From: Euzebya sp.
GTDB taxonomy: Bacteria; Actinomycetota; Nitriliruptoria; Euzebyales; Euzebyaceae
Assembly (NCBI RefSeq): GCF_964222135.1
Contig: NZ_CAXQBR010000022.1
Span: 1 to 64,000 of the forward strand
Reading direction: 5' to 3'
Length of the DNA: 64,000 nucleotides
The position numbers and the translations under genes are program-made. Of this stretch, positions 1 to 64,000 are shown one piece after another. The notes beneath the pieces were generated by a model. The model saw only the letters and a list, made by a program, of their open reading frames with translations, was not told the origin of the DNA and ran no database searches. Position 1 is the stretch's first letter. Each line of letters begins with the position of its first letter.

Positions 1-223
1 AGACCCGGTCGCGGTGGCTGAGTACCTGCACGCGGGCTCCTTCGACCTGCCGGGCTACTCCCACACGATGTCCTGGACGGAGTGGGGTGCGCTGGCGGAG
101 TCCCAGCCGGCGTTCGCGATCATCCGCGAGATGGAGCCGCCGGAGGGCATCAACGAGGGTGCTGGCTGGTACCCCGAGGTGCTGTTGGTCCCCGAGCCCC
201 TCGAGCCCTACCAGCCCGAGTAG
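1..223 (+). CDS. C-terminal end of an unidentified protein (truncated by window edge)
   Basis: The reading frame is open from the first bases of the window and ends with a stop at 221-223. A GTG at 14 could start a 69-residue protein, but the frame is already open before it, so this is more likely the tail of a longer gene. The visible residues are acidic and rich in Trp, Tyr and Pro (for example SHTMSWTEWG and a C-terminus EPLEPYQPE). I recognise no domain. It converges on pcaD with an 18-base gap, so it is not part of the pca operon. Confidence 0.5.
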   Translation, partial: DPVAVAEYLHAGSFDLPGYSHTMSWTEWGALAESQPAFAIIREMEPPEGINEGAGWYPEVLLVPEPLEPYQPE

Positions 224-241
224 CGGACGGACGCCGACGGT

Positions 242-1006
242 TCAGCCGCCGCCCTCCACGTGCTGTGCGAGGGCGGCGGTGAACGCCGCCGGCTGGTCGA
301 GGTTCGACAGGTGCGCGGCGTCGTCGAGGACGACCAGCTCGGCGCCGGGGATGCGCGCGGCCAGCCACTCCGCGTCCGACGGCGGGGTGGCGACGTCGAG
401 CACCCCGCCGACGACCAGGGTCGGCACCGCGATCCGCTGCACCTCGTCGCGCAGGTCGGCGTCGCCGAGGGCGGCGCAGCAGGCCGCGTACCCCTCGCCG
501 TCCGCGGTCGTGAACGCCCGCTGGGCATCCGCGAAGGCCACGGGCTGCGCCACGTCGAAGCCGGCGGCGAAGAACCGTTCGAGCACGTCGTCGCGGATGC
601 CCGCCAGCCCGTGGGTGCGGACCGCGTCGATGCGTGCCGCCCACCCCTCCGCCGACCCGACCCGCGCGGCGGTGTTCGCCGCGGTCAGCGTCCGCAGCCG
701 GTCGGGGTGGTGGAGCGCCACCCACAGCGCGGTCAGCCCGCCCAGCGACAGCCCGCACAGGTGCACGGTGTCCAGCCCGAGGTGGTCGAGGACGTCGATG
801 ACGTCGCCACCCAGGTCGGCGAGGGCGTACGGCCCGTCGGGGGAGGGAGCCCGCCCGTGCCCGCGGGTGTCCAGGCGGATCAGGCGGAACCGGTCCGCGA
901 GCGCGTCGACCTGCGGCTGCCACATCGAGGTGTCCGAGCCGAGGGAGTGCAACAGGACGATCGGCGGGGCGTCCGCCGGCCCGTCGTCACGCCACGCGGT
1001 GATCAT
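242..1006 (-). CDS. pcaD: 3-oxoadipate enol-lactonase
   Basis: A 254-residue alpha/beta-hydrolase expected to open 3-oxoadipate enol-lactone to 3-oxoadipate in the protocatechuate branch of the 3-oxoadipate pathway, in the cytoplasm. The sequence shows the oxyanion strand VLLHSLG near residue 17, the nucleophile elbow GLSLGG with Ser87, an acid in GGVLDVATPP and the catalytic His in DDAAHLSNLDQP close to the C-terminus. Family length is about 250-265. Its ATG overlaps the pcaB stop in an ATGA junction, making it the last gene of the operon. In many actinobacteria PcaD is fused with PcaC as PcaL; here the two are separate genes. The enol-lactonase assignment over a generic hydrolase rests on context. 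Confidence 0.88.
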   Translation of the reverse strand: MITAWRDDGPADAPPIVLLHSLGSDTSMWQPQVDALADRFRLIRLDTRGHGRAPSPDGPYALADLGGDVIDVLDHLGLDTVHLCGLSLGGLTALWVALHHPDRLRTLTAANTAARVGSAEGWAARIDAVRTHGLAGIRDDVLERFFAAGFDVAQPVAFADAQRAFTTADGEGYAACCAALGDADLRDEVQRIAVPTLVVGGVLDVATPPSDAEWLAARIPGAELVVLDDAAHLSNLDQPAAFTAALAQHVEGGG

Positions 1007-2160
1007 CGGGCCGGCTCCTCCGCGCCCGCCGTCGAGCCGCCCCCTGCCGACCCGCCCAGCGCGGCGTCGCAGGCGGCCACCACGCGGTCGGTGAAGGCCA
1101 CCGCCCCGGGGGCGACGTCGGCGTCCGGTAGGTCCCCGTCCAGCTCGAGGCTCGCCACGGCCGCGCTCAGCGCCTCCACCGCCGCCCCGGCGGTCTGGAC
1201 GACCAGTGGCACCGCGAAGGTCTCGGCGTGCCAGCCCCCCACGCCGCGCTCGAGCTCGATCGCGCGGCCGTGCAGCACGGTCGCCGCCCCCCCCGCGCAG
1301 GCCTCGGCCGCGGCGACCGCCCGGATCGCGTCGATCGGGTTCCGCTTGTCCGGCATGGACGACGAGCCGCCCGCGCGCATCCGCGCGGTGCCGTCACGGG
1401 CCAGCAGGGCCAGGTCGGTGCCGATCGTGGCGACCGTCCGGGTCAGGCGGCTGAGGACGGCGACCACGTCGTGGACCGGTGAGCGGTCGGCGTGCCACGG
1501 CGCCGGGGGGGCGACCAGGCCCAGCAGCTCCGCCATGCGGTCGTGCACCGCGGGACCGTCCTCGCCGAGGACGTCGAGCGTCCCGGTCGGGCCGCCCAGC
1601 TGGACGCGCAGCCCACGCCGGGCCGCGCGCACGGCCGCGAGGGCCTCGACGACCGGCGCGAGCCAGCCGGCGACCCGTCGGCCGACCGTCGTCGGCACCG
1701 CCGGCTGCAGGAACGTCCACCCCGTGGTGGGCGTCGTCCGCTGCGCGACCGCCAGGTCCCGCAGGCGACCCACGAGGGCCGCGAGGTCGTCGCCGAGCAC
1801 CTCGAGGGCGTCGCTGACCTGGAGCACCAGGCCGGTGTCGACGACGTCCTGGGTGGTCGCGCCGTGGTGCAGCCAACGGGCGGCCTCGTCGTCCAACCGG
1901 TCCCGCAGCCGGTCGAGGAGCGGCAGGACGGGCGTCCCGGCGACCCACCCCTCCACGAGGACGGCCTCGGGGTCCTCGACGCCCTCGCCGCACGCGGTCG
2001 CGATCCGACCCGCGACGTCGTCGCCGAGGATCCCGACGTCCGCGGACGCCCGGGCGAGCGCCGCCTCCACCCGGCACATCATCGCCACCCGCGTCCCGGC
2101 GCCGAAGAGCGCGGTCATCACGTCGGTGCTGAAGCCCGGGTCGATGGTCGGGAGGGTCAT
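1003..2160 (-). CDS. pcaB: 3-carboxy-cis,cis-muconate cycloisomerase
   Basis: A 385-residue member of the fumarase/aspartase superfamily that would lactonise 3-carboxy-cis,cis-muconate to 4-carboxymuconolactone. The family signature GGSSSMPDKRNP is present in the middle of the protein and supplies the flexible catalytic-serine loop; an HHGATTQDVVDT motif further upstream matches the second conserved region. Full-length PcaB is often about 450 residues; this one is shorter at the C-terminus, as in several actinobacterial homologues. Start and stop each overlap a neighbour in an ATGA junction (pcaJ upstream, pcaD downstream), implying translational coupling. Confidence 0.9.
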   Translation of the reverse strand: MTLPTIDPGFSTDVMTALFGAGTRVAMMCRVEAALARASADVGILGDDVAGRIATACGEGVEDPEAVLVEGWVAGTPVLPLLDRLRDRLDDEAARWLHHGATTQDVVDTGLVLQVSDALEVLGDDLAALVGRLRDLAVAQRTTPTTGWTFLQPAVPTTVGRRVAGWLAPVVEALAAVRAARRGLRVQLGGPTGTLDVLGEDGPAVHDRMAELLGLVAPPAPWHADRSPVHDVVAVLSRLTRTVATIGTDLALLARDGTARMRAGGSSSMPDKRNPIDAIRAVAAAEACAGGAATVLHGRAIELERGVGGWHAETFAVPLVVQTAGAAVEALSAAVASLELDGDLPDADVAPGAVAFTDRVVAACDAALGGSAGGGSTAGAEEPAR

Positions 2161-2927
2161 GTGCCCGCGTGCGCCTCGTCGGTCCGGCGGTGCAGCTCGC
2201 GCAGCACCTCGAGCTCGGTGTCCGTCGGGGGCGGGGTCTCGCCCACCTCGTCGGCGAACCGGACCGCCCAGCCGGTCGCCTCAACCACGTCCTCGCGGGC
2301 CACGCCGGGGTGGAGCCCGTCGACGACCAGCTCGTTCGTGCCCGCCTCGGGCCGCATCGTGCACAGGTCGGTGACCAGCAGCGTCGGGCCGGCGGTGGTG
2401 ATCCCGAGGGCCGCCCGCTCGGTGCCGGTCGGTCCGAACCCGAGGGACGTGATGAAGTCCACGGTCTCGACCAGGGCCCGGGGGGAGTGCTTCACGGTGA
2501 TGAAGACCTCCTGGCACTGCGAGGCGATCTCCGGCGCGCCGCCCGCGCCCGGCAGCCGCACCGCCGGGTCGGCGTGGTCGCCGATCACGGTCGTGTTGAT
2601 GTTGCCGTACCGGTCCAGCTGGGCGGCGCCGAGGAAGCCGACGGTGATCCGCCCGCCCTGCAGCCAGTAGCGGAACATCTCCGGCACCGAGACGGTCGCG
2701 AGGGCCGTGGCGGCCAGCTCGCCGTCGCCGATCGAGAGCGGCAGCACGTCGGGGCGGGTGCCGAGGGTCCCGGACTCGTAGATCAGGGTGATGTCGGGGC
2801 AACGGGTCAACCGCGCCAGGTTGCAGGCCGCCGACGGGGCGCCGATCCCGACGAAGCACACGTCGTCGTCCGACAGCGCCCGCGACGCCGCGATGGTCAT
2901 CATCTCCGTCGGGGTCCAGCCGCTCAT
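2157..2927 (-). CDS. pcaJ: 3-oxoadipate CoA-transferase subunit B
   Basis: A 256-residue beta subunit of a family I CoA-transferase, expected to pair with the next upstream gene and move CoA from succinyl-CoA to 3-oxoadipate. The active-site region reads IYESGTLG, with the Glu that forms the CoA thioester in this family, and GAAQLDRYGNINTT follows as in GctB/PcaJ proteins. I chose the ATG at 2927, which overlaps the pcaI stop as ATGA; an in-frame start 28 codons earlier would lie inside pcaI. The protein resembles the glutaconate-type subfamily, so substrate identity is inferred from the operon. Confidence 0.85.
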   Translation of the reverse strand: MSGWTPTEMMTIAASRALSDDDVCFVGIGAPSAACNLARLTRCPDITLIYESGTLGTRPDVLPLSIGDGELAATALATVSVPEMFRYWLQGGRITVGFLGAAQLDRYGNINTTVIGDHADPAVRLPGAGGAPEIASQCQEVFITVKHSPRALVETVDFITSLGFGPTGTERAALGITTAGPTLLVTDLCTMRPEAGTNELVVDGLHPGVAREDVVEATGWAVRFADEVGETPPPTDTELEVLRELHRRTDEAHAGT

Positions 2928-3751
2928 GCCCGGCTCCCGGCATCCGCGCCCAGGACGTGCGCCTCCATCCAGGCGGTGAAGGTGTCCCGGTCGGACGCGA
3001 TGTCGTCCCACGCCACGTAGAAGGCGTTGTCCCGGTCGTAGTAGCCGTGGGCGTAGGAGGGGTGGGCGCCGCGCGGGGCCTCGACGACGTGGTCGATCGC
3101 CCAGCCGGGCAGCACGCAGGCGTTCATGCTCGGCACGTCGAGGTCGTCGACGACCTCCTCGACGGTCACGACCGACCGGGTCGACGCGAGCACCACCTCC
3201 TTCTGGACGCCGATGATCCCCTCGATCAGCACGTTGCCCTGGCGGTCGGCCCGCTGGGCGTGGACGATGCCGACGTCGGGCCGCAGCGAGGGCACGGCGG
3301 CCAGCTCCTCGCCGGTGAAGGGGCAGGTCACGGTGCGGATGTCGGGGTTCACGTCCGCGAGCGTCGTGCCCTGGTAGGCCCGCAGCGCCGCGAAGGGCAG
3401 GCCGGCGGCCCCCGCCTCCCAGGCGCTCGCCATGGCCGCGTGGGCGTGCTCGACGACCTCGAGGGGCCGCGGCCAGCCGTGCTCGACGGCGTCGCGGAAC
3501 CGGCGGAGGGACCCCACGCCCGGGTTGCCGCCCCAGGAGAACACCAGCCGGGAGGCGCAGCCCATGCCGATCATCTGGTCGTAGACCAGGTCGGGGGTCA
3601 TGCGGATCAGCGTCAGGTCGGTGCGGCCCTGGCGGATGATCTCGTGGGCGGCGGCGAAGGGGATCAGGTGGGTGAACCCCTCGAGGGCGACGGTGTCGCC
3701 GTCGTGCACGGTCGCCGCGATCGCGTCGTGGAGCGACGTCAGCTCAGCCAC
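2924..3751 (-). CDS. pcaI: 3-oxoadipate CoA-transferase subunit A
   Basis: A 275-residue alpha subunit of the family I CoA-transferase. The N-terminal VHDGDTVALEGFTHLIPFAA is the typical glycine-containing CoA-transferase start, followed by SWGGNPGVGS and a late HAQRADRQGNV segment that is conserved in the A subunits. It begins three bases after the pcaG stop and its own stop overlaps the pcaJ start by four bases, so the two subunits are probably made in equal amounts. The step gives 3-oxoadipyl-CoA; the thiolase needed next (PcaF) is not in the window. Confidence 0.85.
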   Translation of the reverse strand: MAELTSLHDAIAATVHDGDTVALEGFTHLIPFAAAHEIIRQGRTDLTLIRMTPDLVYDQMIGMGCASRLVFSWGGNPGVGSLRRFRDAVEHGWPRPLEVVEHAHAAMASAWEAGAAGLPFAALRAYQGTTLADVNPDIRTVTCPFTGEELAAVPSLRPDVGIVHAQRADRQGNVLIEGIIGVQKEVVLASTRSVVTVEEVVDDLDVPSMNACVLPGWAIDHVVEAPRGAHPSYAHGYYDRDNAFYVAWDDIASDRDTFTAWMEAHVLGADAGSRA

Positions 3752-3754
3752 GGA

Positions 3755-4354
3755 TCACCAGTCCAGGAACACGGTCTCGTCGTCACCCTGCATGCGGATG
3801 TCGATGGCGTAGGTGGCGACGTCGCCGTCGTCGTCGCCGCGCCGGGCGATCAGGGTGTGCCGGCGATCGGCGTCGACGGCCTGCAGGACCACGTCGGCGG
3901 CGTTCGCCGCCTCCTCGTCGGAGAAGTAGATGCGCGTGAACGAGGGGGTGAGGATGCCGCGCGCCTGGACGATGACGTTGAGGTGCGGCGCCTGCGATCC
4001 GCCGTCGGGGTGGGGGACCGGACCGGGCTTGACGGTATGCAGCACCCAGGACCCGTCCTCGAAGGCCGTCTTGACCCGTCCGAAGCCCGTGAAGCCCGGG
4101 TCGAGGGGGATGTCGTCGCGGTCGTCGACGGGGTGGCGGTAGCGCCCCGCGGCGTTGGCCTGCCACACCTCGAGCAGGCCGTCCTCGACGTGGCCACCCC
4201 GTCCGTCGAGCATGCGCCCGGTGACGCGGATGCGCTGGCCCGGCACGTCCGGTCCGGCGAGGGTCGCCTCCTCGTCGGTCCGCGCGAGTATCATCGAGAA
4301 GTACGGCCCGACGGTCTGGGAGGGGGTCTGCAGCGCTGGCGTGGGCGTCCTCAT
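3755..4354 (-). CDS. pcaG: protocatechuate 3,4-dioxygenase alpha subunit
   Basis: A 199-residue intradiol dioxygenase alpha chain, pairing with PcaH to cleave the protocatechuate ring between the two hydroxyls. It opens with TPSQTVGPYF, the signature start of intradiol dioxygenases, and contains DGLLEVWQANAAGRYRHP and a beta-sandwich core, but lacks the full set of iron ligands (no RPAHIHF block), as expected for the alpha subunit. The ATG at 4354 is preceded by GGGAGG as ribosome binding site; that start lies in a duplicated segment described separately. It is followed after three bases by pcaI. Confidence 0.93.
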   Translation of the reverse strand: MRTPTPALQTPSQTVGPYFSMILARTDEEATLAGPDVPGQRIRVTGRMLDGRGGHVEDGLLEVWQANAAGRYRHPVDDRDDIPLDPGFTGFGRVKTAFEDGSWVLHTVKPGPVPHPDGGSQAPHLNVIVQARGILTPSFTRIYFSDEEAANAADVVLQAVDADRRHTLIARRGDDDGDVATYAIDIRMQGDDETVFLDW

Positions 4355-4442
4355 GCCGCCTCACCTCCCAAGGGGGGGCAGGCCCCCCCTTTCGAACCCC
4401 CCGAGGCGGCATTGCGGTCCAGTGGTGTCCTCATGCCGCCTC
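4347..4442. repeat. Hairpin insertion flanked by a direct duplication at the pcaH-pcaG junction
   Basis: A 16-bp string (GTCCTCATGCCGCCTC on the plus strand) occurs at 4347-4362, covering the pcaG start codon, and again exactly 80 bp on at 4427-4442, covering the pcaH stop codon. Between the copies is a hairpin of seven G and seven C around 4370-4391 and one inverted copy of the 10-mer GAGGCGGCAT at 4403-4412. The simplest reading is that pcaH and pcaG once overlapped as ATGA, like the other pca junctions, and that an ~80-bp palindromic sequence was inserted with duplication of the junction. No transposase is nearby. Confidence 0.65.
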
Positions 4443-5153
4443 CTCGGACTCCATCGGCGTCGCCTGCACCCCGCGCAGCACGATGTCCCAGCGCCACCCC
4501 GTCGCCCAGTTCTCGGTGGTGACCTCGTGGTCGTAGGTGGCGATCAGCCGGTCGCGGGCGTGGGCGGGCACGGCCTGGAAGATCGGGTCGAGGTCGAGCA
4601 GCGGGTCGTCGGGGAAGTACATCTGGGTCACCAGCCGGCTGCCGAGGGACGGCCCCATCAGCGAGAAGTGGATGTGCGCGGGCCGCCACGCGTTCGGGTG
4701 GTTGCCCCAGGGGTAGGGGCCCGGCCGCACGGTCGTGAACCGGTAGACACCGTCGGCGTCCGTGCGGCACTGCCCGACGCCGAGGAAGTTCGGGTCGAGC
4801 GGCGCCGGGAAGTCCACCTCCCGCCAGTGGGCGTAGCGGCCGCTCGCGTTGGCCTGCCACACCTCCACCAGCGTGCCGGGGACCGGGGTGCCGCGCTCGT
4901 CCAGCACCCGCCCGGTGACGATCGTCCGGGCGCCGATCGCCTCGCCGCCGGTGCCCGCGTTCGTGGTGAGGTCGGCGTCGTCGTCGCTCAGCTCCGCCCA
5001 GGCCGGTCCCGGCCCGGTGGCCTCGGACAGGCTCTGGACGATGCGGACCATGTCCCGGTCCGGGCTGCGCAGCACCGTCGACTTGTAGTCGGGGTACCGG
5101 AACGGCGGGTGGTCGTCGTAGGCCTTGGGGCCGGAGTGGATGATCTCAACCAT
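4431..5153 (-). CDS. pcaH: protocatechuate 3,4-dioxygenase beta subunit
   Basis: A 240-residue catalytic chain of protocatechuate 3,4-dioxygenase, giving 3-carboxy-cis,cis-muconate. The four ferric-iron ligands are visible: one Tyr in SGRYAHW, one Tyr in RPGPYPWG and the two His in RPAHIHFS. The N-terminal PPFRYPDYKSTVLRSP is typical of PcaH and separates it from catechol and hydroxyquinol dioxygenases. Its start overlaps the end of pcaC by eight bases. Beta-before-alpha order (pcaHG) is the usual one. Confidence 0.95.
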   Translation of the reverse strand: MVEIIHSGPKAYDDHPPFRYPDYKSTVLRSPDRDMVRIVQSLSEATGPGPAWAELSDDDADLTTNAGTGGEAIGARTIVTGRVLDERGTPVPGTLVEVWQANASGRYAHWREVDFPAPLDPNFLGVGQCRTDADGVYRFTTVRPGPYPWGNHPNAWRPAHIHFSLMGPSLGSRLVTQMYFPDDPLLDLDPIFQAVPAHARDRLIATYDHEVTTENWATGWRWDIVLRGVQATPMESEEAA

Positions 5154-5562
5154 CTGCGTCTCCCTCCTGGTGGGCGTCGCCGAGGATCGCCTTGGCCCGC
5201 GACAGGGCGTGGTTCGCTGCCGGCACGCCGGCGTACGCGCCGACGTGGAGCATGACCTCGGCCACCTCCTCCGGCTTCACCCCGGTGTTGCGCGAAGCCC
5301 GCAGGTGCAGGTCGAGCTCCTCGCGGCCCAGCGCGGCGAGGATCGCGATCGTGACCAGGCTGCGCGTGCGGTCGTCGAAGGTGTCGCGGGTCCACACCGA
5401 CCCCCACACCACCTCGGTGATCCAGCGCTGGAAATCACGGTCGAGGTCGGTCGCGGCGGCGGTCGACCGGTCGACGTGCGCGTCGCCGAGGACGCGTCGG
5501 CGCACCGCCATGCCGGCCGCGTACCGGTCGTCGGCCGACGCGGGGGGGGGGTCGTCGGGCAT
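5146..5562 (-). CDS. pcaC: 4-carboxymuconolactone decarboxylase
   Basis: A 138-residue member of the carboxymuconolactone decarboxylase (AhpD-like, all-helical) family, converting 4-carboxymuconolactone to 3-oxoadipate enol-lactone. The sequence RYAAGMAVRRRVLGDAHVDR near the start and LRASRNTGVKPEEVAEVMLH in the second half are characteristic of PcaC proper; it lacks the CxxC redox motif of AhpD. Length matches stand-alone PcaC (about 130). It starts 10 bases after the aldehyde dehydrogenase stop and overlaps pcaH. Confidence 0.92.
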   Translation of the reverse strand: MPDDPPPASADDRYAAGMAVRRRVLGDAHVDRSTAAATDLDRDFQRWITEVVWGSVWTRDTFDDRTRSLVTIAILAALGREELDLHLRASRNTGVKPEEVAEVMLHVGAYAGVPAANHALSRAKAILGDAHQEGDADG

Positions 5563-5572
5563 CGGGCCGGCC

Positions 5573-7027
5573 CTAGAACGGGTAGTGGCGCGGGCCGGTC
5601 TGGACCGTCATCCAGCGGAGGTCGGTGAACTCGTGCACCCCCGCGGTGCCGCCGAAGCGGCCCCAGCCGCTGGCCTTCACGCCGCCGAAGGGCATCTGCG
5701 CCTCGTCGTGCACCGTGGGGCCGTTCACGTGGCAGATCCCCGACTCGATGCGGTGGGCCACGTCGAGCGCTCGTGCCGCGTCGCCGCCGAACACCGCCGC
5801 CGACAGGCCGTAGATGGTGTCGTTCGCGTGCTCGACGGCCTCGTCGACGCCGCTGACCCGGGTGATCGGCTTGACGGGGCCGAAGGACTCCTGGTGCCAG
5901 ATGTCCATCTCGGGGGTGACCCCGTCGATCAGGGTCGGGCCCATCAGCGTGTCCTCGGCCTTCCCGCCGCAGACCAGAGTCGCCCCCTTCGCGAGCGCGT
6001 CGTCGATCAGGGCGTTGCACCGCTCGACGGTCTCGGCGTCGATCACGCTGCCGAGCACCACCGGCCCCTCTGACGGGTCGCCGAAGGGCAGGCCCGCCGC
6101 CTTGGCGGACAGCTTCTCCACGAACTCGTCGGCGATCGTCGAGTCGACGATGATCCGCTCGGTCGACATGCAGATCTGCCCGGCGTTGGCGAACGCGCCG
6201 AACGCGGCGGCGTCCACGGCGGCGTCCACGTCGGCGTCGTCCAGGATCACGAGGGGTGCCTTGCCTCCCAGCTCGAGTACGACGGGCTTGAGGTGCTCGC
6301 CGCACAGCTTGCCGATCTCGCGGCCCACCGCGGTGGACCCGGTGAAGTTCACCCGACGGGTGGCGGGGTGGGCGATCATCGCCTCGACCACGGCCGGGGC
6401 GTCAGCGGCGTCGTGGCTGATGTAGTTGACGACGCCGTCGCCGAGGCCGGCCTCGTGCAGCGCGTCGACGATCAGCCGGTGCGTCAGGGGGCACTTCTCC
6501 GAGCCCTTGAACACGACGGTGTTGCCGACGGCCAGGGGGGTCGCGAGGGCCCGCACCCCGAGGATGATCGGGGCGTTCCACGGCGCCATGCCGACGACGA
6601 CGCCCGCGGGCTGGCGGACGGCCATCGCCACGCTGCCCGGCACGTTCGAGGGGATGACCTCGCCGGTGACCTGGGTGGTCAGCGATGCCGCCTCGCGGAG
6701 CATCCCGGCGGCGAGACCGAGGTTGAACATGCCCCAGTGGTCCGGCGACCCGGTCTCGGCGGTGACGGCGGCGGTGAACGCCTCGGCCTTCCCCTCGAGG
6801 ACGTCCGCGGCGGCCAGCAGCAGGGCCCGCCGCTCACCCGGCGGACGGGCGGACCACTCGCCGAAGGCCGCCTGCGCGGCCTCCACCGCCGCGCGGGCGT
6901 CATCCGGCGTGGCGGCGGCCGCGACCGTGGCCACGTCGCCGTTGATCGGGTTGCGCCGCTCGAACGTCCCGCCGCCGGAGGCGGGCACCGCCCGCCCCCC
7001 GATGAACAGATCGATGGTCTCAGACAT
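5573..7027 (-). CDS. NAD(P)-dependent aromatic aldehyde dehydrogenase, vanillin dehydrogenase-like
   Basis: A 484-residue aldehyde dehydrogenase. Visible landmarks are the cofactor region GVVVGMAPWNAPIIL, KGSEKCP, NFTGSTAVG, the general-base Glu in LELGGKAP and the catalytic Cys in NAGQICMSTER. The C-terminal NGPTVHDEAQMPFGGVKASG resembles vanillin, benzaldehyde and salicylaldehyde dehydrogenases. As first gene of the pca operon it most likely oxidises vanillin, 4-hydroxybenzaldehyde or protocatechualdehyde to the acid that feeds protocatechuate cleavage; which of these cannot be told from sequence. GGAAGGGGAG precedes the ATG. No O-demethylase or hydroxylase gene is in the window. Confidence 0.8.
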   Translation of the reverse strand: MSETIDLFIGGRAVPASGGGTFERRNPINGDVATVAAAATPDDARAAVEAAQAAFGEWSARPPGERRALLLAAADVLEGKAEAFTAAVTAETGSPDHWGMFNLGLAAGMLREAASLTTQVTGEVIPSNVPGSVAMAVRQPAGVVVGMAPWNAPIILGVRALATPLAVGNTVVFKGSEKCPLTHRLIVDALHEAGLGDGVVNYISHDAADAPAVVEAMIAHPATRRVNFTGSTAVGREIGKLCGEHLKPVVLELGGKAPLVILDDADVDAAVDAAAFGAFANAGQICMSTERIIVDSTIADEFVEKLSAKAAGLPFGDPSEGPVVLGSVIDAETVERCNALIDDALAKGATLVCGGKAEDTLMGPTLIDGVTPEMDIWHQESFGPVKPITRVSGVDEAVEHANDTIYGLSAAVFGGDAARALDVAHRIESGICHVNGPTVHDEAQMPFGGVKASGWGRFGGTAGVHEFTDLRWMTVQTGPRHYPF

Positions 7028-7045
7028 CGCCGGCTCCCCTTCCTC

Positions 7046-7107
7046 GTTCGCACAGCGAACTGCTGTTCGCTGCGTGAACGGTAGGTCGCGGGTCGGGCTG
7101 CCGTCAA
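7046..7107 (-). promoter_or_regulatory. Promoter and inverted-repeat operator of the pca operon
   Basis: Read on the minus strand, a -35 box TTGACG (7107-7102), a 17-base spacer and a -10 box CTACCG (7084-7079) lie upstream of the aldehyde dehydrogenase. Directly after the -10 box is an inverted repeat with 15-base arms, GTTCGCACAGCGAAC (7046-7060) and GTTCGCTGCGTGAAC (7065-7079), matching at 12 of 15 positions around a 4-base spacer. Its place over the presumed transcription start suits a repressor. Arms of the form GTTCG..CGAAC recall IclR-type sites, but the regulator is not in the window, so the family is a guess. Confidence 0.6.
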
Positions 7108-7967
7108 GCGCTGCCGGGCTGCAGGTCGACGACGAGGGGGAGGTGGTCGCTCGGACCGGCCGGACCGACCGTCGCCGCCGTAGCCGCGACGCCGCGCACG
7201 TAGGCCTGGTCGAGCTGCAGCCGTGGGCTCCACGAGGGGTAGGTCGCCAGGCCGGGGCGGTGGCGCCACCCGCCGGCGCGGCCGTCCGCCCAGGGCCCTC
7301 CCGAGGGCCACGGCCAGGCCAGCCCCCTGGTCCGCACGGCGACGCGGCCGGCCCACAGCGGCAGGTTGAGGTCGCCGATCAGCACCGCCGGCCCCCGGTG
7401 CCCGCCGGCTGCGGCCAGCGCGTGCCCGAGCTGGGACACCGCCCGCCACGGCAGGTAGGAGAGGTGGGTCGTCGTCACCCTGACGCCGTCGCCGACCGTC
7501 GCCGACAGCGCCACCCGCGGCTCGCCGTCGGGGCCCGGCCGGGTGGGGCTGGCGTCCGGCGAGCGCCGCCCGGGCCCGCCACCCGGCAGGCGCGTGCGCA
7601 GGACGTCGGTCAGGCCGACCCGCGACAGCAGCCCGACGCCGTACCCCGCGGTGGCGGGGCCCAGCCCCTCCCCGGGTACCGAGGTCGCCGGCACCTCGGT
7701 CCAGGCCACGTCGGGGTTGCCGACCAGCGCGGGTCCGAAGACCCCCTCCAGGCCGAGCCGCTCGGCCCGCCAGGCGACCTGGTCGACGCGGCCGGAGCGC
7801 TCCAGGCGGCAGTCGACCTCCTGCAGCGCCACCACGTCGGCGTCCAGCTCAGCGATCCACGCCGCCACCGCGTCGAGGTCGACGTCGCCCGCGTCCAGGC
7901 GGGTCCGGTCGCGGGACAGCCGCCGGACGTCGACGCCGTGGAGGAGGTTGACAGAGGCGATGCGCAC
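7104..7967 (-). CDS. Endonuclease/exonuclease/phosphatase family protein
   Basis: A 287-residue protein with the fold of DNase I-like phosphodiesterases. It starts MRIASVNLLHG (first conserved Asn), continues VVALQEVDCRLERSG (metal-binding Glu), VTTTHLSYLP, VLIGDLNLPL (the catalytic GDxN block) and ends with AGPSDHLPLVVDL (the SDH block). All expected active-site blocks are present, so it is probably active on a phosphodiester or phosphomonoester; the substrate cannot be told. No secretion signal is visible. Its stop codon lies over the -35 box of the pca promoter, so transcription of this gene runs into that operon. Confidence 0.8.
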   Translation of the reverse strand: MRIASVNLLHGVDVRRLSRDRTRLDAGDVDLDAVAAWIAELDADVVALQEVDCRLERSGRVDQVAWRAERLGLEGVFGPALVGNPDVAWTEVPATSVPGEGLGPATAGYGVGLLSRVGLTDVLRTRLPGGGPGRRSPDASPTRPGPDGEPRVALSATVGDGVRVTTTHLSYLPWRAVSQLGHALAAAGGHRGPAVLIGDLNLPLWAGRVAVRTRGLAWPWPSGGPWADGRAGGWRHRPGLATYPSWSPRLQLDQAYVRGVAATAATVGPAGPSDHLPLVVDLQPGSA

Positions 7968-8001
7968 CCCGCCAGCCTGCCCCGGGGCAACCCCCGGCCC
8001 G

Positions 8002-8493
8002 TCAGCCCGCGAGCGTCCGGTGGTGGACGGCGACCGCCGGGCCGAGCATCGCGGCGACCGGCCCGAAGCCGAGGTCCCAGACCCGCCCGCCGCTGGCGAG
8101 CAGCTGGTCGCGCCACAGCGGCCACCGGTCGCACGCGGCCCGGGAGATCAGCAGGTCCACCGTCGGCGTGTCGGCCACGCCGAGGACGCCGACGAGCTCG
8201 TAGCCGAGGAGCGCCAGCGCGTCGCCGTGCTCGGCGGCCACGTCGGCGTGGGAGAACACCGCGGTCACCCGGCAGCCGTCGGGGACCGGCGGCAGCCCCT
8301 CCGCCCAGTCCGGGGTGTCGACGGGGATGCGCAGCAGCAGGTCCGGGTCGGCCTCGACGTCGGGGGCGGGTCGGACCCCGCTGCCCCGCGGAGGTGTGCT
8401 GCCCGGCTGGTCCGGGAAGGGGAACACGGCGGCGGACGCCGGGGTGGTCCCCGGGGTGGCGTCGCGGCGTCTGCCGCGTGGTCGGTCCGGCAT
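8002..8493 (-). CDS. Hypothetical protein
   Basis: A 163-residue protein from the ATG at 8493. The first 50 residues are low-complexity, rich in Arg, Pro and Gly; the rest (from about PDLLLRIPVDTPDW) looks folded, with an alternation of short hydrophobic strands and helices ending in GRVWDLGFGPVAAMLGPAVAV. I recognise no family. It is upstream of the nuclease-fold gene on the same strand (34-base gap) and divergent from the moxR-like gene. Confidence 0.6.
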   Translation of the reverse strand: MPDRPRGRRRDATPGTTPASAAVFPFPDQPGSTPPRGSGVRPAPDVEADPDLLLRIPVDTPDWAEGLPPVPDGCRVTAVFSHADVAAEHGDALALLGYELVGVLGVADTPTVDLLISRAACDRWPLWRDQLLASGGRVWDLGFGPVAAMLGPAVAVHHRTLAG

Positions 8494-8655
8494 CGGACGG
8501 GCAGTGTCACAGGCGCGCCCCGCCAGAGCGTGGAGGCACGACGGAATCGTCCGGTCGACGTGGGTCGATCTGGTCACCTCGGAGGCCCTCGCGGCACCTG
8601 CGCCGCCCAACCCCCGCGACTACTGTCTGCCGCCCGAGCACGCGAGGAGGCCGCG

Positions 8656-10074
8656 ATGGCTGACTGGTCCGGTGACGATCGTCCGGTGACGCTCGGCGCG
8701 CTCCGCGCCGCGGGGTACCCCGACCGGAGCGTCAAGCAGGAGGTCGCGGCCAACGCCGCCGCCCGGCTCCGCGAGGGCCGACCGCTGGTCGAGGGGCTGG
8801 TCGGCTTCGACCAGACGGTCCTTCCCGCGCTCGAGACGGCGCTGCTCGCCGGCCACGACCTGATCCTGCTGGGCGAGCGCGGGCAGGCGAAGAGCCGCAT
8901 CGTCCGCTCGCTGACCGAACTCCTCGACCCGGAGATCCCCGTCGTCGCCGGCAGCGAGGTCAACGACCACCCCTACCACCCCTTCACCCCGGCGGCCCGC
9001 CGCCTCGTGGACGAGATGGGTGACGCCACCCCGATCGAGTGGGTGCCGCGGGACCAGCGGTACGCGGAGAAGCTCGCGACGCCCGACATCGCCGTCGCCG
9101 ACCTGGTCGGCGACGTCGACCCGATCAAGGTCGCCGAGGGGCGCTACCTCGGGGACGCCGAGACGATCCACTTCGGCCTGATCCCGCGGCACAACCGGGG
9201 GATCATCGCGATCAACGAGCTGCCGGACCTGGCCGAGCGGATCCAGGTCGCGCTGCTGAACGTGATGGAGGAGCGGGACGTCCAGATCCGCGGGTACAGC
9301 CTGCGCCTCCCCCTCGACCTGCTGGTGGTCACCACCGCGAACCCCGAGGACTACACGAACCGCGGGCGCATCATCACCCCGCTGAAGGACCGCTTCGGGT
9401 CGGAGATCCGCACCCACTACCCCCTCGACGTCGACCACGAGGTCGACGTGATGACGGCCGAGGCGCTGATCCCGTCGGGGGAGGGGCTGCCGACCGTCGT
9501 CGTCCCGCGCTTCATGGCCGAGGTCCTGGCCGCCTTCACGCGGTCCCTCCGCAGCGCCGGCGAGGTCAACCAGCGCTCCGGGGTCAGCGTCCGCTTCTCG
9601 ACCGGGAACTACGAGACCATCGCGGCGTCCGCGGTCCGCCGGGCGGTGCGGACCGGCGAGGACACCGCCGTCGCGCGGCCGAGCGACCTGCCGGCGGTGA
9701 TCGCCGCGTCCATGGGGAAGATCGAGTTCGAGTCCTTCGAGGAGGGTCGCGAGGTCGAGGTCATGACCCGGCTGATGAAGCGCTCGATCCTCGAGGTGTT
9801 CCGGCGTCGGGTCCGCGGCGCGGACGTCGCCGGGCTGCTCGACTCCTTCGAGACCGGTCTCGAGGTGACGACCGGCGACCTGATGAGCGGGCATGAGCTG
9901 ATGGGCCAGATGGACCGCATCCCCGGCCTGGCAGGGGTCCTCGCGGGCCTCGAGGTCGAGGAGAACCCGTCCATGGCCGCCGCCGCGATCGAGCTGTGCC
10001 TGGAGGGGCTGCACCTGTCCCGCCGCCTCGACCGCACCGAGTCCGACGACGGGTACACCTACACCCAGGGCTAG
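8656..10074 (+). CDS. MoxR-type AAA+ ATPase (magnesium-chelatase ChlI-like)
   Basis: A 472-residue AAA+ ATPase. Walker A is GERGQAKS at residues 73-80, Walker B and the ChlI-type insert lie in RGIIAINELPDLAERIQ, followed by ERDVQIRGY (helix-2 insert beta-hairpin) and VVTTANPEDYTNRG (sensor 1). The family works with a von Willebrand factor A partner as a chaperone-like pair that matures or remodels other complexes, and such a partner is the next gene, nine bases downstream. AGGAGG lies upstream of the ATG. A -10-like TACTGT near 8620 may be the promoter. No client gene is obvious nearby. Confidence 0.85.
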   Translation: MADWSGDDRPVTLGALRAAGYPDRSVKQEVAANAAARLREGRPLVEGLVGFDQTVLPALETALLAGHDLILLGERGQAKSRIVRSLTELLDPEIPVVAGSEVNDHPYHPFTPAARRLVDEMGDATPIEWVPRDQRYAEKLATPDIAVADLVGDVDPIKVAEGRYLGDAETIHFGLIPRHNRGIIAINELPDLAERIQVALLNVMEERDVQIRGYSLRLPLDLLVVTTANPEDYTNRGRIITPLKDRFGSEIRTHYPLDVDHEVDVMTAEALIPSGEGLPTVVVPRFMAEVLAAFTRSLRSAGEVNQRSGVSVRFSTGNYETIAASAVRRAVRTGEDTAVARPSDLPAVIAASMGKIEFESFEEGREVEVMTRLMKRSILEVFRRRVRGADVAGLLDSFETGLEVTTGDLMSGHELMGQMDRIPGLAGVLAGLEVEENPSMAAAAIELCLEGLHLSRRLDRTESDDGYTYTQG

Positions 10075-10083
10075 GAGGGCGAC

Positions 10084-12129
10084 ATGAGCGCGATCCGCTA
10101 CGGCCGCTGGAGCGGCACCCAGGACCCGTGGGGCAACGACCTGTCGCCCGACGAGGTCCTCGCCGAGATCGCCGACGACCTGCTCGACGGCGTCGACCCC
10201 GACGACGCGATCGAGGACCTGCTGCGCCGTGGGATCGACGGGCGGGTCGAGGGCCTCGACGCGCTCGCCGAGCGCCTGCGCCAGGCCCGCCAGGACGAGC
10301 TCGACCGGATGGGGCTGGAGGGTCCCCTCCAGCGGGTCGCCGAGCAGCTCGACGAGATCGTCGAGCTCGAGCGCACCGCCCTGCAGTTCTCCGACGACGA
10401 GCTCGACGCGGCCGACCGCACCGCCCAGCTCGACCGGATGCCGACGGACCCGGCGGGGCGGTTCGCGGCCCTGCGGGACTACGCCTTCCACGACGCCGGG
10501 GCCCAGCAGGCGTTCGACCAGCTCGTCGACGAGCTCCGCGGCGACGTCGCCCAGGCCACCTTCGGTCAGCTCGCCGACGCGATCGACGCGACGAACCCCG
10601 AGGACCTCGCGCGGATGCGCGACATGATCGCCGAGATCAACGGGTTGGTCGCCCGCGCCGAGCAGGGCGAAGACGTCCAGGCCGACTTCGAGGACCTCAA
10701 GTCCCGCTACGCCGACATGATCCCCGGCGACCCGGAGACCCTCGACGACCTGCTCGAGGAGATGGCCCGCCGGATGGCGGCGATGGACCGGCTGATGGCG
10801 GGGCTCAGCCCGGAGCAGCGCCAGCAGCTGGCTGAGCTGGCCGCCCAGGCGCTCGGCGACGCCCAGGACCTGCAGTTCCAGGCCGCCCAGCTGAGCCAGA
10901 CCCTCCAGGGCATGTTCCCGCAGATGGGGTGGGGTCAGGGGATGCCCGGCGCGCCGATGGCCGGCCAGCAGCAGGGCTCGCTCAGCCAGACCGTGGACTG
11001 GATGCAGCGCCTCGGCGAGCTGGACGACCTGGGCCAGGCGCTCGGCCAGCGCTACCCGGGCGCCCGGCTGGAGGACGTCTCGGACGAGGCGCTCCGGTCA
11101 GCCCTGGGCGACGAGGCCGCCCGCGACCTGGCGAAGCTCAAGGAGATCGAGCGGCTCCTCGAGCAGTCCGGGGCGGTCCAGCGGCGCGCCGGCAAGCTCG
11201 AGCTGACCCCGAAGGGCGTCCGCCGCCTGGGGGAGCAGTCCCTCACCACCATCTTCGAGCGGGCCTTCCAGGGCTCCTTCGGCGGGCACCGCGCGACCTC
11301 CGTCGGCGGCGACTCCGAGCTGACCGGCTCGACGCGGGAGATGCGCTTCGGCGACCCGTTCCGCCTCGACATCCCGAAGACGGTCCGCAACGCCGTGGTC
11401 CGCAACGCCGGTTCGCCCGAGGGGGCGGGAGGCGCGGCGCGAAGTTGGGCGCGATCGGGGCCTCCTTCGCCTGACGGCGAAGTTCGGCGCGATCCTGGCG
11501 CCCGGAGGGCCGTCCGACTGGACCCCGGCGACTTCGAGCTGGCCGAGGCCGAGCGGCGCGTGAAGGCCGTCACGGTCCTGCTCCTCGACATGTCCTACTC
11601 GATGCCGCTGCGGGGCAACTGGGACCACGCCAAGCGGCTCGCCCTCGCCCTGCAGTCGCTGGTCGCGAGCAAGTTCCCCTCCGACGCCTTCCACATCGTC
11701 GGGTTCAGCGACTACGCCCGACGCCTGCAGCCGAAGGACCTGCTGGTCAGCGGCTGGGAGCGCGTGTGGGGCACCAACATGGAGCACGCGTTCCGGATCG
11801 CCCGCCGGCTGCTCAGCGCCGAGCCGGGCGCGGAGCGGCAGGTGATCATGGTCACCGACGGCGAGCCCACGGCGCACCTGATGGAGGACGGGCAGTCGTT
11901 CTTCAACTGGCCGCCGCACCCGATCACCTTCGCCAGGACCACCGCCGAGGCCATGCGGCTGTCGCGGACGGGCTGTGACCTCAACGTGTTCATGCTGGAC
12001 CACGACCCGGGGAGCGCCCGGTTCGTGGAGGGGATGGTCCGGCGCGCCGGCGGCCGGGTGTTCTACCCGGACCTGTCCGACCTCGGGTCGGTCGTCGTCC
12101 GGGACTTCCTGCGCCGTCGGGCCAGCTGA
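10084..12129 (+). CDS. von Willebrand factor A domain protein, partner of MoxR ATPase
   Basis: A 681-residue protein. Residues 1-350 are acidic and helical, rich in Glu, Asp, Gln and Leu; a conserved block (LTPKGVRRLGEQSL, then GDPFRLDIPKTVRNAV) precedes the C-terminal vWA domain. The metal-ion site is complete: D502-x-S504-x-S506 (DMSYS), Thr564 in GTNMEH and Asp592 in VTDGE. It probably recruits substrates for the adjacent ATPase, like ChlD/ViaA-type partners. Residues about 444-475 (Arg, Gly, Ser, Pro) do not look like family sequence; at DNA level they coincide with a REP-like repeat inserted in frame. Confidence 0.82.
   Translation: MSAIRYGRWSGTQDPWGNDLSPDEVLAEIADDLLDGVDPDDAIEDLLRRGIDGRVEGLDALAERLRQARQDELDRMGLEGPLQRVAEQLDEIVELERTALQFSDDELDAADRTAQLDRMPTDPAGRFAALRDYAFHDAGAQQAFDQLVDELRGDVAQATFGQLADAIDATNPEDLARMRDMIAEINGLVARAEQGEDVQADFEDLKSRYADMIPGDPETLDDLLEEMARRMAAMDRLMAGLSPEQRQQLAELAAQALGDAQDLQFQAAQLSQTLQGMFPQMGWGQGMPGAPMAGQQQGSLSQTVDWMQRLGELDDLGQALGQRYPGARLEDVSDEALRSALGDEAARDLAKLKEIERLLEQSGAVQRRAGKLELTPKGVRRLGEQSLTTIFERAFQGSFGGHRATSVGGDSELTGSTREMRFGDPFRLDIPKTVRNAVVRNAGSPEGAGGAARSWARSGPPSPDGEVRRDPGARRAVRLDPGDFELAEAERRVKAVTVLLLDMSYSMPLRGNWDHAKRLALALQSLVASKFPSDAFHIVGFSDYARRLQPKDLLVSGWERVWGTNMEHAFRIARRLLSAEPGAERQVIMVTDGEPTAHLMEDGQSFFNWPPHPITFARTTAEAMRLSRTGCDLNVFMLDHDPGSARFVEGMVRRAGGRVFYPDLSDLGSVVVRDFLRRRAS
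11439..11494 (+). repeat. REP-like repeat inside the vWA coding sequence
   Basis: Two near-identical 18-mers (GCGAAGTT[G/C]GGCGCGATC) stand at 11439-11456 and 11477-11494, and between them CTTCGCC-TGAC-GGCGAAG (11465-11482) forms a perfect 7-bp hairpin. The 24 bases from 11440 to 11463 are identical to 44059-44082, an intergenic hairpin beyond the suf operon. The repeat keeps the vWA reading frame open and adds about 30 residues just before the vWA domain. Confidence 0.7.
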
Positions 12130-12240
12130 CCAGGCCTCCGCGAGGGTCCGTCCGTCGGGCTTGCGCGCCGGTCGGCGATGGCGGAGGGTGTCGCGCGACA
12201 GGCTCGCCGGACGAGGCGGACCCGACGACGAGGAGCCACG

Positions 12241-13604
12241 GTGCCCGAGACCCCGACCAAGATCCTGCTCGACGAGTCGGAGATCCCCCGGCGCTGGTAC
12301 AACGTCATCCCGGACCTGCCCGCCCCGCCGCCCCCGCCCCTCCACCCGGGGACGCACGAGCCGATCGGGCCGGACGACCTGGCGCCGCTGTTCCCGATGG
12401 AGCTGATCGGCCAGGAGGTCTCGACCGAGCGGTTCATCGACATCCCCGACGAGGTCCGGGACGTCTACGGCCTGTGGCGGCCGACGCCGCTGTACCGGGC
12501 CCACCGCCTGGAGGCGGCGCTGGGGACCCCGGCCCGGATCTACTACAAGTACGAGGGCACCTCGCCGGCGGGGTCGCACAAGCCGAACACGGCGGTGCCC
12601 CAGGCGTACTACAACGCGAAGGCCGGTGTGAAGCGGCTGACGACGGAGACCGGCGCCGGCCAGTGGGGGAGCGCGCTGAGCTTCGCCTGCGCCCAGTTCG
12701 GCCTGGACCTCGAGGTGTGGCAGGTCGCCGCCAGCTTCACCCAGAAGCCCTACCGCGCCTCGATGATCCGGACCTGGGGTGCGACGATCCACTCCTCGCC
12801 GTCCGAGCTGACCGCCGCCGGCCGGGCGATCCTCGCCGAGCACCCGGACTCGCCGGGGTCGCTCGGCATCGCGATCTCCGAGGCCGTGGAGGTGGCCGCG
12901 CAGGACCCCGACACCAAGTACGCGCTCGGGAGCGTCCTCAACCACGTGCTGCTGCACCAGACCGTCATCGGGGAGGAGGCGCTCCTGCAGTTCGCGAAGG
13001 TGTCCGAGACCCCGGACGTCATCGTGGGCTGCACCGGCGGCGGGTCGAACTTCGGCGGCCTGTTCTTCCCGTTCCTGCGCGAGAAGCTGGCAGGTCGGAT
13101 GGACCCGCGGATCGTCGCGGTCGAGCCGCCTGTCCGTCGCTCACCAAGGGCGAGTACCGCTACGACTTCGGCGACACCGCCGGGATGACCCCGCTGGTCA
13201 AGATGCACACGCTGGGCCACGACTTCGTGCCGGACCCGATCCACGCCGGCGGGCTGCGCTACCACGGCATGGCGCCGCTGCTGAGCCACATGTACGAGCT
13301 CGGGCTGTTCGAGGCGACCGCCATCGGGCAGGTCGAGTGCTTCGAGCGCGCGGTCCAGTTCGCCCGGACCGAGGGCATCGTGCCGGCGCCCGAGCCGACC
13401 CACGCGATCGCCCAGACGGTGCGGGAGGCGCTGGCGTGCAAGGAGTCGGGGGAGGAGAAGGTCATCCTCACCGCCCTCTGCGGCCACGGCCACTTCGACA
13501 TGGCCGCCTACGACGCGTACTTCCGCGGCGAGCTCGTCGACTACGACTACCCCGAGGAGGCCGTCGCCGAGGCCATGGCCCGCGTCCCGGTTATCGCGGG
13601 GTAG
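12241..13604 (+). pseudogene. trpB: TrpB2-type tryptophan synthase beta chain, interrupted by a frameshift
   Basis: A pyridoxal-phosphate enzyme of the TrpB2 subfamily (indole + serine to tryptophan). The first frame, from GTG 12241 with an upstream GAGGAG, runs through the PLP lysine K114 in GSHKPNTA, the glutamate region [12 protein letters not shown] and the phosphate loop [10 protein letters not shown], then at about 13128 leaves the family sequence and stops at 13188. The next frame resumes at once with [17 protein letters not shown] and continues to 13604. Restoring four bases (one GCCG of a probable GCCGGCCG) would give an intact protein of about 455 residues, the normal length. Either a real inactivating mutation or a sequence error. 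Confidence 0.85.
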
Positions 13605-13627
13605 CTCCACCGCTCCACCCCCTCCAC

Positions 13628-13758
13628 CGAACTCTCAGTGCACTGACCGGGGTCAGGACGGCCGTCGTGCGCCCCGCGCGGCGCCCTGACCTGCGGTTCT
13701 GCGACTCTCGGTGCACCACGCACCTCCCCCGGCCGTCCCTGACTGCACCGAGAGTTCG
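13628..13758 (+). repeat. 131-bp palindromic element, copy 1 (MITE-like)
   Basis: Both ends carry the inverted repeat CGAACTCTC[A/G]GTGCA (13628-13642 and, reversed, 13744-13758), followed inside by GTCAGG(G)ACGGCC on each arm. The left arm has the perfect 12-bp palindrome TCAGTGCACTGA (13635-13646) followed by a GACC/GGTC stem. A third copy of the motif, GACTCTCGGTGCACC, stands at 13703 and pairs with the right end to make a hairpin. A 129-bp copy in the opposite orientation is at 23807-23935. It has no coding capacity, and lies between the trpB2 stop and a truncated S66-peptidase remnant. Confidence 0.7.
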
Positions 13759-13793
13759 CCAGGGGAGGGAGGCGGTCCGCCAGGGGAGGGGGA

Positions 13794-13862
13794 GGGGCGC
13801 TCAGGCGCGGTGACGCCGATGCGGTCACCGGGCTGGAGCGGAGCGGGGAACCGGAGGGACAC
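13794..13862 (-). pseudogene. N-terminal remnant of an S66-family LD-carboxypeptidase
   Basis: From a GTG at 13862 the minus strand reads about 23 residues, including LRFPAPLQPGDRIGVTAP, that match the start of MccF/LdcA-type (S66) peptidases, which open with a Pro-x-Leu-x-Pro-Gly-Asp-x-Ile-Gly-Val-x-Ala-Pro motif. After this the frame becomes low-complexity and runs into the palindromic element; the serine-containing GTSD and later active-site blocks are missing. It looks like the surviving head of a gene whose body has been lost. The short match makes this tentative. Confidence 0.4.
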
Positions 13863-13868
13863 GGGCCC

Positions 13869-14303
13869 TCAATCCAAGCAGAACTCGTTCCCCTCCGGGT
13901 CCGCCATGACGATGTGGCCGGCACCGAGGCCGCCCGGCTCGTGTCGCTCCAGCCTGGCGGCACCGCGAGCGACCAGCTCGGCGGCCCGCGCCTCGAGCGC
14001 TGCCATCCGCGCGTCCCCCTCGAGGCCCGGTGCGGCCCGCACGTCGACGTGCACCCGGTTCTTGACCTGCTTGGGCTCGGGGACCTGCTGGAAGAAGAAC
14101 CGCGGGCCGGTGCCGTCGGGGTCCTCGCACGCCGAGGCGCTGTTCCACTGCGACTCCGGCACCCCGCGGGCGGTGAGGAAGTCCTCCCACGAGGCCGAGC
14201 CGTCCGGCGGGCCGGGGACCACGTAGCCGAGCGCCTCGGCCCAGAAGGCCGAGAGGGACCGCGGGTCGGCGCAGTCGATGGTGACCTGGATCGCGTGGGC
14301 CAT
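13869..14303 (-). CDS. VOC-family (glyoxalase/bleomycin-resistance-like) protein
   Basis: A 144-residue single-chain vicinal-oxygen-chelate protein. It starts IQVTIDCADPRSLSAFWAEALGY and ends GAGHIVMADPEGNEFCLD, the usual first and last strands of the two beta-alpha-beta-beta-beta modules, with NRVHVDVRA at the start of the second module. Possible metal ligands are the His of NRVHVD and the Glu of EGNEFCLD. Members of this subgroup are common in actinobacteria with no assigned substrate, so no reaction is proposed. It stands alone between the repeat element and a membrane-protein gene. Confidence 0.8.
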   Translation of the reverse strand: MAHAIQVTIDCADPRSLSAFWAEALGYVVPGPPDGSASWEDFLTARGVPESQWNSASACEDPDGTGPRFFFQQVPEPKQVKNRVHVDVRAAPGLEGDARMAALEARAAELVARGAARLERHEPGGLGAGHIVMADPEGNEFCLD

Positions 14304-14379
14304 GCCGGCAGCCTGTCGGCGCCCCGACGGGATGGCAACCCGACTCCGGTCAGATCCCGTCCGCTGGCCCCGGCACCGC

Positions 14380-15189
14380 TCAGAGCGACAGGACGTAGGC
14401 CGCCCAGACCACCACCGCGATGGTGGTGTTGAACGTCGTGTGCCACACGGTCGCCGCGAGGACCGCCGACCGGCGCGCCCCCACCCGGTCGACGGCCAGC
14501 ACCGGCGTGGGCGGGCCCATCACCAGCCGCGTGTAGCCGTCGGCGTCCTCCGCGAGGGGCAGGCGGCCCGGCACGTGCACGACGCGCGGGACGGCGGCTC
14601 GCCGGTACGCGCGCAGGTAGATCCGGCCGTAGGTGAACCCGGCGACGGCGATCGCCAGGGCGGCCGCGACGGGGATCAGCATGATCAGGTGGACCAGGCC
14701 GAACCGGAGGGCGCTCCACGCCTGGCCCCACCCGTCGAGGTCCTCCCACCCGGTTCGGAACGCGCTCTCCTCGGCGTGGGCGAGGTGGGGGAACAGCGCC
14801 ACCAGCAGCGCGAGGAACCCGGTCACCACCGCCACGTCGGTCCAGGGGATCGCCGGGGCGGCCCGACCCGTCTCCGCCGCGGTGATCGCCCCCTCCACCG
14901 GTGCCTCGAGCGTCCCCTCGATCGGCGCGAACACCGCGTTGCCGTCCAACCCGACCAGGCTGCCGAGCCCGTACCCGGTGACCGGCACCGCCCACAGGAG
15001 CAGCACCAGCACGGCCATCACGACGACCACCAAGCCGAGCGACCCGACGACGTGGCGTGGTCGGATCGACCCCCACACCTCGACGGCCAGCCGCCGCCGT
15101 GACCACGCGGCCCGCGCGGACCGGACGAGGAGCAGGCCCACGCCGGCCACCACGGCGATCCGGACGACGTCGACGACCTGGGCGGGCAC
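14380..15189 (-). CDS. Membrane protein with CPBP/CAAX-protease-like motifs
   Basis: A 269-residue protein with four or five hydrophobic segments (near residues 7-22, 47-70, 120-137, 165-190 and the C-terminus). Three spaced motifs match the CPBP intramembrane metalloprotease pattern: EESAFR (EExxxR), FGLVH (FxxxH) and HTTFN (HxxxN). In that family these hold the catalytic Glu and zinc-binding His. Some CPBP members process prenylated or bacteriocin-like substrates, others have no known role, and nothing here points to a substrate. The motif match is good but the overall sequence is divergent. Confidence 0.6.
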   Translation of the reverse strand: MPAQVVDVVRIAVVAGVGLLLVRSARAAWSRRRLAVEVWGSIRPRHVVGSLGLVVVVMAVLVLLLWAVPVTGYGLGSLVGLDGNAVFAPIEGTLEAPVEGAITAAETGRAAPAIPWTDVAVVTGFLALLVALFPHLAHAEESAFRTGWEDLDGWGQAWSALRFGLVHLIMLIPVAAALAIAVAGFTYGRIYLRAYRRAAVPRVVHVPGRLPLAEDADGYTRLVMGPPTPVLAVDRVGARRSAVLAATVWHTTFNTTIAVVVWAAYVLSL

Positions 15190-15286
15190 CTCCCCACAGT
15201 ACGACCCGCACCCGCGCCGCCCCCTGGCGAGGGTGTGGACGGGTGGTCGGCGTCGGGACCGCCGGCCGGTAGCGTGTCACCCCACC

Positions 15287-17581
15287 GTGGCACGACCGTC
15301 GAGCACCACCCCCGAGACCCTGTTCGGCGCCGAGGCCCCCGAACGGGTCGCCGGCGAGGTCGTCTACGTCATCTACGCCGACGAGGGGACCGGGTTCGCC
15401 GTCGTCAGCGTGGACGAGGACCGGGAGGGGGCGATCCGGGCCGCCGGCCCGCTGGCGGGCCTGGCGGTCGGGCAGGCCGTGACCCTGGTGGGCCGCTGGA
15501 ACGACCACCCGAAGCACGGGCGGACCTTCGACGCGGACTTCTACGAGCTCGCGACCCCGCGGACGAAGAGCGGCCTGCAGGCGTTCCTCGCGAGCGACCG
15601 GTTCCCCGGCGTCGGCGAGAAGCTGGCCGCGAAGCTGGTCAAGGCCTTCGGCACCGGCCTGGACCAGGTCATCGCGAACGAGCCCGAGCGCCTGACCCAG
15701 GTCACGGGCGTGTCCGCCGCCCTCGCGGCCCGCATCCACGGCGCCTGGCAGTCCGCGGGCATGCTCCCGCGGATCGTGCAGGTCCTCGCCTCGGTCGACC
15801 TCGGCCCTGCCGTCGCCCGCGCCGCGGTCAAGCGGTTCGGCGACGAGGCCGCGGAGGTGCTGGCCGACGACCCGTACGCCTACCTCTCCCTCCCGGGCGT
15901 CCGGTGGCGCCACGCCGATGCGCTCGGGCGCGCGGCCGGCATCGACGACGACGACCCGCGCCGACTGGCTGCGGGCGCGGCCGGGCTGGTCCAGGCGCTC
16001 TGCTGGCGCGACGGCCACACGTGGGTGGGCGTCGACGAGGTCCGGCGGCGCCTCCCGTCCGTCCTCGGCGGTGGTGCCGACCGTGCGGACCGTGCCCTCG
16101 CCGCCGCGGTCGAGGTCGGCGAGCTCGACGTCGACGACGAGCCGATCGAGGGCCCGCCCGATGGTGGTGGCCCCGACCCGCTCCCCGGCGGGCGGGTCGC
16201 GCCGCGACTGATCCACGAGGCCGAGCTGACCTTCGCCGCCCACGTGGCCGATCTCGTCGGCGGCGACGGCGGACGGGCGAACCCGGCGGCTGCGGACGCG
16301 GAGGTCCCCGACGGACCGGGGGAGGGGTTGACCGCCGAACAGGCCCGCGCCGTCGCGACCGCGCTGACCCACCCGGTGTCGGTGCTGACCGGGGGGCCGG
16401 GCACGGGCAAGACCCACGCGATCACCGAGCTGATCCGGCGCGCGGCGGCCGCCGGCGCAGAGATCGCGCTGTGCGCCCCGACCGGACGGGCCGCCAAGCG
16501 CCTCGAGGAGGTCACCGGCCACGCGGCCACGACCGTGCACCGGCTGCTCGAGGCCCGACCGGACCCCTCGGAGGGGTTCACCTTCGGCCGCACGATCGAC
16601 AACCCGCTGCCCCACGACCTGGTCGTCGCCGACGAGTGGTCGATGGCCGACGTGCACCTCGCCGCCGCGCTGCTCGAGGCCCTCGAGCCGCCCACCCACC
16701 TGCTGCTGGTCGGCGACCCGGACCAGCTGCCGCCCGTCGGGCCCGGCGCCTCCCTCCGCAACCTCCTCGCCAGCCGCGCGGTGCCCGTCACCCGCCTCAC
16801 CGAGGTGCACCGCCAAGCCGCCGAGAGCCGGATCGTCACCCTGGCCCACGAGCTGAACGCGGGCGCCTCCCCGGTGGTGACCGGCCGCGACGGCGACGTG
16901 TTCGCCGTCCCCGAGCGCACCCCCGGCATCGCCGCGCGGGTGGCGGCCATCGTGGCCGAGCGGGCACCGGCGTTCTTCGACTGCGCGCCCGCCGACGTGC
17001 AGGTGCTGGCCAGCATGTACCGGGGTCCGGCTGGCGTCGACGCCATCAACGCCGCGCTGAAGGACCGGCTGAACCCCGCCGCCGACCGCCCCGCGGTGGG
17101 CGGGTGGCACGAGGGCGACCGCGTCGTGGCGACGCGGAACGACCCGGAGTCCGACGTCGCCAACGGCGACATCGGCGAGGTCGCCGCGACCGACCGCACG
17201 GCCGGCAGCGTGACCGTCGCCTTCCCCCAGGGGGAGGTGACGCTCGACGGCGAGCGCCTCGGCCAGCTCGCACCGGCGTGGTGCCTGACCGTCCACAAGT
17301 CCCAGGGCGGCGAGTGGCCGGTCGTGGTGCTCGTCCTCGACCGCGCGCACCGGTCCATGCTGACCCGCGAGCTGGTGTACACCGCGCTGACGCGGGCCCG
17401 CCGCGGCCTGCTGCTCGTCGGCGACCCCCGCCTGGTCACCGAGGCCTCCACCCGCGTCGGGGCGGGCCTCACGGCACGCCGCACGACCCTGGCCGCCCGG
17501 TTGGCACGCGACATCGCCTACCTCGCCCCGACCGGCGAGGATGTCGCCGACCCCTCGTCCCCGGACGATCCCGACCGATGA
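15287..17581 (+). CDS. recD2: RecD2-type DNA helicase (RecD-like, without RecBC)
   Basis: A 764-residue superfamily 1B 5'-3' helicase. After an N-terminal OB-like domain (VVYVIYADEGTGFAVVSV) come helix-hairpin-helix segments (FPGVGEKLAAKLVKAFG), then the motor: Walker A GGPGTGKT, CAPTGRAAKRL, DLVVADEWSM (Walker B, with Trp where Ala or Ser is usual), VGDPDQLPPVGPG, and LTVHKSQGGEW and VYTALTRARRGLLLVGD near the end. The long N-terminal region marks RecD2, which acts alone in repair. The GTG at 15287 is preferred because the upstream sequence is not protein-like; TAGCGT 11 bases earlier suggests a nearly leaderless transcript. Confidence 0.92.
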   Translation: MARPSSTTPETLFGAEAPERVAGEVVYVIYADEGTGFAVVSVDEDREGAIRAAGPLAGLAVGQAVTLVGRWNDHPKHGRTFDADFYELATPRTKSGLQAFLASDRFPGVGEKLAAKLVKAFGTGLDQVIANEPERLTQVTGVSAALAARIHGAWQSAGMLPRIVQVLASVDLGPAVARAAVKRFGDEAAEVLADDPYAYLSLPGVRWRHADALGRAAGIDDDDPRRLAAGAAGLVQALCWRDGHTWVGVDEVRRRLPSVLGGGADRADRALAAAVEVGELDVDDEPIEGPPDGGGPDPLPGGRVAPRLIHEAELTFAAHVADLVGGDGGRANPAAADAEVPDGPGEGLTAEQARAVATALTHPVSVLTGGPGTGKTHAITELIRRAAAAGAEIALCAPTGRAAKRLEEVTGHAATTVHRLLEARPDPSEGFTFGRTIDNPLPHDLVVADEWSMADVHLAAALLEALEPPTHLLLVGDPDQLPPVGPGASLRNLLASRAVPVTRLTEVHRQAAESRIVTLAHELNAGASPVVTGRDGDVFAVPERTPGIAARVAAIVAERAPAFFDCAPADVQVLASMYRGPAGVDAINAALKDRLNPAADRPAVGGWHEGDRVVATRNDPESDVANGDIGEVAATDRTAGSVTVAFPQGEVTLDGERLGQLAPAWCLTVHKSQGGEWPVVVLVLDRAHRSMLTRELVYTALTRARRGLLLVGDPRLVTEASTRVGAGLTARRTTLAARLARDIAYLAPTGEDVADPSSPDDPDR

Positions 17582-17605
17582 GGAGCTGACCGCAGAGGAG
17601 GTCCG

Positions 17606-18049
17606 ATGGCCCAGCTGTTCACCTCGATCGCCCTCGACCCGGCCGTGCGCGGCCGGCTCATCGCGACGCTGAGCGGCCTGCACGCCGAACGGCCGTTGTC
17701 AGCGGCCGACCCCCGCGACGCGGTCGGGCGGCTCCAGGGAGCGCTCGACGCGCTGGGGCTGGACGCGGTCCGGATCCGCGGGGCGGTGGGTCACGCCGGC
17801 GTCGAGGTCGACCACGTCTGGCTCGCCGTCCGCTCCGGGCCGGGCGGGCCGTGGGTCCTCGACGCGGCGTTCCCGCTCCACCAGCCGACCTTCCTGGCCG
17901 CGCTGTCGGGCTACGTCGCCGGCACCACGACCCGGGAGGAGCTGGATGCCATCGCCCGCCGCTCCCGCATCGAGGACCGGGTCATCGGCGAGCTGCCCGC
18001 CCGCACGACCTACCGCGGCCGACCCTACTGGGGCACGTCGGCGAACTGA
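17606..18049 (+). CDS. Hypothetical protein downstream of recD2
   Basis: A 147-residue protein with a good GAGGAGG ribosome binding site, 24 bases after recD2. The core VEVDHVWLAVRSGPGGPWVLDAAFPL alternates strand and turn and recalls the Asp-containing strand pair of transglutaminase-like folds, but no Cys is present, so this is only a resemblance. Function unknown. The 3' end is odd: TCGGCGAACTGAC, which holds the stop codon, is repeated 17 bases later (18038-18050 and 18055-18067). Confidence 0.65.
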   Translation: MAQLFTSIALDPAVRGRLIATLSGLHAERPLSAADPRDAVGRLQGALDALGLDAVRIRGAVGHAGVEVDHVWLAVRSGPGGPWVLDAAFPLHQPTFLAALSGYVAGTTTREELDAIARRSRIEDRVIGELPARTTYRGRPYWGTSAN

Positions 18050-18148
18050 CCACATCGGCGAACTGACAGGGCATAGCCGTCGCGTCGAGGGGTAGGGTCC
18101 GGCTCGGACCCGCTGATGAACCTCTGAGCACAGGGAGCCGCACCGCAC

Positions 18149-18844
18149 ATGGCCGACCAGACGCCGCACCAGAACACCGAGTTCCCCTCGAACGGCCACA
18201 CCGCCCACGGGTACCTCGCCCAGCCGGAGTCCGGCTCCGGCCCTGGCCTGATCGTGATCCAGGAGTGGTGGGGCCTCACCGACCACATCGCCGACATCTG
18301 CAACCGCTTCGCCCAGCAGGGCTACGTCGCCCTGGCCCCCGACCTGTTCGGCGGCAAGGTCACCCACGACGCGGACGAGGCCGGCCAGATGATGCAGGAG
18401 CTGCCCGAGGCCGATGCGGCCCGCGACCTCGGCGGCGCGGTCGACTACCTCCTCGGCCACGACGCGGTGGAGGGGTCGAAGGTCGGCGTCGTCGGCTTCT
18501 GCATGGGCGGCGGGTTCGTCATCCAGCTCGCCGCGCAGCAGGGCGACAAGATCGGGGCGGCGATCCCGTACTACGGGGTCCTGCAGCACGAGCCGGACTA
18601 CTCAGCGATCACCGCTCCGGTCCTCGGCCACTACGCCGAGACCGACGACTTCGCCCCCCCGACCAAGGCGCTCGAGATGGGCAAGGCGATCCGCGACGCC
18701 GGCGGGCAGGCGGCGATCAACGTCTACGGCGGCACCGGCCACGCGTTCTTCAACGACGAGGACCACATGGGCACCTACGACGCCGACGCCGCCGCGGTGT
18801 CGTGGGCCCGCACCCTCGCGTTCCTGTCCACCCAGCTCTCCTGA
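18149..18844 (+). CDS. Dienelactone hydrolase family protein
   Basis: A 231-residue alpha/beta-hydrolase with a cysteine nucleophile: GFCMGG with Cys118, an Asp in YAETDDFAPP and a His in GTGHAFFND make the triad of dienelactone hydrolases. The early IVIQEWWGL segment is also typical (the Glu after Gln interacts with the Cys in DLH). The classic reaction opens dienelactone to maleylacetate, but most chromosomal relatives have unknown substrates, and no chlorocatechol or hydroxyquinol genes are near. GGGAG precedes the ATG. Confidence 0.85.
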   Translation: MADQTPHQNTEFPSNGHTAHGYLAQPESGSGPGLIVIQEWWGLTDHIADICNRFAQQGYVALAPDLFGGKVTHDADEAGQMMQELPEADAARDLGGAVDYLLGHDAVEGSKVGVVGFCMGGGFVIQLAAQQGDKIGAAIPYYGVLQHEPDYSAITAPVLGHYAETDDFAPPTKALEMGKAIRDAGGQAAINVYGGTGHAFFNDEDHMGTYDADAAAVSWARTLAFLSTQLS

Positions 18845-18933
18845 CGGAGGCCCTGCGGACGGGGGAGGGGACGTCACGCGCGGACGTCCTCCTCGTTGAG
18901 ACCGGTGACCGCCGGACGAGGAGGACCGACGCG

Positions 18934-19164
18934 ATGGACGAGGACGCCCCGGACGTCCCTGACGCGCAGGCGGTGGTCGGCGTCGCCGCCGCGCTGATCG
19001 ACACCGTCGGAGGTCCGCAGGCGGCGGCGATCCTCCACGCGCAGTACGGCTGGGACATCACCGTGCAGGCGGTCGCGCACGTGCGGGGCGACCACGTGCG
19101 GGGCGACGAGGCGGGCCGGGCGCTCCACCACTGCGTCGCGCTGCTGCTGGTCAGCGACGCCTGA
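18934..19164 (+). CDS. Small hypothetical protein
   Basis: A 76-residue acidic, Ala- and Val-rich protein starting at ATG 18934 with GAGGAGG just upstream. Third codon positions are nearly all G or C and a helix-rich composition (VVGVAAALIDTVGGPQAAAILH) looks genuine. It contains a short internal repeat (HVRGD twice). No known family. It converges on the cysteine-rich minus-strand gene with a 15-base gap. Confidence 0.55.
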   Translation: MDEDAPDVPDAQAVVGVAAALIDTVGGPQAAAILHAQYGWDITVQAVAHVRGDHVRGDEAGRALHHCVALLLVSDA

Positions 19165-19179
19165 CCCGGCCGGAGCTGC

Positions 19180-19650
19180 TCAGGCGCAGACGCGGTGGGC
19201 GACGGCGAGCACGTCGCCGCAGACATCCGTCCCGGGTGTGCCCGCGCCGTCGGAGAAGTCGTCGGAGAACCAGCACTCACCGGTCGGGTGGGCGTGGCGT
19301 CGGCACCCGAACACCGCGGTCGCCGCGGCCTGCAGGGCCTGCAGGTAGGTGCGGGCGGCCCGGTCGCGGTCGGTCGGGTCCTGGGGGACGGCCACGCCGA
19401 TCGCCAGCGCACCGGCCAGCCGGCACGCGGCCGCGCCGCCGTCGATCGCGGCCAGCGGGCAGCCCGCGCCGCACCCGCCGTCGACGCACTCGGTGTAGGC
19501 CATGTGGGTCGCCGCCGCGGCGCGCAGCTGCGAGGCCAGGGCCCTGCCCTGGGTGACGGCGTCGCACGCGGTCCCGTCCGGGCCGCCGGGGCGGGCGCCG
19601 ACGGTCAGGCCGCTGATCTCCAGCAGCCACTCGGCGGTTGAACTCGACAC
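19180..19650 (-). CDS. Cysteine-rich hypothetical protein
   Basis: About 156 residues from a GTG at 19650 (in-frame GTGs at 19659 and 19668 are equally possible; the frame stays open further, but that would run antisense through mscL). It holds nine cysteines, including ECVDGGCGAGCP in the middle and single Cys spaced along the second half (FGCRRHAHPTGECW, DVCGDV, RVCA). Even, low-hydrophobicity helices suggest a soluble protein with disulfides or a metal site. No signal peptide and no recognised domain. No clear Shine-Dalgarno. Confidence 0.5.
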   Translation of the reverse strand: MSSSTAEWLLEISGLTVGARPGGPDGTACDAVTQGRALASQLRAAAATHMAYTECVDGGCGAGCPLAAIDGGAAACRLAGALAIGVAVPQDPTDRDRAARTYLQALQAAATAVFGCRRHAHPTGECWFSDDFSDGAGTPGTDVCGDVLAVAHRVCA

Positions 19651-19768
19651 GTTCGACACGTTATCCACATCGGCGGATCCGGAACCGACTTGATGGTCGT
19701 CCGTGTGGACATCCGCGATCTGGAACACTCTGTGACGTCCCAGACCCCGGCCACGAAGGAACCCGACC

Positions 19769-20161
19769 GTGATATCCGAGCTCAAGGCCTTCCTCCTGCG
19801 CGGCAACGTGATCGACCTGGCCGTCGCCGTCGTGATCGGCACCGCCTTCATCGCGATCGTCACCGCGATCGTCGAGGGCATCCTGAACCCCCTCATCGCG
19901 CTCATCGTCGGGGCCAACTCGATCGACGAGGCGACGTTCGCCATCAGCGGCACCGACTTCCTCTACGGGCGGGTCATCGGCGCGACCATCAACTTCGTGC
20001 TGGTCGGCACGATCCTGTTCTTCTTCGTGAAGGCCGCGAACCGCCTGATGGAAGCGCGCCGCCGCGAGGAGACCGAGGAGGTCACCGTCGACGAGACCCC
20101 TGAGGAGATCGTCCTGCTCCGCGAGATCCGCGATCGCCTGAGCGCTCCGCCCGCCCGCTGA
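19769..20161 (+). CDS. mscL: Large-conductance mechanosensitive channel
   Basis: A 130-residue MscL, which opens a large pore in the inner membrane on hypo-osmotic shock. It starts (GTG, with AAGGA upstream) with the amphipathic helix ISELKAFLLRGNVIDLAVAVVIGTAF, whose GNVIDLAVAVVIG is the gate-forming first membrane helix; a periplasmic loop and the second helix INFVLVGTILFFFVKAANR follow, then a charged C-terminal helix. Length and order match the family. Single gene, convergent with tsaC. Confidence 0.95.
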   Translation: MISELKAFLLRGNVIDLAVAVVIGTAFIAIVTAIVEGILNPLIALIVGANSIDEATFAISGTDFLYGRVIGATINFVLVGTILFFFVKAANRLMEARRREETEEVTVDETPEEIVLLREIRDRLSAPPAR

Positions 20162-21163
20162 TCAGCCGGTCGGCACCACCCCGCCGCCGCCCGCCGCGCG
20201 GCGGACCCGGTCCATGACCGCGCGGCCGAGCCCGTGGCTCGGCACCGCCTCGACGACGACGACGTCCAGCCCGCGGACGTCGGCTTGGCGCAGCGCGTCG
20301 TAGAGGACGGTGGCCAGCTCGGCAGCCCCCAGCGGGCTGGCCAGCACGGACACGCGCGGGTCGAGTCCCGGCAGGGTGGGGCCGATCAAGCCCGTCGTCT
20401 GCCGCTCGGCTATCTCGGCGGCCACGTCACCGCCCTGCCCGGCGCTCGCGACCACCACCCGTGCGCTCGGCTGGTAGTGCGCGAAGCGGGTGCCCGGTGA
20501 CAGCGGCGACCCCGACTCCGCGGTGACGTCGACGCCGAGGTCCTCGCGGGTCACCGTGCCCTCGCGCAGCACCACCGGCGCGTCCCCGCGGGCGTCGACG
20601 ACCGTGGACTCGATCCCGACGGGACAAGGCCCGCCGTCGAGGATCCAGTCGATCCTGCCGCCCAGGTCCGCCTGCACGTGTGCGGCGGTGGTGGGGGAGG
20701 GGCGGCCGGACAGGTTCGCGCTCGGCGCGGCGACGGGGGTCCCGGCGACGGCGATCAGGGTGCGCGCCAGCGGGTTGGCCGGCACCCGCACGGCGACGGT
20801 CGACAGACCGCCGGTGGTGACCCGCGGCACCACATCGGCCGCGTCGAGCACGAGGGTGAGCGGACCCGGCCACCACCGCTCCGCCAGGCGGCGGGCGAGC
20901 GGCGTCACGTGCGCGACGACCCGTCCCAGCCAGGCGGCGTCCGGCAGGTGGACGATCAGCGGGTTGTCCGCGGGGCGTCCCTTCGCGTGGAAGATCCGCT
21001 CGACCGCAGCGGGGTCGAGCGCGTCCGCGCCGAGCCCGTAGACGGTCTCGGTGGGGAAGGCCACCAGCGCGCCGCGGCGCAGCGCGCGGGCGGGCTCGCC
21101 CAGCAACGCCGGCAGGTCCTGCTCGACCGTGCCCGGTGGCACGGTGATCACCGAGGCGGCCAC
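20162..21163 (-). CDS. tsaC: Threonylcarbamoyl-AMP synthase (Sua5/YwlC type)
   Basis: A 333-residue enzyme making threonylcarbamoyl-AMP from threonine, bicarbonate and ATP for the t6A37 tRNA modification. The YrdC domain shows PTETVYGLGADA, KGRPADNPLIVHL, RWWPGPLTLVLD, VAVRVPANP and APSANLSGRPSPT; the linker with SPGTRFAHYQP and a C-terminal Sua5 domain (from about residue 235) place it with the long Sua5 form. The genomes of actinobacteria usually carry it near atp or prf genes; here it follows an unknown gene after one base. Confidence 0.93.
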   Translation of the reverse strand: MAASVITVPPGTVEQDLPALLGEPARALRRGALVAFPTETVYGLGADALDPAAVERIFHAKGRPADNPLIVHLPDAAWLGRVVAHVTPLARRLAERWWPGPLTLVLDAADVVPRVTTGGLSTVAVRVPANPLARTLIAVAGTPVAAPSANLSGRPSPTTAAHVQADLGGRIDWILDGGPCPVGIESTVVDARGDAPVVLREGTVTREDLGVDVTAESGSPLSPGTRFAHYQPSARVVVASAGQGGDVAAEIAERQTTGLIGPTLPGLDPRVSVLASPLGAAELATVLYDALRQADVRGLDVVVVEAVPSHGLGRAVMDRVRRAAGGGGVVPTG

Positions 21164-21164
21164 G

Positions 21165-21794
21165 TCAGCGCGCGTCCGCCTCGGGGGCCGGCCCGTCCAG
21201 CCGGCGGGACGGCGCCGGCGGCTGCAGGGCGAACGTCAGGTACGCCATGGTCTCCTCCGCGTCGCCCCGGTGGCGGGGGAGGCGCTGGGCGACGGCGTCG
21301 ACCCGCTCCCGCGACCCGGCCGGCAGACCGGCCGCACCGGGGACCATCCGCGCCAGCACGGCGGCGCGGCGCTCCAGGCGGGCGGCCGCGGTCCGCTCGC
21401 GGTCCGTCGCGACGGCGCGGAGCCGCGCGAGCCACCGGCCGCCGCCGCCCAGCTCGAGGTGGTCGGCCAGCTCGCGCATCGCGGCGTACAGCGGCTGGGC
21501 GGGCACGTCGATGCGCCCGAGCCCGATCTCCAGCCGTGCCAGAGCCCCGGCGATGGCCGGCCCGAGCCCCTCCCGGGCGATCTCCCGGGTGTGGGACAGC
21601 CGGACCAGCTCGACGACGAGGTGCTGCTGGCGGGCGGTCGTGCCCGCCGCGTCGAGGCAGGACCGCACCCCGGCGGCCCACAGGTCGAGGTCGGCCCGGT
21701 CCAGGGCGTCAGCGACCTCGAGGGCGATCCGGTAGACGTCGGGCCCCTCCTCGAGGCGGGTGCGGGAGGGGCCGGGTTGCGGGAGTGCGGACAT
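21165..21794 (-). CDS. Hypothetical protein upstream of tsaC
   Basis: A 209-residue, Ala-, Leu- and Arg-rich protein that appears almost wholly helical (for example LDLWAAGVRSCLDAAGTTARQQHLVVELVRLSH). Stop and the tsaC start are one base apart, so the two are co-transcribed. I see no catalytic motif or membrane segment and recognise no family. Confidence 0.6.
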   Translation of the reverse strand: MSALPQPGPSRTRLEEGPDVYRIALEVADALDRADLDLWAAGVRSCLDAAGTTARQQHLVVELVRLSHTREIAREGLGPAIAGALARLEIGLGRIDVPAQPLYAAMRELADHLELGGGGRWLARLRAVATDRERTAAARLERRAAVLARMVPGAAGLPAGSRERVDAVAQRLPRHRGDAEETMAYLTFALQPPAPSRRLDGPAPEADAR

Positions 21795-21858
21795 CGCCCG
21801 ACACGGTACGCGGGGGTGTGACGTCCGTCCGGCGTCGCGGGTGGCGACACCGGCTCGG

Positions 21859-23682
21859 CTAGAAGGCCGCGTCGTCCATCTCCATCACGTCGAGCGACGT
21901 CGACGCCAGGATCTCCCGCCGCGCCGTCAGCTGGGGCAGGACGTTGGCCGCGAACCACTTCGCCGCGACGACCTTCCCCTCGTAGAAGCGGCGATCCGCA
22001 TCCGACGCGGCGCCGCCGTCCAGGGCGGTGACCGCGACGGCCGCGCCGCGCAGCAGCAGCCAGCCGACGACCAGCTCGGAGATGCTGTGGAGGAACGGGG
22101 TGGTGTTCAGGCCGAGCTTGTACAGGTCCTCGCCGAGGAACTGCACCATCGACCCGAGCATGCCCTGCACGTCCTCGAGGGCGGTCTGCAGCCGCTGGCG
22201 CTCGTCGGACAGCTGCACGCCACCGCCGTCGCCCTTCGCGAAGGCCTGCACCTCGCCCAGGAGGCGGGTGAGGGTGGCGCCCTGGTCCTTGCCGATCTTG
22301 CGGAAGAACAGGTCCATGCCCTGGATGCCGGTGGTGCCCTCGTAGAGGGTGTCGATCTTGGCGTCCCGGATGTACTGCTCGATGGGGTAGTCGCGGGTGT
22401 AGCCGGCGCCGCCGAAGACCTGCAGGCTGAGGCTGAGCAGCTCGTAGGACTTCTCCGAGCCGTAGCCCTTGACCATCGGCAGGAGCAGGTCGTTCAGCCG
22501 CTCCCATGACTGGGCCTCGTCGTCGTCGCCGGCGTGCTGGGCGAGGACGACCTTGTCCTGCACCCACCCGGTGTAGCTGACGAGCGCGCGGAGCCCCTCC
22601 ACGTGGGCCTTCTGGGCCATCAGCATCCTGCGGACGTCGGGGTGGCGGATGATCTCGACGCGCGGGGCGGTCTTGTCCATCGCCTTCTTCATGTCCGGGC
22701 CCTGCACGCGCTCGGTCGCGTACTCGAGGGCGTTCAGGTAGCCGGTGGACAGCGTCGAGATCGCCTTGGTGCCGACGAGCATGCGGGCGTACTCGATGAC
22801 CTTGAACATCTGCGCGATGCCGTCGTGGATGTCGCCGACCAGCACGCCGCGGGCGGGGACGTCGGTGTCGGAGAAGTACAGCTCCGCGGTCGAGGAGGCC
22901 TTGATGCCCATCTTGTCCTCGATCGCGCGGACGAAGACGCCGTTGCGCTCGCCGAGCGACCCGTCCTCTTCGACCCAGTACTTCGGCACGACGAACAGGC
23001 TGAGGCCCTTCGTCCCCTCACCAGCGCCCTCGGGGCGGGCGAGCACGAGGTGGACGATGTTCTCGGGCCAGTCGAAGTCGCCGTTGGTGATGAAGCGCTT
23101 GGTCCCGGTGATCGTCCAGGTGCCGTCGCCGTTGTCCACCGCCTTCGTGCGGCCGGCGCCGACGTCCGAGCCGGCGTCCGGCTCGGTCAGCACCATGGTG
23201 CCGCCCCACTTGTTGTCGACCATGGGGCGCACGAAGCGGTCGCGCTGCTCCTCGGTGCACACGCGGTCGAGGATCGAGGCGAAGAACGGCCCGGCGGTGA
23301 AGAAGAACGCCGCGGGGTTGGCGCCGACGAACATCTCCGAGGCCGCCCACGACACGGACTGGCTGGCGCCGTACCCGCCCAGGTGGGTCGGCACGTACAG
23401 CAGGTGCCAGTCGTTGTCGAAGAACGCGTCGAGGGAGGCGTTGAGCTCCGGCGGGCAGGTGACCTCGCCGGTCTCCGGGTCCAGCGTGGAGGGGGTGCGG
23501 TCGGCGGCGGTGAAGCTCGCCGCGAAGTCCTCCCGGGCCAGGCGGTCGACCTCCCGCAGCACGTCCTGGGCGGCATCGGCGTCCATCATCTCGAAGGGTC
23601 CGGTGCCCAGGTGGTCCTGGACGCGGTTCACCTCGAAGAGGTTGAAGAAGACGTCTCGGAGGTTGCTCTTGTAGTGGGTCAC
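21859..23682 (-). CDS. Acyl-CoA dehydrogenase, large (about 600-residue) form
   Basis: A 607-residue flavoprotein of the acyl-CoA dehydrogenase family. Blocks seen: GGTMVLTEPDAGSDVGAGRTKA and ITGTKRFITNGDFD (FAD and substrate region), VFGGAGYTRDYPIEQYIRDAKIDTLYEGTTGIQGMDL with the catalytic Glu in YEGTTG. The extra C-terminal domain of about 150 residues matches the DmdC/FadE5-like long subgroup, which includes 3-methylmercaptopropionyl-CoA dehydrogenase and fatty-acyl-CoA dehydrogenases. The chain length used cannot be told; no other dmd gene is here. A palindromic operator lies about 50-80 bases upstream. Confidence 0.85.
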   Translation of the reverse strand: MTHYKSNLRDVFFNLFEVNRVQDHLGTGPFEMMDADAAQDVLREVDRLAREDFAASFTAADRTPSTLDPETGEVTCPPELNASLDAFFDNDWHLLYVPTHLGGYGASQSVSWAASEMFVGANPAAFFFTAGPFFASILDRVCTEEQRDRFVRPMVDNKWGGTMVLTEPDAGSDVGAGRTKAVDNGDGTWTITGTKRFITNGDFDWPENIVHLVLARPEGAGEGTKGLSLFVVPKYWVEEDGSLGERNGVFVRAIEDKMGIKASSTAELYFSDTDVPARGVLVGDIHDGIAQMFKVIEYARMLVGTKAISTLSTGYLNALEYATERVQGPDMKKAMDKTAPRVEIIRHPDVRRMLMAQKAHVEGLRALVSYTGWVQDKVVLAQHAGDDDEAQSWERLNDLLLPMVKGYGSEKSYELLSLSLQVFGGAGYTRDYPIEQYIRDAKIDTLYEGTTGIQGMDLFFRKIGKDQGATLTRLLGEVQAFAKGDGGGVQLSDERQRLQTALEDVQGMLGSMVQFLGEDLYKLGLNTTPFLHSISELVVGWLLLRGAAVAVTALDGGAASDADRRFYEGKVVAAKWFAANVLPQLTARREILASTSLDVMEMDDAAF

Positions 23683-23733
23683 CGGGTCGCTCCTCGGTGC
23701 GGGTCGGGACAGGGCGGGCGCTGACCTCAGTCA

Positions 23734-23764
23734 GTTACCGGTCAGTATGTTACCCGCCGGTAAC
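23734..23764 (-). promoter_or_regulatory. Palindromic operator upstream of the acyl-CoA dehydrogenase
   Basis: GTTACCGG at 23734-23741 and CCGGTAAC at 23757-23764 form an 8-bp inverted repeat; inside it GTTACC-CGCC-GGTAAC (23749-23764) is a second, tighter palindrome. Such TTACC/GGTAA dyads are typical of TetR-family sites controlling beta-oxidation genes in actinobacteria. No regulator gene is adjacent. The gene-free stretch 23683-23986 otherwise holds only this site and the palindromic element below. Confidence 0.5.
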
Positions 23765-23806
23765 AACCTGTGCCAAGTCGGCGCGCCGTCGCCCCGCCCC
23801 GCTGTC

Positions 23807-23935
23807 GACTTTCGGTGCACCTAGCGCCGTTCACCTGGCGGTGCCGGTGCACCGAGGGTCAAGGCCGCGCCCCGCGCACACGCCCGTTGAGCGCTCGGAG
23901 ACCCGGCGCTGACCCGGGTCAGTGCACTGAGAGTC
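23807..23935 (-). repeat. 129-bp palindromic element, copy 2 (MITE-like)
   Basis: The reverse complement has the same layout as the element at 13628: an end motif ACTCTCAGTGCACTGAC with the perfect palindromes TCAGTGCACTGA (23919-23930) and CTGACCCGGGTCAG (23909-23922), a variable middle of about 45 bases, then GACCCTCGGTGCACC (23860-23846) paired with GGTGCACCGAAAGTC at the other end (23821-23807). Motif spacing (about 72-74 and 40-54 bases) and total length agree with copy 1, while the middle differs. It sits between the acyl-CoA dehydrogenase and the sugar transferase. Confidence 0.7.
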
Positions 23936-23986
23936 CGCGGGGGAGGGGCAGGGTGCCCGACGCCCCCGGCGGGACCGGGTGTGCGC

Positions 23987-24772
23987 CTAGTAGCCCCGGC
24001 GGGGGCCGAGCGCCGCGTAGGGCGTGGTCAGGAGGATCCGCAGGTCCGTCCACAGCCCGATCGAGTCGACGTAGTCGAGGTCGACGTCGACGTGCTCGTG
24101 CATCATCCCGTTCCCGCGCTCGGAGATCTGCCACAGCCCCGTCAGACCCGGCTTGACGGTGTGCCGGCGGTGCATCCAGGGCTGGTAGTGGCGCTCGACC
24201 ACGGCGGGGATCTCAGGACGGGGCCCCACCAGGCTCATGTCGCCCTTCAGCACGTTGAACAGCTGCGGGATCTCGTCGATCGAGAAGGTGCGGAGGATCC
24301 GGCCGGTCGTCGTCATGCGCGGATCGGCGGGGCTCTTGTGCGTCAGCCGCCGGTCCACGCCGTCCCAGCGCCCCTCGGCGAAGGCCTCGAGGTCGCTCGC
24401 AGACGTCGACCGCCGGTCGTGGGCCATGGTCCGCAGCTTGTAGGTCCGGAACGTGCGGCCCTCCAACCCGATGCGCTGCTGGGCGTAGAAGACCCCCGGT
24501 CCGAGGGTCAGCCGCACCGCCAGCACGCCGATGAGCAGGACGGGGGAGAGCACGACCACCAGGACCAGCGCGGCCACGAAGTCGAAGACCGGCTTGACGA
24601 CCTTCAGGTACCAGGAGGGGGAGGTGAGCCGCGGGTACGCCGTCCCGCCGACGGGGTGGAGGACACCAGGTGCCGTCCGCGCGAACGTCCCGCCGCGGGC
24701 GCTCCCGCCCGCGACCGCGCCGGCGTGTGCGGGCGCGGCAGGCTCCGAGGCGCTGCGCGGGTTGGGGGGCAT
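23987..24772 (-). CDS. Undecaprenyl-phosphate sugar phosphotransferase (bacterial sugar transferase)
   Basis: A 261-residue polyprenyl-phosphate hexose-1-phosphate transferase of the WbaP/PglC catalytic type, which would start a cell-surface polysaccharide or glycan on the inner membrane. One hydrophobic segment (VFDFVAALVLVVVLSPVLLIGVLAV) precedes the catalytic domain with FYAQQRIG, TYKLRTM, FSIDEIPQLFNVLKGDMSLVGPRPE (split over residues about 168-190) and VKPGLTGLWQ. The N-terminal 45 residues are Ala/Pro-rich and probably disordered. No other glycan genes are adjacent, so the product is unknown. Confidence 0.88.
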   Translation of the reverse strand: MPPNPRSASEPAAPAHAGAVAGGSARGGTFARTAPGVLHPVGGTAYPRLTSPSWYLKVVKPVFDFVAALVLVVVLSPVLLIGVLAVRLTLGPGVFYAQQRIGLEGRTFRTYKLRTMAHDRRSTSASDLEAFAEGRWDGVDRRLTHKSPADPRMTTTGRILRTFSIDEIPQLFNVLKGDMSLVGPRPEIPAVVERHYQPWMHRRHTVKPGLTGLWQISERGNGMMHEHVDVDLDYVDSIGLWTDLRILLTTPYAALGPRRGY

Positions 24773-24880
24773 CGGGGGGACGGGATCCTGCGGGTGGAGG
24801 TGCTGCGGTCGGCGCCCGGCGGGGCGCGGGGGCGGTGGGCAGGCACCGTTCGCTGCGAACGACTGCGAGGATCACCGCGC

Positions 24881-25798
24881 ATGGAGTCCTCGACATCATA
24901 TGCCTCGATCTTTAGGCCGGACCTGTTCCTCGGACAGGTCGCCCTCGTCACCGGCGGCGGCACCGGCATCGGCCGCGCGATCGCGCACGAGCTCGCCGCG
25001 CTCGGCGCCACCGTCGTCGTCGCCGCGCGACGCGAGGAGCCGCTGGTCGAGACGGCGGCGGAGATCGCCGCCGCCGGGGGATCAGCCGACCACGCGCAGG
25101 TCGACGTCCGCGACCACGAGTCCGTGGAGACCGCGGTCGCGGGCGTCGTCGAGCGCCACGGGCGCATCGACCTGCTCGTCAACAACGCCGGCGGCCAGTT
25201 CCCCTCCCCGGCCGAGCGGATCTCCCCGAACGGCTGGCGGACCGTCGTCGACCGCAACCTGACCGGCACGTTCCTCGTGACCCGGGCGGTCTTCAACGCC
25301 TCCATGGGGGTCCACGGCGGGGCCGTCTGCTCGGTCATCGCGGACATGTGGAACGGCTTCCCGCAGATGGCCCACACCGGCGCGGCCCGGGCGGGGGTGG
25401 AGAACCTGACCAAGACCCTCGGGGTCGAGTGGGGCCCGCGCGGGGTCCGGGTCAACGCGGTCGCCCCGGGCCTCATCTACTCGAGCGGCATGGACACCTA
25501 CGACGAGGCGGTCCGCGACGGCGTGGCCGCCACCGCGTCCCGGATCCCCGCGGGCCGGATCGGGACGGAGTCCGAGACGTCGGCCGCCGTGGTCTTCCTG
25601 CTGTCACCGGCGGCGGCGTACATCACCGGCGAGACGCTGAAGGTCGACGGCGGCTCGTCCCTCGCGAAGGTGCCCCTCGTCCCCCTCGAGGCCCACGACG
25701 CGATCAGCCCGTTCGACGGGTTCCACCTGGCGCGGGAGGTGCCGGACAGCTGGGGGGGTGGGCGATCGCGAACCGACCGGTCAGCTTACAGGCCGTAG
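24881..25798 (+). CDS. SDR-family enoyl-CoA reductase-like protein (PECR/DECR type)
   Basis: A 305-residue short-chain dehydrogenase. VTGGGTGIGRAIAHELAALG is the NAD(P)-binding start, LVNNAGGQFPSPAE the second block. At the usual YxxxK site it has HTGAARAGVENLTKTL: no Tyr. This matches peroxisomal trans-2-enoyl-CoA reductase and 2,4-dienoyl-CoA reductase relatives, which share GAARAGV here, so the missing Tyr is a subgroup trait rather than damage. A role in unsaturated fatty acyl-CoA metabolism is likely. It converges on and overlaps the cobS end by 13 bases. Confidence 0.82.
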   Translation: MESSTSYASIFRPDLFLGQVALVTGGGTGIGRAIAHELAALGATVVVAARREEPLVETAAEIAAAGGSADHAQVDVRDHESVETAVAGVVERHGRIDLLVNNAGGQFPSPAERISPNGWRTVVDRNLTGTFLVTRAVFNASMGVHGGAVCSVIADMWNGFPQMAHTGAARAGVENLTKTLGVEWGPRGVRVNAVAPGLIYSSGMDTYDEAVRDGVAATASRIPAGRIGTESETSAAVVFLLSPAAAYITGETLKVDGGSSLAKVPLVPLEAHDAISPFDGFHLAREVPDSWGGGRSRTDRSAYRP

Positions 25799-26523
25799 CC
25801 GGCGGCGATCACCACCGCCGCGAGCCCAGCGACCTCCGCGGTGCTGACCATCGCGCCCATGACGTCGCCGTTCACCCCGCCGAGGCGACGGGTCGCGAGG
25901 CCGCGTGCACCCGCGGCCACGAGCAGCGCGGCGACGACCACCCCGACCACGGCCACCCGCACCGCCGCACCCGCGATCAGGACCGCGGCGACCAGGCCGA
26001 TCGCGGCGGGGAGGGGGCGGAGGTGCTCGAGGAGGTCCGCGCCACGACCGTCCTGTGCCGCGGGGACCGCGCCGACCAGCGTGACGCCGAGGGCTCCACG
26101 GCTGATCGCGCTCGTCGCGACCAGCGCGCCGGCGGCCGCGACAGGATCGAGCGACGCGAGCAGGACCACGCGGAGGAGGGTGACGAGCACGAGCGCCAGC
26201 ACGCCGTACGCGCCGATCCGCGGATCGCGCATGATCTCGAGCCGCCGTCCCGGCCGGGCACCACCGAACAGCCCGTCCGCGGAGTCGGCCAGCCCGTCCT
26301 CGTGCAGGCCGCCGGTGAGGGCGGTCGTCGCACCGACCGCGATCGTCGCGGCCGCCATCGGCGGCAGGACCAGCTCGGACACCCACAGGGCGGAGGCAGC
26401 GACACCGCCCACGATCGCCCCGACCACGCCGAACCACCCGACGCAGGCGCCGGTGTCGCGGCGGTCCTGCCACGGGTCGCCGACGGGGAGGCGGGTCAGC
26501 AGCTGCAGGGCCACCAACAGCAT
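25786..26523 (-). CDS. cobS: Adenosylcobinamide-GDP ribazoletransferase (cobalamin synthase)
   Basis: A 245-residue integral membrane enzyme joining adenosylcobinamide-GDP and alpha-ribazole in late cobalamin synthesis. It begins LLVALQLLTRLPVGDP, then TGGLHEDGLADSADGLFGGARPGRRLEIMRDPRIGAYG (active region with the Asp and metal ligands; residues about 75-110), followed by hydrophobic helices and a final LGGVNGDVMGA. All are hallmark CobS blocks. The ATG at 26523 gives the normal length; GTG 26535 is an alternative. No other cob gene is next to it, and it is divergent from infA. Confidence 0.92.
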   Translation of the reverse strand: MLLVALQLLTRLPVGDPWQDRRDTGACVGWFGVVGAIVGGVAASALWVSELVLPPMAAATIAVGATTALTGGLHEDGLADSADGLFGGARPGRRLEIMRDPRIGAYGVLALVLVTLLRVVLLASLDPVAAAGALVATSAISRGALGVTLVGAVPAAQDGRGADLLEHLRPLPAAIGLVAAVLIAGAAVRVAVVGVVVAALLVAAGARGLATRRLGGVNGDVMGAMVSTAEVAGLAAVVIAAGYGL

Positions 26524-26612
26524 TCGCGGGTGCACCGGGCCATCATGACGGCTCGGCGTCACCCTGCGGCGGCAGCGTCCCTCCGGGCGCCGGGCCGTCC
26601 GGACGGCGCTGC

Positions 26613-26618
26613 TAGGCT
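26613..26618 (+). promoter_or_regulatory. Probable -10 box of infA
   Basis: TAGGCT in the context GCTAGGCTTGG, the form most often seen in this window before plus- and minus-strand starts. It lies 120 bases before the infA ATG, implying a 5' leader of about 110 bases. No convincing -35 box is present. Region 26524-26738 has no other feature I can support. Confidence 0.4.
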
Positions 26619-26738
26619 TGGAGGCGGAGCTCAGCCGGCGTCGGGCGGGACCCCTCGCGCCGTGGCGCCACCCGCGCCACCGCGCACCGCCGGTCACGCC
26701 CGACCAGACACACTGACCCCAGGAGTGAACCCCCCCGC

Positions 26739-27047
26739 ATGGCACGACGACGTAGTGGACGCCGACCGTCCCAGTCCCGCACGTACATCGACGAGGAGAC
26801 CCGCGCGAAGCGCGAGGCCCGCGCCGGCAACACCAAAGAAGAGGCCCTCGAGATGGAGGGCGTCATCGAAGAGGCGCTGCCCAACACGATGTTCCGGGTG
26901 AAGCTGGACAACGGGCACGCCATCCTCGGCCACATCTCCGGCAAGATGCGCAAGCACTACATCCGGATCCTCCCCGGTGACCGCGTGACGGTCGAGGTCT
27001 CCCCCTACGACCTGACCCGCGGCCGCATCACCTACCGCTACAAGTAG
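26739..27047 (+). CDS. infA: Translation initiation factor IF-1 with N-terminal extension
   Basis: The C-terminal 67 residues are a normal IF-1 ([47 protein letters not shown]), an OB-fold that sits in the ribosomal A site at initiation. Ahead of this are about 30 extra residues, very basic at first ([17 protein letters not shown]) and then charged, giving 102 residues against the usual 72. The ATG at 26739 follows AGGAG by 13 bases; a start at the internal Met (LEMEGV) would lack a clear binding site. The gene is alone, not in a ribosomal-protein operon. Confidence 0.9.
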
Positions 27048-27117
27048 CGCGACCCCCCTCCCCGGACGGGGGCCAACGGCCCGCTAACGGCCGCGATCCG
27101 ACGGTCCGGACGGCCGT

Positions 27118-27123
27118 TACGGT
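27118..27123 (+). promoter_or_regulatory. -10 box of the SGNH surface-protein gene (leaderless)
   Basis: TACGGT stands six bases before the ATG at 27130 and no Shine-Dalgarno sequence is present, so transcription should begin at or next to the start codon. The inverted CCGGA/TCCGG stretches at about 27095-27115 may belong to the infA terminator or to an operator. Confidence 0.45.
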
Positions 27124-27129
27124 GCGAGC

Positions 27130-30100
27130 ATGCGCAGCGGACGTGGTGACGGTCAGGGGCGGCAGCGGATGGCGGTGGCGCTGCTGGCGCTGTCACTGGG
27201 GGCGGTGCTGCTCGGCGTGCCCGCGGGTGCGGTCCCCGAGGAGTCGGCAACTCCGGAGGAGCCGGTCCACGCGGCGGAGGTGGGCGGCGACGGCTTCGCC
27301 CGGCTCGAACCACAGGCGTCGGGGTGTGACGCCATCGCCGTCCAGCGCCTCGACGCGGGCTTCCGCCCGACCGGCAGCGCCGTCGAGATCCTGCCCACCG
27401 GGGCGACGACGGCCATCGGCGGCTGCGAGATCAACTCGGCCGTCGTCGCGATGGCCGCCGGAGACCGGATCGCCGCGCTCGGCAGGTACACGACCGACGA
27501 CAGCACCACCTCCGTCATCGAGCTGATCCACGTGACCGGCAGCTCGGCGTCGCGGACCGAGGTGGTCCGCTCCCGCCGCTCAGACACCGGCTCGTCGGCC
27601 ATCGCCCAGCCACACGACATCGCCCTCGGCCCGGACGGGTCGGGGATCGCCGCCTACGGCTCGTACGAGTCCTCCGACGGGGCGACCGGGACCAGTGAGC
27701 TCGTCGTCACCCGCTTCGGCCCGGGCGGCTCCTCACCCGTGTCGGTGCGGTACGACTTCGACGGACCCCGCATGGACGCGGACGTCGCGGTGGCGCCCGA
27801 CGGGCGCATGGCGGTGGTGTACGGGGCCGGTGAGGTGTTCGGCGCCAAGCAGGTGCACGTGTCGACCTGGGCGGCCGACGGGACCGCCGAGCTGCAGGAG
27901 CACCCGCTCGAGGGGGCCACCTTCGACGACACCGTCATACGCGCGCTGTTCACCGCCGACCCCGGTCTGGTCCTGGCGTGGCAGCCCGATCGCGACCAAC
28001 CCGTGCGGCTGCGGGCGTACGGACCCGACGGCGCCCACACGGGGGCGGACGGCACGCTTGGGAGCGGCAACGCGGGCTGGACGGCGCAGGGGGTCGACGA
28101 CGGGATCTTCGTCGCGTGGTCGCAGTCGGACGGGCCGGTGGCGGCCCGGCGGTACGGGGCGAACCTCGTGCCCACAGGCGACTCCTACCCGCTGCCCGGG
28201 ATGTCGGGGGTGGGCTACCCCAGCTCCTTCGTCGACGACCCCGAGACCGGGCGGGTGCTGGTGCAGCACATCACCGACGGGGAGCGCGTCCAGCTGTTCG
28301 ACATCGGCCTCCCCCAGGCCTTCACCTGGGAGGTCCGGCCGCGCCTGGAACGCCCGGAGCCCGGGACGGTGCCCGATCTGCCGGACGAGCCCGAGGAGGT
28401 CCAGCACGCCGCCTTCCCCGTCGACTTCGAGATCACCGACGGCAGCGTCTGCGCCGAGCCCGTCGAGTGGCTGATCGACGGCGAGGTGACCGCGCTGACC
28501 CCGAGTGCCCCGCCGTGCGGCTGGTCCATCGAGTTCCCCGCCGAGGGCGAGCACCACGTCGAGCTGCGCGTCGAGGGTGAGTCGGTGCACGACGAGACGA
28601 TCGACGTCCAGGACGAGCTGGTCGTGATCCTGGGCGACTCGATCGCCTCCGGCGAGGGCAACCCGGACGCCGTGACCCCCGTGCCGGGGACGTACCCCGA
28701 CGGCCGGTGGGTCGACGACGTCTGCCACCGATCACTGCGCTCGGGGCACGCCGAGGCGGCCCTCCGCATGGAGGAGGACGACCCCCACACCTCGGTCACC
28801 CTGGTCCACCTGGCCTGCAGCGGGGCGACGGTGACCGAGGGTCTCCTCGGCCCGCAGACCCGGGACGGGGTGACCAGGCCGGGGCAGATCTCCGCGGCCG
28901 CAGCGCTGGTGGGGGAGCGGGAGGTCGACGCCGCGCTGGTCTCGATCGGTGCCAACGACCTCGAGTTCGCGAGCATCGCGATGTTCTGCTCGGCCAACGG
29001 CTTCGTCCACCGCTCGAACTTCTTCGACCGCGAGGACTACTACGTCCCCTGCTACGACCTGCACATGGCCCTCGAGAGCCGGGTCAACGTCAGCTTCAAG
29101 GGCCTGCAGTTCCAGTCGAACCCGCTCCCGATCCCCGAGCTGCTCGACGTCGTCACCACCAAGCTGTGCGTCGGGGGTGACCCGGGGGAGACCTCCATAT
29201 CGGTCCGGGAGGGCGACGACCTCTCCCCGGACTACGAGGTGTCGCTGAACTGGGCCGACCTCGACCTCTCCGACCAGGACCCCGTCGGGCCGTCGCGGAG
29301 CCAGGAGACCCGGATCGCCGGCGGCGTCCGCGGGCCGGGGTGTCCGGGAGGGGGCGGGTCGGGCAGCTCGCTCAACCCGCTGCTGGGAGGAGGTGGCGTC
29401 GGCGTCACCGTCGACCTGACCGATCCGCTGGCCGAGCCCCACCCCCTGCTGTACGTCCCCGAGGACTCGATCAACGACCACATCCCGGTCGTCCCCTCCC
29501 CGGAGGTGGTGCGGCTCGAGCCGGAGTTCACCGTCGACGAGCTCGCCGAGCACCTCGCCGGCGAGCTGGACGGATCCCTGACCGCGCTGGGACCGGCGCT
29601 CGCGGAGCTCGTCGCCCCCGAGGACACCTATGTGACGGAGTACGGCGACCCGCTGACCAACGACGAGGGCGGCGCGTGCGGCGGTCTCCTGACGTTCGGC
29701 GTCGCGCCGGACTCCGGCATCGACGTCGCGGAGTCGCGCTGGGCCCGCGCGTCAGTGCTCGGGCGGCTCAACGGCTCCCTCGCCGCGGCCTCGAGCGCCC
29801 ACGGCTGGACCTTCGTCGCCGGCCCGGGCACGGACTTCGTCGGCCATGGGCTCTGCGCCACCGAGCCCTGGTTCCTCGACGTCATCGGCTCGCTGCAGGC
29901 GGGCAGCAGTTGGAACGGGACGCTGCACCCCACCCCGGCCGGCCACGAGAGCATCGCCGAGGCCGTCGTCGGCAGCGTCGTCGACGACGTCGTGCGGGCC
30001 CCTGCGGCCTACGAGTCGCCTGCCTCCTCCCGGCGCGACTACAGCCTGCAGGAGTTCCTGCAGGCCAGCGGTGACCTGGTCTACGTGGACCCCGACGCCG

Positions 30101-31236
30101 AGATCTTCGAGGACGACGTCGTCCTCATCGAGCACAACGATGAGGCCGAGCTGCGGCGGGTGATCGGCGTCTCGCAGTCGAGCTTCGCCGGCACCGACGG
30201 CCTGCTCGAGGTCCGCCTCGACCAGGGCGTCGCGACCGACCACCCGGCCGGCTCGCGCCTGCTCGTCATCGACGAGCTGGACGCGCTGCCGCCGGAGGGA
30301 GGCGGGGAGACCCTGGTCAGCGCACGTGACGAGGAGCGGGCGCTCCGCCAGATCTTCGCCGTCGCCGCCCAGGTCGCCCGCTTCCGCTACCCCGATCCCG
30401 GGGCGGACCCGCCAGCCCACGTGGTCCTCGGCCGCGTCGACGCGTTCGCCGACGCGCTCGCCGGGTCGGCCCTGACCGGCGACGGGCCGCTGCTGCTGAC
30501 CCCCGGCGATGCGCTCGAGCCGCTCGTCGCCGCCGAGCTCCAGCGCCTCCTCGCGCCGGGGGGCCCCGTGTACGTGCTCGGCGGCGAGGTCGCCATCAGC
30601 GCGGCCGTCGTGGCCGAGGTCGAGGCCCTGGGCTTCACCGTCGTGCGGCTGTCCGGACCCACACGGGTCGAGACGGCCCTCGCGGTCGCCGACGTCGTGG
30701 TCGGCGACGGACCGGTGCCCCGGGTCGCTATCGCCCGGTCGAACGCCCCTGCTGACAACCCGACGGCGGCGTGGGCGGACTCGGTCGCCGGTGGCGGCTG
30801 GGCGGCGGAGGTCCGCGCCCCGATCCTGTTGACGCCGACCGACCTCCTCCACCCGGCGGTCGAGGCGTGGCTCGCGGCACGACAGCCCGCCGAGCGCATC
30901 GTGCTGGGGGGGTCCGCAGCGATCGACGATGCGGTGGTCACCGCCCTCGGGGCGACGCGGGTGGCGGGGCCGTCGCGGGCCGAGACCGCCATCGCGATCG
31001 GCGAGCAGCTGTGGGACGCCACCACCGGCTACGTGCTCGTGGACGGGTTCGGTGTGGACGGCTGGGCCTACGGCCTGATCGCCTCCGGTGTGGCGGCCGA
31101 CGCCGACCGACCGGTCCTGCTCTCCTCCCAGACCGCGCTGCCGGCACCGACCGCGGCGTTGGTGGACACCTGCCCCGACCTGGCGGTCGTCGGCGACGTC
31201 GTCGCGCCGGGGTGCTGGGAGGGCGAGGAGCCCTGA
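27130..31236 (+). CDS. Secreted SGNH-hydrolase with C-terminal cell-wall-binding repeats
   Basis: A 1368-residue exported protein. A signal peptide (cut near AGAVPEE, residue 34) is followed by about 370 residues of repeated beta-strand motif resembling a propeller, a small Ig-like segment (to 495), then an SGNH/GDSL esterase domain: G502-D503-S504 (nucleophile), LACSGATVTEG, G607-A-N609-D and H933-P-T-P-A-G-H939. From about 1085 to the end are two full and one partial cell-wall-binding-2 type repeats (VVLGRVDAFADALAGS, VYVLGGEVAIS; then IVLGGSAAIDD). It is likely wall-bound and deacylates a lipid or polysaccharide. The esterase domain has a long insertion (about residues 640-830). Confidence 0.82.
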   Translation: MRSGRGDGQGRQRMAVALLALSLGAVLLGVPAGAVPEESATPEEPVHAAEVGGDGFARLEPQASGCDAIAVQRLDAGFRPTGSAVEILPTGATTAIGGCEINSAVVAMAAGDRIAALGRYTTDDSTTSVIELIHVTGSSASRTEVVRSRRSDTGSSAIAQPHDIALGPDGSGIAAYGSYESSDGATGTSELVVTRFGPGGSSPVSVRYDFDGPRMDADVAVAPDGRMAVVYGAGEVFGAKQVHVSTWAADGTAELQEHPLEGATFDDTVIRALFTADPGLVLAWQPDRDQPVRLRAYGPDGAHTGADGTLGSGNAGWTAQGVDDGIFVAWSQSDGPVAARRYGANLVPTGDSYPLPGMSGVGYPSSFVDDPETGRVLVQHITDGERVQLFDIGLPQAFTWEVRPRLERPEPGTVPDLPDEPEEVQHAAFPVDFEITDGSVCAEPVEWLIDGEVTALTPSAPPCGWSIEFPAEGEHHVELRVEGESVHDETIDVQDELVVILGDSIASGEGNPDAVTPVPGTYPDGRWVDDVCHRSLRSGHAEAALRMEEDDPHTSVTLVHLACSGATVTEGLLGPQTRDGVTRPGQISAAAALVGEREVDAALVSIGANDLEFASIAMFCSANGFVHRSNFFDREDYYVPCYDLHMALESRVNVSFKGLQFQSNPLPIPELLDVVTTKLCVGGDPGETSISVREGDDLSPDYEVSLNWADLDLSDQDPVGPSRSQETRIAGGVRGPGCPGGGGSGSSLNPLLGGGGVGVTVDLTDPLAEPHPLLYVPEDSINDHIPVVPSPEVVRLEPEFTVDELAEHLAGELDGSLTALGPALAELVAPEDTYVTEYGDPLTNDEGGACGGLLTFGVAPDSGIDVAESRWARASVLGRLNGSLAAASSAHGWTFVAGPGTDFVGHGLCATEPWFLDVIGSLQAGSSWNGTLHPTPAGHESIAEAVVGSVVDDVVRAPAAYESPASSRRDYSLQEFLQASGDLVYVDPDAEIFEDDVVLIEHNDEAELRRVIGVSQSSFAGTDGLLEVRLDQGVATDHPAGSRLLVIDELDALPPEGGGETLVSARDEERALRQIFAVAAQVARFRYPDPGADPPAHVVLGRVDAFADALAGSALTGDGPLLLTPGDALEPLVAAELQRLLAPGGPVYVLGGEVAISAAVVAEVEALGFTVVRLSGPTRVETALAVADVVVGDGPVPRVAIARSNAPADNPTAAWADSVAGGGWAAEVRAPILLTPTDLLHPAVEAWLAARQPAERIVLGGSAAIDDAVVTALGATRVAGPSRAETAIAIGEQLWDATTGYVLVDGFGVDGWAYGLIASGVAADADRPVLLSSQTALPAPTAALVDTCPDLAVVGDVVAPGCWEGEEP

Positions 31237-31249
31237 GCGCCGGGCGCCG

Positions 31250-32245
31250 TCAGGCGACGACCAGCAGGATCTTGCCGATGTGGGCGCTCGACTCCATCAG
31301 CGCGTGGGCCTCGGCGACGTCGTCCAGGGCGAACCGCTCGTGGATGATCGGGCGCAGCGACCCGTCGGCGAAGCCCGGCCACACGTCGGCGACCATCGAC
31401 CGGGCGAGCGCGGCCTTCGCCTCGACGGACCGGGCTCGCAGGGTCGAACCCCGCAGGGTGAGTCGGCGGCGCAGCACCTGGGCCATGTCCAGCTCGGCCG
31501 TCGTGCCGCCCATCAGCCCGATCGTCACCATCCGGCCGTCGTCCTCCAGGGCCCTGAGGTTCTCCGCCAGGTACCGCGCGCCGATGATGTCGAGGATCAC
31601 GTCCACGCCCCGACCCCGCGCCTCACGGATCGCGGCGGCGAACCCCTCGACCTCCCGGTAGTTGATCGCCAGGTCCGCGCCCAGGTCCCGGCAGGCGGCA
31701 GCCTTCTCCTCCGTCCCGACCGTCACCACGACGTCCGCGCCGAGCCGCCTGGCGAGCTGGATCCCGGCCGTCCCGACCCCGCTCGAGCCGCCGTGCAGCA
31801 GCACGGTCTCACCCGCCGCCAGCCGCCCTTGGATGACCACCGCGTCGTGGGCCGTCGAGAACACCTCCGGAACCGCGGCGGCCTCGACGATGTCCAGACC
31901 GGGCGGCAGCGGCATGGCGGTCGATGGCGGCACGACCGCCAGCGCGGCGTACCCGCCGCCGGCCACCACCGCGCAGACCTCGTCGCCCTCGGCGAACCCC
32001 TCGACCCCCTCGCCCAGCCCCACGACCGTGCCCGACAGCTCGAGGCCCAGGGTGTCCGGCGCCCCCGCGGGAGGGGGGTACATGCCGCGCCGCTGCATCA
32101 CGTCCGCGCGGTTGACCGCGGTCGCCGCCACCGCCACGAGCAGCTCGCCCGGTCCGGGGGAGGGGTCGGGCAGCTCGGTCAGGGTCAGGGCCTCGGGGCC
32201 CCCGGGGTCCGGGGCGATCACGGCGCGCATGGTGTGGGTGGTCAA
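31250..32245 (-). CDS. NAD(P)H quinone oxidoreductase, zinc-independent MDR family (PIG3-like)
   Basis: A 331-residue medium-chain reductase. It begins MRAVIAPDPGGPEALTLTELPDP and shows NRADVMQRRGMYPPPAGAPDTLGLELSG, the PIG3/Qor-type signature, then the nucleotide-binding LLHGGSSGVGTAGIQLARRLGA. Zinc ligands of alcohol dehydrogenases are lacking. It probably reduces quinones or enones with NADPH. Two starts (ATG 32245 and the ATG five codons later) are both plausible. Divergent from the S1-domain gene. Confidence 0.85.
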   Translation of the reverse strand: MTTHTMRAVIAPDPGGPEALTLTELPDPSPGPGELLVAVAATAVNRADVMQRRGMYPPPAGAPDTLGLELSGTVVGLGEGVEGFAEGDEVCAVVAGGGYAALAVVPPSTAMPLPPGLDIVEAAAVPEVFSTAHDAVVIQGRLAAGETVLLHGGSSGVGTAGIQLARRLGADVVVTVGTEEKAAACRDLGADLAINYREVEGFAAAIREARGRGVDVILDIIGARYLAENLRALEDDGRMVTIGLMGGTTAELDMAQVLRRRLTLRGSTLRARSVEAKAALARSMVADVWPGFADGSLRPIIHERFALDDVAEAHALMESSAHIGKILLVVA

Positions 32246-32290
32246 CTCCTGGGGGTGCGACCGACCGCCGGGGGCCCGGAAGTCGGCTGC

Positions 32291-32323
32291 TACGATACGT
32301 GTCGGAACTGTTGAGCGAAGGAG
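32291..32323 (+). promoter_or_regulatory. Promoter and ribosome binding site of the S1-domain gene
   Basis: TACGAT (32291-32296) is a near-consensus -10 box, and AAGGAG (32318-32323) stands nine bases before the ATG at 32333, setting that start rather than the ATG seven codons later. The divergent oxidoreductase gene begins 46 bases away on the other strand, so the promoters must lie back to back. Confidence 0.55.
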
Positions 32324-32332
32324 CTGCGCGGG

Positions 32333-32722
32333 ATGTCCGGCAGCGGAAGGAGCATGGTGTCAGCACAGGTAGGTGACGTCGTCACCGGTACGGTCGTGAA
32401 GCTGCAGGACTTCGGGGCGTTCGTCCAGATCGACGCGGAGACCACAGGTCTGGTCCACATCTCGGAGGTCCACCGGGACTTCGTGGACAACATCCACGCC
32501 TACCTGACGGAGGGCCAGGAGGTCCAGGTCAAGGTCGTCGGGATCAAGGACGACGGCCGGATCGACCTGTCCATCAAGCGCGCTGATCCGGAGTGGAGCG
32601 ACGAGGCGCGGCCGCGTCCCACCGCCAAGGTGGACAAGGAGTTCAACCAGCGGCTCCGCAAGTTCATGCACCAGTCCGACATGATCCAGGGCGAGGTCCG
32701 GAAGCGGAAGCGCACCTTCTGA
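32333..32722 (+). CDS. S1 RNA-binding domain protein
   Basis: A 129-residue protein made of a single S1 domain (GDVVTGTVVKLQDFGAFVQID, GLVHISEVHRDFVDN, VKVVGIKDDGRIDLSIKRA) and a basic C-terminal tail (FNQRLRKFMHQSDMIQGEVRKRKRTF). Size and layout match the CvfD/YugI-type general stress S1 proteins of Gram-positive bacteria that bind the ribosome or mRNA; the exact target is unknown. It is followed by a strong palindromic terminator. Confidence 0.82.
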   Translation: MSGSGRSMVSAQVGDVVTGTVVKLQDFGAFVQIDAETTGLVHISEVHRDFVDNIHAYLTEGQEVQVKVVGIKDDGRIDLSIKRADPEWSDEARPRPTAKVDKEFNQRLRKFMHQSDMIQGEVRKRKRTF

Positions 32723-32745
32723 CCGCGACCAGATCGCAGACACTG

Positions 32746-32773
32746 ACGGGCCCCCTCAGCTGAGGGGGCCCGT
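32746..32773. terminator. Bidirectional hairpin terminator
   Basis: A perfect 28-bp palindrome (ACGGGCCCCCTCAG and its complement) lies 23 bases after the S1 gene and 23 bases after the end of the solute-binding protein gene on the other strand. It has no T tract, as usual at this GC content, and its place between two converging genes suits termination in both directions. Confidence 0.75.
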
Positions 32774-32796
32774 CGACGTCGTGCGGGGGTGATCGA

Positions 32797-33831
32797 TCAG
32801 CCGCCGATCACGCCCTCCTCGGAGAGGAACGCCTCGGCGACGTCGGCCGGCGCCTCGAGGTCGACGCGGATCTGGCGGATCATCTCGGTGACGTTCCCGG
32901 TGGTCAGGACGGCCGAGACGGCGTTCAGCGCCTCGGTCGCGGTGTCGGTGTTCACCTCGGTGCGGATGACCGGGACGATGTTCTCGGCCGGCTGCAGGCC
33001 CTGGTCGTCCTCGAGGAGGACCCAGTCGTTCGCGGCGATCACGCCGTCGGTGGTGAACATCAGCGCGACGTCGATCTCACCGGAGTCGAGGGCCTCGATG
33101 GTGACCGGGCCGCCGGCGTCGAGTGACCGGAAGTCCGCGAACTCGAGGCCGTAGACCGACTCGTAGCCCGGCAGGCACAGCGGCCGCTCGGGGCACTCCG
33201 GCGGACCCCCGAGGGTCAGCTCACCGGCCACGTCGGCCAGGTCGCTGACGGTCTCGAGGCCGTACTCCTCCGCCGTCTCGGGGCGGACGACCAGGCCGTT
33301 CTTGTCCTCGGCGTCCGACGGCTCGAGCACGTCGACGCCCTGCTCGGCGAAGAGCTCGCGCAGCAGGTCGGTCGTCGCACCGGTGTCCGCGGTCGCCTCG
33401 CCGGCGCCGTCGTTGAGGAACTCGAGCGCGGTGCCCACGTACTCGGGGTAGACGTCGATCTCCCCGGACGTCAGGGCCGGCAGCACGACCTCGCGGCTGC
33501 CCAGCTGGTAGCGCCGGTCGACGGCGTACCCGGCATCCTCGAGGGCGAGGGCGTACATCTCGGCGACGAGCTCCTGCTCGTCGAAGTTGGTCGACCCGAC
33601 GACCAGCTCGCCGAGGTCCTCTGCGGGCGCCTCGTCGGCTCCGTCGGCCGCAGTCGGCTCGGCCTCGTCGGCCTCGTCGGCCGCGTCCGTCGCCTCGGCA
33701 TCGCCGGCGGCGTCGCCGTCGTCGCTCGCGCAGGCGGCGGCCACGAGGGCCAGCACCAGCAGCATCAGCAGGATGGCGAGGCGTCGGCCCGGGGCCGGCG
33801 TCGCCGCGGTCGTGGGTGTGCGCATGTCCAT
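32797..33831 (-). CDS. Substrate-binding lipoprotein of an OpuC/OsmF-type ABC transporter
   Basis: A 344-residue lipoprotein. The signal sequence ends in a lipobox (LVAAACAS), Cys being the lipidated residue near position 34. A 40-residue Asp/Glu/Ala linker follows, then the binding domain LGELVVGSTNFDEQELVAEMYALALEDAGY, typical of OpuAC-family proteins for glycine betaine, choline or carnitine. Later blocks (ALTSGEIDVYPEYVGTALEFL, ALDSGEIDVALMFTTDGVI) also fit. It is the last gene of the transporter operon. The exact solute cannot be read from sequence. Confidence 0.88.
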   Translation of the reverse strand: MDMRTPTTAATPAPGRRLAILLMLLVLALVAAACASDDGDAAGDAEATDAADEADEAEPTAADGADEAPAEDLGELVVGSTNFDEQELVAEMYALALEDAGYAVDRRYQLGSREVVLPALTSGEIDVYPEYVGTALEFLNDGAGEATADTGATTDLLRELFAEQGVDVLEPSDAEDKNGLVVRPETAEEYGLETVSDLADVAGELTLGGPPECPERPLCLPGYESVYGLEFADFRSLDAGGPVTIEALDSGEIDVALMFTTDGVIAANDWVLLEDDQGLQPAENIVPVIRTEVNTDTATEALNAVSAVLTTGNVTEMIRQIRVDLEAPADVAEAFLSEEGVIGG

Positions 33832-33857
33832 GTCCTCGTTCGCAGGGTGGTGGTGGG

Positions 33858-34631
33858 TCAGATCTGTGCGGGCTCGGGGGTGTCGGCGGGCTGGTCGGCG
33901 TCGGCGGCCGCCCCGCCGGAGCGGCTGGCCGCGTCACGCAGCCGGATCCCCTCGGGGACGATCCGGCGCTGGAGGGCCCCGAAGGCCGCCTCGGACGCGA
34001 TGGACACCACGGCGACGGCGACGGCGCCGCCGAGCGCGAGGGCCCGCGCGGACTCGCTGAACTGCAGACCTCGTGCGAGGCCGGCGATGATCGGCTCGCC
34101 CAGGCCGCCGAACCCGACGACGGCGGCCAGGGGGACGGTCGCGACGATGTTCACGGCCGCGGTCCTGATGCCGGCCATGATCACCGGGGTGGCGAGGGGC
34201 ACCTCCACCTGCCACAGCTGCTGGCGGCTGGTCAGGCCCATGCCGGCCGCGGCGTCGATGACCTCGGGGTCGACCTGGCGGATCCCGATGTAGGTGTTCG
34301 CGAAGATCGGGGCCACGCCGATCAGGGCGAAGACCAGCACCAGCAGCACCGTCGAGAACCCGCCGAGCTGGAAGGTGACGAGCAGCAGGCCGAACGCGGG
34401 GATCGCCCGGAAGGCGTTCGCCAGGTTGATCGACAGCACCGGCGCCTTGCCGCGGTGGGCCAGGTGCAGCGCGGGGGGCAGGGCGACCGCGCAGGCGACG
34501 GCGAGCGCCAGCCCGCTCAACCACAGGTGCTCCAGGGCGAGCTGCGGCAGCCCGTCGACGCTGGCGAACTCCTCGCCCCGCACCCAGGCCAGGACCTGGC
34601 TGGTCAGGGACTCCTGGGCCAGCGCGATCAC
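33858..34631 (-). CDS. ABC transporter permease (compatible solute, OpuCB/ProW-like)
   Basis: A 257-residue permease with about six membrane segments. The coupling-helix region for the ATPase is visible as EVIDAAAGMGLTSRQQLWQVEVPLATPVIMAG. The GTG at 34631 overlaps the stop of the preceding permease gene as GTGA. The C-terminal 30 residues are Ala/Asp/Pro-rich and soluble. It is the second of two related permeases, as usual for OpuC-like systems (ATPase-permease-permease-binding protein). Confidence 0.88.
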   Translation of the reverse strand: MIALAQESLTSQVLAWVRGEEFASVDGLPQLALEHLWLSGLALAVACAVALPPALHLAHRGKAPVLSINLANAFRAIPAFGLLLVTFQLGGFSTVLLVLVFALIGVAPIFANTYIGIRQVDPEVIDAAAGMGLTSRQQLWQVEVPLATPVIMAGIRTAAVNIVATVPLAAVVGFGGLGEPIIAGLARGLQFSESARALALGGAVAVAVVSIASEAAFGALQRRIVPEGIRLRDAASRSGGAAADADQPADTPEPAQI

Positions 34632-35296
34632 CCGCGGGCCGCCTTCGACCAGGGCGACAGGCGCCGCTCCAACGCCACCAGCGCGATGTCGAGGACGACG
34701 GCGAGCGTGACGCTCAGGATGAAGCCGACCAGCGTGGGCGTGAGGTTCTGGCGCTGGAAGCCCTGCAGGATGATCTGGCCCCAGCCGCCCTGCCCGATGA
34801 GGGCGGTGATGACGACCAAGCCGATCGTGGTGACGGTCGCGATCCGCACGCCCGCGATGATCACGGGCAGCGCGAGGGGCAGCTGCACGCTGCGGAGCAG
34901 CGCGGTCTCCCGGTACCCCATCGCGCGGGCGGCCTCGACCACCTCCACCGGCACGCTGTCGAGCCCGGCGATGGTGTTCCGGACCAGGATCAGCAGGGTG
35001 TAGATCGTGAGGGGGATCAGCGCGCTGGCGGTCGACAGCCCGGTAAGCGGGACCAGGGCGACGAACAGGGCCAGGGAGGGGATGGTGAAGAGCACGCCGG
35101 TCACCTGCAGGACCGGCCCCTGCAGCCGGGGGTGGCGCGAGGCCATCACCGCCAGGGGGAAGGCGATCAGGAACCCGATGGCGACGGCCATGATGGTCAG
35201 CTGGACGTGCTCGATGCCCCGCTCGACGATCACGTCGCCGTTGCGCTGGATCCACTCCCAGTCGGGGAACGGCCGGCTCTGGGCGAGGACGGGCAT
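34628..35296 (-). CDS. ABC transporter permease (compatible solute, OpuCD/ProW-like)
   Basis: A 222-residue permease. VQLTIMAVAIGFLIAFPLAVMASRHPRLQGPVLQ opens the transmembrane domain and EVVEAARAMGYRETALLRSVQLPLALPVIIAG is the EAA loop that contacts the ATPase. ATG 35296 is chosen; it lies 17 bases after the ATPase stop and gives the normal family length. Paired with the next permease to form a heterodimer. Confidence 0.88.
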   Translation of the reverse strand: MPVLAQSRPFPDWEWIQRNGDVIVERGIEHVQLTIMAVAIGFLIAFPLAVMASRHPRLQGPVLQVTGVLFTIPSLALFVALVPLTGLSTASALIPLTIYTLLILVRNTIAGLDSVPVEVVEAARAMGYRETALLRSVQLPLALPVIIAGVRIATVTTIGLVVITALIGQGGWGQIILQGFQRQNLTPTLVGFILSVTLAVVLDIALVALERRLSPWSKAARG

Positions 35297-35313
35297 CGGT
35301 CGAGGCTCCGCGG

Positions 35314-36399
35314 TCAGCTCAGCGACTCGGTGACCAGCTCGCGGGTCACGATGCCCTCGAAGCTGCCGCCCGGACCGACGCGGACGGCGATGCCGTTCGG
35401 GGAGGCGACCAGGACGTCGAGCGCCGCGCGCATCGAGTCCTGCGCCTGCACGGTCGCCGCGAACTCGCGGGCCCGCCCGGCGTCGACGGTGCCGTTCAGC
35501 TCGTGCACGTAGCTCCACCCGTGGACCCGGCCGCCGTCGTCGACGATGGCCACCCAGTCGACCCCGGCGTCGGCGGCCACGCGGGCGGCCTCGGCGCTGG
35601 GCGTACCCGGGCTGACGACGGGACGGCGGTCCGCGGTGACCTCGCTGACCGGGATGAGGGCGAGGCGGCGCAGCTCCCGCTCGGCGCCGAGGAACTCCTC
35701 GACGAAGTCGTTCGCGGGGTGGGCCAGGATCTCGACGGGGCTGTCGAGCTGCTGGAGCACCCCGCCCTCGGCCAGGATCGCGATGCGGTCGCCCATGACG
35801 ATGGCTTCGTCGATGTCGTGGGTGACGAAGACGATCGTCTTCTGCACCTGCTGCTGGAGGTCGAGGAACTCCTGCTGCAGGCGGGTCCGCACGATCGGGT
35901 CGACGGCACCGAACGGCTCGTCCATCAGCAGGACCGGCGGGTCCGCGGCGAGCGCCCGCGCCACCCCGACGCGCTGGCGCTGGCCTCCGGACAGCTGGTG
36001 GGGGTAGCGGTCCACCATCTCGGGGGTCAGGCCGACGGTGGTGACCAGCTCGTCGGCGCGCTCGGTGATCCGCCGGTCGTCCCACCCGAGCAACCGGGGC
36101 ACGGTCGCGATGTTGTCGCCGACGGATCGGTGTGGGAACAACCCGATCTGCTGGATGACGTAGCCGATGCCGCGCCGCAGGTCGGCCGGGTCGAGGTCCG
36201 TCACGTCCCGCCCGTCGACGCGGATCGTCCCGGACGACGGCTCGATCATGCGGTTGATCATCCGCATCGACGTGGTCTTGCCGCACCCGGACGGGCCGAC
36301 GAGCACCAGCACGTCACCCTCCGGCACGTCGAAGGTCAGGTCGTCGACCGCCACGGTCCCGTCGGGGTACCGCTTGGTGACGTGCTCGAAGGAGATCAC
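35314..36399 (-). CDS. ABC transporter ATPase (compatible solute, OpuCA/ProV-like)
   Basis: A 361-residue ATPase and first gene of the transporter operon. Walker A GPSGCGKTT, Q-loop VIQQIGLFPHRSV, signature LSGGQRQRVGVARAL, Walker B VLLMDEPFGAVDP and switch His in VFVTHD are intact. MINRMIEPSSGTIRVDG after Walker A is the ProV/OpuCA version. The C-terminal 110 residues hold a tandem CBS-like region (SEVTADRRPVVSPG, then IAVRVGPGGSFEGIVTREL), which in this family senses ionic strength or nucleotides. Confidence 0.92.
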   Translation of the reverse strand: MISFEHVTKRYPDGTVAVDDLTFDVPEGDVLVLVGPSGCGKTTSMRMINRMIEPSSGTIRVDGRDVTDLDPADLRRGIGYVIQQIGLFPHRSVGDNIATVPRLLGWDDRRITERADELVTTVGLTPEMVDRYPHQLSGGQRQRVGVARALAADPPVLLMDEPFGAVDPIVRTRLQQEFLDLQQQVQKTIVFVTHDIDEAIVMGDRIAILAEGGVLQQLDSPVEILAHPANDFVEEFLGAERELRRLALIPVSEVTADRRPVVSPGTPSAEAARVAADAGVDWVAIVDDGGRVHGWSYVHELNGTVDAGRAREFAATVQAQDSMRAALDVLVASPNGIAVRVGPGGSFEGIVTRELVTESLS

Positions 36400-36411
36400 G
36401 GTGTCGTGATC

Positions 36412-36627
36412 CTACGACCGGGGTGCGACAGGTGCACCAGCCGGTCCTGTCGGGTAGGAGGCCGGCTCGACGCCGATCTCGTGCATCCGGTCGCTGTAGC
36501 GGCGGTAGCGCCGCCCCGCGTCGCCGTCGCGGCCGGCGGCGGCGGGGGAGCGGACCAGCGCCAGGTGGGCACCCTCGTCGTAGGGGGCGAGCTCCAGCCG
36601 CCGTTCGGGTGGGTGCGCTGGCCGCTC
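36412..36627 (-). pseudogene. C-terminal remnant of a BTAD-domain transcriptional activator
   Basis: The minus-strand frame ending at 36412 encodes PPERRLELAPYDEGAHLALV, then AAAGRDGDAGRRYRRYSDRM and HEIGVEPASYP. This is the last helical repeat of the bacterial transcriptional activator domain (two or three TPR-like helices ending in a GVEPSP-like motif) found in SARP and large LuxR/ATPase regulators. Nothing upstream in the frame resembles the rest of such a protein; within about 90 bases one reaches the sufR promoter. It looks like the tail of a lost regulator gene. Confidence 0.5.
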
Positions 36628-36699
36628 GTGCGGGCGGCTGGTGAACCCGGTGCGAGCGCCCGTCCACCGAGCGCCCGCCCAGGGCCCCCCTCCGCAGGT

Positions 36700-36732
36700 T
36701 TGCGAGTTTCGCAACTTCGGGCAGACTTAAGT
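36700..36732 (+). promoter_or_regulatory. sufR promoter with palindromic operator
   Basis: TTGCGA-GTT-TCGCAA (36700-36714) is a perfect 6-bp inverted repeat; its left arm could serve as -35 box for a -10 box CAGACT at 36722-36727 (16-base spacer). The expected start of transcription then falls at or next to the sufR GTG at 36735, so the mRNA would be leaderless. SufR proteins of this type repress their own operon when carrying a cluster, and this dyad is the obvious site. Confidence 0.5.
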
Positions 36733-36734
36733 GC

Positions 36735-37448
36735 GTGACCGACGTGCGCCCCCTCACCGACCTGCTCGGTGACACGCGTGCGCAGATCGTCACCACCCTC
36801 CAGCAGCGGCCCACCACCGCCCGGGAGCTGGCCGACGAGCTCGGCATCTCCGCCGCCGCGGTCCGCCGCCACCTCGCGGTGCTCGCCGGTGACGACCTGG
36901 TCAGCTCCGAAACCGTCCACGACGGCTCGATGGGCCGCCCGAACGAGCGCTGGTCCCTCACGGCCCGCGGCAAGCGGCTCTTCCCGGACCGGTCCGCAGA
37001 GTTCGCCGACGAGGTGCTGTGCCACCTCGAGCAGGCCTTCGGCCGCCCGGCCGTCGCCGCGTTCCTCAAGGCGCGGGCCGAGCAGCACGGTGATCGGTAC
37101 GCCGACCGCCTCGCCGACGTCAGCGACCCCGTCGAGCGGGTGCGGGCCCTCGCGCGGGCGCTCAGCGACGACGGATTCGCGGCCCGCGTGGTGGACGGCC
37201 AGAATGGGCGGTCGCTGACGCTGCTCCAGTCCCACTGCGCCATCGAGGGGATCGCCACCGAGCACCCCGAGGTGTGCGCCCACGAGGCCGCCCTGTTCAA
37301 GCGCCTCCTGGCCGCGGACGACCAGCGCGTCACGGTGTCCCGGCGGGACACCATCGCGAGCGGCGCCCAGGCCTGCGTCTGCCACATCGAGCTGGCCGAC
37401 GACCACCCCCGATCCCCCCAGACCCCGACCTCCGACAGGAGTGCGTGA
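36735..37448 (+). CDS. sufR: Iron-sulfur-sensing repressor of the suf operon
   Basis: A 237-residue regulator. The N-terminal winged helix (LQQRPTTARELADELGISAAAVRRHLAVL) is DeoR/ArsR-like; the C-terminal half carries four cysteines, C168 (SHCAIEG), C181 (VCAHE), C214 and C216 (ACVCHIE), the expected cluster-binding set of SufR. It would bind DNA as a dimer with an Fe-S cluster and release the suf promoter under iron or oxidative stress. First gene of the operon, four bases before sufB. GTG start without a ribosome binding site. Confidence 0.9.
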   Translation: MTDVRPLTDLLGDTRAQIVTTLQQRPTTARELADELGISAAAVRRHLAVLAGDDLVSSETVHDGSMGRPNERWSLTARGKRLFPDRSAEFADEVLCHLEQAFGRPAVAAFLKARAEQHGDRYADRLADVSDPVERVRALARALSDDGFAARVVDGQNGRSLTLLQSHCAIEGIATEHPEVCAHEAALFKRLLAADDQRVTVSRRDTIASGAQACVCHIELADDHPRSPQTPTSDRSA

Positions 37449-37451
37449 CCC

Positions 37452-38885
<1,434 letters not shown>

Positions 38886-38937
38886 CGCCCCGCCAGCCCA
38901 CCCCGCCACACCCTCGAGCAGCGAGGCCCACACGCCC

Positions 38938-40242
38938 ATGCCCACCCCGAAGACTCTCACCGAGACCGACGTCCTCGCGATCAGCGACGCCGCCGGCGAC
39001 CCGACCTGGTTGCGCGACCGGCGCCTCGAGGCGTTCAAGGCGTTCAGCGACCTCGAGTGGCCGACCGGCCGCGACGAGGACTGGCGCTTCACGAACCCGC
39101 GGCGCCTCGACCTCGACCGCGAGGTCGGCGCCGCGACGGTGGCGATCACGGCTCCCGACGGGGTGGTCGCGACCGACCTGGTGACCGCGGCCGCCGAGCA
39201 CGCCGACGTCGTCCAGGCCCACTTGGGCACGGTCGTGCCGTCCGAGGAGAAGTTCGCCGCGCTGGCCCTCGCGGGCTTCGGCGGCGGGGCGTTCGTCCAC
39301 GTCCCGGCCGATGCCGAGGTGGCCGACCCGATCGAGATCCGCGTCGACGCCGGCGACGGCACCGCCATCCGCTGGGTGCTCGTCGTCGTGGAGCGCCACG
39401 CCAAGGCCACCGTCCTGATCACCGGATCCGGCGCGGGCGAGACCACCGTCGTCGATGCGGTCGAGGCCGTCGTCGGCGACGGCGCGACCCTCAACCTGGT
39501 GACCACCCAGGACTGGGGCGCCGGCGTCGCCCACGTCACCACGCACCGCGGCAAGGTCGGCCGGGACGCCCACTACCAGCACACCGAGGTCAGCCTGGGC
39601 GGCGACACCGTCTACGTGCGCCCCGACGTGTGGCTGGCCGGCAAGGGCGGCGACGCGGAGATGCTCGGCGTCTACTTCCCGACGGGGGAGGAGAAGGTCG
39701 AGCACCGCTCCCTGATCTTCCACGACGCGGACCACACGACCAGCGAGTACGTGCACAAGGGCGCGCTGAGCGACACCGCGCACGCGACCTGGTACGGCAA
39801 CATCCGCATCGACGTCGACGCCAAGCAGACCGTCAGCGACGAGACCAACCGCAACCTGATCCTGTCGCCCGGCGCGCGCGCCGACACGCTGCCGTTCCTC
39901 GAGATCGAGACCGCTGACGTCGCGGGCTGCGGCCACCACTCCTCGGTCGGCCAGGTCGACGAGGTCCACCTCTGGTACCTGCAGTCCCGCGGGATCCCGC
40001 GCGACGAGGCCGCCCGGATGCTCGTCTTCGCGTTCTTCACCGACGTGCTCGACCGCGTCGACGCCCCCGGCGTCGAGGAGAAGGTCCTGGCCGACATCAC
40101 CGACGCGATCCGGAGCGCGCCGGTCACGCTGATGGATCCCCGTCGCACCGCGGGTGCGTCCCGCTCGACCGGCGGTGCCATCGACGTCGGCAGCCACGAC
40201 GCCGGCGCCGGTCCGGCGAACTTCGGGGGCGCGCCCGCGTGA
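38938..40242 (+). CDS. sufD: Fe-S cluster assembly protein SufD
   Basis: A 434-residue paralogue of SufB that forms the other half of the scaffold. The N-terminal WLRDRRLEAFKAFSDLEWPTGRDEDWRFTNPRRLDL is the typical SufD start, and VAGCGHHSSVGQVDEVHLWYLQSRGIPRDEAARMLVFAFF near the end contains the His-rich site and the segment shared with SufB. The stop overlaps the start of the ferredoxin gene. Confidence 0.95.
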   Translation: MPTPKTLTETDVLAISDAAGDPTWLRDRRLEAFKAFSDLEWPTGRDEDWRFTNPRRLDLDREVGAATVAITAPDGVVATDLVTAAAEHADVVQAHLGTVVPSEEKFAALALAGFGGGAFVHVPADAEVADPIEIRVDAGDGTAIRWVLVVVERHAKATVLITGSGAGETTVVDAVEAVVGDGATLNLVTTQDWGAGVAHVTTHRGKVGRDAHYQHTEVSLGGDTVYVRPDVWLAGKGGDAEMLGVYFPTGEEKVEHRSLIFHDADHTTSEYVHKGALSDTAHATWYGNIRIDVDAKQTVSDETNRNLILSPGARADTLPFLEIETADVAGCGHHSSVGQVDEVHLWYLQSRGIPRDEAARMLVFAFFTDVLDRVDAPGVEEKVLADITDAIRSAPVTLMDPRRTAGASRSTGGAIDVGSHDAGAGPANFGGAPA

Positions 40243-40583
40243 GCTTCGAGCGCGCCCTGTCCCTCGACGACCTCGAGGTCGGCCACGCGGCCTGCGTCGA
40301 GCTGGCCGGCGAGCCGATCTGCCTGGTCCGGCTGGACGCCGACACCGTCAAGGCGGTGCACGACACGTGCAGCCACCAGCAGTACCCCCTCCACGAGGGC
40401 TGGATCGAGGGGAACACCATCGAGTGCGGCCTGCACGGCTCGATGTTCGACCTCGACACCGGGGACCCCGACTCCCTCCCGGCCGTCACGCCGATCCCCA
40501 CCTACGCGGTCCGCATCGACGACGGCGACGTCCTCGTCGACGCGACGACCCCCACGAACGGCGCGTCGCCCCCCCGCCACTGA
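40239..40583 (+). CDS. Rieske [2Fe-2S] ferredoxin in the suf operon
   Basis: A 114-residue soluble Rieske protein. Both ligand pairs are present: C44-x-H46 (TCSHQQYPL) and C63-x2-H66 (CGLHGSMF), with the expected 16-residue gap between them. It resembles ferredoxin subunits of ring-hydroxylating oxygenases, yet stands between sufD (GTGA overlap) and sufC, with no oxygenase near. An electron-transfer role in cluster assembly or repair is plausible but not shown; the same arrangement is seen in other actinobacterial suf operons. Confidence 0.88.
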   Translation: MSFERALSLDDLEVGHAACVELAGEPICLVRLDADTVKAVHDTCSHQQYPLHEGWIEGNTIECGLHGSMFDLDTGDPDSLPAVTPIPTYAVRIDDGDVLVDATTPTNGASPPRH

Positions 40584-40613
40584 TCACCCCCGAACGAACC
40601 TGAGGACGCACAC

Positions 40614-41348
40614 ATGACTGCACGCATCGAGATCGACGGCCTCCGGGTCGAGGTCGAGGGCAAGGAGATCCTGAAGGGCCTCGACCTCGTCGTCGCCCAG
40701 GGCGAGACCCACGCCCTCATGGGGCCGAACGGCTCCGGCAAGTCCACCCTCGCCTACGCGATCGCCGGGCACCCGGCCTACGAGGTCACCGGCGGCGCGA
40801 TCCGCTTCGACGGCGAGGACGTCTCCGAGATGTCGCCCGACGAGCGGGCGCAGGTCGGGCTGTTCCTCGCCATGCAGTACCCCACGGAGATCCCCGGGGT
40901 CTCCATGACCAACTTCCTCCGGACCGCGGTGAACGCGACCCGCGACGAGGACCTGCCGGTCCGCGAGTTCATGACCCAGCTCAAGGGCCACATGGCGGAC
41001 CTGAAGATGGACGAGGGGTTCCTGCAGCGCAACGTCAACGAGGGGTTCTCGGGCGGTGAGAAGAAGCGCTTCGAGATCCTGCAGATGGCGATGCTCCAGC
41101 CGCGCATCGCGGTGCTCGACGAGACCGACTCCGGGCTCGACATCGACGCGCTGAAGATCGTCTCGGACGGCGTCAACCGCCTGCGCGGGCCGGACCTCGG
41201 CGTGCTGCTGATCACCCACTACACCCGGATCCTGAACTACATCCAGCCCGACCACGTCCACGTGATGGCGGCCGGCCGGATCGTGAAGACCGGCGGTGCG
41301 GACCTGGCTGAGACCCTCGAGTCCGAGGGCTACGAGCAGTTCGCCTAG
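40614..41348 (+). CDS. sufC: Fe-S assembly ATPase SufC
   Basis: A 244-residue ABC-type ATPase that drives the SufBCD scaffold. Walker A GPNGSGKSTL, Q-loop LAMQYPTEIPGV (the SufC form), signature FSGGEKKRFEILQM and Walker B IAVLDETDSGLDIDALK are all intact, and LLITHYTRILNYIQPDHVHVM contains the switch His. TGAGGA precedes the ATG. Length matches the family (about 250). Confidence 0.96.
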   Translation: MTARIEIDGLRVEVEGKEILKGLDLVVAQGETHALMGPNGSGKSTLAYAIAGHPAYEVTGGAIRFDGEDVSEMSPDERAQVGLFLAMQYPTEIPGVSMTNFLRTAVNATRDEDLPVREFMTQLKGHMADLKMDEGFLQRNVNEGFSGGEKKRFEILQMAMLQPRIAVLDETDSGLDIDALKIVSDGVNRLRGPDLGVLLITHYTRILNYIQPDHVHVMAAGRIVKTGGADLAETLESEGYEQFA

Positions 41349-41392
41349 ACGCGGCGCCTAGCATGGGTCGAGGAGATGGAGGGAGGTCGCAG

Positions 41393-42655
41393 GTGGCACC
41401 GACGGGATCGTCAGGCACGACGTCGTTCGATGCGGCGGCGGTCCGGCGCGACTTCCCGAACCTCGACCGCGAGGTCCACGGGCGTCCGCTGATCTACCTC
41501 GACTCCGCGGCGACGTCGCAGAAGCCGACGGCGGTGATCGACGCGGTCACCGACATGTACCGGTGCCACACCTCGAACGTGCACCGCGGCGTCCACGCGC
41601 TGGCGGAGGAGGCGACCGACCGCTTCGAGGGGGCCCGCACGAAGGTCGCCCGCTTCGTCGGCGCGGACCCGCGCGCCGTCGTGTTCACCAAGAACGCCAC
41701 CGAGGCGTTCAACCTGCTGGCCCACTCCTGGGCGCGCCGTCGCCTCGGGCCGGGTGACGTCCTCTGCTACACCCAGATGGAGCACCACGCGAACCTGGTG
41801 CCCTGGCAGATGGCGGCCGCGGACGCCGGGTTCGAGCTGGCGGCCGTCCCCGTGACCGACGGCGGTCGCCTCGACCTCGACGCCTTCGCCGAGATCGTGT
41901 CCGGCGGACGGGTGAAGCTGCTCGCCGTCACCGCGATGTCGAACGTCGTCGGGACGATCAACCCGGTCGCCGAGATGGCCGACGCGGTCCGCCGCGCGAA
42001 CCCGGAGGCGGTCGTCGTCGTGGACGGTGCGCAGAGCGTCCCCCACATGCCGACGGACATGGCCGATCTGGGCGCGGACTTCCTGTGCTTCAGCGGCCAC
42101 AAGATGTGCGGCCCCTCGGGGGTCGGCGTGCTCGCCGGCCGCCTCGACCTGCTCGAGTCGATGCCCCCGTTCCTCGGCGGCGGCGAGATGATCCTCGACG
42201 TCCAGCTGTACGGCGCCACCTACAACGAGGTGCCCTACCGCTTCGAGGCCGGCACCCCGATGATCGCCGAGGCGGTCGGGCTGGGCGCTGCCGTCGACTA
42301 CCTCTCGGCCCTCGGCATGGACGCCGTCCGCGCCCACGAGGTCGCGCTCCTCGAGCAGGTCCTCCCCGCGCTCGGTGAGATGCGCGGCGTGACCGTCCAC
42401 GGCCCGGCCGACCCGAAGGCCCGCGGCGCCGCGGTCAGCTTCGCGATCGAGGGCCTGCACCCCCACGACATCGGGACGATCCTCGACCGCGAGGGCGTGG
42501 CGGTCCGGGCGGGCCACCACTGCGCCAAGCCGCTGGTCCGCTCGCTCGGCAGCGCCGCGACGACGCGGGCGTCGTTCTACCTCTACAACACCACCGACGA
42601 GATCGAGCCGCTGTGCGACGCCATCCGCGCCGCGCAGGCGTTCTTCGAGGTCTGA
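41393..42655 (+). CDS. sufS: Cysteine desulfurase SufS
   Basis: A 420-residue PLP-dependent group II cysteine desulfurase giving persulfide sulfur for cluster assembly. N-terminal FPNLDREVHGRPLIYLDSAATSQKP, TSNVHRGVHALAEEAT, the PLP lysine in CFSGHKMCGPSGVGVL and the active-site Cys in RAGHHCAKPLV are visible. GTG 41393 with GGAGGGAGG a few bases earlier fits better than the frame's earlier ATG. A TAGCAT motif near 41360 could be an internal promoter. Confidence 0.95.
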   Translation: MAPTGSSGTTSFDAAAVRRDFPNLDREVHGRPLIYLDSAATSQKPTAVIDAVTDMYRCHTSNVHRGVHALAEEATDRFEGARTKVARFVGADPRAVVFTKNATEAFNLLAHSWARRRLGPGDVLCYTQMEHHANLVPWQMAAADAGFELAAVPVTDGGRLDLDAFAEIVSGGRVKLLAVTAMSNVVGTINPVAEMADAVRRANPEAVVVVDGAQSVPHMPTDMADLGADFLCFSGHKMCGPSGVGVLAGRLDLLESMPPFLGGGEMILDVQLYGATYNEVPYRFEAGTPMIAEAVGLGAAVDYLSALGMDAVRAHEVALLEQVLPALGEMRGVTVHGPADPKARGAAVSFAIEGLHPHDIGTILDREGVAVRAGHHCAKPLVRSLGSAATTRASFYLYNTTDEIEPLCDAIRAAQAFFEV

Positions 42656-42670
42656 TGCGGAGCGCGACCC

Positions 42671-43141
42671 ATGAGCCTTGACGACCTGTACCAGGAGATC
42701 ATCCTGGACCACTACAAGAAGCCCCGGAACCGCGCGCCGGAGCTCGACCCGCACGACGTGCACGTCCACCACTCGAACCCGCTGTGCGGCGACGAGATGG
42801 ATCTGCGCCTGCGCGTCGGCGACGGCGCGACCGTCGGGGCGGTCGCCTACGACGGCGACGGCTGCTCGATCTCGATGTCGAGCGCGTCGGCGATGACCGA
42901 GGCCGTGATCGGCCGGGACCTCGACGACGCCCTCGAGCTCGCCGAGTCCTTCCGGCTGATGATGCACGGGGAGGAGATCGCCCGCGAGGACGACCTCCTG
43001 GATGGCGTCGCCTTCCGCGGCGTGGCCAAGTTCCCCGTCCGCGTCAAGTGCGCGCTGCTCGGGTGGATGGCCCTCAAGGACGCGATCGAGACCCACCGGG
43101 CCGGTGCCGCCGAGCACCGCGTGACCCACGACGAGGAGTGA
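42671..43141 (+). CDS. sufU: Zinc-dependent sulfur acceptor SufU
   Basis: A 156-residue IscU-like protein. MSLDDLYQEIILDHYKKPRN opens it, and the three cysteines lie in NPLCGDE, GDGCSISMSSAS and RVKCALLGW. The insertion between the second and third Cys (ESFRLMMHGEEIAR) marks SufU rather than IscU: in this group Zn holds the site and the protein takes persulfide from SufS. Fifteen bases after sufS. Confidence 0.94.
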   Translation: MSLDDLYQEIILDHYKKPRNRAPELDPHDVHVHHSNPLCGDEMDLRLRVGDGATVGAVAYDGDGCSISMSSASAMTEAVIGRDLDDALELAESFRLMMHGEEIAREDDLLDGVAFRGVAKFPVRVKCALLGWMALKDAIETHRAGAAEHRVTHDEE

Positions 43142-43148
43142 TCTGACG

Positions 43149-43592
43149 ATGAGCGACACCACCACCGATCCCGTGACCGGCTGGCCCACCGCGGAGACCG
43201 ACGAGGAGTTCGCCGCCAAGCACGGGGAGGGGGAGGGCACCGACACCCCGTTCGCCGACGCCGAGGTCGACGAGCACGGCGTCGCCACCCCCGCCGCGTG
43301 CCGGCAGGCGATGAAGGCCGTCCTCGACCCCGAGATCGGCATCAACGTCGTCGACCTCGGGCTGGTCTACGACATCGAGGTCAACGACCACACCGCCTAC
43401 CTGCGGATGACGCTGACCTCGATGGGATGCCCCCTCACCGAGCTGCTCCACACCCAGGCGACGCTCGTGCTGACCCGCCTGCCGGGCATCGACGACGCCG
43501 ACGTCGAGTTCGTCTTCAGCCCGCCGTGGACGACCGACATGATCTCCGACGAGGCCCGCGAGGAGCTGCGGGCCATGGGCTTCAACGTCTGA
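43149..43592 (+). CDS. sufT: MIP18/DUF59-family Fe-S assembly factor SufT
   Basis: A 147-residue protein. The DUF59 domain covers residues about 48-147: MKAVLDPEIGINVVDLGLVYDI, LRMTLTSMGCPLTELL (with the conserved Cys) and VEFVFSPPWTTDMISDEAREEL. This family helps mature Fe-S proteins, often as the last gene of suf operons. The N-terminal 45 residues are acidic and disordered. Seven bases after sufU. Confidence 0.93.
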   Translation: MSDTTTDPVTGWPTAETDEEFAAKHGEGEGTDTPFADAEVDEHGVATPAACRQAMKAVLDPEIGINVVDLGLVYDIEVNDHTAYLRMTLTSMGCPLTELLHTQATLVLTRLPGIDDADVEFVFSPPWTTDMISDEAREELRAMGFNV

Positions 43593-43603
43593 GGGCCGAA
43601 CCC

Positions 43604-44008
43604 ATGAGCGCGAACACCCGCCCGAACCAGCACGCCGTCATCGCCCACGTGGCGGACGAGCCGACCGCCGAGGCGGTGCTGTCCTCCCTCGCCGACGAGG
43701 CGTCCGTCGACCTCGCGAGCGTGAGCCACGGCTCCGGTGACGAGTTCGCCGGTCAGCTGGAGGCCGGCGAGGAGGACTCCCACGGCGCCACCCGCGTCGT
43801 GAAGTGGCTGGTGTCCCTCGGCCAGGAGCGCGAGGAGCTCGTCCGGCTCGGCCAGGTCGTCCGCGAGGGCCGGCACGGGATCGTGATCAACGACGTCACC
43901 GACCGCGAGACCCTCGACCGCATCGTCGCCGTCCTGAACCGCCACGACGCCCGGGACATCGTCTACTTCGGCGACTGGCAGACCGAGGACCTCTCGATCA
44001 GGCGCTGA
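43604..44008 (+). CDS. Uncharacterised last gene of the suf operon
   Basis: A 134-residue acidic protein 11 bases after sufT, on the same strand and before a hairpin terminator, so very likely co-transcribed. Its first half (HAVIAHVADEPTAEAVLSSLADEA) has the beta-alpha layout of a small sensor or ferredoxin-like fold and its second half (HGIVINDVTDRETLDRIVAVLNRHDARDIVYFG) looks like a second such unit, ending DWQTEDLSIRR. No Cys, so no cluster of its own. I do not recognise a characterised family. Confidence 0.75.
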   Translation: MSANTRPNQHAVIAHVADEPTAEAVLSSLADEASVDLASVSHGSGDEFAGQLEAGEEDSHGATRVVKWLVSLGQEREELVRLGQVVREGRHGIVINDVTDRETLDRIVAVLNRHDARDIVYFGDWQTEDLSIRR

Positions 44009-44057
44009 GCCCCGACGGAGCGGGGCGCACGGGGGACCACGGGGGGCCGGGGCACCG

Positions 44058-44114
44058 CCGAAGTTGGGCGCGATCGGGGCCTACCTCGCCGTAGGGCGAG
44101 GGAGGCCCCGATCG
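44058..44114. terminator. Hairpin terminator containing the REP-like repeat
   Basis: CGATCGGGGCCT-AC-CTCGCC, a GTAG loop, and GGCGAG-GG-AGGCCCCGATCG form a 20-bp stem with one two-base mismatch (44071-44114). It lies between the converging suf operon (end 44008) and the nitrate transporter (end 44130), so it can end both. The left side, 44059-44082, is identical over 24 bases to 11440-11463 inside the vWA gene. Confidence 0.75.
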
Positions 44115-44129
44115 TGTCGTGGGCGGGCT

Positions 44130-45623
44130 TCACGCCGCGACCGGGGTGGGGTCGGCGAGGTCAACGACCTCGCCGTGGGCGTCGGCGAAGCTGCCGGCGG
44201 GCTCGACGAGGAACCGGCTGATCCCCGCCACGACGACGGCCGAGGCGCCGATGGTGAGGAAGAACGCGGTCGGACCGGCGAACAGCAGGAGCGTGAGGTA
44301 GCAGAGCGCCCCGACGTTGCCGTAGGCGCCGACGATGCCGGAGATCTGCCCCGACACGCGCGGTTCCACCAGCGGGACGATGGCGTAGGTTGCCCCCTCG
44401 CCGGCCTGGACGAAGAACGAGCAGCACATCGCCGCCGCCATCGCCAGCCCGACCGGCCAGGCCGACCCCACCAGCGCCATGCCGCCGTACCCGACGGCCA
44501 ACCCGAGCAGGATCGTCGTGAGCGTCCGCGTGCGGCTCCCCATCAGGTCGCTCATGAGCCCGCCGATCGGTCGCGCCCCCAGGTTCATGAACGCGAAGGC
44601 CGACGCGGTCGCGCCGGCGAGCACCGCCGACAGCCCGAAGGTGTCGGCGAAGAACGTCGGCAGCATCGAGACGACGGCGAGCTCCGAGCCGAAGGTCACG
44701 AAGTAGCTGGCGCTCAGGACCGCGACCGAGCGGATGGGGTAGCGGTCCCCCTCGTCGTAGGCCCCGGCCCGGGCCGGCGCGTTGACCGTCCAGATGCGGC
44801 GCGACTGCGCCACGAGCAGGACGGCGAGGGTCGCGAGGATCACGACGAGCACGCGGGTGGAGAACAGCCCGACGCGCTGCAGGCGCCAGGCGACCAGCCC
44901 GAGCACCGCCACGAGCGGGACGTTGAGGACGAGGAGCGCGTACACGCTGCGGCGGCTGGTGACCTCGAGCGCGCCCTGGCGCCGCGGACGGGCGTACGAC
45001 GACCCCTCGGGTGTGTCGGTGACCGCCCGCAGGTAGTACAGGCCGTAGCCGGCTGCGAGGACCCCGGTCGCGGCGATCGCCGCGCGCCACCCGCCGATGG
45101 CGCCCGCGGCCACGGCGACGCCCGGAAGGGTGAACGCGGCCGCTGCCGAGCCGAAGTTGCCCCAGCCGCCGTAGACCCCCTCCGCGGTCCCGATCTCCCG
45201 CGGGGGGAACCACTCGCTGACCATGCGGATGCCGACCACGAACCCGGCGCCCACGATCGACAGGGCCAGGCGCGAGGCGACCAGCACCTCGAAGCTCGTC
45301 GCGAGCGCGAAGGCGGTGCAGGGCACGGCCGCGTAGACCAGGATCGCGCCGAACACCCGACGCGGACCCCAGCGGTCGAGCGCCATCCCGACCAGCACCC
45401 GGGCGGGGACCGTCAGCGCCACGTTGCACAGGCCGATGGTCAGCAGCTGCTCGCGGGAGAGCCCGAGCTCCTCGCCGATCGTCGCGGAGAACGGCGCGAA
45501 GTTGAACCAGACCACGAAGGTCAGGAAGAACGCGAACCAGGTCAGGTGCAGCACCCGGTAGCGGCCGTCGAAGCTCGCCAGGGCGCCGATGCGGGCGCGG
45601 ATCGTGTCGGGGCGTGAGGGCAT
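44130..45623 (-). CDS. narK: Nitrate/nitrite transporter, NarK family MFS
   Basis: A 497-residue major facilitator with about 12 membrane helices. VLHLTWFAFFLTFVVWFNFAPF is the typical NarK/NasA start; the two nitrate signatures appear as GGWGNFGSAAA in helix 5 and GAYGNVGALCY in helix 11, and the MFS motif DRWGPRRVFG lies between helices 2 and 3. Gene context (nirBD on the same strand, nitrate reductase nearby) says uptake of nitrate for assimilation. It is 44 bases downstream of nirD. Confidence 0.9.
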   Translation of the reverse strand: MPSRPDTIRARIGALASFDGRYRVLHLTWFAFFLTFVVWFNFAPFSATIGEELGLSREQLLTIGLCNVALTVPARVLVGMALDRWGPRRVFGAILVYAAVPCTAFALATSFEVLVASRLALSIVGAGFVVGIRMVSEWFPPREIGTAEGVYGGWGNFGSAAAAFTLPGVAVAAGAIGGWRAAIAATGVLAAGYGLYYLRAVTDTPEGSSYARPRRQGALEVTSRRSVYALLVLNVPLVAVLGLVAWRLQRVGLFSTRVLVVILATLAVLLVAQSRRIWTVNAPARAGAYDEGDRYPIRSVAVLSASYFVTFGSELAVVSMLPTFFADTFGLSAVLAGATASAFAFMNLGARPIGGLMSDLMGSRTRTLTTILLGLAVGYGGMALVGSAWPVGLAMAAAMCCSFFVQAGEGATYAIVPLVEPRVSGQISGIVGAYGNVGALCYLTLLLFAGPTAFFLTIGASAVVVAGISRFLVEPAGSFADAHGEVVDLADPTPVAA

Positions 45624-45667
45624 GGGGGAGCTCCGTGGTCGGGGGACACCGATGGGGGAGGGGTGGG

Positions 45668-46018
45668 TCAGGCGACGGCGACCAGCACGTGGCCGTCGAC
45701 GACCCGAGTGGGGTGGGTCGACACCGCGACGGCGTCGTCGTCCAGGCAGCGTCCGTCGAGCAGGCTGAAGCGCTGCTTGTGCAGGGGAGAGGCGACCGTC
45801 GGAACGCCGTCGTGGTCGCCGACCAGCCCGCGGGCGAGGACGGCGACGCCGGTGAACGGGTCGGTGTGGTCGATGGCGACGACCCGGCCATCGCGCAGGC
45901 GGAAGACGGCGACGGGGCGGCCGGCGATGCGGGCGGCGACGCCGGAGTCGGGCAGGATCCGGTCGAGTGGGCAGGCGACCTGCCAGGTGAGCGCGGTGGC
46001 GTCGAGGACGGTGCTCAT
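45668..46018 (-). CDS. nirD: Nitrite reductase (NADH) small subunit
   Basis: A 116-residue NirD. TWQVACPLDRILPDSGVAARIAGRPVAVFRL and SPLHKQRFSLLDGRCLDD fit the Rieske-like beta fold, but the Cys/His cluster ligands are absent, as in NirD small subunits, which stabilise NirB instead of carrying a cluster. Its ATG overlaps the nirB stop (ATGA). Ends 44 bases before the transporter gene. Confidence 0.9.
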   Translation of the reverse strand: MSTVLDATALTWQVACPLDRILPDSGVAARIAGRPVAVFRLRDGRVVAIDHTDPFTGVAVLARGLVGDHDGVPTVASPLHKQRFSLLDGRCLDDDAVAVSTHPTRVVDGHVLVAVA

Positions 46019-48588
46019 GACATCGCTCCTTCGCGGGCGGTGACGTCGACGACGGGGAGCAGCCGCCTGCGCTCGTCGTCGGTGGCGGGGCGGCGCTGGT
46101 CGCGTTCGCGCACGTAGGCGAGGTCGTCGCCGGCGTCGTCGTTGACGTAGCTCGCGAACATCGTCAGGCGCTCGGGGTCGTCGAGCGTGGCGGCCCACTC
46201 GTCGGCGTAGGTCTCGACGTGGCGGGCCATGGCGGCCTCGAGCTCGTCGGCCAGGCCGAGGGCGTCCTCCAGCACGACCGCGCGGACGTGGTCGATGCCG
46301 CCGTCGATGCGGTTCAGCCACGTCGCGGTGCGCTCGAGCTTGTCGGCGGTGCGCACGTAGTAGGCGAGGAACCGGTCGATGGTGCGGACCAGGTCCTCGG
46401 TGGACAGGTCGGTGGCGAGCAGCACCGCGTGCTGCGGCGTCATCCCGCCGTTGCCGCCCACGTAGAGGTTCCAGCCCCGCTCGGTCGCGATCACGCCGAC
46501 GTCCTTGCCCTGGGCCTCGGCGCACTCCCGCGAGCACCCGGAGACCGCCATCTTGATCTTGTGCGGTGACCGGAGCCCCCGGTAGCGCTGCTCGAGCTCG
46601 ATCGCGAGCGTCGTCGAGTCCTGGACGCCGTAGCGGCACCAGCTCCGCCCGACGCAGGACTTCACCGTGCGGAGCGCCTTGCCGTAGGCGTGGCCGGACT
46701 CGAAGCCGGCATCGACCAGCCGGCGCCAGATCGCGGGCAGCTGCTCCAGCCGGGCGCCGAACAGGTCGATCCGCTGGCCGCCGGTGATCTTGGTGTAGAG
46801 GTCGAACTCCTCGGCGACCGCCGCGAGGACCGCGAGCTTGCGCGGGGTGATCTCCCCGCCGGGGACGCGCGGGACGACGGAGTAGGTGCCGTCGCGCTGG
46901 ATGTTGGCGAGGAACCGGTCGTTGGTGTCCTGGGTGGGGGCGTGCGCCGGGGTGAGGACGTACTCGTTGTGCTGGGTCGCCAGGATCGAGGCGACGGCGG
47001 GCTTGCAGATCTCACAGCCCCCGCCACGACCGGCGTCCGCGATGACCTCCGCGAACGTGCGGTGGCCCCGCACCCGCACCACGTCGAAGAGCTCCTGGCG
47101 GGTGAGGGGGAAGTGGGCGCACAGGCTGGTGTCGACCTCGAGGCCCTGGGCGGCCATCTCGGTGTCGAGGATCCGCTTGCACAGCGCGGTGCAGCTGCCG
47201 CAGCCGGTGCCGGCGTCGGTCGCCGCGCGCAGGCCCCCGAGCGTCGTGATGCCGTCGTGGCGGATCGACTGACAGATCGTGCCCTTGGTGACGGTGTTGC
47301 AGGTGCAGACCAGGTCGTCGTCGGCCAGGTCGCCGGGGCCGGTCGCGGGGGCGTCCACCTGGGGGGCGGCCAGCGCGGCCGCCGGCACCTCCGCAGGACG
47401 GCCGGAGGTGGTGAGGCGGAGGATCCGGTCGTAGCCGCTCGCGTCGCCGACCAGGATCCCGCCCAGGACGCGCTGGCCGTCCGCCGACGTGACGACCTTC
47501 CGGTAGACCGCGCCGATCGGGTCGTCGAACACCACCGACCGGCACCCCTCGCCGTCGCCCATCGCGTCCCCGACGCTGGCGACGTCGACACCCAGCAGCT
47601 TGAGCTGCGTCGAGAGGTCGGCGCCGTCGAAGGTGGCCTCTCCGCCGGCCAGCCGCCCCGCGAGGACCCGCGCCATCGCGTAGCCCGGCCCCACGAGTCC
47701 GTAGACCACCCCGTCGACGCTGGCGCACTCGCCGATCGCGTGCACGTGCGGGTCGGCGGTGGTGAGCGTCTCGTCCACGGCCACGCCGCCCCGCTCGCCG
47801 ACGGCCAGGTCCGCGGCCCGCGCGAGCTCGTCGCGCGCCCGGATGCCGGCGGAGAACACGACGAGGTCCGTCGGCAGGGTCGTGCCGTCGTCGAAGGCGA
47901 GGTGGCTGACCCGCCCGTCGGCGTCGGCCACGATCGCGGAGGTGGCCGTGTCGGTGCGGACGTCGATGCCGAGGTCGGCGATGCGCTGGCGCAGCGCCCG
48001 GGCGCCGCCGTCGTCGAGCTGGCGGGGCATGAGCCGGGGGGCGAACTCGACCACGGCGACGTCGAGGCCGAGCAGCCGGAGCGCGTTGGCGGCCTCGAGC
48101 CCCAGCAGACCGCCCCCGATGACCACCCCGCGGTGCGCCCCGGCGGCGGCGGCGATGATCCCGTCGAGGTCGTCGAGGGTGCGGTAGGTGAAGCAGTCGA
48201 CGCCGTCCGAGCCGGGGATCGGCGGGACGAACGGGCTCGACCCGGTGGCGAGCACCAGGTGGTCGTAGCCGATGACCGCGCCGTCGTCGGTCGTCACGGT
48301 GCGCGCGTCGCGGTCGATCGCGGTGGCCCGCCGGCCCATGCGGCAGTCCACCGCGGGGTGGGCCCGCAGGCCGGTGTCGGCGACGCTGAGGTCCGCCGCC
48401 GACGCCCCCTCGACGTAGGAGGAGAGGTGCACGCGGTCGTAGGCGGCGTGGCGCTCCTCGCCGATCACGGTGACGTGGTGGGCGCCGAGCAGCCCGGCGC
48501 GGTCGAGCTCGGTGAGGAAGCGCGCGCCGACCATGCCGTCCCCGACGACGACGGTCCGGATGGGGTCCGGGGGGGTGGGGTCCTGCAT
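46015..48588 (-). CDS. nirB: Nitrite reductase (NADH) large subunit
   Basis: An 857-residue assimilatory nitrite reductase reducing nitrite to ammonium. Order of parts: FAD/NAD(P)-binding pyridine nucleotide oxidoreductase (VVVGDGMVGARFL, VVIGGGLLGLEAANALRLLG), two BFD-like [2Fe-2S] domains (CTCNTVTKGTI...GTGCGSC and RGGGCEIC), the siroheme half-domains with the cluster ligands in SCVGRSWCRYG and SGCSRECAEAQGKD. ATG 48588 is chosen over GTG 48597. It is transcribed divergently from the NnaR-like regulator and is the first gene of nirB-nirD-narK. Confidence 0.95.
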   Translation of the reverse strand: MQDPTPPDPIRTVVVGDGMVGARFLTELDRAGLLGAHHVTVIGEERHAAYDRVHLSSYVEGASAADLSVADTGLRAHPAVDCRMGRRATAIDRDARTVTTDDGAVIGYDHLVLATGSSPFVPPIPGSDGVDCFTYRTLDDLDGIIAAAAGAHRGVVIGGGLLGLEAANALRLLGLDVAVVEFAPRLMPRQLDDGGARALRQRIADLGIDVRTDTATSAIVADADGRVSHLAFDDGTTLPTDLVVFSAGIRARDELARAADLAVGERGGVAVDETLTTADPHVHAIGECASVDGVVYGLVGPGYAMARVLAGRLAGGEATFDGADLSTQLKLLGVDVASVGDAMGDGEGCRSVVFDDPIGAVYRKVVTSADGQRVLGGILVGDASGYDRILRLTTSGRPAEVPAAALAAPQVDAPATGPGDLADDDLVCTCNTVTKGTICQSIRHDGITTLGGLRAATDAGTGCGSCTALCKRILDTEMAAQGLEVDTSLCAHFPLTRQELFDVVRVRGHRTFAEVIADAGRGGGCEICKPAVASILATQHNEYVLTPAHAPTQDTNDRFLANIQRDGTYSVVPRVPGGEITPRKLAVLAAVAEEFDLYTKITGGQRIDLFGARLEQLPAIWRRLVDAGFESGHAYGKALRTVKSCVGRSWCRYGVQDSTTLAIELEQRYRGLRSPHKIKMAVSGCSRECAEAQGKDVGVIATERGWNLYVGGNGGMTPQHAVLLATDLSTEDLVRTIDRFLAYYVRTADKLERTATWLNRIDGGIDHVRAVVLEDALGLADELEAAMARHVETYADEWAATLDDPERLTMFASYVNDDAGDDLAYVRERDQRRPATDDERRRLLPVVDVTAREGAMS

Positions 48589-48679
48589 GGCCCACACCGT
48601 GGGCGCTGCGCGTTACCGCGCCGCCCGCTCGAGGTGACGTGCGTGTGTCGTGGACGTCGCGCGCCACCGCGACGCAGCG

Positions 48680-48695
48680 GTCACACACAGGAAAC
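48680..48695 (+). promoter_or_regulatory. GlnR-like box between nirB and the NnaR-like gene
   Basis: GTCAC-ACACAG-GAAAC matches the actinobacterial GlnR consensus gTnAC-n6-GaAAC at every fixed position. It lies 92 bases upstream of the nirB start and 86 bases upstream of the regulator, so it could serve either direction. GlnR activates nitrate and nitrite assimilation genes under nitrogen limitation. The rest of 48589-48780 shows no other feature I can support. Confidence 0.55.
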
Positions 48696-48780
48696 ACGAC
48701 CGCCGGTCACCTGGAACACGGCCGGCCCACGATGGCCGGTGCCCTGACCGCGGGGATCCGAGTCGAGAAGAGGAGGTGCG

Positions 48781-49869
48781 GTGGAGTCGACCGTCGTCGC
48801 CGTCACCGGCGCACGTCGTGGCCAGGACCTCGTCGACGCCTTCGAGCGTCGCGGGGCGACGGTCATCCACGCCCCGATGCTGAGCGGTGACCACCCCGCC
48901 GACGACGCCGAGATCGTCGCGGACACCGAGGTCATCCTCGGCCTCCGCCCCCAGTGGATCGTCGCGACCACCGGCATCGGCATGCGCCTGTGGCTCGAGG
49001 CCGCCGAGCGGGCCGGGCTCCGCGGGCGGCTCGAGGACCTGATGGCCGGCACCCGCTGCATCGCCCGGTCCGCGAAGGCCGAGGGCGGGCTGGTCGGCGC
49101 GGGCATCACCCCCGCCTGGGTGTCGCCGAAGGAGACCGACGCGACGGTCGCCGCGTGGCTCGCCAGCAGGGCGCTGCCGGGCGACGCCGTGGCGGTCCAG
49201 CTGCACGGCGGCCACCCCCGCGCCTATGACGGCCTGGTCGACGCCGGCCTCGACGTCGTCTCGGTGATGCCCTACCGCACCGGACCCCCGACGGACCTGG
49301 CGCGGGCGAGGGAGCTCGTCGACGCCCTGGTGGCCGAGGAGGTCGACGTGCTGACCTTCACCTCCCCCGGGGCGGTGCGGAACCTCGTCGACGTGGCCGG
49401 GGCGGACGCCGACGCGCTGCGCGCCGTGGCCCGCACGCGGACCGCCGTGGCGGCCGTGGGACCGGTGACGGCCGGCACGTGCGAGGACGTCGGTCTGCCG
49501 GTGCGGATGTCGCCGGTGCGCTACCGCTCGATGGACCTGGTCCGCGAGGTCGAGGCGTGGCTCGCCCGCCGGGAGTGGGAGCGCCCCGTCGAGGTCGTCA
49601 TGAACCCGGGGGACTCCTCCGCGATCGTCGACCAGACCGAGATCCCCCTCGGCAAGCGCGAGTACCTGGTCCTCGCGACCCTCAGCCGCCGCGGCGGGTC
49701 GGTGTGCCGGACCGAGGAGCTGATCACCCAGGGCTGGGGGCACGAGGTGCCCGAGGACGCAGGGACCGTGAAGCACCAGGTCGCGCGGCTGCGCCGCAAG
49801 CTCGAGGGCACCTCGGTGGGGATCCAGACCGTCCGCGGCGTCGGCTACCGCCTGGTCAACGAGGGGTAG
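48781..49869 (+). CDS. nnaR: NnaR-like nitrate/nitrite assimilation regulator (HemD-like + winged helix)
   Basis: A 362-residue two-domain protein. Residues 1 to about 260 resemble uroporphyrinogen-III synthase (VVAVTGARRGQDLVDAFERRG, WIVATTGIGMR, LTFTSPGAVRNLV, AVGPVTAGTCEDVGLPV), and the C-terminal 90 residues are an OmpR-type winged helix (LGKREYLVLATLSRRGGSVCRTEEL, DAGTVKHQVARLRRKL, VRGVGYRLV). This fusion is the layout of NnaR, which works with GlnR on nitrate/nitrite genes. AGGAGG precedes the GTG start. It converges on, and overlaps by 14 bases, the nitrate reductase gene. Confidence 0.85.
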   Translation: MESTVVAVTGARRGQDLVDAFERRGATVIHAPMLSGDHPADDAEIVADTEVILGLRPQWIVATTGIGMRLWLEAAERAGLRGRLEDLMAGTRCIARSAKAEGGLVGAGITPAWVSPKETDATVAAWLASRALPGDAVAVQLHGGHPRAYDGLVDAGLDVVSVMPYRTGPPTDLARARELVDALVAEEVDVLTFTSPGAVRNLVDVAGADADALRAVARTRTAVAAVGPVTAGTCEDVGLPVRMSPVRYRSMDLVREVEAWLARREWERPVEVVMNPGDSSAIVDQTEIPLGKREYLVLATLSRRGGSVCRTEELITQGWGHEVPEDAGTVKHQVARLRRKLEGTSVGIQTVRGVGYRLVNEG

Positions 49870-51985
49870 CGCCGGCAGCTGCGGGTGTGCGGGACGCCCC
49901 GTCGGAAGGGACCTGGTCGGCGGAGGGGACCTGGCTCACCGCGACCGGGGTGTGCTTCACCCCGGCGATGCCGGAGATCGGGTCGAGGGCGTCGTCGGTC
50001 AGGTCGTTGATGCCCTCCCAGTGCCACGCGACGAACAGCGTGTCGGCGCGCAGGTCGGGGTTCGTCGTCCACGTGAGCGACACCGACCCGTGGCGCGACG
50101 TCAGGACGACGGGCCGGTCGGGGTCGAGCCCCTCGGCGGCGGCCGTGGCCGGGTGGACCTCGAGGACCGGTTCGGGTGCCTTGGCCAGCTGGGCGGGGAT
50201 CCGACGGGTCTGGTTGCCCGACAGGTAGTGGTCGCGGTGCCGTCCGGTGGTGAGCACCAGCGGGTGGGCGGCATCGGGCAGGACGTGGGGGGAGGAGGGG
50301 GTCACGACGTGGAACCGGGCCAGCCCGTCGGGGTGGCCGAAGCGGTCGACGTGCAGGACCGGGGTGCCCTCGGGCCGATCCGGCGGGGCGGGCCAGAAGA
50401 TGCCGCCGTCGTCGCGGATCCGGTCGTAGTCCATGCCCGAGTAGTCCGCGGTCCCGCCGGCGGACAGGGCCTTCAGCTCCTCGAACACCTCGCGGCCGGT
50501 GTGGAAGTCGAAGTGGTGGCGGACTCCGAGCCGGCGGGCCAGCCCGCGGATGACGTCGAGGTCCCCGCGGACCGCGACCGGCGGGACGGCCTGGTCGACG
50601 CGCACCACCCGCCCCTCCGTCGTGGTGATCGTGCCGTCCTCCTCGGCGAAGGTCGTGCCGGGGAGGACCACGTCGGCGTACCGGGCGGTCTCGGACATGA
50701 ACGGGTCGATGACGACCAGGTGCTCGAGGCGCTCGAGCGCGCGGCGGATCCGGGCACTCCGCGGGGCGGACACCGCGGGGTTCGCGGAGATCACGACCGC
50801 GCCGCGGACCTCGCCCGCCTCGGCGGCGTGGAGGATCTCGACGTAGGTCTTCCCACGACCCGGCAGGTCCTCCGGGGCGACGCCCCACCGCTCGGCGACG
50901 ACCGCCCGGTCCGCGGGGTCGTCGATCGACCGGTAGCCGGGCAGCTGGTCGCAGCGCTGCCCGTGCTCGCGGCCGCCCTGGCCGTTGCGCTGGCCCGTCA
51001 TCGGCATGATCCCGCAGCCCCTGCGGCCCGCCCACCCGCGCGCGAGCGCGATGTTGATCCAGCCGAGGACGGCCTCGGTGCCGTTGACCTGCTGCTCGAT
51101 GCCGCGGGCGTGGAGGATCATGCCGTTCCGGGCGGTGGCGATGCGCTCCGCGGCCCGTGCGAGGTCGTCCAGGCCGACGCCGGCGGCCAGGGCGGTCCGC
51201 TCGAGATCCCAGGGCTCCACCGCGTCGAGGACCGCGTCGACCCCACTGGTGCGGGCGCGCACGAACGGCCAGTCGACCCCGCCGCGCACCGCCACCTCGC
51301 GCAGGAGCCCTGCCGCGAGGGCCGTGTCCGCGCCGGGGCGGACCGCCAGGTGCACGTCGTCGCCCTTGATCAGCTTCGAGCCCCGCGGATCGACGACCAC
51401 GAACCGCGTCCCCTTGCGGCGCGCCTTGGCGATGAGCGGCATCAGCAGCGGGTAGGCGTCGGGCAGGTTGGCGCCGACCACGACCACGACGTCGGCGTCG
51501 GGCAGGTGCTCGAGGGGTGTCATGGCCCGGTCCACCCCGAAGGCCCGCACGGCGGCGGCCCCGGCGGACGTCATGCACAGCCGCCCGTTGGGGTCGATGT
51601 GGGGCGTCCTGAGCGCCAGCCGGGCGAACTTGCCGACCAGGTAGGCCTTCTCGTTGGTGAGCGACCCGCCGCCGAGGACCGCGTTGGCCGCCGGTCCGTG
51701 GGCGTCGCGGATCCGGGTGAGCCCCTCCGCGGCCACGTCCAGCGCCTCGTCCCACCCGACCGGGGTGAGCACGCCGTCACGCCGCACGAGCGGGTCGACC
51801 AGTCGGTCGGCGTGGTGCACCTGCTCCCAGGCGGTGATGCCCTTGGTGCACAGGCCGCCCCCGGACAGCGGGGACGCCTTCCACTTGGCCTGGCCGGTCA
51901 CCCGGCCGCGGTCGACCGTGAGCTTCATGCCGCAGTCGAGGGCGCAGTACGGGCAGTGCGTGATCACGTCGTCCGACATGCGCAC
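49856..51985 (-). CDS. Assimilatory nitrate reductase, molybdopterin catalytic subunit
   Basis: A 709-residue cytoplasmic molybdoenzyme reducing nitrate to nitrite. The N-terminal [4Fe-4S] site is C11-x2-C14-x3-C18 and C46 (CPYCALDCGM, GLCTKG), the probable Mo ligand is Cys137 in GRLCMTSAG, and RGIEQQVNGTEAVLGWINIAL plus GIMPMTGQRNGQGGREHGQR are molybdopterin-guanine-dinucleotide sites of the NasA/NarB group. The C-terminal domain (LVLTTGRHRDHYLSGNQTRR) fits the usual cap. No separate electron-transfer subunit is adjacent. ATG 51985 or the ATG two codons on may start it. Confidence 0.9.
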   Translation of the reverse strand: MRMSDDVITHCPYCALDCGMKLTVDRGRVTGQAKWKASPLSGGGLCTKGITAWEQVHHADRLVDPLVRRDGVLTPVGWDEALDVAAEGLTRIRDAHGPAANAVLGGGSLTNEKAYLVGKFARLALRTPHIDPNGRLCMTSAGAAAVRAFGVDRAMTPLEHLPDADVVVVVGANLPDAYPLLMPLIAKARRKGTRFVVVDPRGSKLIKGDDVHLAVRPGADTALAAGLLREVAVRGGVDWPFVRARTSGVDAVLDAVEPWDLERTALAAGVGLDDLARAAERIATARNGMILHARGIEQQVNGTEAVLGWINIALARGWAGRRGCGIMPMTGQRNGQGGREHGQRCDQLPGYRSIDDPADRAVVAERWGVAPEDLPGRGKTYVEILHAAEAGEVRGAVVISANPAVSAPRSARIRRALERLEHLVVIDPFMSETARYADVVLPGTTFAEEDGTITTTEGRVVRVDQAVPPVAVRGDLDVIRGLARRLGVRHHFDFHTGREVFEELKALSAGGTADYSGMDYDRIRDDGGIFWPAPPDRPEGTPVLHVDRFGHPDGLARFHVVTPSSPHVLPDAAHPLVLTTGRHRDHYLSGNQTRRIPAQLAKAPEPVLEVHPATAAAEGLDPDRPVVLTSRHGSVSLTWTTNPDLRADTLFVAWHWEGINDLTDDALDPISGIAGVKHTPVAVSQVPSADQVPSDGASRTPAAAGATPR

Positions 51986-52024
51986 CAGGACACGCGGTCG
52001 CCGTCTCGACCCGATCGCGGTCGT

Positions 52025-52040
52025 GTGTCGGGCGTGTCAC
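52025..52040 (-). promoter_or_regulatory. GlnR-like box upstream of nitrate reductase
   Basis: Read on the minus strand, GTGAC-ACGCCC-GACAC (52040-52025) fits gTnAC-n6-GaAAC with one mismatch, 40 bases upstream of the nitrate reductase start. Weaker than the nirB site, but its place before the second nitrate gene supports it. Confidence 0.4.
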
Positions 52041-52098
52041 GGTGCGGTCGTGTGCGACGGCCCATCGACGACGAGCGACGCCCCGACCGGTCGTCGGC

Positions 52099-52809
52099 TC
52101 ACCAGGGGAGCGGGCCGTCGGCGTCGATGAACACCCCGCTCGGACCGCCCGCCTGCCCGGTGGCGGCGCGGACGATGATCGCCGTGCCCTCCTCCACCGT
52201 CTGGTGGCCCCGGTGGCCGTTGAGGTCCGTCGCGGTGTAGCCGGGGTCGACGGCGGTGAACCGCACGTCGGGGATCGCCCGCGCGTACTGCGAGGTCACC
52301 ATGTTCAACGCCGCCTTCGAGGACGGGTAGATCAGGCTGTGGATCTGCGACTCGAGTCGGGTCGGGTCCGACGTGCGGGTGATCGAGCCGACGCCGCTCG
52401 AGACCATGACCACCCGCGGGTCCTCGGCGCGGCGGAGCAGCGGCAGGAACGCCCGGGTCACCCGCACCGGCCCCAGCAGGTTGACGCCGAAGCAGGCGAG
52501 GAAGTCAGACGGTCCGGTCTCCTCGGGGGGGACCGCGGGACCGGTGATGCCGGCGTTGTTGACGAGGACGTCCAACGGATCCCCGGCGTCGTCGACGACC
52601 TCCACGGCCGCCTCGACCGACGCGTCGTCGGTCACGTCGAGGGCGAGCGGGGTGACCCGCCCGGGCAGGGAGGCCAGCCCACGGGCGGCCTCGGCCCCGC
52701 GGCCCGGATCACGGGACCCCAGCCAGACGTGCCAGCCCAGGCTGGCGAGGTCGTGTGCGGCCTGGAGGCCCAGGCCGCGGTTCGCTCCGGTGATGAGTGC
52801 AGTGGTCAT
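52099..52809 (-). CDS. SDR-family oxidoreductase
   Basis: A 236-residue short-chain dehydrogenase with ALITGANRGLGLQAAHDLASLG, VLVNNAGITGPA, the serine of VMVSSGVGSI and the catalytic YPSSK. It belongs to the 'classical' group with NADP-type Arg (SRDPGRG). Substrate unknown. It is divergent from an XRE-type regulator, which probably controls it; such SDR/regulator pairs are common in actinobacteria. Confidence 0.85.
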   Translation of the reverse strand: MTTALITGANRGLGLQAAHDLASLGWHVWLGSRDPGRGAEAARGLASLPGRVTPLALDVTDDASVEAAVEVVDDAGDPLDVLVNNAGITGPAVPPEETGPSDFLACFGVNLLGPVRVTRAFLPLLRRAEDPRVVMVSSGVGSITRTSDPTRLESQIHSLIYPSSKAALNMVTSQYARAIPDVRFTAVDPGYTATDLNGHRGHQTVEEGTAIIVRAATGQAGGPSGVFIDADGPLPW

Positions 52810-52855
52810 GGCCCAGACCTTGGGGTGCCGGCGGCCCCCTGCCCAGGGCCCGGTC

Positions 52856-52880
52856 AGCCTGGGACCGGCGATCCCAGGCT
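52856..52880. promoter_or_regulatory. Perfect palindrome in the SDR/regulator divergent promoter
   Basis: AGCCTGGGA (52856-52864) and TCCCAGGCT (52872-52880) are perfect 9-bp inverted arms around a 7-base spacer, 32 bases before the regulator ATG and 47 before the SDR ATG. Position and symmetry fit the binding site of a dimeric HTH regulator acting on both genes. Confidence 0.55.
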
Positions 52881-52911
52881 GGGGGCCGTGGGTTCCGGCA
52901 TGCTTGGCGAC

Positions 52912-53751
52912 ATGGACCGCGATGGTCTCGCCACCGCGTTGGTGGCTGCGCGCGACCGGCTGCAGCCGGCCGACGTCGGCCTGCCGGCGGGCTCACGTCG
53001 CCGCGTCCCCGGCCTGCGCCGTGAGGAGGTGGCCGCGCTCGCCGGCATCTCCGTCGACTACTTGGTGCGCCTCGAGCAGGGCCGCGGGCCCCGGCCGTCG
53101 GCCCAGGTGGTGACCGCGCTGTCCCGGGCGCTCAGGCTGAGCAGGGACCAGCGCGACCACCTGCACCACCTGGCCGGGATCGACCCGCCACGTCCGGGCC
53201 GCATCGACGACGTCGTGCGGCCAGGCACCCTCCGGGTCCTGGACCGGTTGGCGGACCTGCCGGCGATGGTCCTCGACGCGAAGGGCGACGTGCTCGCCTG
53301 GAACGACCTGGCCCTGGCCCTGGTGGGTGACCTGACCGCGTGGCCGGGCGCGCGGCCCAACATCGCCCGCATCCAGTTCCTCGGGGGTCCGGGACGGGTC
53401 GTGCACACCGACGAGGGCGCTGCCCTCGCCGCCACCGTGGCCGACCTGCGGGCGGTGTCGGCTCGCTACCCCGACGACCCGGATCTGGCGGCCCTGCTGA
53501 CCGACCTGCGACGGGGGAGCGACCGCTTCGCAGACCTGTGGGACGCCGGCCACGTCGAGGTGCTCCGGGAGGCGACGAAGACCTTCGAGCACCCGGTGGT
53601 CGGGCGCCTGACGCTCGACTGCGACGTCCTGGCCCTGCCAGACGCCGATCAGCGGGTGATCGTCTACTCCGCCGCGCCGGGTACGCGGGACGCGGAGGCC
53701 CTGGACCTGCTCCGCGTCGTCGGCGTGCAGGACCTCGAGGGGACCCGCTGA
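52912..53751 (+). CDS. XRE-type helix-turn-helix regulator with MmyB-like ligand domain
   Basis: A 279-residue regulator. The HTH lies in GLRREEVAALAGISVDYLVRLEQGRGPRPSAQVVTALSRAL; the C-terminal domain (ILAWNDLALALVGDL-like, FADLWDAGHVEVLREATKTFEHPVVGRLTLDCDVL) is the MmyB-like PAS-fold ligand pocket of this large actinobacterial family, thought to bind fatty-acid-like molecules. Probable repressor of the divergent SDR gene. An ATG four codons earlier is an alternative start. Confidence 0.87.
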   Translation: MDRDGLATALVAARDRLQPADVGLPAGSRRRVPGLRREEVAALAGISVDYLVRLEQGRGPRPSAQVVTALSRALRLSRDQRDHLHHLAGIDPPRPGRIDDVVRPGTLRVLDRLADLPAMVLDAKGDVLAWNDLALALVGDLTAWPGARPNIARIQFLGGPGRVVHTDEGAALAATVADLRAVSARYPDDPDLAALLTDLRRGSDRFADLWDAGHVEVLREATKTFEHPVVGRLTLDCDVLALPDADQRVIVYSAAPGTRDAEALDLLRVVGVQDLEGTR

Positions 53752-53788
53752 CCGGAACCGGTCGGGGCCCGGTCAGAGCCGTCCGGGA

Positions 53789-54223
53789 TCAGGCGATCAG
53801 CTCGTAGGAGCGCCAGAGGCCGAAGTCCTCGATCGGGAGGATCTCGATGTCGCGGAAGCCGGCCCCCTGGGCGTAGGCCCGCAGCGTGGACGGCCGGATG
53901 ACGGTGCCGGTCCACCGAGTGGTCGCGGGACAGGGCGGGCACAGCGTCAGGCTCAGCCCGTACCTCAGCCGTTCGAGGTCGTCGCCGGGCGGGTCGAAGA
54001 CCTCGGCGACCGCCTCGTCCATCACCACGACGACCCCGGCGTCGTAGCTGCCGTGCATCTCCGCGCCGTCGGCGAGGTGGAAGCGGACCCGGTCGGCCAC
54101 GCCGGCCTCGGCGGCGTTGCGGCGGGCCATCTCGACGGGCATGGCGTTGCCCGCGCCGAAGAGGTGCGCGGCGAAGGCCTCGGGGTCGGTGGTGGTCAGG
54201 GGTGTGGCGGTGGTGGTGCTCAT
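53789..54223 (-). pseudogene. Internally deleted SAM-dependent methyltransferase
   Basis: The frame gives 144 residues, but only pieces of a class I methyltransferase of about 350: an N-terminal bit (TTTDPEAFAAHLFGAG), then ARRNAAEAGVADRVRFHLADGAEMHGSYD (end of the nucleotide-binding half), then at once VVVMDEAVAEVFDPPGDDLERL and TGTVIRPSTLRAYAQGAGFRDIEILPIE from the C-terminal end. The winged-helix N-terminus, the GxGxG loop and the segment after motif II are missing. Two in-frame deletions explain this. A working enzyme is unlikely. Confidence 0.6.
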
Positions 54224-54323
54224 GGGGGGCAGCGTGCGGGACGCGGCTGTCAGGGACCTGTCAGACCGATGTCAACGGCGCGGACGGCACGGCGGCCCCG
54301 CCGATCCGGCATGCTGTGGAGTG

Positions 54324-55079
54324 ATGCGCATCGCCCTGTTCATCACCTGCCTGGCCGACACGCTGTTCCCGGACGTGGGGCGGGCGACGGTGCAGGTGCT
54401 GGAGGGCCTGGGGCACGACGTGACCTTCCCGCCCTCCCAGACCTGCTGCGGCCAGATGCACACCAACACCGGCTACGAGGGGATGGCGGTGCCGCTGGTC
54501 GCCAACCACGTCGAGGCGTTCGAGGACAGCGACGTGGTGGTCGCCCCCTCGGGGTCGTGCGTCGGATCGGTGCGCCACCAGCACGCGATGATCGCCCGTG
54601 CGGCGGGGGAGGCGCGGCTGGCGGAGCGCGCCGAGGCGGTGGCCGCGAGGACCTACGAGCTGAGCGAGCTGCTCGTCGACGTCTTGGGCGTCACCGACGT
54701 CGGGGCGGTGTTCCCGCACCGGGTGACCTACCACCCGACCTGCCACTCCCTGCGCATGCTCAGGGTGGGCGACCGGCCCCTGCAGCTGCTCCGGGCGGTG
54801 CGGGGCATCGACCTCGTCGAGCTCCCGGGTGCGGAGGAGTGCTGCGGGTTCGGGGGCACGTTCGCGGTCAAGAACGCCGACACCTCCACGGCGATGCTGG
54901 CCGACAAGATGCGGCACGTGCGCAACACCGGCGCGGAGTACGTCACGGCCGGGGACTCCTCGTGCCTGATGCACATCGGCGGGGGCCTGTCGCGGCTGCG
55001 GACCGGGGTCAGATCGATCCACCTGGCCGAGATCCTGGCCAGCCGCGACGGGGCGGGTCGTCAGGCGGTGGTCGCATGA
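54324..55079 (+). CDS. lutA: Lactate utilization protein A
   Basis: A 251-residue LutA/YkgE-type protein with the two cysteine-rich CCG domains: SQTCCGQMHTNTGY in the first half and ECCGFGGTFAVKN in the second, which bind clusters in this family. MRIALFITCLADTLFPDVG is the standard start. Part of the LutABC complex that oxidises L-lactate to pyruvate at the membrane. Stop overlaps the lutB start (ATGA). Confidence 0.9.
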   Translation: MRIALFITCLADTLFPDVGRATVQVLEGLGHDVTFPPSQTCCGQMHTNTGYEGMAVPLVANHVEAFEDSDVVVAPSGSCVGSVRHQHAMIARAAGEARLAERAEAVAARTYELSELLVDVLGVTDVGAVFPHRVTYHPTCHSLRMLRVGDRPLQLLRAVRGIDLVELPGAEECCGFGGTFAVKNADTSTAMLADKMRHVRNTGAEYVTAGDSSCLMHIGGGLSRLRTGVRSIHLAEILASRDGAGRQAVVA

Positions 55080-56584
55080 CCCCGCCGCCGGTGCCCGCCG
55101 GCGCCACCCGCCTGCCGGTCGTGCACGCCCCGCGCGGCGTGGGCCACCTCCGCGGCGACGCGCCGTTCCCGGCCGCGGCACGCGGTGCCCTGGCGGACAG
55201 CCAGCTGCGGCGCAACCTCGGTCACGCCACCGCCACGATCCGCGCCAAGCGCGCCGGGGTGGTCGGCGAGGTCGACGACTGGCAGGCCCTGCGCGAGGCG
55301 GGATCGGCGATCAAGGCCGACGTGATGAGCCGGCTGCCCGAGCTGCTCACCCAGCTCGAGGCCACGGTGACCGCCGCCGGCGGGCAGGTGCACTGGGCGC
55401 GCGATGCGACCGAGGCCAACGCGATCGTCACCGACCTCGTCCGCCGGACCGGCAGCGACGAGGTCGTGAAGGTCAAGTCGATGGCGACCCAGGAGATCGG
55501 GCTCAACGAGGCCCTCGCCGATGCCGGGATCGCGGCGATCGAGACCGACCTGGCCGAGCTGATCGTCCAGCTGGGGCACGACGCCCCCTCCCACATCCTC
55601 GTCCCCGCCATCCACCGCAACCGTGCGGAGATCCGCCGGATCTTCCTCCGCGAGATGCCCGACGTGGACCCGGCGCTGACCGACGAGCCGCGGATGCTCG
55701 CCATGGCCGCTCGCCGCCACCTCCGCCGGAAGTTCCTGTCCGCCCGGGTCGCGGTCTCCGGCGCCAACTTCGCCGTCGCCGACAGCGGCACCCTCTGCGT
55801 GGTGGAGTCCGAGGGCAACGGCCGGATGTGCCTGACCCTGCCCGAGACGCTGATCACGGTCATGGGCATCGAGAAGCTGGTGCCGACGTGGACCGACCTC
55901 GAGGTGTTCCTGCAGCTCCTCCCGCGGTCGTCGACCGGGGAGCGGATGAACCCCTACACGTCGTTCTGGACCGGTGTGACCCCCGGCGACGGCCCCCAGG
56001 ACGTCCACCTGGTGCTGCTCGACAACGGCCGCTCGGCGGTCCTGGCCGACCCCCAGGGCCGCGAGGCGCTGCACTGCATCCGCTGCTCGGCCTGCCTCAA
56101 CGTCTGCCCGGTCTACGAGCGCACCGGCGGGCACGCCTACGGCTCGGTCTACCCGGGCCCCATCGGCGCGGTGCTGAGCCCCCAGCTGACCGGGGTGGAG
56201 GACAACCCGTCGCTGCCCTACGCCTCGTCGCTGTGCGGTGCCTGCTACGACGCCTGCCCGGTGAAGATCGACATCCCGTCGATGCTGGTCCACCTCCGCG
56301 CCGCCCACGTCGAGGCCGTCGCGGACGACCGCCGGGTACCCAGACCCGAGCACGCGGCGATGCAGTCCGCCGCGTGGGCGATGGCGGACGCCCGCCGCTT
56401 CGCTGCGGCCCAGAAGGCCGTCCTGGCCGGCCGGCTGCTGGCGCGCGACGCCGGCGGCGGGCAGCGGCGGATTCGGTCGCTACCACCGCCGTTCAACGCC
56501 TGGACGGCCAGCCGTGACCTCCCCGAGCCGCCCCGGCAGACGTTCCGCCAGTGGTGGCAGCAGCGGGGGGGATCGCGTGGTTGA
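55076..56584 (+). CDS. lutB: Lactate utilization protein B (Fe-S)
   Basis: A 502-residue LutB. The LUD-type N-terminal domain includes VVKVKSMATQEIGLNEAL and SGANFAVADSGTLCVVESEGN; the C-terminal two [4Fe-4S] motifs are CIRCSACLNVCPVYERTGG and CGACYDACPVKIDIPSML. It carries electrons from lactate oxidation between LutA and LutC. Overlaps lutC by eight bases. The C-terminal tail (about 80 residues) is Arg/Pro-rich as in other actinobacterial LutB. Confidence 0.92.
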   Translation: MTPPPVPAGATRLPVVHAPRGVGHLRGDAPFPAAARGALADSQLRRNLGHATATIRAKRAGVVGEVDDWQALREAGSAIKADVMSRLPELLTQLEATVTAAGGQVHWARDATEANAIVTDLVRRTGSDEVVKVKSMATQEIGLNEALADAGIAAIETDLAELIVQLGHDAPSHILVPAIHRNRAEIRRIFLREMPDVDPALTDEPRMLAMAARRHLRRKFLSARVAVSGANFAVADSGTLCVVESEGNGRMCLTLPETLITVMGIEKLVPTWTDLEVFLQLLPRSSTGERMNPYTSFWTGVTPGDGPQDVHLVLLDNGRSAVLADPQGREALHCIRCSACLNVCPVYERTGGHAYGSVYPGPIGAVLSPQLTGVEDNPSLPYASSLCGACYDACPVKIDIPSMLVHLRAAHVEAVADDRRVPRPEHAAMQSAAWAMADARRFAAAQKAVLAGRLLARDAGGGQRRIRSLPPPFNAWTASRDLPEPPRQTFRQWWQQRGGSRG

Positions 56585-57218
56585 CGGCGCGCGGGGCGCC
56601 CACGGCGAGGCCAGGCAGGTGGTCCTCGACCGGATCCGCGCGGCGCTCGACGGCCAGCCGCCCCCGGCGGAGATCCCGCGCGGCTACGCCGTCGACCATC
56701 CCGCGCTCGGCGACCAGGCGGCGGTGCTCGACCGGTTCGTCGACCGTGTGACCGACTACCGCGCGGACCTGACCCGCACCGGCGTCGACGGGATCGCCGC
56801 GGCGGTGGCCGCGGCGCTGGGCGATGCCCGGTCCGTCGTGGTCCCACCGGACCTGGACGGCACCTGGCTGCCCGACCACGTCGACTCGCGCCCCGACCAC
56901 CAGTTGCCCGTCGCCGACCTGGACGCCGTCGAGGCGGTCATCACCGCCGCCGCGGTCGGCATCGCCGAGACCGGCACCGTCGTCCTGGACGCCGGTCCCG
57001 GCCAGGGACGGCGCGCCATCAGCCTCGTCCCCGACCTGCACGTCTGCGTGATCCGCGCCGACCAGGTCGTCGCCACCGTCCCCCAGGCCGTCCGCCGGCT
57101 GGATCCCACCCGGCCCCAGACCTGGATCTCCGGTCCCTCGGCCACCAGCGACATCGAGCTCGACCGCGTCGAGGGCGTCCACGGGCCCCGCACCCTCCAC
57201 GTCGTCCTCGTCGACTGA
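56577..57218 (+). CDS. lutC: Lactate utilization protein C
   Basis: A 213-residue LUD-domain protein, third part of LutABC. VITAAAVGIAETGTVVLDAGPGQGRR and LHVCVIRADQVVATVPQAVRRL, plus the final ISGPSATSDIELDRVEGVHGPR, are LutC hallmarks. GTG 56577, inside the lutB end, is the best start. No regulator (LutR) is adjacent, and no lactate permease. Confidence 0.9.
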   Translation: MVDGARGAHGEARQVVLDRIRAALDGQPPPAEIPRGYAVDHPALGDQAAVLDRFVDRVTDYRADLTRTGVDGIAAAVAAALGDARSVVVPPDLDGTWLPDHVDSRPDHQLPVADLDAVEAVITAAAVGIAETGTVVLDAGPGQGRRAISLVPDLHVCVIRADQVVATVPQAVRRLDPTRPQTWISGPSATSDIELDRVEGVHGPRTLHVVLVD

Positions 57219-57323
57219 CCACCTGCACGTCGACCCGTCCGTCGACATCGACAGCTGGCGGTAGGGGGCTTTCCACCGTTCCCACTGGGAAGGGTTGGGG
57301 CCTTCTCCCTGTTCAGTACGCAC

Positions 57324-58472
57324 ATGGAACCGCTCATCGCAGAACCGGCCGAGCTCACGAACGACGAGATCCGCCGGTACTCCCGCCACCTGATCATGCC
57401 CGACATCGGCATGGCCGGGCAGGGACGCCTGAAGGCCGCGAAGGTGCTGCTCGTCGGCACCGGCGGTCTGGGCTCACCGGCGGCGATGTACCTGGCCGCG
57501 GCCGGCGTCGGCACGATCGGCCTGGTCGACTACGACACCGTCGACGAGTCCAACCTCCACCGCCAGGTGATCCACGGCACCAAGGACATCGGCAAGCGGA
57601 AGACCGAGTCGGCGAAGGAGACGATCCTCGACATCAACCCCGGTGTCGACGTGATCATCCACGAGACGCTGCTCCGCAGCGACAACGCCCTCGACATCAT
57701 CGCCGGGTACGACCTGGTCATCGACGGGACCGACAACTTCCCGACCCGGTACCTGGTCAACGACGCCTGCGCGATCCTCGGGAAGCCGTACGTCTACGGG
57801 TCGATCTTCCGCTTCGAGGGCCAGCTCGCGGTGTTCTGGGCGGAGCAGGGGCCGACCTACCGCGACCTCTTCCCCGAGCCGCCTCCCCCGGGGATGGTGC
57901 CGTCCTGCGCCGAGGGCGGTGTGTTCGGCGTGCTGTGCGCCACGATCGGCGCCGGCCAGGTCACCGAGGCGATCAAGCTGATCACCGGGGTCGGCACGCC
58001 GCTGATCGGCAGGATGAAGCTGTACGACGCGCTCGACGCCGACTGGCGCACCATCAAGATCAAGTCCGACCCGGACGCGGCGCCGATCACCGAGCTGATC
58101 GACTACGAGGAGTTCTGCGGGATGCCCGCGAACGACCACGTGCAGGAGGACGTCAGCGACTTCGACGTGCAGATCACCCCGGAGGAGTTCGAGAAGGTCC
58201 GCGACGCGGTCACCCTGATCGACGTCCGCGACCCGCACGAGTACGAGATCTCCCGCATCGAGGGGTCCCGCCTGATCCCGCTCGGCGAGCTGCCGACCCG
58301 GATGGACGAGCTCGACTCGGCCGACGACATCGTGCTGCAGTGCAAGACCGGCCGCCGGTCGATGGAGGCCCTCGAGATCCTGCGGGGTGCGGGCTTCCGG
58401 AAGCTCCGGAACCTCCAGGGGGGGATCAACGCCTACGCCCGCGAGATCGACCCGCAGATCCCGACCTACTGA
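57324..58472 (+). CDS. moeZ: Adenylyltransferase/sulfurtransferase MoeZ
   Basis: A 382-residue fusion of a ThiF/MoeB-type E1 domain and a rhodanese domain. The E1 part shows RYSRHLIMPDIGMAGQ, VLLVGTGGLGSPAAMYLAAAG, DESNLHRQVIH and the GTDNFPTRY loop; the rhodanese part (from about 290) ends with the active-site loop QCKTGRRS. MoeZ activates and thiolates small sulfur carriers for molybdopterin and other sulfur compounds, and molybdopterin is needed by the nitrate reductase here. The 5' leader holds a small hairpin (TTCCCACTGGGAA near 57280); no Shine-Dalgarno is seen. Confidence 0.92.
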   Translation: MEPLIAEPAELTNDEIRRYSRHLIMPDIGMAGQGRLKAAKVLLVGTGGLGSPAAMYLAAAGVGTIGLVDYDTVDESNLHRQVIHGTKDIGKRKTESAKETILDINPGVDVIIHETLLRSDNALDIIAGYDLVIDGTDNFPTRYLVNDACAILGKPYVYGSIFRFEGQLAVFWAEQGPTYRDLFPEPPPPGMVPSCAEGGVFGVLCATIGAGQVTEAIKLITGVGTPLIGRMKLYDALDADWRTIKIKSDPDAAPITELIDYEEFCGMPANDHVQEDVSDFDVQITPEEFEKVRDAVTLIDVRDPHEYEISRIEGSRLIPLGELPTRMDELDSADDIVLQCKTGRRSMEALEILRGAGFRKLRNLQGGINAYAREIDPQIPTY

Positions 58473-58488
58473 CCCTGATCTCCTGACC

Positions 58489-59793
58489 CTACTGACCGGC
58501 GTCGATGCGGATCTCGGTCACCCGGAAGCCGGTCCGGGCCGTCACCGTGAACCGCAGCGGCCCGTGGACCACCGTGGTGCCGACCGCCGGGACCTGCCCG
58601 ATCTCGTGCTCGAGGAAGCCGGCGAGGGTCTCGTAGGGACCGTCGGGCAGCGCCAGCCCGGTGCGGTCGGCGAGCTCGTGCGGCCGGAGCGTCCCCGGCA
58701 CCACCATCTGGCCGTCCGGTCGGCGTCGCAGCCGCCGTGACACGCGGTCGGTCTCGTCGTCGAAGTCGCCGATCAGCTCCTCGACGATGTCCTCCATCGC
58801 GACGAGGCCACTCACCGACCCGTACTCGTCGACGACCATGGCGACGTGCTGGCGCTCCGATCGCATGTCGAGGAGGAGGTCCTCGATCGGCCGGGAGTCC
58901 GGCACGACCAGCGCCGGCCGGGCGAGCGCGGCGATGCCCTCCCCGGCATCGCTCCCGGCGTCGTCGACCCGGCTGAGGATCAGGTCCTTCACCGTCAGCA
59001 CGCCGAGGACGTGGTCGAGGTCGCCGGAGTGCACCGGGATCCTCGACCGGCCGGTCCGGCGGGCGAGCTGCAGCACCTCCTCCCGCGACGCGTCGGCCGG
59101 GACGCTGACGATGTCGCCGCGGGGGATCATCACCGACTCGGCGTCGAGGCCCGACAGCTCGAGGGCCCGGCTGAGCAGGGTCTGCTCGTCCCCGCCGATC
59201 GTCCCCTCCCGGGCGCTCTCGCGGATGACCATCAGCAGGTCGCTCGGCGCGTGGGCCACCGCCAGCTCCTCCTGCGGCTCCACGCCGACCAGCCGCACCA
59301 GCCCGTTCGCCATGGCGTTCAGCGCGACGATGACCGGCCGGAACACGGTGACGAACACCCGGAACGGCCGGGCCAGCGCCAGCGCGGACCGCTCGGGGTC
59401 GGCGATCGCCCAGGACTTCGGCGCCATCTCGCCGACGACCATGTGGAGGAACACCACGATCGACAGGCCGATCCCGAAGCCGATCGCCAGCGACGCCTCC
59501 TCGGGCAGCGGGGTGTTGTCGGCCAGCAGGTGCTCGAAGAAGCCGGCGACGAGCGGCTCGGCGACCGTGCCCAGGCCGAGGCTCGCCATCGTGATGCCGA
59601 GCTGGGCGCCGGCGAGGGTCACCGACAGCTCCCGCAGCCCGGTGATCGCCGCCTCGGCGCGGGTGTCGCCCTCGGCGGCGAGCTGCTCCATGCGCGTGCG
59701 GCGCGCGGCCAGCAGCGCGAACTCCGCCGCGACGAACACGCCGTTGGCGATCAGCAGCAGGATGGCGACCACGCCGCCGACGAGGCCGGTCAT
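58489..59793 (-). CDS. CorC/CNNM (hemolysin-C-like) membrane protein, second copy
   Basis: A 434-residue protein: DUF21 membrane domain with three or four helices (IANGVFVAAEFALLAARRTRMEQLA, GITMASLGLGTVAEPL, VVFLHMVVGEMAPKSWAIADPE), a CBS pair (VMIPRGDIVSVPAD and VLGVLTVKDLI; VAMVVDEYGSVSGLVAMEDIVEELIGDF) and a C-terminal CorC-HlyC domain. Such proteins are linked to Mg2+ or other cation efflux. Its start overlaps the upstream paralogue's stop (ATGA). Confidence 0.87.
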   Translation of the reverse strand: MTGLVGGVVAILLLIANGVFVAAEFALLAARRTRMEQLAAEGDTRAEAAITGLRELSVTLAGAQLGITMASLGLGTVAEPLVAGFFEHLLADNTPLPEEASLAIGFGIGLSIVVFLHMVVGEMAPKSWAIADPERSALALARPFRVFVTVFRPVIVALNAMANGLVRLVGVEPQEELAVAHAPSDLLMVIRESAREGTIGGDEQTLLSRALELSGLDAESVMIPRGDIVSVPADASREEVLQLARRTGRSRIPVHSGDLDHVLGVLTVKDLILSRVDDAGSDAGEGIAALARPALVVPDSRPIEDLLLDMRSERQHVAMVVDEYGSVSGLVAMEDIVEELIGDFDDETDRVSRRLRRRPDGQMVVPGTLRPHELADRTGLALPDGPYETLAGFLEHEIGQVPAVGTTVVHGPLRFTVTARTGFRVTEIRIDAGQ

Positions 59794-61124
59794 GGCAGCG
59801 GCCCGCGCTCGGGTGCGGCGGTCGAGGCCAGTGACAGGCGCACGGACTGCACCGCGTGGCGGTGGACGCTGAGGACGTCGAGCACGATGCCGTCGACCTC
59901 GACGCGGTCGCCGACCGTCGGCACCCGCCCGAGCTGGGCCATGACCAGGCCGCTCACCGTGTCGTGATCGCCCTCGGGCAGCGCGATGCCGGTGTCGCGT
60001 CGCACCTCGTCCATCCGCCAGCCGCCCGGCACCCGCCAGCTGCCGTCCGCCCGGCGCACCGGCGACCGCTCGAACGGGTCGTGCTCGTCGAGGATCTCGC
60101 CCACGAGCTCCTCGATGACGTCCTCGAGGGTGACGATCCCGGCGGTCCCCCCGAACTCGTCGACGACGATCGCGAGCTGGGTGTGGGCGTCGCGCAGCAG
60201 GCGCAGGACCTCCGGCAGCGGCGCGGTCTCGGGGACCGCCATCTCCCCCTCGACCAGGGCGCGGACCGGGGTGATGCCGAGCTCGTCGGCGGCGACGTCG
60301 ACCAGCTCCTTGATGCTCACGACGCCGCGGACGTCGTCGAGGCCCTCGGGTCCCGTCACGGGGAACCGGGTGTGGCCCGTCTCGGCTGCCAGGGCGACCA
60401 GCTCGTCGCACGTGGCGTCGTCGGCGATCCAGACCACCTCCGACCGCGGGCGCATCGCGTCGTCCGCCTTCAGCTCGCGGAACTCGATCGATCGCTGCAG
60501 CAGCCCGCTCACCCCCGCCTCCAGCGCGCCGGACTCCGACGAGCTGGCGATGATGTGCTCGAGCTCGTCGAGGGTGACGGCCTGGGCGATCTCCTCCACC
60601 GGCTCGATGCCGACCGCGCGGATCAGCGCGTTGGCCGAGCCGTCGAACAGCCGGATCACCGGACCGAACAGGCGCAGGTACAGCTGCTGGCTGCGCGCGA
60701 CGCCGCGGGCGACGTCCTCGGCCTTCGCGATCGCGAGGTTCTTCGGCCCGAGCTCGCCGACGACCATCTGCGCCGCGGTCGAGAACACCAGGCCGATGGT
60801 CAGCGCCACCGCCGTCGACGACGCCGCGGGGACGCCGAGCGGCTCGAGGACCGGGGCGAACAGCGCGCCGAACACCGGCTCGGCGATGAACCCGACCGCC
60901 AGGGACGTCACGGTGATGCCGAGCTGGGCGCCGGACAGCGCGAAGCTGAGCCGCTCGATGACCGCGACGGCCCGTGACGCACGGCGGTCGCCGTCGGCCG
61001 CCGCGGTCTCGAGGCGGCTCCGCCGCGCGGCGACCAGCGCGAACTCGGCCGCCACGAAGTAGCCGTTCGCGAGGATCAGGGCGATGACGGCCGCCAGCCC
61101 GAGCAGCGTCACCGGGTGCGGCAC
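59790..61124 (-). CDS. CorC/CNNM (hemolysin-C-like) membrane protein, first copy
   Basis: A 444-residue paralogue of the next gene with the same three-part plan: DUF21 (ILANGYFVAAEFALVAARRSRLE, MVVGELGPKNLAIAKAED), CBS pair (DAMRPRSEVVWIADD, LAIVVDEFGGTAGIVTLEDVIEELVGEILDEHD) and a CorC-HlyC tail. Tandem copies that overlap by four bases suggest a heteromeric or redundant cation-efflux unit. Starts 55 bases before the VanW gene end on the same strand. Confidence 0.87.
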   Translation of the reverse strand: MPHPVTLLGLAAVIALILANGYFVAAEFALVAARRSRLETAAADGDRRASRAVAVIERLSFALSGAQLGITVTSLAVGFIAEPVFGALFAPVLEPLGVPAASSTAVALTIGLVFSTAAQMVVGELGPKNLAIAKAEDVARGVARSQQLYLRLFGPVIRLFDGSANALIRAVGIEPVEEIAQAVTLDELEHIIASSSESGALEAGVSGLLQRSIEFRELKADDAMRPRSEVVWIADDATCDELVALAAETGHTRFPVTGPEGLDDVRGVVSIKELVDVAADELGITPVRALVEGEMAVPETAPLPEVLRLLRDAHTQLAIVVDEFGGTAGIVTLEDVIEELVGEILDEHDPFERSPVRRADGSWRVPGGWRMDEVRRDTGIALPEGDHDTVSGLVMAQLGRVPTVGDRVEVDGIVLDVLSVHRHAVQSVRLSLASTAAPERGPLP

Positions 61125-61179
61125 CTCATGGCCGGCAAGTCTCCCACATCCTCCGGACGCTGCAGGTGGTCCGCCGCGG

Positions 61180-63201
61180 TCACCCGGCGGGCTCGGGCGC
61201 CGGGGTGGGCGTCGGTGCCGCGGTCGGCTCGGGATCGGGCGCGGGTGGGGGTGGCGGAGGGGGTGGCGGGGGAGGGGGAGGGGCCGGCTCGTCGGGGGGC
61301 TCGGTCACGACGGGGTCCGCGGGCTCCTCGCCAGACGCGTCGTCCGGCGCGTCGTCGGTGGGATCGTCCTCGGGGGGCTCGGTGGGGCCGTCCGCCGCAC
61401 CCGTGCCGACCTCGATGATCCGCGGCTCGGGGAGGTAGGTGGTCGTGAACCGCTCGACCTCCTCGCGGCCGTCGACGTAGCGGATGGTGCGGGTGATGTC
61501 GACGCTGAAGCCCGGCCGGCCGCCCTGGGCGACCCGCTCGTCGCCGGCGTCGAGCTCGTCGGTCTCGGTCCGCTCCTCGCGCGGCTCCCGGATCCCGTAG
61601 CGCTCGCTGGTGGTGGACTCCACCTCGGCCCAGGTGGTCGACACCAGCGCGACGGTCACCGACGTGTCGGTGTGGGAGGTGGCGACGTAGATGCCGTGGG
61701 GGGAGTCGTTGCGGAACGCCACGTCGATCGGCGGGTCGAAGTTCAACGTCGCCTCGCGCCCGACCGGGTAGCGGGGGATGTAGTAGCTGTGCGGCTTGAA
61801 CTCGAGGATCTCGTAGCCGCCGAAGAAGACGGCGTTGAACAGCGTCGTCGCGAACTGGCTGACCCCTCCACCGATCTGGTCGGTGAACTCGCCGCCGGAG
61901 ATCGCGCCGCCGTCGACGAAGCCGGCCTCGGTCGTGCGCGGCCCGACGTGGGCGTTGAGGGAGAAGGTCTCGCCGGGCCCGACGACCGCGCCGTCGACGA
62001 GGTCGGCCATCCGCTGGATGTTGGTGACCCGGCCCTCGCAGCAGGCGTGCTCCGTCGTGTAGGTGGCGACCACCTCGCGGATGCCGAGGGCCTCGAGCTC
62101 GGCGGTGGTCACCTCCGGCTCGAGGTTCTCGCCCTCGAGCGGCACGGTCCGGGGACCGACCGAGGTCGCGACCTCGAGGAGCTGGTCCGCCGCCACGACC
62201 GCGTCGAAGGCGAATCCGGGGGAGGACCCGACGAGCTGGACGGCGTCGCCGCGCACATCGACGACCGCGTCACGGGGGGGCTCGGACAGCGCGGCGCGCC
62301 GCTCGTCGCCCACCAGGCCGGCGAGGGCGGAGGGGTCGACGACGAGCTCGAGGGCGGCCGCGCCCGGCGTGGCGGTGACCGGCTCGGCGCGGACGGCCAG
62401 CAGGTCACCGATCTGCTCGGCGGTGAACGTCAGCGCCGCCTCCCCCCGGGTGAGGGTGACGGGCGCGCTGATCGCCCGGTCGACGTCGGCGGCCAGGCGT
62501 GCGAGGAGGTCCTCGTCGGCGGAGGGGGTGGCGGTGGTCGTGGGGACGTCCACGATCGTGACCTCGGCGTCGTCGGTGTCGGCCTCGTCGACCGCGGCGA
62601 GCAGGCGGTCGCGGAGGGCGGCGGCGTCGATGATCTCACCCGGCGGCGGGGGGAGGACCTCGACCAGCGAGCCGGCGACGAGGACCTCCCCGCGGACGGC
62701 GTCCAGGCCGAGGTCCTCCCCGAGGGCGATCACCCACCGGCGGTACGCCGCGTCGTCGACGACCTCGACAGGCCGGACCCGGGTCGTGGTGAACCCGGCG
62801 GTCAGGTGGTCGGCCATGGCGGCGAGCGGGTTGAGCTGCCGGCCGTGGCGGAGGACCGCGTCGACGGTCGCGTCGACGTCGACGGCGTAGCCCGCCGCGC
62901 CCGCCGAGGTGGGCACGCGCAGGGGACCGCGCTGGACGTCGATGCGCCGGGCCGCCCGGTCGGCGCCCATCGTCGCCACCGCCTGGCGGAGGGCCGCCTC
63001 CTCGAGCCCGCCGACCTCCACCCCGCCGACCACGGTGCCCGGCAGCGCACCGGGTCGGGCGCTCCGGAACGCGATCAGGCCCGCGGCGGCCGCCACGACG
63101 ACCACGCCGGCGACGACGGCGGGGCGCAGCCAGGCCGGCCGGCCCGCCCTGCCGCCCGCCGGACGGTGCCGCCGCGGTCGCGGGGCAGGACGCGTCGCCA
63201 T
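61180..63201 (-). CDS. VanW-family cell-wall protein with proline-rich tail
   Basis: A 673-residue membrane-anchored protein: a basic N-terminus and one helix (residues about 28-48), two peptidoglycan-binding-4 (YoaR-like) repeats (residues 55-330), and the VanW domain with VGPGETFSLNAHVGPRTTEAGF and GGGVSQFATTLFNAVFFGGYEI. A Glu/Asp/Pro-rich tail of about 90 residues with a run of 14 prolines ends it. Related proteins carry L,D-transpeptidase or G5 parts; neither is here. TAGGCT ten bases before the ATG suggests a near-leaderless mRNA. Confidence 0.85.
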   Translation of the reverse strand: MATRPAPRPRRHRPAGGRAGRPAWLRPAVVAGVVVVAAAAGLIAFRSARPGALPGTVVGGVEVGGLEEAALRQAVATMGADRAARRIDVQRGPLRVPTSAGAAGYAVDVDATVDAVLRHGRQLNPLAAMADHLTAGFTTTRVRPVEVVDDAAYRRWVIALGEDLGLDAVRGEVLVAGSLVEVLPPPPGEIIDAAALRDRLLAAVDEADTDDAEVTIVDVPTTTATPSADEDLLARLAADVDRAISAPVTLTRGEAALTFTAEQIGDLLAVRAEPVTATPGAAALELVVDPSALAGLVGDERRAALSEPPRDAVVDVRGDAVQLVGSSPGFAFDAVVAADQLLEVATSVGPRTVPLEGENLEPEVTTAELEALGIREVVATYTTEHACCEGRVTNIQRMADLVDGAVVGPGETFSLNAHVGPRTTEAGFVDGGAISGGEFTDQIGGGVSQFATTLFNAVFFGGYEILEFKPHSYYIPRYPVGREATLNFDPPIDVAFRNDSPHGIYVATSHTDTSVTVALVSTTWAEVESTTSERYGIREPREERTETDELDAGDERVAQGGRPGFSVDITRTIRYVDGREEVERFTTTYLPEPRIIEVGTGAADGPTEPPEDDPTDDAPDDASGEEPADPVVTEPPDEPAPPPPPPPPPPPPPAPDPEPTAAPTPTPAPEPAG

Positions 63202-63415
63202 GTTGACGCCCAGCCTACGGTGCGTGGTCTGCCGCGACGACCTGTGCGCTCGCGGTCCGGCACCGGCGGACACCTGTCCGTTCGCCTCGTTGATTCGCGG
63301 TCGACCACGGGGTACACCTCGTGCCGCTTCCCCGTGACAACCCATCGAACGCACACCGCGGCCTCCCCTGGCCGCGGAGTCGTCCTTGCCGTTACGGATG
63401 GTCGTGCCCCCACGA
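63202..63415. other. Divergent intergenic region with two putative promoters
   Basis: The 214 bases between the VanW gene and the last gene hold a TAGGCT -10 box on the minus strand (63217-63212) and TTACGGAT near 63391-63398 on the plus strand. CCGCGGCCTCCCCTGGCCGCGG (22 bases near 63357, arms CCGCGG) makes a hairpin of unknown role. No conserved coding sequence seen. Confidence 0.35.
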
Positions 63416-64000
63416 ATGCCGGAAGCCCCCACGCTCGCGCCCTCGTCCGCGCGCCGCGCCATCGCGGTGCTGTGCCTCCTCGCGATGGCCCTCACCGCCC
63501 TGCCGGCGGTGGCCGCCAGCCCGGAGGAGGACCGGATCGCCGCGACGCGCGCGCAGCTGCAGGCGGGGCGCGACGAGCTCGAGTCGGCGCGATCAGACGC
63601 CGAGGGGGACCAGATCGCCCTCGAGGACGCCGACCGGCAGCTGCAGGCCGCCTTCGACGCGGTCGAGGCCGCGTCGCAGGCCGTCGCACGGCAGCAGGAG
63701 GCCGTCGCGGACGCCGAGGCCCGGCTGGCCGAGGCGCGCGCGGAGCTGGCCCAGCAGCGCGAGCTGATGGGCGAGCGCGTCGCCCGGCTCTACCGGCAGG
63801 CCCGCCCCGACGACGTCATCCAGGTCCTCGGCGCCAACTCCGTCACCCAGGCGGTGCGCCAGAGCGCCTACATGAGCGCCATCGGGCGCGAGGACCGCGC
63901 CGCGGTCGAGACCCTGGCCAACGCCGAGCGCCGCGTCGTCGCCGAGGAGCAGGCCCTCGAGGCCGAGGAGGTCGCCCTCGGCAACGTCCTCACCGAGCAG
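63416..64000 (+). CDS. Secreted coiled-coil protein, probable peptidoglycan hydrolase (truncated by window edge)
   Basis: At least 195 residues, open to the end of the window. A signal peptide (VLCLLAMALTALPAVAAS, cut after residue about 35) is followed by a long coiled coil of Ala, Glu, Gln and Arg (ATRAQLQAGRDELESARSDAE onward), then QVLGANSVTQAVRQSAYMSAI, a segment seen in actinobacterial RipA/NlpC-P60 or M23 hydrolases with N-terminal coiled coils. The catalytic domain would lie beyond the window. ATGs at 63398 and 63416 are both possible starts. Confidence 0.7.
   Translation, partial: MPEAPTLAPSSARRAIAVLCLLAMALTALPAVAASPEEDRIAATRAQLQAGRDELESARSDAEGDQIALEDADRQLQAAFDAVEAASQAVARQQEAVADAEARLAEARAELAQQRELMGERVARLYRQARPDDVIQVLGANSVTQAVRQSAYMSAIGREDRAAVETLANAERRVVAEEQALEAEEVALGNVLTEQ

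Follow-up and report, generated by a model that had tools for sequence, protein, structure and literature searches.

A palindromic element occurs twice in the 64,000-nucleotide stretch of Euzebya sp. DNA analyzed here (the window; 73% GC), with ends that are shared between the copies and a middle that differs, and it raises the question of what such an element is and what disperses it. A first-pass annotation, made from the letters alone, had proposed either a non-autonomous mobile element (MITE) or a structured RNA or regulatory unit. Analysis of the genome to which the window belongs (G000; 5.06 Mb in 111 contigs) and of related genomes showed that the element is paired with a nuclease gene. 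The reading we favor, with a probability of about 0.6, is that the element serves one nuclease, encoded elsewhere in the genome, as an array of several recognition sites, and that this nuclease spreads or maintains its arrays in a manner like that of REP/RAYT systems.

Two copies of a 13-mer array in the window

The element, designated the W family, is an array of three copies of the 13-mer ACTCTCRGTGCAC, two direct and one inverted, in a fixed geometry. Three 13-mers centered on GTGCAC had been noticed in each element, and these were found in both copies in the same order, as listed below.

13631..13755, plus strand: element copy 1, W family, 125 bp from first to last 13-mer, geometry 13-60-13-26-13
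13631..13643, plus strand: copy 1, 13-mer site 1, ACTCTCAGTGCAC
13644..13655, plus strand: copy 1, palindrome TGACCGGGGTCA, immediately 3′ of site 1
13687..13693, plus strand: copy 1, linker motif TGACCTG, 10 bp 5′ of site 3
13704..13716, plus strand: copy 1, 13-mer site 3, ACTCTCGGTGCAC
13743..13755, minus strand: copy 1, 13-mer site 4, inverted, ACTCTCGGTGCAG on the minus strand
23808..23934, minus strand: element copy 2, 127 bp, site order as in copy 1
23922..23934, minus strand: copy 2, 13-mer site 1, ACTCTCAGTGCAC
23910..23921, minus strand: copy 2, palindrome TGACCCGGGTCA after site 1
23848..23860, minus strand: copy 2, 13-mer site 3, ACCCTCGGTGCAC
23808..23820, plus strand: copy 2, 13-mer site 4, inverted to the other two, ACTTTCGGTGCAC

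The gap between sites 3 and 4 of copy 1 is 26 bp. When the copies were properly aligned, the shared ends held together, and the middle was seen to vary in sequence at nearly constant length. Copy 1 matched a sequence model of the family with an E value of 1.6e-18 (copy 1 is itself among the model's sequences). All six matches to ACTCTCRGTGCA in the whole window, allowing up to 2 mismatches, fall within the two elements; the number of matches at 2 mismatches is at chance level, and it is their clustering, together with the exact count in the genome, that exceeds chance. An inverted repeat at 44071-44114, with 20-bp arms that are 95% complementary and stand 4 bp apart, is terminator-like, and no kinship between it and the element families was seen.

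The genes beside copy 1 were also inspected. On its 5′ side lies a trpB-like gene (window 12178-13604, plus strand) that is split into two frames with a break near 13130. The stretch spanning the break is open in the orthologues of congeners G002 and G001, and the split may reflect a fault in the assembly or a pseudogene of recent origin. One further feature lies on the other side.

13794-13862, minus strand: candidate 23-codon gene start (VSLRFPAPLQPGDRIGVTAPE...)

The first-pass annotation had read it as a gene cut down to its first codons, and it may resemble the N terminus of LD-carboxypeptidases (S66). The 23-residue frame gave no significant PDB match (query too short), and the 69-amino-acid open reading frame that contains it gave no Pfam match. 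No intact version of the copy-1 site was found among congeners G001, G002, and G003. Because the DNA 3′ of the trpB-like gene differs in each of the three, the comparison is uninformative as an empty site; no clean empty site was found in comparing the copy-1 site, the one site compared between congeners.

The W family across the genome and in a congener

The family extends beyond the window. Exact matches to ACTYTCRGTGCA numbered 17 in G000 compared to none for the reversed pattern, and they define seven elements, of which five are additional to the two in the window (one each on contigs C30, C89, and C105 and two on C55). A search with the model built from the W copies returned the same seven in G000 and no other full-length copy, and the same type of search across the genus and class recovered no full-length copies beyond G000 and congener G002. 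In the latter, the 13-mer is slightly altered (consensus ACTCTCGGTACAC) and has 33 exact sites compared to 1 for the control. W-type sites were absent from G001 and G003, the other two of the three congeners compared. Scans of wider genomic and viral contig collections with the W pattern gave four and one scattered matches, respectively, which we judge to be about the chance level.

The copies in G002 display a four-site core, laid out as a site (>), 23 bp, an inverted site (<), 23 bp, a site (>), 25 bp, and an inverted site (<). Spacing is exactly 23/23/25 in 8 of 11 cores, though the spacers share little sequence; TGACCTG lies in the middle linker, ten bases ahead of the third site, and additional sites are piled outward in tandem. 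The W elements of G000 lack the second site, yet they retain the overall length and the position of TGACCTG. Exceptions to the free spacers in G000 are the palindrome after site 1, of the form TGAC-N4-GTCA in all seven copies, and, in 5 of 7 copies, a stretch of GTGAACGGCGYTAG that precedes site 4. Spacing looks to be under constraint, with spacer sequence mostly free.

Arms of the inverted repeats vary independently

One of the two original proposals was a structured RNA, to be recognized by compensatory changes in its stems; a terminator or attenuator element is a closely related possibility. Single strands of most copies fold better than most of their shuffles, and many copies follow convergent genes. 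Pairing of the arms, however, is no better than in shuffled controls. Across the 11 copies in G002, paired cells make up 86.4% of the total for the inverted arms and 86.8% for shuffled arms, and double changes number 1 compared to 2.2 expected. A larger sample came from 43 distinct palindromes of the distant genome G411 (described below), where 674 arm pairs were counted compared to 703 after shuffling, with all 2,000 of 2,000 shuffles higher. The element had no match in Rfam. As changes in the arms do not covary in either genome, a structured RNA or hairpin was rejected, and we consider any reading of this kind very unlikely. The arms instead behave as independent copies of a putative protein-binding site.

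W arrays flank a gene for a nuclease with an AbiEi-type region

Comparison of the locus flanks in G000 and G002 revealed one common unit, a gene of about 1 kb between two arrays. The neighbors of this unit differ between the two genomes. In G000, the gene is located outside the window on contig C55 and its product is about 332 amino acids long; the G002 orthologue, P0001, has 332 amino acids and is 55% identical to it. Among the genus genomes compared, the W-type protein is limited to these two.

P0001 matched DUF559 (PF04480) with an E value of 4e-9 and 36.6 bits compared to a curated cut-off of 20.6, and 5 of 8 genus proteins match this domain at E values up to 1. Residues 18-180 of the nuclease matched the PADLOC AbiEi model (E 2.2e-13), as did 6 of the 8 genus proteins at E values up to 1; the Pfam AbiEi_4 score of P0001 was under its cut-off. 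A PDB profile search returned the endonuclease-like protein 3hrl (E 0.002) and, weakly, the mobile-intron nuclease 3r3p (E 0.71), which we take to be I-Bth0305I. Residues E210, D238, E249, H255, and D262 are invariant across the eight genus proteins and are candidate catalytic residues that would fit a Vsr-like active site. Domain searches gave no match to an HUH domain. From these profiles, the protein is predicted to carry an AbiEi-type winged-helix region and, at its C terminus, a DUF559 nuclease domain of the Vsr-like PD-(D/E)XK type.

The neighbors of the gene on C55 and in G002 look, from their translations, like unrelated SDR, patatin-like, glycosyltransferase, and SCO6745-like genes, and no AbiEii toxin was recognized among them. 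Homologues of the nuclease were not detected on plasmids and phages by tblastn.

Other nucleases have arrays of their own

Arrays of other 13-mers lie on both sides of each of the three G000 paralogues, and likewise of the homologues in G001, G002 (contig C3), and G003. The pattern ACGRATCGACYMC, common to two of the G000 paralogue families, has 83 sites in G000 compared to 0 for the control. The G003 motif ACGGAWTCGCCTC occurs 28 times in G003 (control, 0), is absent from both G000 and G002, and occurs 4 times in G001, where similar sites lie nearby for 3 of the 4. Private dispersal was also observed in distant genomes. In G411, the homologue is flanked by TGTGAGCA-N25-TGCTCACA, with 81 occurrences in the genome (control, 0) and none in G000 or in a second distant genome, G039. 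The G039 homologue is flanked by CTTCCTGGGC-N3-AGCCCAGGAA, a pattern with 11 forward matches compared to 1 for the control, 5 of them adjoining the gene, and none in G000 or G411. Within the genus, every such nuclease comes with a 13-mer of its own and with arrays of fixed geometry, which suggests several parallel nuclease-array pairs per genome.

Homologues at five further loci (L110, L194, L201, L202, and L206) have flanking palindromes, as judged by eye and by a flank test, and at several DUF559 homologues in the phylum the flank test found no arrays. The flank test is weak in GC-rich DNA: among 156 control places examined in the window, at least 6 sites were counted at 53, and 10 at one. 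Because the test alone, with counts of 6-8, is weak, the case for pairing rests on how often each pattern is dispersed through a genome compared to its reversed control; these counts cover the G000 W family and two ACGRATCGACYMC families, the G002 W family, G003, G039, and G411.

Beside distant DUF559 genes, palindromes also form tandem series that repeat every 61-62 bp at L201, L202, L209, and L110 (genomes G034, G030, G039, and G050) and every 73 bp in G411 (L208). The arms of the G411 palindrome are asymmetric, one tending to CTTGRCC and the other varying, as if the element were oriented.

The private pairing bears on the possibility that the arrays are passive targets, spread by an unseen recombinase, and that the nuclease gene homed into them as landing places in the manner of a homing endonuclease. 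The weak 3r3p match would agree with this, as would the finding of gene plus arrays between different neighbors in two species. Every tested nuclease, however, has its own array family, in genomes with that nuclease type, and a private family per nuclease makes spread by another enzyme hard to explain; solo-array loci that were examined also held no DUF559 or other nuclease remnants. The arrays could still be spread by something else and be merely bound by this protein, but we regard the homing scenario as rather improbable.

Geometry, nesting, and genomic placement

Geometry is largely fixed within each G000 family: spacing is mostly 26/60 in the W and A families, 8/78 in S, and 19/95 in H, and about 125 bp is the typical length for W, A, and S. 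TGACCTG is present in 15 of 35 G000 elements, in the W, A, and S families, compared to 1.2 expected. On contig C38, an H-type element of about 194 bp sits within an A-type element. The outer pieces of the A spacer measure 22 and 41 bp, giving 63 bp where A elements have 60, and the nesting fits insertion with little or no duplication. Visual inspection of the flanks, for the seven W copies and for 31 G000 elements, revealed no target-site duplication.

These data also bear on the mobile-element half of the original proposal, which comes close: the solo arrays have a gene-bearing counterpart with the same arrays on its flanks, and one array is nested in another. In place of the envisaged parent transposon with CGAACTCTC ends, the partner of the arrays was an AbiEi-DUF559 nuclease gene and not a DDE transposon. 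An ordinary DDE-transposon MITE whose ends are 13-bp inverted repeats would account for the inverted 13-mers at both ends and for copies that are dispersed and intergenic. It would not lead one to expect internal sequences that mostly differ between copies while site spacing agrees, site numbers that change by tandem addition, flanks in which no target duplication is seen, or a unit bounded by this 13-mer that encodes a DUF559 protein, and we consider it highly improbable.

Solo arrays are intergenic, with 3 of 52 overlapping a gene call by more than 30%. Convergent genes lie on both sides of 23 of 47 scored sites compared to 2 of 16 window gaps of at least 100 bp; a heuristic gene caller was used, the 47 are the sites with both neighbors called, and the control sample is small. 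This placement is unlike that of operators and like that of REP sequences.

Placement and arrangement were weighed against a regulon, in which an AbiEi-like transcription factor would use the arrays as operators at many genes and the nuclease domain would have a side function. An AbiEi autoregulator does bind inverted repeats at similar spacing (PMC3985639), and fixed site geometry with free spacers resembles operators. Against this, arrays also lie 3′ of their own gene, a promoter is unexpected between convergent genes, outer sites grow in tandem, and one array lies inside another. We therefore view a regulon as unlikely.

Several additional observations concern placement. Among 31 G000 elements, the left flank is C-rich in 7 and the right flank is G-rich in 12, compared to 1% and 3% of random 40-mers; the G-rich right-flank tracts (GGGGAGGG) and C-rich left tracts could be a target preference or plain intergenic composition. 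At locus L255 (positions 2333-2453, G000 contig C62), an AraC-type regulator contains an A-motif array 5′ of its HTH domain, and its reading frame stays open across the array. Another array is located 965 bp from this one, with no DUF559 gene between the two, and no full-length homologue of the AraC-type gene was found in plasmids.

A working model for nuclease/array pairs

Under the favored reading, in which a nuclease spreads or maintains its own arrays, the winged-helix region would bind each 13-mer, and two inverted 13-mers separated by about 25 bp would load a dimer; the inverted pairs observed have 23-27 bp between members. Several dimers might then assemble on the DNA into a nucleoprotein complex whose geometry is set. 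The nuclease domain would cut at or near the array, and through cutting and repair new intergenic locations would gain copies of the arrays and existing arrays would grow in tandem, while binding beside the gene would autoregulate the nuclease gene. The plan would otherwise be like that of REP/RAYT pairs, except that an unrelated enzyme would recognize duplex DNA. AbiEi of Streptococcus binds TGTTGCTTTTA-N27-TAAAAGCAACA, a pair of inverted 11-mers, at its own promoter (PMC3985639), and spread by cutting and repair has been proposed for REP/RAYT (PMC3686654). We infer such spread for the present arrays from three observations: nucleases are paired with private repeats, one element is nested in another, and outer sites grow in tandem.

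If the model is true, these bacteria would hold a second pairing of this kind, built on an unrelated nuclease and a winged-helix reader. DUF559, a domain of unknown function, would gain a testable role, orphan repeat families in these bacteria would be explained, and nuclease/13-mer pairs would offer recognition specificity readable from sequence alone. A wider claim, to which we give even odds, is that actinobacterial genomes hold a distinct and widespread class of selfish repeats, in which AbiEi-DUF559 nucleases replicate private, duplex-recognized arrays, independent of REP/RAYT in origin.

Comparison with known systems

To our knowledge, REP/RAYT, which is HUH based, is the sole known system that ties dispersed bacterial palindromes to a nuclease gene they flank. 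A search by title and abstract found no paper linking DUF559 with repeats, which is weak evidence, as most subscription journals lay outside the search.

ERIC sequences are about 127 bp long, palindromic, and intergenic, and the element resembles them in these three respects. Their sequence is not known to be related, and the present arrays differ in having a rigid site order, free spacers, and a cognate nuclease gene.

The abiE operon offers a likeness in the protein: AbiEi is of the same winged-helix family, and its inverted 11-mers, with a 27-bp gap, adjoin its own gene (PMC3985639). The proteins described here differ in their predicted C-terminal nuclease domain and in the lack of a recognizable AbiEii toxin among the translated neighbors, and their sites both flank the gene and are scattered genome-wide. 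The weak 3r3p match, the candidate E/D/H/D residues, and the long DNA target recall EDxHD homing endonucleases, such as I-Bth0305I (PMC3943268); unlike in those systems, no intron or intein was identified, and the recognition repeats occur in tens of dispersed copies as well as on either side of the gene.

The closest likeness is to REP/REPIN sequences and RAYT (TnpA_REP) genes, together termed REPtrons (PMC3686654, PMC8266576). Both systems feature short, dispersed extragenic palindromes in many copies, the same repeats flanking a nuclease gene, and several classes that each have their own enzyme, with repeats abundant where the cognate gene is present. They differ in the enzyme, which in RAYT is an HUH Y1 tyrosine enzyme and here is a predicted AbiEi winged helix with a DUF559/Vsr-like nuclease, and in the DNA. 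The GTAG or GT(A/G)G tetranucleotide at the foot of the REP hairpin was not seen in aligned copies, arms are not kept complementary and give no sign of hairpin recognition, and the 13-mers of this genus are set in rigid multi-site arrays of about 125 bp. Overall, protein and DNA that are both unrelated to REP/RAYT, on an analogous plan and with a function we infer, point to the nuclease/array pairing as a previously undescribed counterpart of REP/RAYT.
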